Shown here: positions 1 through 21,044 of the stretch, piece after piece
How positions within the stretch are numbered: position 1 is the stretch's first letter
How the letters are laid out: each line of letters begins with the position of its first letter
Virus record (IMG/VR): IMGVR_UViG_3300035698_020925
Coordinates: 1 to 21,044 of that record
Length of the DNA stretch: 21,044 nucleotides
Origin: a virus
Strand: one strand, 5' to 3'
Notes under the pieces: model-generated
What the model was told of the DNA's origin: nothing
The model's input: only the letters and a program-made list of their open reading frames with translations
Database searches by the model: none
Position numbers and translations under genes: made by a program

Positions 1-13
1 AGAAAATAAATCC

Positions 14-37
14 AGCATTTTGCCGTTCAAAAATAAT
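14..37 (+). repeat. Copy 1 of repeated intergenic leader element
   Basis: The 17-mer AGCATTTTGCCGTTCAA (14-30) recurs exactly at 13837-13853. Both copies are followed by AAAAATAAT and then an SD and start codon. Here it leads into the endonuclease gene. A TAA at 7-9 just before it may be the stop of a gene lying off the left edge, as at the second copy. Promoter, processing site or insertion footprint are all possible. Confidence 0.6.
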
Positions 38-46
38 AAGGCCAGT

Positions 47-472
47 ATGAAACATTCTAAAAAACGAAGAATCTATTACAACAATAAACGAGTTTCAAAA
101 GGTGAATATTCAATTATTAAAATACTAAACAAAAACAACATAACATTCGAATCAGAAAAATCATTTACAGATTGTAGAAGTCTTAAAAACAGATTATTAC
201 GATTTGATTTTTATTTACCTAAGTATAATTTATTAATCGAATACCAGGGACACCACCATTATCAACCAATTAACAAATATAAACGGGCAAGAATTACACA
301 TGAAAAAACAAAAGTTCATGATGAGATTAAACGTCAATATTCAATAAACAACAACATTAATTTATTAGCGATACATTATAAAGATTTTAAAATTGTAGAA
401 GAAATCATAATAGTATTTTTGTATGGGGGGGAAATCAATGGACAAGAAAAAATTGATGGTTCAGTTGGGTAG
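47..472 (+). CDS. Freestanding Vsr/EDxHD-like (PD-(D/E)XK fold) homing-type endonuclease
   Basis: Small 141-aa protein resembling phage freestanding endonucleases of the Vsr/I-Bth0305I (EDxHD) group. Visible residues: GE near 19-20, FDF with D54, then EYQGHHHY with E65 and H70-72, and a late HDEIK with D92; these match the spaced acidic and histidine residues of that group. The N-terminus is strongly basic, fitting DNA contact. I chose ATG 47 because AAGG lies 5 nt upstream and a repeated intergenic element (14-37) ends just before it. The frame is open to the window edge, so a longer form starting at TTG 20 or further left cannot be excluded. Its 3' end overlaps the next small gene by 35 nt, as expected of an inserted selfish gene. 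Such enzymes nick or cut phage DNA and promote their own spread. The family is clear; activity and target are inferred. Confidence 0.72.
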   Translation: MKHSKKRRIYYNNKRVSKGEYSIIKILNKNNITFESEKSFTDCRSLKNRLLRFDFYLPKYNLLIEYQGHHHYQPINKYKRARITHEKTKVHDEIKRQYSINNNINLLAIHYKDFKIVEEIIIVFLYGGEINGQEKIDGSVG

Positions 473-560
473 TAGTTTCGGACACAAAATGGCAGTACTG
501 CAAAAAATTGAATCAATCCAAGAACAACAAAAACTTAAGGAAAAGAGCTTACAAGCTTAA
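438..560 (+). CDS. Small 40-aa hypothetical protein
   Basis: Short ORF beginning MDKKKLMVQLGSSFGHKM and ending in a Glu/Gln/Lys-rich helical tail. ATG 438 follows a run of seven G (425-431), which may act as its SD. It starts inside the 3' end of the endonuclease gene and ends 17 nt before the next start, which has its own AAGGAG. No family recognised. The tight packing and good start context favour a real gene over chance, but 40 codons is weak evidence. The LGSSFGHKM stretch loosely recalls the LGAKLGSTVMG stretch of the 54-aa protein at 1216; this may be coincidence. Confidence 0.5.
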   Translation: MDKKKLMVQLGSSFGHKMAVLQKIESIQEQQKLKEKSLQA

Positions 561-577
561 AAAGGAGAGAAATTATT

Positions 578-1186
578 ATGACATCGAATATTAATCAACT
601 AGTACAGGAAAGTTTTGGAAAAGTATTGCGACAAATATTTATTCACAAATTAGTATCATCGAATGAATCTGTAGATAAAGAATTGGAAATGTTAAAATCC
701 GCGAATATTCTTACATCTACTAAGGATGTTTATATTTGTTCATTTCTGCATCCTGATGGTAATGTGTTAATGTCTTTCACTTTTTCAGAAATGATGAGAC
801 CGAATCAAACTTTTAAAGCTTGGTATTCTTATGCTGGACCAAGTAGAGGTCTTTTGTATAAAGGTGTTGCTCAAGGACAATCGCCTAATTCTGGTTTTAG
901 TTTAGAAGCAATACAGAAGCCACAGTTTGAAACCAATTCATTTTTATTCTCAGGAATGCCATGCAAATTTAAAAGACTTGCTAGTATTAATTCAGAAGCA
1001 ATATCGACAACAGTTCCAATACCACTTCCATTTCTCATTGGTGTGTATGAAAATATTCGAATAAATTGTTCTGAAAATTCTTTAAAGTTAAACACTATTC
1101 AATTTAAAAGAATTAAGGGATTTACACTACCACAGATATTTACAAAAGCTAATTATATGTTTGTGTTTAAGTGTATCACTACTTAA
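578..1186 (+). CDS. Hypothetical phage protein with INQLVQES N-terminus
   Basis: 202-aa protein of unknown function, starting at ATG 578 with AAAGGAGAG just upstream. The N-terminus reads MTSNINQLVQES, nearly the same as the 58-aa protein at 1404, although the rest differs. The body looks mixed alpha/beta: a helical first 45 residues, then alternating strands with Gly/Pro/Ser-rich loops (AGPSRG, GQSPNSG) and a hydrophobic segment VPIPLPFLIGV near 155-165. There is no signal peptide or clear membrane helix. The strand-rich body in a late-gene setting could suit a virion or decoration component, but that is a guess from context. Low GC matches its neighbours. Confidence 0.85.
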   Translation: MTSNINQLVQESFGKVLRQIFIHKLVSSNESVDKELEMLKSANILTSTKDVYICSFLHPDGNVLMSFTFSEMMRPNQTFKAWYSYAGPSRGLLYKGVAQGQSPNSGFSLEAIQKPQFETNSFLFSGMPCKFKRLASINSEAISTTVPIPLPFLIGVYENIRINCSENSLKLNTIQFKRIKGFTLPQIFTKANYMFVFKCITT

Positions 1187-1215
1187 TTATATTTTTTAAA
1201 ACAGGAAAACAACTC

Positions 1216-1380
1216 ATGAAAAAACAAAAATTTATTGCATTAGGTGCTAAACTCGGCAGTACTGTTATGGGTGCTGGTTATGGTGCTGTTAAAGGCGGTA
1301 TAGATGCTTACAAGAAAACAGGCAAACAAATGAATGTACCAGTACAACCTTCTGTTGTTAATAAGCCAATTAAAAAGTAG
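1216..1380 (+). CDS. Small basic Gly-rich protein (54 aa)
   Basis: 54-aa ORF starting at ATG 1216, with AGGAAA about 8 nt upstream. The same frame is open back to about 1171, but that part lies over the end of the preceding gene and lacks an SD, so the shorter form is preferred. The sequence opens with a Lys-rich head and then has small-residue spacing (GAKLGSTVMGAGYGAVKGG), a glycine-zipper-like pattern that can pack against membranes or other helices. It ends in a Pro/Val/Lys tail. No family recognised. It lies between two genes that share an N-terminal peptide, and probably belongs to the same transcript. Confidence 0.6.
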   Translation: MKKQKFIALGAKLGSTVMGAGYGAVKGGIDAYKKTGKQMNVPVQPSVVNKPIKK

Positions 1381-1403
1381 TTAAATTAAAAAGAAAAATA
1401 ATT

Positions 1404-1580
1404 ATGTCTGATATTAACCAACTGGTACAAGAATCAGTTTCTAAACAAGAAGAATATCAAAGATTTTTTAAATCAACACTCAAGAAATACAACGTCACGT
1501 CTCCAAATCAACTTTCTGGAACTGATAAGAAACAGTTTTTCGATGATATTGAAAATGGCTGGACCAAAGAAGAGTCATAG
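1404..1580 (+). CDS. Small conserved-looking phage protein (58 aa) with FF..LKKYNVTSPNQL..F motif
   Basis: 58-aa ORF: MSDINQLVQES, then a compact helical domain containing FFKSTLKKYNVTSPNQLSG, KKQFFDDIENGW and an acidic end. From memory, a small domain of this pattern (FF..LKKYGV.SP.EL...KK.FF..ID.GW) is common among large tailed phages as an uncharacterised late-region protein; I cannot search to confirm. Its start lacks a strong SD (an A-rich AAAGAAAAA lies upstream), so translation may be weak or coupled. The first 11 residues nearly duplicate the N-terminus of the protein at 578, with different codons. Function unknown. Confidence 0.75.
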   Translation: MSDINQLVQESVSKQEEYQRFFKSTLKKYNVTSPNQLSGTDKKQFFDDIENGWTKEES

Positions 1581-1684
1581 ATATATAGATATTATGAATA
1601 TAACAAATACATTTTAAAAGTTTAAAACGGAGGAGTTAATAATTAAAATCTATTGATAATATAAATTTTGGGAGGATTGAATGG
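1581..1684 (+). other. AT-rich intergenic region with two SD-like sites
   Basis: A 104-nt gap holding two SD-like sites: CGGAGGAG (1628-1635) and GGGAGGA (1670-1676). Only the second serves a recognisable gene (TTG 1685). The first is followed by no convincing ATG/GTG/TTG ORF, so it may be a relic or serve a very short peptide. A promoter may lie here, but I see no clear consensus. Confidence 0.35.
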
Positions 1685-2971
1685 TTGTATTATAATACGA
1701 TTACCCCTGATTCTTCATATGAATTACCATTTGATGCGAATGATGATTTATTTCAAAAGACTTATACATTAGATGAATTAGAAAATTTATATGAATTGTT
1801 TGATGTTATGATTGGGTCACAATTACATGTTAATTTAAATCTTAAAATTAAATATGACACATCTCTTGAAAATATTGTGGCCGATTATAATTCTCTTGAA
1901 GAATTCATAAATAAATTATTTACAGCTAGTTGTCCCAAACTATTACAATTCAATATTGATGTTCAACAATTATATTTATTGCATATATTTTCAGTTTTCT
2001 TAATTAAATGTAATAATGAGTTATTAAAACTTGATGATGAAGTTTTCTTTGAAATGGTATATCTTCCTAATGTGTTTTTTGTTTGTTTGAAGTTTTTCAT
2101 TAAAGCCAGACAAATGATTTGGCGATTGATGTATAAAACATATGGTGAAATTAAAAATAATATGAGAGATGTTATTAATTATTCAGATATCATTCAGATT
2201 TTAGATTTTGGGGTGATGAAAAATGATGTAACTGTTTTGTTTTTTAAAGATGTTTTATTTCAGTTTGATCCAGTTTCTTTAATTGATCCAGATTCTTTTT
2301 ATGTACTGATAATACATAAAATTTTATTTTGTTATTTAAAGTTACGAATTAAAGATTTACCAACTGACAAATTCAATTCAAATATAATTCAGGACAAAGT
2401 AATGAGTTATTTTTCTGAAAGAACGCGGATTTATGGCGAAGCAATTTATTTAGCACAATTACAAGAAATGTGTACTGTATCATCAACGACAAAGCATATA
2501 TATAATTGTTATGATAAATTGAAATCGACAATTATACCGCATGAGTTACAACGACTTTTTATTTTTGCAATTAATAAAGGACATCATATGGTTTGTAATG
2601 ATCGAATATTATTAATACATACAAATCGCGAATTGCAAAACATTGATTTCTTTAAGAAGAAAACGCCTCACATCTATAAGTTATTAAAAGCAGTACATGT
2701 TAAATCTAGTAGTAGTAATAGTAGGAGATTGAATTTTGATACATTACAAACAGCTGTCTATACTATTTTGCAAGATCGCTTTAAAGATATTTTATCAGAT
2801 GAGATATCTGCATTAGTAATTCGGAATATATCATCTAATTTAATTATATCTCTTTTTGAAGGTGATTTTATTGACACATCTACAATGACAAAAATTGTTG
2901 TTTCAGGACAAAAAGTTGTTGGTGAATTGTCATATTTTTTGGATTATGTATTTGAGGAGTTTAATAATTGA
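1685..2971 (+). CDS. Unknown 428-aa helical protein, TTG start
   Basis: Long ORF of phage-like AT-rich composition; no family recognised. The best start is TTG 1685, about 8 nt after the SD GGGAGGA (1670-1676). The nearer ATG at 1681 is out of frame and ends after four codons. The protein is rich in Leu/Ile/Phe/Asp and looks almost wholly alpha-helical, with acidic early parts (ELPFDANDD, DELENLYEL) and a Ser/Asn-rich linker near 340 (SSSSNS). Hydrophobic helices such as LYLLHIFSVFLI are short and flanked by acidic residues, so I do not call membrane segments. Its 3' end runs straight into the coiled-coil gene at 2973, suggesting coupled expression. A structural or assembly role is inferred from context only. 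Confidence 0.9.
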   Translation: MYYNTITPDSSYELPFDANDDLFQKTYTLDELENLYELFDVMIGSQLHVNLNLKIKYDTSLENIVADYNSLEEFINKLFTASCPKLLQFNIDVQQLYLLHIFSVFLIKCNNELLKLDDEVFFEMVYLPNVFFVCLKFFIKARQMIWRLMYKTYGEIKNNMRDVINYSDIIQILDFGVMKNDVTVLFFKDVLFQFDPVSLIDPDSFYVLIIHKILFCYLKLRIKDLPTDKFNSNIIQDKVMSYFSERTRIYGEAIYLAQLQEMCTVSSTTKHIYNCYDKLKSTIIPHELQRLFIFAINKGHHMVCNDRILLIHTNRELQNIDFFKKKTPHIYKLLKAVHVKSSSSNSRRLNFDTLQTAVYTILQDRFKDILSDEISALVIRNISSNLIISLFEGDFIDTSTMTKIVVSGQKVVGELSYFLDYVFEEFNN

Positions 2972-2972
2972 T

Positions 2973-3488
2973 ATGTTTGAAAGTCAAGAAAAAGATAATA
3001 AAATTAAATCAGGTTTAGATAATAAATCTGTTGCTGAAATGAATGAATTGGAAAAAAATATTAAAAATGATATATCTCATGTTGATAATAGAATGTCAGA
3101 TTTGCAAATGTATATAACATCATTAGATTCACAAATTAAGAAATTGGATGTAATGATTAAGAATTCTGAAGTGAAACGAAGAGCGAATTTATACCAACTT
3201 CTTAATGAAACGTTACTGATGATTGCTAAATTTCAACAGATATATCAAACGTATTTGCAAACAAAATTTAATTATAGAAAAGAACATAATAATTTTATTT
3301 ATCGTAAAATTAAATTAGTTGAAATTGAAATGAAAACTGCTACTGGTGGTGATCTAACACCTACTATGTTATTGTCACTTTTACAGGAATTAAATCGCAA
3401 AATAGATTCTGCAGTTGATGGAGATAATGATACAGTTCAGCAATCATTACAAGAATTAGAAACTGATAATTTGTACAAAATGGAGTAA
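2973..3488 (+). CDS. Coiled-coil protein, unknown function (171 aa)
   Basis: Hydrophilic protein with two helical stretches. Residues about 20-65 show heptad-like spacing (NELEKNIKNDISHVDNRM then SDLQMYITSLDSQIKKLD), and a later helix spans about 70-120. The C-terminus is acidic with a Gly-containing turn (TGGDLTPT). ATG 2973 starts one base after the TGA of the previous gene. The GAGGAG upstream is about 13 nt away, rather far, so re-initiation or an ATT start at 2967 is possible; I keep ATG. Coiled-coil proteins in phage late operons can be scaffolds, chaperones or tail-fibre adaptors; nothing here picks one. Four nt separate it from the next gene. Confidence 0.85.
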   Translation: MFESQEKDNKIKSGLDNKSVAEMNELEKNIKNDISHVDNRMSDLQMYITSLDSQIKKLDVMIKNSEVKRRANLYQLLNETLLMIAKFQQIYQTYLQTKFNYRKEHNNFIYRKIKLVEIEMKTATGGDLTPTMLLSLLQELNRKIDSAVDGDNDTVQQSLQELETDNLYKME

Positions 3489-3492
3489 TAGT

Positions 3493-3915
3493 ATGCCAAC
3501 TGATCAAGATTTGAGAGATTCGAGAACATTATATGCAAAACTTGGTATTAATAAAAAGTGGAGCGGTGAAAGAAATATTTTTGACAATTGTGATTTTCGA
3601 CAAATTTCAAGAGATCGATTAAATCAGCCAATTGCATCTATTGAAGTGAAAATGATCAATAGAGAATCTGGTAAAGTTAATTTAATATATTTAAGTAAAT
3701 ATGAAAACGTTACAATTACACAAGAGTTATTTGAAGCAGCTGGAGCAAAACTTGCCCCGAAATTCTTTTTCATTTCATCTCATTTAGCAGATGTAAAGTT
3801 GCAAGACATTTGCAAAGGCATTGGTTTTGAAATGATTATAGATCGAGCTGTTTTAGTAAGAAATAGATTGCCTGTTGATGGAATACATTTGAGTTTTGTG
3901 CGTCGTTTTAAATAG
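3493..3915 (+). CDS. Unknown 140-aa protein
   Basis: ATG 3493 follows GGAGTAATAGT, so the SD overlaps the end of the previous gene. The protein has a charged N-terminal third, then what looks like an alpha/beta domain with alternating strands (IASIEVKMI, VNLIYLS, KFFFISS, FEMIIDRAVLV, IHLSFVRRF). No family recognised and no catalytic motif seen. It closes the run of genes before the structured intergenic region at 3954-4021, so it may end a transcription unit. Confidence 0.88.
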   Translation: MPTDQDLRDSRTLYAKLGINKKWSGERNIFDNCDFRQISRDRLNQPIASIEVKMINRESGKVNLIYLSKYENVTITQELFEAAGAKLAPKFFFISSHLADVKLQDICKGIGFEMIIDRAVLVRNRLPVDGIHLSFVRRFK

Positions 3916-3954
3916 TTAAAAAGTTTATTTATTGTAAATATTAAAAGTTATTTG

Positions 3955-4034
3955 CGCAAGAAGGACATAAGGTAGCTCCTTCGAAGAAGTTGTCGTCTCA
4001 ACTTTTTCTTCACTTCTTGCGTTTTATTTTTCTT
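3955..4034 (+). terminator. Structured RNA / terminator-like branched hairpin
   Basis: A 9-bp stem, CGCAAGAAG (3955-3963) with CTTCTTGCG (4013-4021), is followed by TTTTATTTTTCTT, a typical Rho-independent tail. Inside are two more hairpins: AAGG/CCTT (3969-3972 with 3978-3981), and GAAG+AAGTTG (3983-3992) with CAACTT+CTTC (3999-4004, 4008-4011; three-T bulge). The result is a three-way junction of about 67 nt. The 8-mer CTCCTTCG (3976-3983) is also a perfect complement of CGAAGGAG (4038-4045), the SD of the next ORF, so an alternative fold could hide that SD. Stems are seen in sequence; termination or switching is inferred. Confidence 0.65.
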
Positions 4035-4054
4035 AGACGAAGGAGAAATATATT

Positions 4055-4150
4055 ATGTATGATCAGAAAAATATTAATAAGTTAATGAGTCATATTACAA
4101 CTACAGATTTCGAGAATCATCCGGAACAGTGTCTTGTTTTGCCGTTTTAA
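4055..4150 (+). CDS. Small 31-aa ORF downstream of structured leader
   Basis: ATG 4055 is preceded by a strong SD (CGAAGGAG, 4038-4045, about 9 nt away). The product starts MYDQKNINKLMSHITTTDFE and ends after QCLVLPF. It overlaps the HTH ORF that starts at 4129 in another frame. It may be a genuine short protein, a leader peptide, or the 5' part of a gene broken by a frameshift or insertion. Joining it at TTGCCGTT (4139) to the second TTGCCGTT (4335) would fuse it in frame to the UvsX-like protein. The SD is strong, but the ORF is very short. Confidence 0.5.
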   Translation: MYDQKNINKLMSHITTTDFENHPEQCLVLPF

Positions 4151-4344
4151 CAGAATCTAAAATTGTTGAAATTTTTGATGGTATTGATAGTGGTAGATTT
4201 AGAACTGTTAAAGAAATTGCAGAATATTATAGTGTTCATAATAATACTATTTATTGTATTTTAAATGGAAGAACTTGGAAATGTGTGACAAATAAATACC
4301 CTATCAAAGAGTTAAAAGCAAAAGTTTCTAAATATTGCCGTTAA
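4129..4344 (+). CDS. Small helix-turn-helix protein of homing-associated type (71 aa)
   Basis: The product contains an HTH of the sort found beside phage homing nucleases and as stand-alone small proteins: LTESKIVEIFDGIDSG, RTVKEIAEYYSVHNNTI (the two HTH helices), then YCILNGRTWKCV. The ILNGRTWK ending is characteristic of these DNA-binding repeats. It probably binds DNA as a regulator or is a remnant of a mobile gene. The only nearby start is GTG 4129 with a weak GGAA upstream, inside the 31-aa ORF, so the N-terminus is uncertain; it may be coupled to, or frameshifted from, that ORF. The start and end of the ORF each carry TTGCCGTT. The HTH type is fairly clear; the role is not. Confidence 0.68.
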   Translation: MSCFAVLTESKIVEIFDGIDSGRFRTVKEIAEYYSVHNNTIYCILNGRTWKCVTNKYPIKELKAKVSKYCR

Positions 4345-4357
4345 AAAAGATTAATCA

Positions 4358-4365
4358 AGGAGACC
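4358..4365 (+). promoter_or_regulatory. Extended Shine-Dalgarno AGGAGACC of uvsX-like gene
   Basis: AGGAGACC precedes ATG 4368 by 2 nt (the core AAGGAG is 5 nt away). The same 8-mer precedes the Cas4-like gene (7137-7144) and terminase exon 1 (16207-16214), each 3 nt before a GTG. It settles the start choice for these three genes. Confidence 0.7.
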
Positions 4366-4367
4366 GC

Positions 4368-5720
4368 ATGGCTGATAATAATAAAAATTATCCAGAGATT
4401 CTCAAACAGGCTTTTGATAAGGTACTCATGAGTAAATTTGGAAACTGCGTTCCAATGGCACCACTAGTTACGTCTTTTGGAATTAAACATCTAGATGCAT
4501 TGCTTGGGGGAGGGTTAACATCAAGTGCTCCAGTTGTTTTTAGTAGTACCCCCGAAACTGGAAAATCTACTCTGGCACTTCAATTTGTATCTGTATTTCA
4601 ACGAGCTTATAAAAATTCAGTTTGTGTGTATCTCAATATTGAAGAGGCTGCAGGTGATGTTGGTTCGGCTGGTACAAATAAATCAATTGGTCTTGAGGAT
4701 AGAATTATAACGTTTGGAATTGATACTGATCGTTTTTTACATAAGCCAGTTCTTCTTAATGTTAAAGAAGTATTTGAACTTATTAATGATTTAATCTTAA
4801 TCAAACCACAAATGGAACAGAAAACAGGCGAGACATATCAAATCCTATTCATTCTAGATTCAATTGCTGCTGTTTGTAGTAGTAAAGATGCTGATGCTGC
4901 TGATCCAAATGAAGTGATTGGTTTTCGAGCTCGAGAATTGACTTTTAATTTGGCAAAGTATAAAAAAGTAATTTCAATGAATCAGATTAGTTTTATCATG
5001 ATTGATCAAGTACGTAGTAATATTTCTAGTGCATTGCAAACACCTTGGCAAAAAGCTTCAAACGAAACAACAGTTGGTAGTTTTGGAAATTTTCAAGCAG
5101 CGACTAATATTAATTCTTTAAATCATAATGTTCGACAGTGGCTTTGGTTGTCCAAAGGAGCAGTACTTAAACCCACTGATCCAATGGGAGTTGATGGTTG
5201 GGTTATAAATATTTTTTCAGAAAAGAACAAACTTGCACCATCAAAATATTCAGTACCGGTAATATTTGATAAGAAGTTTGGAATGGTTGCATTTTGGAGT
5301 GAGTATTTCTTTTTGTCTGAGAAAACCAAAACTGAACGAAAGTACTGGCCTAAAGAGAAAAAACTTCCATATCCATTATCTATTTCTACAAGTGGTAATT
5401 CTAGAATTTTAGAAGTAATGGACCCATCGACAGGAAGTATGTTATATAGAAGTGAACCATTTATGGAAAGAGTTGCTTTAAAGAAATACAATAGTGATAA
5501 GAATTTCAGATATTGGTTTGATAAAGGTATTGATATTGCAGTAGATCAGAGAATACAAGTTAATCTTTTTAGGGGTAATCCTATTGCTGATTATTCAACA
5601 ATTGATAATACTACAACTAATTTAATTGATACTGAACCTATCGCAGTAGTAGAAGAACCTGTTGAACAACCATCTGAACCTGTTGAATTTATGCCACAAC
5701 CAGCCGGTGATGTTGATTAA
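4368..5720 (+). CDS. uvsX: UvsX/RecA-like recombinase ATPase
   Basis: RecA-superfamily ATPase of 450 aa, longer than T4 UvsX (about 390). Residues 33-50 hold the lead-in typical of RecA/RadA/UvsX (TSFGIKHLDALLGGGL). Walker A is SSTPETGKST (59-68), Glu 92/93 follow the next strand (YLNIEE), and Walker B is ILFILDS (159-165). NQISFIMIDQVRSNI (205-219) matches the strand and loop that end in the conserved Gln. The tail is acidic and Pro-rich, as in many recombinases. ATG 4368 is chosen for AAGGAG 5 nt upstream; an in-frame TTG at 4335 has no SD. The role should be strand exchange in phage recombination and recombination-dependent replication. A RadA- or DnaB-like paralogue is possible but less likely. 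Confidence 0.82.
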   Translation: MADNNKNYPEILKQAFDKVLMSKFGNCVPMAPLVTSFGIKHLDALLGGGLTSSAPVVFSSTPETGKSTLALQFVSVFQRAYKNSVCVYLNIEEAAGDVGSAGTNKSIGLEDRIITFGIDTDRFLHKPVLLNVKEVFELINDLILIKPQMEQKTGETYQILFILDSIAAVCSSKDADAADPNEVIGFRARELTFNLAKYKKVISMNQISFIMIDQVRSNISSALQTPWQKASNETTVGSFGNFQAATNINSLNHNVRQWLWLSKGAVLKPTDPMGVDGWVINIFSEKNKLAPSKYSVPVIFDKKFGMVAFWSEYFFLSEKTKTERKYWPKEKKLPYPLSISTSGNSRILEVMDPSTGSMLYRSEPFMERVALKKYNSDKNFRYWFDKGIDIAVDQRIQVNLFRGNPIADYSTIDNTTTNLIDTEPIAVVEEPVEQPSEPVEFMPQPAGDVD

Positions 5721-5750
5721 AAATATTTTAATACATAGGAGTTAAACAAC

Positions 5751-6815
5751 GTGGATTATGAATACATAAATACTATTTGCGAAGCGTATTTTAATGATAG
5801 ACAACTTTACAAATATGATATTTTTAAAAGTATGGATAATGGTATTATTACTTTACAAAATGAGATGAAAGGTATTGTTCAGAATCTCAGATTAGAAGAT
5901 GTTGGTTTATATTATGATTTGCAATCTCATGATAAATTAGATCAGCAGAAAATTATGTATATGTTACTTGATTCGTATATGATTGTTGAATTTCCAGAAT
6001 TGATTGAAGAAGGGCCTCTTGAATTTTTAGGAATGGCTGGTGATGTTGCTGCTGATTTTTTTGGAACAGCAACAACTAGTCTTTTTAAAGGAGCAACTAC
6101 TTGGGCTGGTGCAACTATAGCGCTTGCCGGATTTATTTTTGCCATTATTTTTTTCAAAGGATTGACAAGATTTAAACATTCATCATTTAAATTAATTTGT
6201 GATATGGTAATTGGATTGACTGATATCATTTCTAAATGGACTATCGGTGGAAGAGTTAAACATGCAATTCTAAATACTCATCTTGGGAAATGTGCTGGAA
6301 AATGTGGATTAGGAACAAGAAATCCGTGGAAAGAGATGAGTAAATTCACAACACTTGCAATTAAATCAAGTTTACCAGTTACTGATGAAGCTCAAGAACA
6401 AGCAGAATGTCTTATTGATTGTTATCTCGGTTATATTATTTCCCAAATTAAAACTGTTGCTGAAAGTTATGTAAATTGTTTGAAATCAACAAATGAATTT
6501 CCGGGAGATTTAAATGCAATTTCGTTGTTGGAAATAAAACCAATGGGCGAACAGTGTTGGGTTTTTTATGAAGTTCTTAAGAAAGTTGAAAAGGAATTTG
6601 AAGATGCTATTGCGTATATTTTTGATAGTAATCCAAGAGAACGACAAGACTGGAGAAATAAGTTTAATAATGCAATTCTCGAATCAATGAAAGTTAATCA
6701 ACGACAATCATTCAAACCACAATTGGATTCAAGACAGTCGTCTAACAGACCAGATCAGAGGCAAAAGTTTAATCAAAATCAGAGACCACCATTCAAGAAA
6801 AATCAACGGTATTAA
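5751..6815 (+). CDS. Unknown protein with one membrane helix and Gln/Arg-rich tail
   Basis: 354-aa protein starting at GTG 5751, with TAGGAG about 9 nt upstream. Residues 1-90 are acidic and helical. At about 115-137 there is one strong hydrophobic helix (TTWAGATIALAGFIFAII), preceded by Gly/Ala-rich sequence. A Cys-bearing segment follows (GKCAGKCG, later ECLIDC and YVNC), then a helical domain, and the last 45 residues are a low-complexity Gln/Arg/Asn/Pro tail (RQSSNRPDQRQKFNQNQR), likely disordered and nucleic-acid or protein binding. No family recognised. It sits between the recombinase and the small basic protein, so it may tether a replication or virion complex to membrane, but this is inference. 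Confidence 0.88.
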   Translation: MDYEYINTICEAYFNDRQLYKYDIFKSMDNGIITLQNEMKGIVQNLRLEDVGLYYDLQSHDKLDQQKIMYMLLDSYMIVEFPELIEEGPLEFLGMAGDVAADFFGTATTSLFKGATTWAGATIALAGFIFAIIFFKGLTRFKHSSFKLICDMVIGLTDIISKWTIGGRVKHAILNTHLGKCAGKCGLGTRNPWKEMSKFTTLAIKSSLPVTDEAQEQAECLIDCYLGYIISQIKTVAESYVNCLKSTNEFPGDLNAISLLEIKPMGEQCWVFYEVLKKVEKEFEDAIAYIFDSNPRERQDWRNKFNNAILESMKVNQRQSFKPQLDSRQSSNRPDQRQKFNQNQRPPFKKNQRY

Positions 6816-6830
6816 GTAGGAGGATTTAAA

Positions 6831-7040
6831 ATGCGACAAACGATGGTAGTACGATCTAAATCTGCAAAACTTCAAGCGGCTGCAGGTTCAATGGCTGTGC
6901 AATTGGCAAAAGCTGCAAATGATCCTGTATATAAAAATTTTAAAATGTTTCGGGATAAATTCTATGATGCGAAGAAAAAGATTCAGGATAAATATGGTAA
7001 GCGCGCAATGATGGCTGTTAGGAAAAGTTCTACTAGTTAA
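6831..7040 (+). CDS. Small basic phage protein (69 aa), NDPVYKNF..DKYGKRA type
   Basis: Highly basic 69-aa protein. ATG 6831 follows the strong SD TAGGAGGA (6817-6824). The body NDPVYKNFKMFRDKFYDAKKKIQDKYGKRAMMAVRK forms one long charged helix or helical hairpin after an Ala-rich stretch. From memory, small late proteins with an NDPLYKKYK..R....KKI.KKYG.RA pattern recur in large phages, without known function; I could not check by search. Its charge would suit binding nucleic acid or an acidic virion partner. It lies 15 nt after the membrane protein gene, and a long hairpin follows it (7075-7122). Confidence 0.82.
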   Translation: MRQTMVVRSKSAKLQAAAGSMAVQLAKAANDPVYKNFKMFRDKFYDAKKKIQDKYGKRAMMAVRKSSTS

Positions 7041-7074
7041 AATAGTGTTACATTTGATAATTTACATATAGATA

Positions 7075-7122
7075 TTATATGATGTAGTTGAAATTATTTT
7101 TTAATTTTAACACATCATATAA
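7075..7122 (+). terminator. Long AT-rich hairpin upstream of Cas4-like gene
   Basis: TTATATGATGT (7075-7085) pairs perfectly with ACATCATATAA (7112-7122). Continuing inward past one bulged A, GTTGAAATT (7087-7095) pairs with AATTTTAAC (7103-7111) through one G-U pair. This leaves a 7-nt loop, about 20 bp in all. The stem is AT-rich and its tail (ACTTTTAAT) is only partly U-rich, so termination is uncertain; RNA stability or processing is equally possible. It ends 13 nt before the SD of the nuclease gene. Confidence 0.55.
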
Positions 7123-7147
7123 ACTTTTAATAGGTAAGGAGACCGTA

Positions 7148-8053
7148 GTGTATCAGGAAATCATTTCATCGCTTGATGATAATCAAGCACCACCAAATAA
7201 CCCGATTGATAATAAATTAAATTATGTACCAAAACTATTTGATGTTAATGAATTTGTTCAAGAAATGGCACAAACATCTCATGAACAGAACAAGCAACAT
7301 CATGAATATCAGGAGAATTTAAATGCATATGATTTGACAATGAATTGTAGTCGTCAGATTATTTTAAAGATTTTAAATTATCCGATAGAGTCATATAAGG
7401 ATGCGTGGTTACCATTGAAATTTAGAGCTGCATTAGGATCTGCAGTTCATGATTTTATTCAAGGTAATTACTCAGGGTTTACTGAGCTTGAACCTTCTAT
7501 GAAGATTCCGAGCATTAGAACTTCAGTTAGATTGGATTGTCTTATTAATGATGACGTTCTAATTGAAATTAAATCATGTACATTTTCAGATTATGAAAAG
7601 ATTCTAAGGACGAGAACTCCAAGAGATCCTGATTTTTATCAATCTATTTTTTATAGATGGATATTGCATAATCACTTGAAGGAAGCACAACAACAAACAA
7701 AAACAAGAACACCACCACCTAAGTTAGAGAAGTACGACATTAAGTATATACAAATGATTTATGTTGCTCATGATTTATTGGCTTCTGATGTGAATTCTTT
7801 ATCTGAAGCAAAAGCATTAAATTCTAAAATTAAAAAGATGTTGAAATCAAAGTACAATCAGTTTTATTTTATTACTGCTTTAACATTAGATTTAAATGTT
7901 ATTGATCCTGCTCCTTATGAAAATTACATTGTTGGAAAATTGAACCATATTTTGCAACATTTAAAAAATAAAACGATTCCAAGATTAGATGACCCATACA
8001 TTAAAAATAGTTGTTTTTTCTGTCCATACAAACAGGTGTGCAAGACACTCTAA
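7148..8053 (+). CDS. Cas4/RecB-like Fe-S PD-(D/E)XK nuclease
   Basis: 301-aa exonuclease-type protein of the Cas4/Dna2/AddB branch. In order: Cys67 (MNCSRQ); the motif GSAVH with His101; Asp130 (SVRLD), then Glu140-x-Lys142 (LIEIKS), the catalytic D...ExK; QSIFYRW (Gln165, Tyr169), the QxxxY motif; and C-terminal Cys289, Cys292 and Cys298 (NSCFFCPYKQVC). The spacing C-Xn-C-X2-C-X5-C is that of the 4Fe-4S cluster in Cas4-like nucleases. All key residues are present, so it should be active on DNA ends. GTG 7148 is chosen because AAGGAG ends 6 nt before it; TTG 7088 is in frame but lies inside a hairpin. No cas1/cas2 or repeats are nearby, so a role in phage recombination or replication with the UvsX-like protein is more likely than adaptation. 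Confidence 0.85.
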   Translation: MYQEIISSLDDNQAPPNNPIDNKLNYVPKLFDVNEFVQEMAQTSHEQNKQHHEYQENLNAYDLTMNCSRQIILKILNYPIESYKDAWLPLKFRAALGSAVHDFIQGNYSGFTELEPSMKIPSIRTSVRLDCLINDDVLIEIKSCTFSDYEKILRTRTPRDPDFYQSIFYRWILHNHLKEAQQQTKTRTPPPKLEKYDIKYIQMIYVAHDLLASDVNSLSEAKALNSKIKKMLKSKYNQFYFITALTLDLNVIDPAPYENYIVGKLNHILQHLKNKTIPRLDDPYIKNSCFFCPYKQVCKTL

Positions 8054-8118
8054 AATTGATTGTATTTAATGTTAAACAATATATTAAATACAATATGTTG
8101 TTTAACATTGGAATTTTA
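8051..8118 (+). repeat. Two interleaved inverted repeats (A-B-A'-B'), terminator or pseudoknot
   Basis: A = TTGTATTTAAT (8060-8070) is complementary to A' = ATTAAATACAA (8083-8093). B = AATGTTAAACAA (8068-8079) is complementary to B' = TTGTTTAACATT (8098-8109). Farther out, TAAAATT (8051-8057) matches AATTTTA (8112-8118), so the B fold can be extended. T-rich sequence follows (TTTTATTTTTC). The order A-B-A'-B' with a 3-nt overlap lets the RNA form either stem, or partly both as a pseudoknot. Terminator function is inferred from the position just after the nuclease gene. Confidence 0.6.
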
Positions 8119-8162
8119 TTTTTCGTTAGGTTTCGGGGTGTTAGAAATAGGAGTTAAAATTA

Positions 8163-8963
8163 ATGGCTTATTTATTAGAAGTAGGAATTCGCCGAATTAG
8201 TGATTTGAAAAATATTGATATATTATTTCAAAAATTTAAATTGGCGAAAGATAAATCAACAAAAGAAAAAGTATTGCGTGAGATGGAAGTTGAATTAGAA
8301 AAGATTTTCAAAGTTCATGTTGTTATTGATTTTCACTATTTTGGATTGCATGCCGATAATTTTGCCATTCTACCTTATATAAAACCTAATAAAAATGTTA
8401 AGATTAAAGAGAAAGAAGATTTTGCAAAGTTTATTAATGTTAAACGTGTTGATCTTATATTTGGAAATGATTTCATTAAACAACATACTCCTAGAGAACT
8501 TACAGCAATATTATTACATGAGATCGGGCATTTGATTAATTACTTATCAAGAGCAACTTTTTTATTTCTTAAAATTATATATCCAATTTATTTAGTTACC
8601 CGTGGACTTCGAATGATACCAATTATAGGAGGTATTTTTTACCCACTTTTTTTAATCACATCAAGAAGTTTGCATTTTGTAGAACATATTGGTGAGTATC
8701 AAGCAGATGTGTTTGTAGCTAAATATGGATATGGTGACGAACTTATTTCTGCAATTGAAAAATGGAAGAAACAGGATTCGCAAATTAAGAAAGGAACGAC
8801 ATTACTTCAACGTTTATCAATGTTGCAAGAAATATTAAGTGGAACAAGTCATCCAGCAAATAAAGATCGAATTTTAAAAATTGCTGAAGTTATGAAAAAA
8901 ACTTATTTAAAACAATATGGTGGGAAAAAAATGCAGAAACTTTTAAATCAATATAAGGTGTAA
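8163..8963 (+). CDS. M48-like (HtpX/Ste24-type) membrane zinc metallopeptidase
   Basis: 266-aa protein with the zinc motif HEIGH (119-123) in an amphipathic helix (ELTAILLHEIGHLINYL). Two hydrophobic segments follow, about 132-147 and 152-167, and then EHIGEYQADVFVAKYG, where Glu178 and Asp182 match the third zinc ligand and following Asp of M48 peptidases (E...D..A). The catalytic set is therefore complete. The first 110 residues are a charged, mainly helical region without a signal peptide. ATG 8163 has a modest SD (AGGAG about 10 nt upstream). It lies 2 nt before a large, probably structural gene. It could process virion or host membrane proteins; the substrate is unknown. Confidence 0.8.
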   Translation: MAYLLEVGIRRISDLKNIDILFQKFKLAKDKSTKEKVLREMEVELEKIFKVHVVIDFHYFGLHADNFAILPYIKPNKNVKIKEKEDFAKFINVKRVDLIFGNDFIKQHTPRELTAILLHEIGHLINYLSRATFLFLKIIYPIYLVTRGLRMIPIIGGIFYPLFLITSRSLHFVEHIGEYQADVFVAKYGYGDELISAIEKWKKQDSQIKKGTTLLQRLSMLQEILSGTSHPANKDRILKIAEVMKKTYLKQYGGKKMQKLLNQYKV

Positions 8964-8965
8964 TA

Positions 8966-11029
8966 ATGCAACTTACAACTACTAGAGCGCCTACAGCTTT
9001 ACAAACTGTACGTCAAACAGGAGTTATGAGAACCCCAGCACATGGGGGACAGAATCTTGTTTTTGTTTATCCATTTGTATGTGATGAATCTCTTAAAAAA
9101 TATTCTAGTTTGTTAAGAGATTTCCTTACTGTAGATATTATGAGTCAAATTAAAGTATCAAATGTTTTAAATATTACATCTAGTTCATCTAGAATTGGAA
9201 TGGTTGGAACTGGAAAAAATGCAGTTAATCCGGCACAAGAGGTGCGTCGTAGTCTTTGGAATGTTGGGGGTATAGGAAATCAAACTCCTAATTTTATTGA
9301 TGATGATCGATATGAAAGAGCCGAACATCAAGAACATGTTGCTAATTTTACGAGATTTATAACTGATCAAATTCAGAATAATCCACGATATTCGATATTG
9401 CGACCCGTTATTTCAAGTTTAGTTATTGAGAATTTAATAACAATTCCATTGATCGTTGGAACTAAGGAATTTCCTATTAAACCAACAATTCTATATTGGA
9501 TATTATTAGCATCAATTGCAACTGGGACGAGGTTAGATAGACCATCAAGTCTTAATGCTCTTAAACCGGTTATTAGGGCAATGCCACCTGAAAATTATAT
9601 TGATTTTGTATTTTCAAATAGGACTCGTAACGAATTACTTGCAAGTTCTGGAATTTCACGTACTAATAGATCTGATAGAGATTTGCCTCACAATGATATG
9701 CAGATTGATCGGTATATTAATGATAGTGTAGATCAAGCTATTGGGACATTAGTTAAAATTGTTAATCCTAATTTTTGGGCATCTGAGACAGGTAATATTG
9801 AAACGCGTTCTGGACTTACTTTAGACAATGTTCCTCGAATTCAAACAGCGACACAAAAAAGAACTTATGATGCAGCTATTGCATCATTCAATATATATAT
9901 TGGGAATCTTGTTCCTGGACTAATTTTTGATTTGGAATCACTATTAGGCCCATTCCCAACTAATATTGATATGCCCGCAAAAACTGATCAACTTCTTAGT
10001 CAATTTTCGACTATTGGAAACAATGGAATGGATTTATTGAGTAGTAATATTGTCACTTCATTACAAAATATTAATATTACTGCTGGTGCTGGTGTTGAGA
10101 AAGCTGTTAAGAAACTTAAAGATATACAATCGATGTGTGAAGAAAATAGTGATATTGGTGAAAATGTTGGTCGTATTCTTGAAGATTTAAATAAGAATCA
10201 ATTAACTGTTGTTACAAGGCCATCCCAATATAGGCAATTTTTCAAAGCATTTAATAATGCAGCCCAAGCATTTTCTGTTAATAGTAAAACTTATGAAAGA
10301 TGGTTAATGGATATTGTTGATGATGCATCTCAAACTGTATTAGTAACAGCACTTAAAGCGATATTTGACCAAATTAAACTTGAGATATCCAATTTTATAA
10401 TGCGGGAATATCCAGCTGGAAATCCACATCTGTTTAGTCCAATATCGCCAGTATTTCCATTGGTTCCACCATTATCAGATCCGGTCTATGGTGGTAGATA
10501 TGCAAATATAGTTACAATTCAACCTGGGATGGAACTTGCAGAACTGAGCGTTATTGTTAATGATTTTATCGAAGGGATGACAAACATCATTTATTTTTTA
10601 TTTTTGTACAATTTCTTTTCTTATACATGCATTTTTATGCGTGATATTGATGTTGATATTGAAACTCAACGACGAGATGCTTTAGAATTTCCTAATTATT
10701 GTTTAATAGTTCCTTTGGAAATTATTAAGGCACTTTATGCAATACAAAAAGCAAGGATGTTTCGACAGTTAATACACCTACAAGCAGGAAATGTTGCAGA
10801 TGTAGACATTCCAACTAATGTTGATGATATGAATATTGGCTGGAGTAATATAAAAAGAATTATAGAGTTGATAAGCAGGCAACTTGGCGTTCCGAATATT
10901 ATAGTTGTTGATGAAGGGAAAAAATCGATATATTATAAATTTATGTTTATGGACGTTGTTAATAAATTAAACATCAGTTCATTAGAAAGTTATGTAAGAC
11001 ATCAGCAAGATATTTTGCCGGGATTTTAA
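8966..11029 (+). CDS. Large unknown protein, probably virion structural (687 aa)
   Basis: ATG 8966 lies 2 nt after the stop of the peptidase gene; the SD (AAGGTG) is inside that gene's end, indicating coupled translation. The N-terminus is Thr/Ala-rich and basic (TTTRAPTALQTVRQTG), followed by a folded-looking region (NLVFVYPFVCDESLKKYSSL) and long mixed alpha/beta sequence. Near residue 530-550 there is an aromatic hydrophobic segment (IIYFLFLYNFFSYTCIF) that could be buried or a membrane helix. No family recognised. Size, lack of catalytic motifs and position upstream of tail and baseplate genes suggest a virion component such as a head, neck or baseplate protein; that is inference. Confidence 0.9.
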   Translation: MQLTTTRAPTALQTVRQTGVMRTPAHGGQNLVFVYPFVCDESLKKYSSLLRDFLTVDIMSQIKVSNVLNITSSSSRIGMVGTGKNAVNPAQEVRRSLWNVGGIGNQTPNFIDDDRYERAEHQEHVANFTRFITDQIQNNPRYSILRPVISSLVIENLITIPLIVGTKEFPIKPTILYWILLASIATGTRLDRPSSLNALKPVIRAMPPENYIDFVFSNRTRNELLASSGISRTNRSDRDLPHNDMQIDRYINDSVDQAIGTLVKIVNPNFWASETGNIETRSGLTLDNVPRIQTATQKRTYDAAIASFNIYIGNLVPGLIFDLESLLGPFPTNIDMPAKTDQLLSQFSTIGNNGMDLLSSNIVTSLQNINITAGAGVEKAVKKLKDIQSMCEENSDIGENVGRILEDLNKNQLTVVTRPSQYRQFFKAFNNAAQAFSVNSKTYERWLMDIVDDASQTVLVTALKAIFDQIKLEISNFIMREYPAGNPHLFSPISPVFPLVPPLSDPVYGGRYANIVTIQPGMELAELSVIVNDFIEGMTNIIYFLFLYNFFSYTCIFMRDIDVDIETQRRDALEFPNYCLIVPLEIIKALYAIQKARMFRQLIHLQAGNVADVDIPTNVDDMNIGWSNIKRIIELISRQLGVPNIIVVDEGKKSIYYKFMFMDVVNKLNISSLESYVRHQQDILPGF

Positions 11030-11065
11030 TTAATTAAATTTTAATAACTAGTTGAGGAAAATATT

Positions 11066-11779
11066 ATGTATAATACTACATTGGAAGAACAATACAAATT
11101 AAGTGCAATGAGTTTAGAGGCATTGAATAGAATTCGTTCTAAGAATGAAGCAAAGTTACAAGAAGCAAAACAACCGAAAAGAGATTATGCAAGATTAATT
11201 TTTGAAGAGTATGACGAAGATTCTTTTTCTTTAAAACTCATGTGTGATTCAATATTTTACAATTGTCTTATTAAACGTTTAGATGAAACATATGAATCTG
11301 ATGTTCAGAAAATGTTTGGGGAGTTGGCATCGACAACTCGTCAAATTTATGAACATATTAATATTAAACCAAAACTGTACGGGTTTAACGAATCTGAAGT
11401 ACAAAATGACTCGCAAGAGATTCTAGAAAACAAATCTGTACAATTAATTACAGAGTTTTTGAATCATAATTATTATTCATTAACTGATAAGCAGTTAGAG
11501 ACATTATATCTTAAAGAAGTTAATACAGTAGCAAAAGAATTGATTGTAACTGAGAATGTTGAGACTGAGGATGCTGTTAATTTTGCTCTTAAGTCTATTA
11601 TTGTTGAATCTTTAGTTAATCGGATTAATTTTCCAATGATTGTTAAAGATAGAGTTAATGAATTGATTACATCTGATAATTATGGAATGATTTTTGATCA
11701 GGATCAACTTATAGATTTATGGAATCGATTTGGAGAACAATCTAGAAGTATTTCTAAAATAGTAGCAACTGTTGTTTAG
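11066..11779 (+). CDS. Unknown helical protein (237 aa)
   Basis: ATG 11066 with GAGGAAA about 7 nt upstream. The protein is Glu/Asn/Leu-rich and looks helical throughout. The first 50 residues form a charged helix (SLEALNRIRSKNEAKLQEAKQPKR); the rest has regular amphipathic helices. There are no membrane segments, signal peptide or catalytic motifs. I do not recognise a family. It sits between two large unknown genes in the probable virion cluster and may be a scaffold, chaperone or connector protein. Shared transcription with its neighbours is likely (36 nt from the previous gene, 15 nt to the next). Confidence 0.88.
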   Translation: MYNTTLEEQYKLSAMSLEALNRIRSKNEAKLQEAKQPKRDYARLIFEEYDEDSFSLKLMCDSIFYNCLIKRLDETYESDVQKMFGELASTTRQIYEHINIKPKLYGFNESEVQNDSQEILENKSVQLITEFLNHNYYSLTDKQLETLYLKEVNTVAKELIVTENVETEDAVNFALKSIIVESLVNRINFPMIVKDRVNELITSDNYGMIFDQDQLIDLWNRFGEQSRSISKIVATVV

Positions 11780-11794
11780 GGTAGGGGGTTACTC

Positions 11795-13045
11795 ATGAGT
11801 CGGGTCAATCCGATTGATTTAGTTTTGCAAAAATTACATGCCACTTTTAAGGCAGATCCACGTCTTGAACGATCTATTCAACTTGAACTTGAAAAATTGG
11901 TACGTATGACTTATCAAGATTCTATTACTCAGAAAACTGGTTGGTGTATGCTGTTAAAAGTCCCACATCTTGCCGTTATAAATCTCTTCAAAAAACTAAC
12001 TCTTGATGAAAAAACGATTAAACGAATGTTTCTTGATCAATTTAATATTCCTGGAGATCCATTTATGTGGGGAAATAGTTATTATCATATTTTACTACTT
12101 TTAGTTTTATATGGTGTAAAGTATGGTAATGACTCAATGGCCAAGAATGCTGAAATATTGGTTTTGCTTAAATTATGGAACGGTAGAAGATCACATCTTA
12201 TTCCTTATTGTGATCCAGATACAATGCGTTATGTAGTTGCTAATTTATCAGGGCGTAGTTATTTTAAGAAATTTGATTCTCCAATGACACTTCTCATGTC
12301 ACATTTTGCTCCAACGATACTTAAAAAATATGGAAGCCAAATGCGATTAAATAGTGATGTTGTTAAAAGATTTTTTGATCAATCATTCAATCGATTACGA
12401 CAGTTATTTATTCAAGATCGTGCGCCCGATTTGAAAACTGGTATTATTAAAGCAAGGGGTGGGATATCAACTCTTTATTTTGCTGCTAAAGAGAAAGGAT
12501 ATAAATTATCAAGTTCAAAAATGAGATCGAGTCTTGATGATGATATTGATGTTGTCAATTTCTATTCTTCTGGTGAATTTGATGAGATTATTGAATCTAT
12601 AACTAATTACATTATTATTAATATTCAACCTAAATATGATAATCGTATTATTAATTTCATTCATGATCAATCTCATGTTAATAAAAATATTGTTAGTTTG
12701 TTATTAATGTCAATACATTCTGTTAAATATCAAAAACATATACAGGAAATACTTGAACTTTTTCTACGACAATTGCAAGTTAATGATAAATTTGATGTGT
12801 GTGTTCCTGATTTTCTTTCTAATATTGTTAAACGAAGAGTAGTTGCTTCTAAACATTCACCGGTTGTAATGCAATTTAAAACACTTGTTGGTGATCTTAC
12901 TGAAAAAATATTTGATGATAAAATCAATTATGCTCGTTATTGTGAATATTCTGATCCGATACGAGGTCAACTTCGTAAAGTTGTTATTTATGGAATTGCT
13001 TATAATTTACAGAAATTTATTTGTTCGAAAGTGCATTCGAGGTAA
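11795..13045 (+). CDS. Unknown 416-aa protein in tail/virion cluster
   Basis: ATG 11795 follows AGGGGGTTACTC, giving a G-rich SD. The sequence is helix-rich, with basic stretches (RLERSIQLELEKLVR, RRSHLIPY) and one hydrophobic stretch near 108-122 (YYHILLLLVLYGV) that is short for a membrane helix and more likely buried. No recognised domain or catalytic motif. Its TAA comes 5 nt before the ATG of the tail-tube-like gene, whose SD (GAGG) overlaps the end of this one, so the two are probably translated together. An assembly or tail-completion role is possible from position only. Confidence 0.88.
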   Translation: MSRVNPIDLVLQKLHATFKADPRLERSIQLELEKLVRMTYQDSITQKTGWCMLLKVPHLAVINLFKKLTLDEKTIKRMFLDQFNIPGDPFMWGNSYYHILLLLVLYGVKYGNDSMAKNAEILVLLKLWNGRRSHLIPYCDPDTMRYVVANLSGRSYFKKFDSPMTLLMSHFAPTILKKYGSQMRLNSDVVKRFFDQSFNRLRQLFIQDRAPDLKTGIIKARGGISTLYFAAKEKGYKLSSSKMRSSLDDDIDVVNFYSSGEFDEIIESITNYIIINIQPKYDNRIINFIHDQSHVNKNIVSLLLMSIHSVKYQKHIQEILELFLRQLQVNDKFDVCVPDFLSNIVKRRVVASKHSPVVMQFKTLVGDLTEKIFDDKINYARYCEYSDPIRGQLRKVVIYGIAYNLQKFICSKVHSR

Positions 13046-13050
13046 TTGAC

Positions 13051-13836
13051 ATGGGTAAAGAACTTGTTAGTGAAGTTCTGAAAATGTCGTTGGAATCAAA
13101 TGGGATTTTACGATACTTTAATAATTTACTTATGGGAATTTCTATTGATGGTGAAGAATTTATGCCAGACATCAATGGTTATTCCCTTATTTTTATGATA
13201 CCTCCAGATTTGTCTGGGTTTTCTTTAGGGAGAGAGTATATGGAAGTGATTGCAAAGAAATTTGTTTTTTTAGCAATTGATTTTACTCCTCCAGCTATAC
13301 AAGTTACTAGTGCTGAAGTCTCTGGAACATCTGGAGGCATTCCTTATGGAACAAAAGTAAGTAAAGGTGGGCAGTGTTCAATAACATTTCTTGATACTTC
13401 TGAATTAGGTACATTTTCATTTCATAAAATTTGGGTTGATTACATCGATAAAATTACTAAGGGGAGTGTAACTCCCAGCAGCAATTATTTAGATCCTAAA
13501 CATAGTGATTTTGGATCCATTGATTATATGTCAAGTGCATATGTTATTCGTATGAAACCAGTTGTTGGTCGATCTATGATTGGGGATGATGTTGTTTATG
13601 TTGGCAAAGCAATTGGTATTTTTCCAATTAATATCCCTGATAAAGAAGTTATAGGAAAACGAGATTCGAATGAATTAACAACATTACCTATGAATTATGC
13701 CTGTGCGAGATATGTTGCGAGAACAATGGATGATCCTGCTGGTTTAAATTCATGGATTTTTGATGAATTTATAGCAGATTGTGGAAGTATATATATGGAT
13801 CGAGGAGAAACATCATATGATTGGATTGAAGAATAA
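13051..13836 (+). CDS. Tail-tube-like / baseplate tube-fold protein
   Basis: 261-aa protein. ATG 13051 is used because GAGG (13039-13042) lies 8 nt upstream; the in-frame TTG at 13021 lies inside the previous gene. Residues about 75-130 resemble the tube fold of myovirus tail tube and tube-initiator proteins (T4 gp19/gp54/gp48 group). A strand and Pro-rich entry (FTPPAIQVTSAEVSG) is followed by GGIPYGTKVSKGGQCSITFLDTSELG and then FHKIWVDYI, the usual SITF.(E/D) strand followed by a Trp-containing helix. The second half adds more strands (YVIRMKPVVG, VVYVGKAIGIFPINIPD). It directly precedes the baseplate J-like gene, which fits a baseplate-proximal tube protein. The fold is a pattern judgement, not a search result. 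Confidence 0.6.
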   Translation: MGKELVSEVLKMSLESNGILRYFNNLLMGISIDGEEFMPDINGYSLIFMIPPDLSGFSLGREYMEVIAKKFVFLAIDFTPPAIQVTSAEVSGTSGGIPYGTKVSKGGQCSITFLDTSELGTFSFHKIWVDYIDKITKGSVTPSSNYLDPKHSDFGSIDYMSSAYVIRMKPVVGRSMIGDDVVYVGKAIGIFPINIPDKEVIGKRDSNELTTLPMNYACARYVARTMDDPAGLNSWIFDEFIADCGSIYMDRGETSYDWIEE

Positions 13837-13866
13837 AGCATTTTGCCGTTCAATTTAAAAATAATT
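13837..13866 (+). repeat. Copy 2 of repeated intergenic leader element
   Basis: The exact 17-mer of 14-30, located one base after the stop of the tail-tube-like gene and in the 53-nt gap before the baseplate J-like gene. The following bases (TTTAAAAATAAT) match copy 1 apart from a 5-nt indel. The placement between stop and SD in both copies argues for a shared control site such as a late promoter. Confidence 0.6.
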
Positions 13867-13889
13867 TAAAAAAAGGATTTATATAGACA

Positions 13890-16190
13890 ATGAGCACATC
13901 TCTTGGATCATTAACAACTCCAGACGAATACATTACTTATTATTACGATTTACTTAAAACGGAGTTAGATAAAAAGGAGTTACAAATATCAAAAGTTGGG
14001 TTAATTGGATATTTAATGAACATATTCGGCTATACCCAATTTGATATTAAACAGTATTTAGATCATCTTTCCAAAGAAGGCTTTTTAGCAACAGCCGATA
14101 TTGATGATAATTTAATCCTTCATGGTAGTATCTTCAATTATTCATTATCAAATGCAATACCAGCTTCTATTGTGGGGATATTTTTATTTGATTTTACTGC
14201 GCTTCCAACTAAAAGTGCAGAGGTTGCGAAGCGGGAAATTTATATTACTGACTTAAAAATCAATGTTGGTGGTTTAATTTATACTCTTGATTCTCAATAT
14301 CTTATTGTTGAGCAGTCTGATAATTATTTTTGTCAGATAACCGATAGTTCTAATAAGATTTTTAATATTCCTTTTTTATATGCTAGTCCTAGTATTACTA
14401 TTAAAGATCTTAAACAATACACTTCTGAAGAAGTTGTTTTTAATTCTCCTAATTATGCTCAAGGAACATTTTATGCTTATTCAATATCTATTGATGAAGA
14501 TGTATACATATCAAATATAGTTGTTTATGTTAATGATGTTGAATATGAAATTAAAACTGTTAAATGGGATTCCGCATCAACTGATAAAGTTGTATTTGTC
14601 CGCCAATTGTCTAATAAAATATTGATTGAATTGGGATCTGGTTTGCATGGAGTTTATGTTCCGAATTCAGAGATTAAAGTTATTGTTAAAACAACAACTG
14701 GTTCACAAGGTAATGTTTCTACTCAAGCTATTACTCCTTATGCTGGGAATATTATTATATATGATACATTAAATGATGACACAACACAAGGACCATTATT
14801 GGCAGATGTTGCCACTTTTATTACTGTTAATATTGAATATGGGGAAAATGGTACAGATCAATTAGAAGGGTCTGATTTAAGGTCCGCAATTCTTAAATAT
14901 GTATATACTAGAGATAATTTAATATCTGAATTAGATTTTAATAATATTCTTGGAAAAGCAGCGACTGATAATTTTGTATTGTTTAAGAAAACTGATTTTG
15001 TTGAAAATATTATTTATAACTTTGTTTCATTTAAAAATAAACAATTAGTGCCTCTTAGGTCACTTTCATATTCTCCAAATAAAATCGAGTTTGATGCTGC
15101 TGGGATGTATCGTCCAGAATTTACAATTAATGCAACAACTTTTATTAGTCCATTTCTGTACAATTGGGATTCTTTTTTGCATATTTATAAAGGATATGTG
15201 ATTGATCCAGTTGTTAGAGCATATTTTTCAGATATAACTATTGAAAATAATATTACAGAAATACCGCCAGCAATGAGTATTTCGGCGACTTATTTAAATT
15301 CATCTGAGGAAGTACGATTTGATGTAACTTCATATGAGGATTTAACAGATTATTCTGCTTTGATTTCTATACCAGAAGTTAATATTGATGATGTTGTAAT
15401 GACACAAATTGATACCAATACGTTTAGATATGTTTATTCTTCCGGTATTATTTATGACCCGATGAATGTCAATGTTAAAGTTTCTGCTACTGCTACCACT
15501 ACTAAATTATTTACATATCTTGTTGAAGATATGACTTTAGTTACCGATGTGTCTGATATTTTCTTTCTTAAAACATATGGGGATACCACTAGTTATGTTC
15601 TTAATATTCCTGTAATGCCTGAGTATGATTTTAGTTTAGATGAAGATTATTACATTCAGAAATTTATTTCTTTATTTGGTTCGTTGGGATTAGATGATAA
15701 AACAAAAATGATTTCTGATGAAGTTCAACTAAGATTTATTAATGCGGATAGAATAGAAGCCGCAATTCTTGAAGAGTTAACAACTGTTGGGTTTGATTTT
15801 GAGTTAGTTTTGCCATTAAATATTGAAATAAGTATATCTGGTTCTAAAGAAGCTACAATTACCAATCAAGTGTCTGTGTTATCTGTTAAGGCACAACTAG
15901 AAATGGATTTAGCACAATTTTTGGTTGATAATTATACAGGGACACAAATTTCATTTTATAAAACTAAAGTAATTGATTTTGTTCACAATTATGGATTTTG
16001 GATTAAATCTGTTGATGTAATTATTACTGATTCTGCAACTGTTCCGAATATAATTGTTGGTGGTAATATTGAAACTTATGATCAAAGTGATGTTTTAGAT
16101 GATTTAACCAAATTGCAAGTTGCGACATATTGTCCTTATTACTTTTATTGGGATGTTAATAATATTGTGATTAATATTTCTTTAGTTTAA
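13890..16190 (+). CDS. Baseplate wedge protein, gp6 / baseplate J-like
   Basis: 766-aa protein. The middle and C-terminus fit the baseplate J/T4 gp6 family, which forms the wedge ring of contractile tails. The strand-rich region around residues 255-300 (IVKTTTGSQGNVSTQAITPY) resembles the segment before the J core. Then come GENGTDQLEGSDLRSAILKY and TRDNLISELDFNNIL (about 315-355), matching the usual G.d.es...lR..i......r.vt..Dy pattern. A late segment (LNIEISISGSKEATITNQVSV with IDFVHNYGFWIKSVDVII) resembles the C-terminal J-like domain. ATG 13890 has AAAGGA about 12 nt upstream, a little far. It follows a tail-tube-like gene and precedes terminase. Assignment is by pattern; confidence is moderate. 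Confidence 0.7.
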   Translation: MSTSLGSLTTPDEYITYYYDLLKTELDKKELQISKVGLIGYLMNIFGYTQFDIKQYLDHLSKEGFLATADIDDNLILHGSIFNYSLSNAIPASIVGIFLFDFTALPTKSAEVAKREIYITDLKINVGGLIYTLDSQYLIVEQSDNYFCQITDSSNKIFNIPFLYASPSITIKDLKQYTSEEVVFNSPNYAQGTFYAYSISIDEDVYISNIVVYVNDVEYEIKTVKWDSASTDKVVFVRQLSNKILIELGSGLHGVYVPNSEIKVIVKTTTGSQGNVSTQAITPYAGNIIIYDTLNDDTTQGPLLADVATFITVNIEYGENGTDQLEGSDLRSAILKYVYTRDNLISELDFNNILGKAATDNFVLFKKTDFVENIIYNFVSFKNKQLVPLRSLSYSPNKIEFDAAGMYRPEFTINATTFISPFLYNWDSFLHIYKGYVIDPVVRAYFSDITIENNITEIPPAMSISATYLNSSEEVRFDVTSYEDLTDYSALISIPEVNIDDVVMTQIDTNTFRYVYSSGIIYDPMNVNVKVSATATTTKLFTYLVEDMTLVTDVSDIFFLKTYGDTTSYVLNIPVMPEYDFSLDEDYYIQKFISLFGSLGLDDKTKMISDEVQLRFINADRIEAAILEELTTVGFDFELVLPLNIEISISGSKEATITNQVSVLSVKAQLEMDLAQFLVDNYTGTQISFYKTKVIDFVHNYGFWIKSVDVIITDSATVPNIIVGGNIETYDQSDVLDDLTKLQVATYCPYYFYWDVNNIVINISLV

Positions 16191-16217
16191 CAGTAGAGTA
16201 CTAGTTAGGAGACCTTT

Positions 16218-16730
16218 GTGAATACAACAACACTTACAAAAGAACAACAGGCAATTGAATTTTTTAAATGTAGAAGAAATCCATTTTACTTCATATACAA
16301 TCATGTTAAAATCCCGGAAATTGGTGGTGAGCAATCATATACCCCTGATTTAATGCATTCCAAATTGAGACAAACCATTAGAAGTGCTATTGTGCAGCAT
16401 AGAGTATTGCTTATGGCAACAAGACAACTAGGTAAGTCAACTGTTATAGCATGTTTAATAGAGTGGTGTTGTAACTTTTTTCCAAGGAATTCTGCAAATA
16501 TACTTAATGCGAATAAAGAATATTCTCTTGCAAATCTACAAATGATTAAATATATTCACGAACAGTTGCCCGGGTTTTTAAGAGTACCGCTGAAGTATAA
16601 AGGGGAAAGAAAGACATTTATGGAGTTTGAGAATGGCAGCATTATAAGATGTTTCTATCCCGCTACTTCTAGCGATCCATCAGTTATAGCTCGTTCGTTA
16701 ACGTCACCAATTTTATATATCGATGAGGCT
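16218..16730 (+). CDS. terL: Large terminase subunit, exon 1 (ATPase N-terminus)
   Basis: First 171 codons of the packaging motor ATPase (T4 gp17 type). GTG 16218 follows AGGAGACC. Visible parts: the adenine-side region FYFIYNHVKIPEIG (23-36), Walker A ATRQLGKST (67-75) with the Q-L-GKS form typical of gp17-like terminases, and Walker B ILYIDEA (165-171), whose final Ala codon is the last codon of the exon. The intron lies exactly between codons (phase 0). Without splicing, translation would run into the intron and stop at TAA 16818-16820, giving a 200-residue protein with no nuclease domain. Joined to exon 2 the product is 591 aa, normal for the family (T4 gp17, 610 aa). The enzyme cuts concatemeric DNA and pumps it into proheads. 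Confidence 0.9.
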
Positions 16731-17082
16731 AGAAAAGTTTGGTCTTTCATACAGCGATGTATGTTGAAAAATTTTGTGAACTGCTGGAATATCCTTAGAG
16801 CTTGTTCAACCACAACATAACTAGAAATGGTAAGTGTGATGGTTTGAAAATGAATGAGATTGGACAATCAGCAGCCAAGTGCCTAATCATGTTGTAATTG
16901 CGACATTAATGGTAAAGGTTCAACGACTATCCCGGAAGGGAGTACACTGCAAGCGCAGCGGAAGTGCAAAACAACTTATCAATAAAAAATCATAAGTTGA
17001 AGATATAGTCTAATCTGTATGGAAACATGCAGTTGGGTTAAAGTCCCGAGTAAGAATTAGCGTTTCTTATTGAATATAAATG
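16731..17082 (+). ncRNA. Self-splicing group I intron (td-like, subgroup IA) in terL
   Basis: 352-nt intron without its own ORF. P1: exon end GAGGCT pairs with GGTCTT (16741-16746) and puts a U-G pair at the 5' splice site. P7: GACTA (16925-16929) with TAGTC (17006-17010), in the contexts TTCAACGACTATCCC and GAAGATATAGTC, both typical of phage group IA introns such as T4 td. P7.1-like CCC-GGAA-GGG (16931-16940). P8: CAACTTAT/ATAAGTTG (16972-16979, 16992-16999). P9: CTGTATG-GAAA-CATGCAG (17015-17032), a GNRA loop. The intron ends ...ATAAATG, with the terminal G at 17082. Removing it gives IDEA-AHIRHIAEAF in frame. Splicing itself is inferred. Confidence 0.93.
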
Positions 17083-18345
17083 GCTCATATTCGTCATATA
17101 GCGGAAGCATTTGGATCTGCCCAACCAACACTTTCAAGGGCAAGACAACAAGCAGAAAAAAATAAATATCCTTATTTTATTGCTATTACATCTACACCAA
17201 ATTCTTCTGTTGGAACTGGACAGTGGTTTTATGATATGCATCAATTCGCAATTAGTGGAAATGATATTTTTGATTCTGATGATTTATTTATTCCAGAAGC
17301 AGATAAGATTATTAATAACCCAGAGCGAAATGGTTTTGTTCGCATTCGTTATCATTGGTCAGAGGATCCAACTAAGTGTCAGGAATGGTACGCAGATCAA
17401 TGTCGGGAGCTAAACTTTGATAAAAGAATGATAAATCAAGAACTAGATTTGTTGTTTATTGGTGCTACTAATTGTATTTTTGAAGATGATTTTCTTTCGT
17501 TACTTAAAGAAATACCTATAACACAACGCATTCGCATGCCACATCAAACTTTTCTGAATTTGTATGTTGAAGAAATTGATGCGAATGATTTTATACTTAT
17601 AAGTGTTGATACCGCAAAATCTTTAATTGGGGATTTTAATGCTATTGAAGTGTTTACATATCTGAATTTTCATCAAATTGCCGAATATTTTGGTAAACTT
17701 GGTTCATTGACGAAATATTCCGATATTGTTAAAGCAGTGACTAAGTATTTTGCAAAAATTAATGATAATAAAGTGATTCTTTGTATTGAAGAAAATAGTA
17801 TTGGAACTGCTGTTATAGAAAATCTACAGAATGATGAAGATTATGATTATGAACAGTTTATATATTCTCCTGAACCTGAAAAGAGGATTGGTATTAATAC
17901 AAGTCCTAAAACAAAACCATTAATGATTTCCATTTTGTATGACTATTTTGTTTCTGATCCTGAATGTATTAGAAGTTCAGATTTGATAAATCAATTGCAT
18001 GTTATTGAACGCAAAGTTGGTGGTGGAATTGCCGCTCAATCTGGAAAAAATGATGATTTGTTTATGGCATCTGCGTTAGCCGCTTATACTAGGAAATTAT
18101 CAGAGCTTGAAATCTTGCCGTTAATTGATATAACAAAACATAAAAATTTAGTCGATAAACAAATCAATCAATACCGACAGGCAATACATACACTCAATGG
18201 ACCACAACATATTTCATCCGGTAGTCTTGATGTAGTTGTTAAAGATAATAAAATTGAATATGTGGATCCATTTTTAGAAGAAACACAACAGAAACAAATT
18301 GATGTGATAGATAATGATGATGATTTTTTATTTAAAATGTTTTAA
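17083..18345 (+). CDS. terL: Large terminase subunit, exon 2 (ATPase end and nuclease domain)
   Basis: Last 420 residues of the terminase. The exon opens AHIRHIAEAFGSAQPTLSRA, continuing the Walker B helix; ITSTPN then gives the coupling motif of gp17-like ATPases, followed by GTGQWFYDMHQF. The RNase H/RuvC-like nuclease domain shows its acidic residues in order: FILISVDTAK (first Asp), VILCIEENSIGT (Glu) and SGKNDDLFMASALAAY (Asp pair). The domain is intact, so a headful- or site-cutting nuclease is expected. An ATG at 17080 overlaps the splice junction but has no SD, so it is not a true start. An acidic, Gln-rich end (EETQQKQIDVIDNDDD) closes the protein. The next gene begins 32 nt on. Confidence 0.92.
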   Translation, partial: AHIRHIAEAFGSAQPTLSRARQQAEKNKYPYFIAITSTPNSSVGTGQWFYDMHQFAISGNDIFDSDDLFIPEADKIINNPERNGFVRIRYHWSEDPTKCQEWYADQCRELNFDKRMINQELDLLFIGATNCIFEDDFLSLLKEIPITQRIRMPHQTFLNLYVEEIDANDFILISVDTAKSLIGDFNAIEVFTYLNFHQIAEYFGKLGSLTKYSDIVKAVTKYFAKINDNKVILCIEENSIGTAVIENLQNDEDYDYEQFIYSPEPEKRIGINTSPKTKPLMISILYDYFVSDPECIRSSDLINQLHVIERKVGGGIAAQSGKNDDLFMASALAAYTRKLSELEILPLIDITKHKNLVDKQINQYRQAIHTLNGPQHISSGSLDVVVKDNKIEYVDPFLEETQQKQIDVIDNDDDFLFKMF

Positions 18346-18377
18346 CAGTATTTATATTTTAAGGAGGTGGTTTTTAA

Positions 18378-21044
18378 ATGTCTGATTATAACCAGAAACA
18401 TATTAAGAAGAATTTATCAATTGGTACTAGTACGAGACGAGAACCATCTCCTATTAATATCCGTGCTGATTTACAAGAAGGTTTTGCAAAATTAGAAAAG
18501 CAACAAGAAAAACAACGACAAATTAGATTCCAAGAATCAGTTCAAATAGAGGAACCAACACAATTAGTTCAAGAACCAAAACAAACAATTAAAAAACCAG
18601 AAACACCACAAGACATTAAAGTCGAAGCTAAAAAGAAACAGATTGCTGCTGCTAAAAAAAGTAAAGAAGATGCTGCGTTAATGGAACGAAGAGGGCTAAC
18701 TGGATCTGTTGAAGAAGAACGATTATCTTCTAAAGTTAAAAGCTTGGGAAAAATCCCAATGGCTGCAGGTATTCTTGGTAGTGGTGGTGCTGCTCTTGCT
18801 GGGATGGTTAAAACTACATCAAATAAGATTGGTGATGTTGAAATGTCATCAGCTGCTGATATTGCTGGGAGTTTAATTCCTGGTTTAGGTATGCTTGGTG
18901 GTCTTTCAATGGGATTATCTAAAACTCAACAAGCTCAGCGAATTAGATCTGCTAAACAAAGTGAAAATCAATTAGGTGCTACCGGAAAAGTATCGCAAGT
19001 AGCTGGATCTGCGAGTATGCTGTCAAGATTACCATTTACGGCTGCTGGAATTGCTGGGATGATGACTGGTGATCCCACTGGTGCTATGACTAAAGTTGGT
19101 AAAGTCATAAAAGGTGGGGTACATGGTGGAATGCAAGTGGCTACAGAAACTGTGGGTAGTGGTTTTAGTGGTGCTTCTAAATTAGCTGGCAAAGTTGGTT
19201 TAGATACAACATCTAGTATGTTAAGTGGTGCGAGTGGTATGGCTGGTGGCTTATCTGGTATGATCGCAAGTAGTCCAATACTTGCACCTGCGCTTGCTAT
19301 GGCATTACCAGGTATTATTTCCGGAATTTCATCAGTAGTTATTGCTAAAAAACGAATGAGAATTCGTGGTAAACCATCAACAAAAGAGAGATTTATTAAA
19401 GAGTTTGGTCAGTCTCGCATAGAGGATGGGTATGGTTCTTGGACTAATAGAATTCTTTTAGATCCAAAAATGGAAAGCGAAGATAGAATATTAGGACTTG
19501 TTCAGATAATTCTTGATTCAGTACGTAATATTGCAGCATCTGTTTCTGTTCTTCCTCAAATGGCTGTTATGGCAAGAAATAAAGAACTCAAAGAAACAAA
19601 AGGTGTCAATGCTGATATTAGTGATATTGATAAATTAAAAGAAAAATGGGCAAAAACTGAAATTGGTGGGATATCAGTTACTTTGGGCAAGTTTACTAAT
19701 GATGTTGTTGATAAATTTACTTTATTCAGTCAAAAATTAGTTGGTCTTGATCCGTTTAAACAAGTTACTGATTTATTATTTAAAGGTAAAACGCCACTTG
19801 CAATATTAAATGAACAAGAAGAGTTGCATGGATCGAGAATAGAACAAGATAAAGTAATTGAAAAGGTTAAAAAGGAATTAGGTATACGTCATTCTGATGC
19901 AAAATTATTATCGATGTCTGGTTCTGCAATTGCTCAGATGGCAGAAACTCCTGATGGTAAAAAGATAGCATTATTATCTGCAATTAAAGATATAACAACT
20001 CTTGGTGTAATGGAACAAGGTGCGATAAGAGCACATCTTGGTATTTCTTCAATTGATTTAACAGTAAGACCTGTTAAGAAAAAAGGGTTTCTTAATATGC
20101 TCAATACAATTGGGATGTCAATTCCTATTGTAGCGACTGCAACTGCTATAATTTCTACTGCTGTTAAAACTATACCCAAAGTTATTAAGTTTCCTGGTGA
20201 AATGTATTCGCAATTTAAAGGATTTCTTAAGAAACGTCGCGATTCTGAAGTTAAGGTGTTTAAAGAGTTAGCTGAAAAACAACAGAAGTTATTTGAAAAA
20301 GAAGGTATTGCTGTAAGTGATGAAAAAGCAGCACAGATATATTTTGCTGGTCCGTTTCAAGATGTTATGGGTGATATGAAACGTATTGGCTGGACACAAG
20401 TTGAATTATTACAAAATATATTTGCAGTTGCAAAACAACAATTCGAAATGCTTACTGGTAGTACTTTTGTTTATCAAGAAACACAAGCTGCTAGAAAACA
20501 ACAAATGGTTTATGATACTGTAACTGGACAATATGTATTACCCTCTGAATATCAAGAGATACTTACTGAGCGTCTTGAGAAAGCTGAAAAAATACAGTCA
20601 GAATTTATAAGTTCTCAATTTAAATCTCAACGTAAAGAAGCTAAAGCACGTGCAAAACTTGAGAAATTTCGATTAAAAGATATTGAAAAAACTGGAACAA
20701 CTGATCTTCAGAGTATGGATGAGATTAAGGCCCAATCATTTAAGCAAATTGAAAGTGGTGCTATTGGACGAATTGATACTAAAGGTGTAATACCAAGTGG
20801 ATTTGGACAATTACAAACTGGGTTTGGTGATTTTGTAGATGTTATTAAAGATAAATTTGATACGATTATTGATCTGCTTAAAGGCATTGTTTCTAATACA
20901 GAAGTGTTATCAGATTTGTCACAAAATGTTTTCGAACCTCAAATGATTGTTCAAGATAATTCTAAAATTGATATATTATCAAAATTACCTTTTCAAGCTG
21001 ATGATTATGAAGAAAAAGAAACTGCTCAGAATGATGTCAGTTCA
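18378..21044 (+). CDS. Large Gly/Ala-rich then coiled protein, 3' incomplete (tail or ejected virion protein?)
   Basis: Reading frame open from ATG 18378 to the window end: 889 codons, no stop, so the gene continues to the right. It has the best SD in the window (AAGGAGGTGG, 18361-18370), implying strong expression. Residues 1-115 are charged, Gln/Glu/Lys-rich and helical or disordered. Residues about 120-320 are Gly/Ala/Ser/Met-rich with several hydrophobic stretches (GILGSGGAALAGM, LPFTAAGIAGMMTG, LAPALAMALPGIISGI). A second hydrophobic segment (IGMSIPIVATATAIIST) lies near 577-595. Later parts are helical, with a Lys/Glu-rich stretch near 730-790. This architecture is common in tape-measure and ejected internal virion proteins, but I recognise no specific family. 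The CDS is certain; the role is a guess. Confidence 0.85.
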   Translation, partial: MSDYNQKHIKKNLSIGTSTRREPSPINIRADLQEGFAKLEKQQEKQRQIRFQESVQIEEPTQLVQEPKQTIKKPETPQDIKVEAKKKQIAAAKKSKEDAALMERRGLTGSVEEERLSSKVKSLGKIPMAAGILGSGGAALAGMVKTTSNKIGDVEMSSAADIAGSLIPGLGMLGGLSMGLSKTQQAQRIRSAKQSENQLGATGKVSQVAGSASMLSRLPFTAAGIAGMMTGDPTGAMTKVGKVIKGGVHGGMQVATETVGSGFSGASKLAGKVGLDTTSSMLSGASGMAGGLSGMIASSPILAPALAMALPGIISGISSVVIAKKRMRIRGKPSTKERFIKEFGQSRIEDGYGSWTNRILLDPKMESEDRILGLVQIILDSVRNIAASVSVLPQMAVMARNKELKETKGVNADISDIDKLKEKWAKTEIGGISVTLGKFTNDVVDKFTLFSQKLVGLDPFKQVTDLLFKGKTPLAILNEQEELHGSRIEQDKVIEKVKKELGIRHSDAKLLSMSGSAIAQMAETPDGKKIALLSAIKDITTLGVMEQGAIRAHLGISSIDLTVRPVKKKGFLNMLNTIGMSIPIVATATAIISTAVKTIPKVIKFPGEMYSQFKGFLKKRRDSEVKVFKELAEKQQKLFEKEGIAVSDEKAAQIYFAGPFQDVMGDMKRIGWTQVELLQNIFAVAKQQFEMLTGSTFVYQETQAARKQQMVYDTVTGQYVLPSEYQEILTERLEKAEKIQSEFISSQFKSQRKEAKARAKLEKFRLKDIEKTGTTDLQSMDEIKAQSFKQIESGAIGRIDTKGVIPSGFGQLQTGFGDFVDVIKDKFDTIIDLLKGIVSNTEVLSDLSQNVFEPQMIVQDNSKIDILSKLPFQADDYEEKETAQNDVSS

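Follow-up and report, generated by a model that had tools for sequence, protein, structure and literature searches.

A Structured RNA Leader with a Three-Way Junction before a Broken HNH Homing Endonuclease Gene of a Phage

The recA/uvsX-like recombinase gene in the window (the whole 21,044-nucleotide stretch of viral DNA that was analysed, IMG/VR record IMGVR_UViG_3300035698_020925) is preceded by an RNA of unusual stability. Positions 3954-4054 are likely to be a structured 5' leader that travels with an HNH homing endonuclease gene and represses its translation by hiding the Shine-Dalgarno (SD) sequence. The RNA would consist of a three-way junction with a GACA strand and, downstream of it, a hairpin of the SD with a U-rich strand, the two folding together. 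Its helices covary among six copies, copies precede intact HNH endonuclease genes, and the window copy of the gene carries a large deletion. The leader looks like the mobile control leader of an endonuclease family rather than a recombinase switch. Functionally it belongs to a known kind, to which the conserved three-way junction adds a new structural part.

Layout of the Locus

The features of the locus are collected in Table 1. The recA/uvsX-like protein of the window shares 47-56% identity with those of its relatives. Leaders of the I-TevI and mobE type have an internal late promoter whose shorter transcript lacks the inhibitory strand. A scan for consensus sigma-70 promoters did no better in the window than in shuffles, and this consensus may not be the promoter type of the phage.

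Table 1. Positions of the leader RNA, its helices and the surrounding genes in the window.
Feature	Position	Strand	Basis or remark
Upstream gene, 140 aa	3493..3915	+	homologue in related phage G006, 35% identity
Leader and decayed homing endonuclease gene	3916..4367	+	without counterpart upstream of recA in relatives
Three-way-junction RNA	3954..4022	+	MFE fold, match to covariance model R1, compensatory changes
P1	3954-3963/4013-4022	+	three-way-junction helix
P2	3969-3972/3978-3981	+	three-way-junction helix
P3	3983-3992/3999-4008	+	three-way-junction helix
Junction strands	3964-3967; 3964-3965/4010-4011; 4012	+	invariant GACA; GA/UC; bulged A
P4, SD-sequestering hairpin	4025..4050	+	UAUUUUUCUU (4025-4034) pairs with AGGAGAAAUA (4041-4050)
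CTCCTTCG	3976..3983	+	end of the P2 loop, P2 3' strand and first base of P3; SD complement
31-aa ORF, N-terminus of the HNH homing endonuclease	4055..4150	+	profile of four intact relatives
71-aa HTH ORF, C-terminal DNA-binding part of the same endonuclease	4129..4344	+	-1 frame
recA/uvsX-like recombinase gene	4368..5720	+	phrog_97, 4.9e-25; own SD just upstream

The Branched Fold

The initial annotation rightly described this RNA as a structured leader that contains a three-way junction, and every feature that it named is present at the position it gave. The branched stem is formed by CGCAAGAAG (3955-3963) and CTTCTTGCG (4013-4021), with a T-rich run from 4022. For positions 3940-4070 the MFE is -34.1 kcal/mol, compared with -23.3 for shuffled sequences (z -3.05; 0/200). 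When 104-nt stretches were tiled over the window at 26-nt steps, the one at 3953 was the most stable of all (z -6.1). On the predicted co-transcriptional path an early 5' hairpin, GAAGGAC/GCUCCUUC, forms first and is displaced once the 3' arm emerges, with a predicted gain of about 9.5 kcal/mol.

Rfam has no family for the window leader at either gathering or permissive thresholds. Its covariance models, those for group I introns and HEARO included, gave nothing meaningful over 3880-4380 with E up to 10, and a group I intron remnant around the leader is thus not supported. The window's own group I intron (16721-17032, 105.6 bits in Rfam) lies in terL and has no endonuclease ORF.

Leader Copies in a Related Phage

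Relatives of the phage were reached by way of TerL exon 1, which gave two contigs of one phage, and then with a two-member TerL alignment, which gave several syntenic phages. Direct scans with DNA or single proteins (recA, the 766-aa gene, TerL exon 2) detected no relatives in viral or genome contigs, and the RNA pattern of the leader had no match in the viral contigs. An alignment of recA with distant phages yielded relatives at about 25% identity only.

In the related phages G006 and G007 (181 and 257 kb) group I introns contain, or lie beside, several genes for HNH endonucleases of 180-280 aa. Three intact endonucleases are preceded by the same layout as in the window: L143 (G006, 77 kb), L154 (G007, 240 kb) and L157 (G006, 60 kb). 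Each of these leaders, folded alone by free energy, shows P1, the GACA strand, a short P2, a P3 of about 10 bp, a U-N-A strand and an SD hairpin. The first four leader sequences are only 56-78% identical.

A covariance model, R1, was built from the junction of the three intact-endonuclease leaders only, with the window left out. Run on the window with filters off, R1 ranks 3955-4025 first (18.4 bits, E 0.0058), with a spurious runner-up at 2139-2199 close behind (16.4 bits, E 0.019); the location of the leader directly before the same gene adds weight beyond the E-value. R1 also found two further copies, both in L177 of G006, in two more introns. A second model, R2, includes the window copy, and its score for the window, being circular, is not used as evidence. 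R2 did not find the leader in 12 named phage records, among them SPO1, the phage of I-HmuI. HNH endonucleases distantly related to the protein occur in 873 named-phage records, and blastn did not find the leader in this collection. At the related-phage loci Rfam reports only Intron_gpI, and nothing at the leaders.

Compensatory changes in related phages, which the initial annotation had set as a check, are present. The six copies were aligned by hand from their individual folds; 93% of the cells are paired, compared with 40-56% when the partners are slid. Compensatory changes occur in 14 of the 20 base pairs and none of 500 shuffles reaches these values, the independent events being few, as a single phage kind (G006/G007) supplies five of the copies and the window is the only independent lineage. 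All six copies share without variation the GACA, its single-stranded state, the third-strand U and A, and the bulged A of the junction.

Complementary flanks enclose the leader in L143 and L177 (CAACTTGAA/TTCAAGTTG for L143), and it is closely followed by a conserved GATATAGTC strand that is read, from its sequence, as the P8 loop. The two group I introns of L177 (541-960 and 1295-1690) keep leader, SD and start codon, with an endonuclease ORF of <20 codons. The L143 copy (G006:77160) was not found in G007, and the intron content of these two close relatives seems to differ.

The SD Hairpin and the Proposed Switch

Hiding of the SD was also part of the original description of the leader, and this part stands. 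Even in the branched state the SD is paired with the U-rich run at 4025-4034, and the probability that GGAG is unpaired is 0-0.02 in the window, so that the SD is held in a helix. The SD hairpin is found in five of the six copies, L177b being the one without it, and is built from quite different sequences; when only the strand opposite the SD is shuffled, the combined p is 4e-4. In the window alone P4 is not significant (42/200 shuffles; p 0.06), and it was rejected as a second hairpin significant by itself. Freeing the SD and start codon of the window leader costs 5.9 kcal/mol, which is ordinary for this phage (range 1.8-9.2).

The proposal of two mutually exclusive states falls. In it, CTCCTTCG pairs in one state with CGAAGGAG (4038-4045), the SD of the ORF that begins at 4055, and hides it; in the other state the branched fold leaves it free. 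The complement is indeed exact over all 8 nt. However, forcing this pairing gives -22.2 kcal/mol rather than -34.1, about 12 worse, and its base-pair probability is 0. An 8-nt complement of the SD also arises by chance in 3.4% of local dinucleotide shuffles and in 1% of window stretches, and in the other five copies the complement extends over only 3-4 nt. Nor does the branched state release the SD, as the hairpin of U-tract and SD is a separate downstream element that coexists with the branched fold. An attenuator or riboswitch calls for an alternative pairing that is conserved and energetically comparable; here the gap is 12 kcal/mol and the 8-mer is not conserved. Such a switch is highly improbable, and the complementarity of CTCCTTCG to the SD is judged incidental.

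The Broken Endonuclease Gene

The initial annotation took the small ORFs before the recombinase as unusual targets of a switch. By homology, both are ends of a single broken HNH homing endonuclease gene. The 31-aa ORF scores 20.9 bits against an N-terminal profile of the four intact relatives, where the best of 2000 shuffles of its own sequence reaches 8.2, with the caveat that the other ORF, when shuffled, once gave 17.7 bits on this profile. The match can be followed by eye, for example between ISRFYKHISTINFKTQPDICW at the N-terminus of the intact relatives and INKLMSHITTTDFENHPEQCL in the 31-aa ORF. For the HTH ORF the score against the C-terminal profile is 47.8 bits (best own shuffle 12.6). 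Its only strong PHROG match is phrog_59, HNH endonuclease (5e-7), and its best tblastn matches are mostly C-terminal tails of phage HNH endonucleases; it is 49% identical to the C-terminus of the Phab24 HNH endonuclease.

About 80 codons (profile positions about 31-111) are deleted from the window gene, and its halves are in different frames. HNH_3 occupies residues 51-93 of the intact L143 protein, inside the part that is missing here. The window copy thus lacks the HNH catalytic core and retains homologous N- and C-terminal parts in their order. The odd pair of small ORFs exists because the gene lost the HNH_3 region and its frame is broken. A programmed frameshift between the two ORFs was considered and rejected: no slippery site was seen by eye in the overlap, and the missing 80 codons make the question moot. 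Short HTH ORFs and tiny leader ORFs beside phage recombinases can therefore be endonuclease debris and not regulators.

A Probable Insertion Upstream of recA

In G006 and G007 nothing separates the counterpart of the window's upstream gene from recA, and the two overlap; in G006 the homologue of the upstream gene shares a stop/start ATAATG with recA (L141:1449). In G010 about 5 nt separate recA from the end of the preceding ORF. G002 has a 141-nt gap before recA, without branched hairpin or endonuclease gene. Three related phage lineages (G006/G007, G010 and G002) thus have no counterpart of 3916-4367 upstream of recA, and this segment is therefore most simply read, from the gene order, as an insertion between the upstream gene and recA. 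An HNH endonuclease gene would have entered there together with its leader, and its catalytic core would have been lost later. The recombinase, which had been counted as part of the context of the switch, simply neighbours the insertion.

Two other arrangements at recA were observed in the relatives. In G002, which has no insertion, the SD of recA lies inside a 12-bp helix, GUUAUUCCUAAU/AUUAGGAGUAAC (L099, 2420-2480, minus strand). The recA homologue of G006 is split by a group I intron that encodes a GIY-YIG endonuclease with NUMOD1 (L141, 2010-3260); the split is near a RecA motif, after DPNEIIG.

Termination, Regulation or Decay

The branched stem could instead be the intrinsic terminator of the operon that ends at 3915, the stem and UUUUAUUUUU releasing RNA polymerase and recA being read from a promoter downstream. 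The window copy has the appearance of one. Its GC-clamped stem is followed directly by 11 T in 13, and nowhere else in the 21 kb does a perfect stem of 8 bp lead directly into a T-tract, where shuffles give an expectation of 0.01. The GCGC/GCGU extension is special to this copy, and the same TTTTATTTTTC(G)TTAG also comes after another hairpin, at about 8065-8112. In the related phage, however, the same junction sits within introns, and a terminator at these places would shut off the host gene. In those five copies no U-tract follows P1, so that the combination of stem and U-tract is not conserved. Pairing with the SD accounts for the U-rich run. A strong terminator would moreover cut recA off from the upstream gene, which it overlaps in G006, and recA would need a promoter of its own. 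Termination as the explanation of the element is somewhat doubtful. For the window copy terminator and SD-hiding leader can both be true, and this leader may double as a terminator because its P1 is longer, GC-clamped and directly continued by the U-rich strand.

If the segment acts as an SD-hiding leader, it would keep translation of the endonuclease low, as for I-TevI of T4 and mobE of Aeh1, and would also keep ribosomes off the intron core. The leader would move with the endonuclease gene, in keeping with its place before intact copies inside group I introns of the related phage. The three-way junction probably insulates or holds the SD hairpin, or serves as a binding platform. The simplest role would be to insulate the hairpin from the intron; the invariant junction strand makes a platform possible.

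A more active part has been considered for the junction, in which GACA and U-N-A bind a metabolite, the endonuclease or a phage protein, and the 3' strand of an opened P1 takes up the SD. The single-stranded GACA and the bulged A are invariant in all six copies, and in all six the P1 3' strand is complementary to the SD over 4-6 nt. At equilibrium, though, this P1-SD pairing has near-zero probability, and the purine-rich 5' strands of P1 make complementarity to the SD easy. There is neither a ligand candidate nor an Rfam match, and such a riboregulator is unlikely. Rather unlikely too is the broader idea that the mobile GACA junction represents a new structured-RNA family that survives deletion of its gene and, instead of passively insulating the SD hairpin, switches it in response to a protein or ligand.

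The window copy is probably a remnant, and that its leader is by now drifting without function is a realistic possibility. The endonuclease is broken, and the G006 leaders persist in introns where fewer than 20 codons of the endonuclease are left. The helices of the window copy speak against it: all three are intact, and P1 exceeds that of the other copies in length and stability, which neutral decay does not predict.

Comparison with Known Systems

Homing endonucleases must stay quiet, as they would otherwise harm the host phage or intron splicing. RNA structure hides the ribosome binding sites (RBS) of I-TevI, I-TevII, I-TevIII and segB in T4 and of mobE in Aeh1 and limits their expression; for I-TevI, hiding of the RBS protects intron splicing (PMC2988022, PMC3014915). 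Precedents for hairpins that hide the RBS of endonuclease genes are thus found in T-even-type phages (PMC2988022). The present leader resembles those of T4 and Aeh1 in lying directly before a homing endonuclease gene, with its SD in a helix, and in occurring with both intron-borne and free-standing genes (PMC2988022). It differs from them in that a GACA three-way junction precedes the SD hairpin and the endonuclease is of the HNH type, in a distant large-phage group; repression is predicted here. In Aeromonas phage 25 a very stable fold lies just 5' of the RBS of seg43(25) and does not contain the SD (PMC2988022). The junction is similarly placed; in contrast to the single hairpin of seg43(25), it is branched and covarying and is followed by an SD hairpin. 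No precedent for a three-way junction in endonuclease leaders was found in the literature searched or in Rfam.

Structured RNA next to an HNH gene is also known from the HEARO and IscB guide RNAs, HEARO being HNH endonuclease-associated RNA. The leaders, however, have no Rfam match, and the intact protein belongs to the small HNH_3 homing endonucleases. With its HNH_3 domain the intact relative is comparable to the class of I-HmuI, I-BasI and I-PfoP3I, which have an HNH core towards the N-terminus and a C-terminal DNA-binding domain and belong to phage group I introns (PMC3428280). Unlike these, the window copy lies outside any intron and has no HNH core. A profile search of solved structures with the endonuclease matched none.

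If the leader acts as proposed, large phages would have an independent means of keeping such genes quiet, a separate covarying junction that goes with them both within introns and elsewhere. The junction would then also be a recognisable mark of endonuclease genes, active or decayed.

Other Features of the Window

Several further features were observed in the window. The gap after the Cas4-like gene (8054-8162) contains a 21-bp hairpin, and the TTTTATTTTTCGTTAG behind it is nearly identical to the TTTTATTTTTCTTAG that comes after the leader stem at 4022. The gene that comes next (8163-8963) matches Peptidase_M48; there is no room for it in relative L093, and it may therefore be a second insertion. 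Identical copies of ATATAGATATTAT lie at 1583-1595 and 7066-7078, both in intergenic gaps, a count within chance. A VSR-type homing endonuclease gene (20-472; phrog_559, 6e-29) lies close to the start of the stretch.

The repeat TTTTGCCGTTYWA is present exactly three times, always on the + strand (18-30, 4137-4149 and 13841-13853), where 0.2 would be expected even with one mismatch. The first and third copies share a longer stretch, AGCATTTTGCCGTTCAA, at 14-30 and 13837-13853. The three sites fall at the endonuclease deletion junction, before the VSR-like endonuclease gene and right after a stop codon, and the repeats are possibly a promoter or the trace of recombination.
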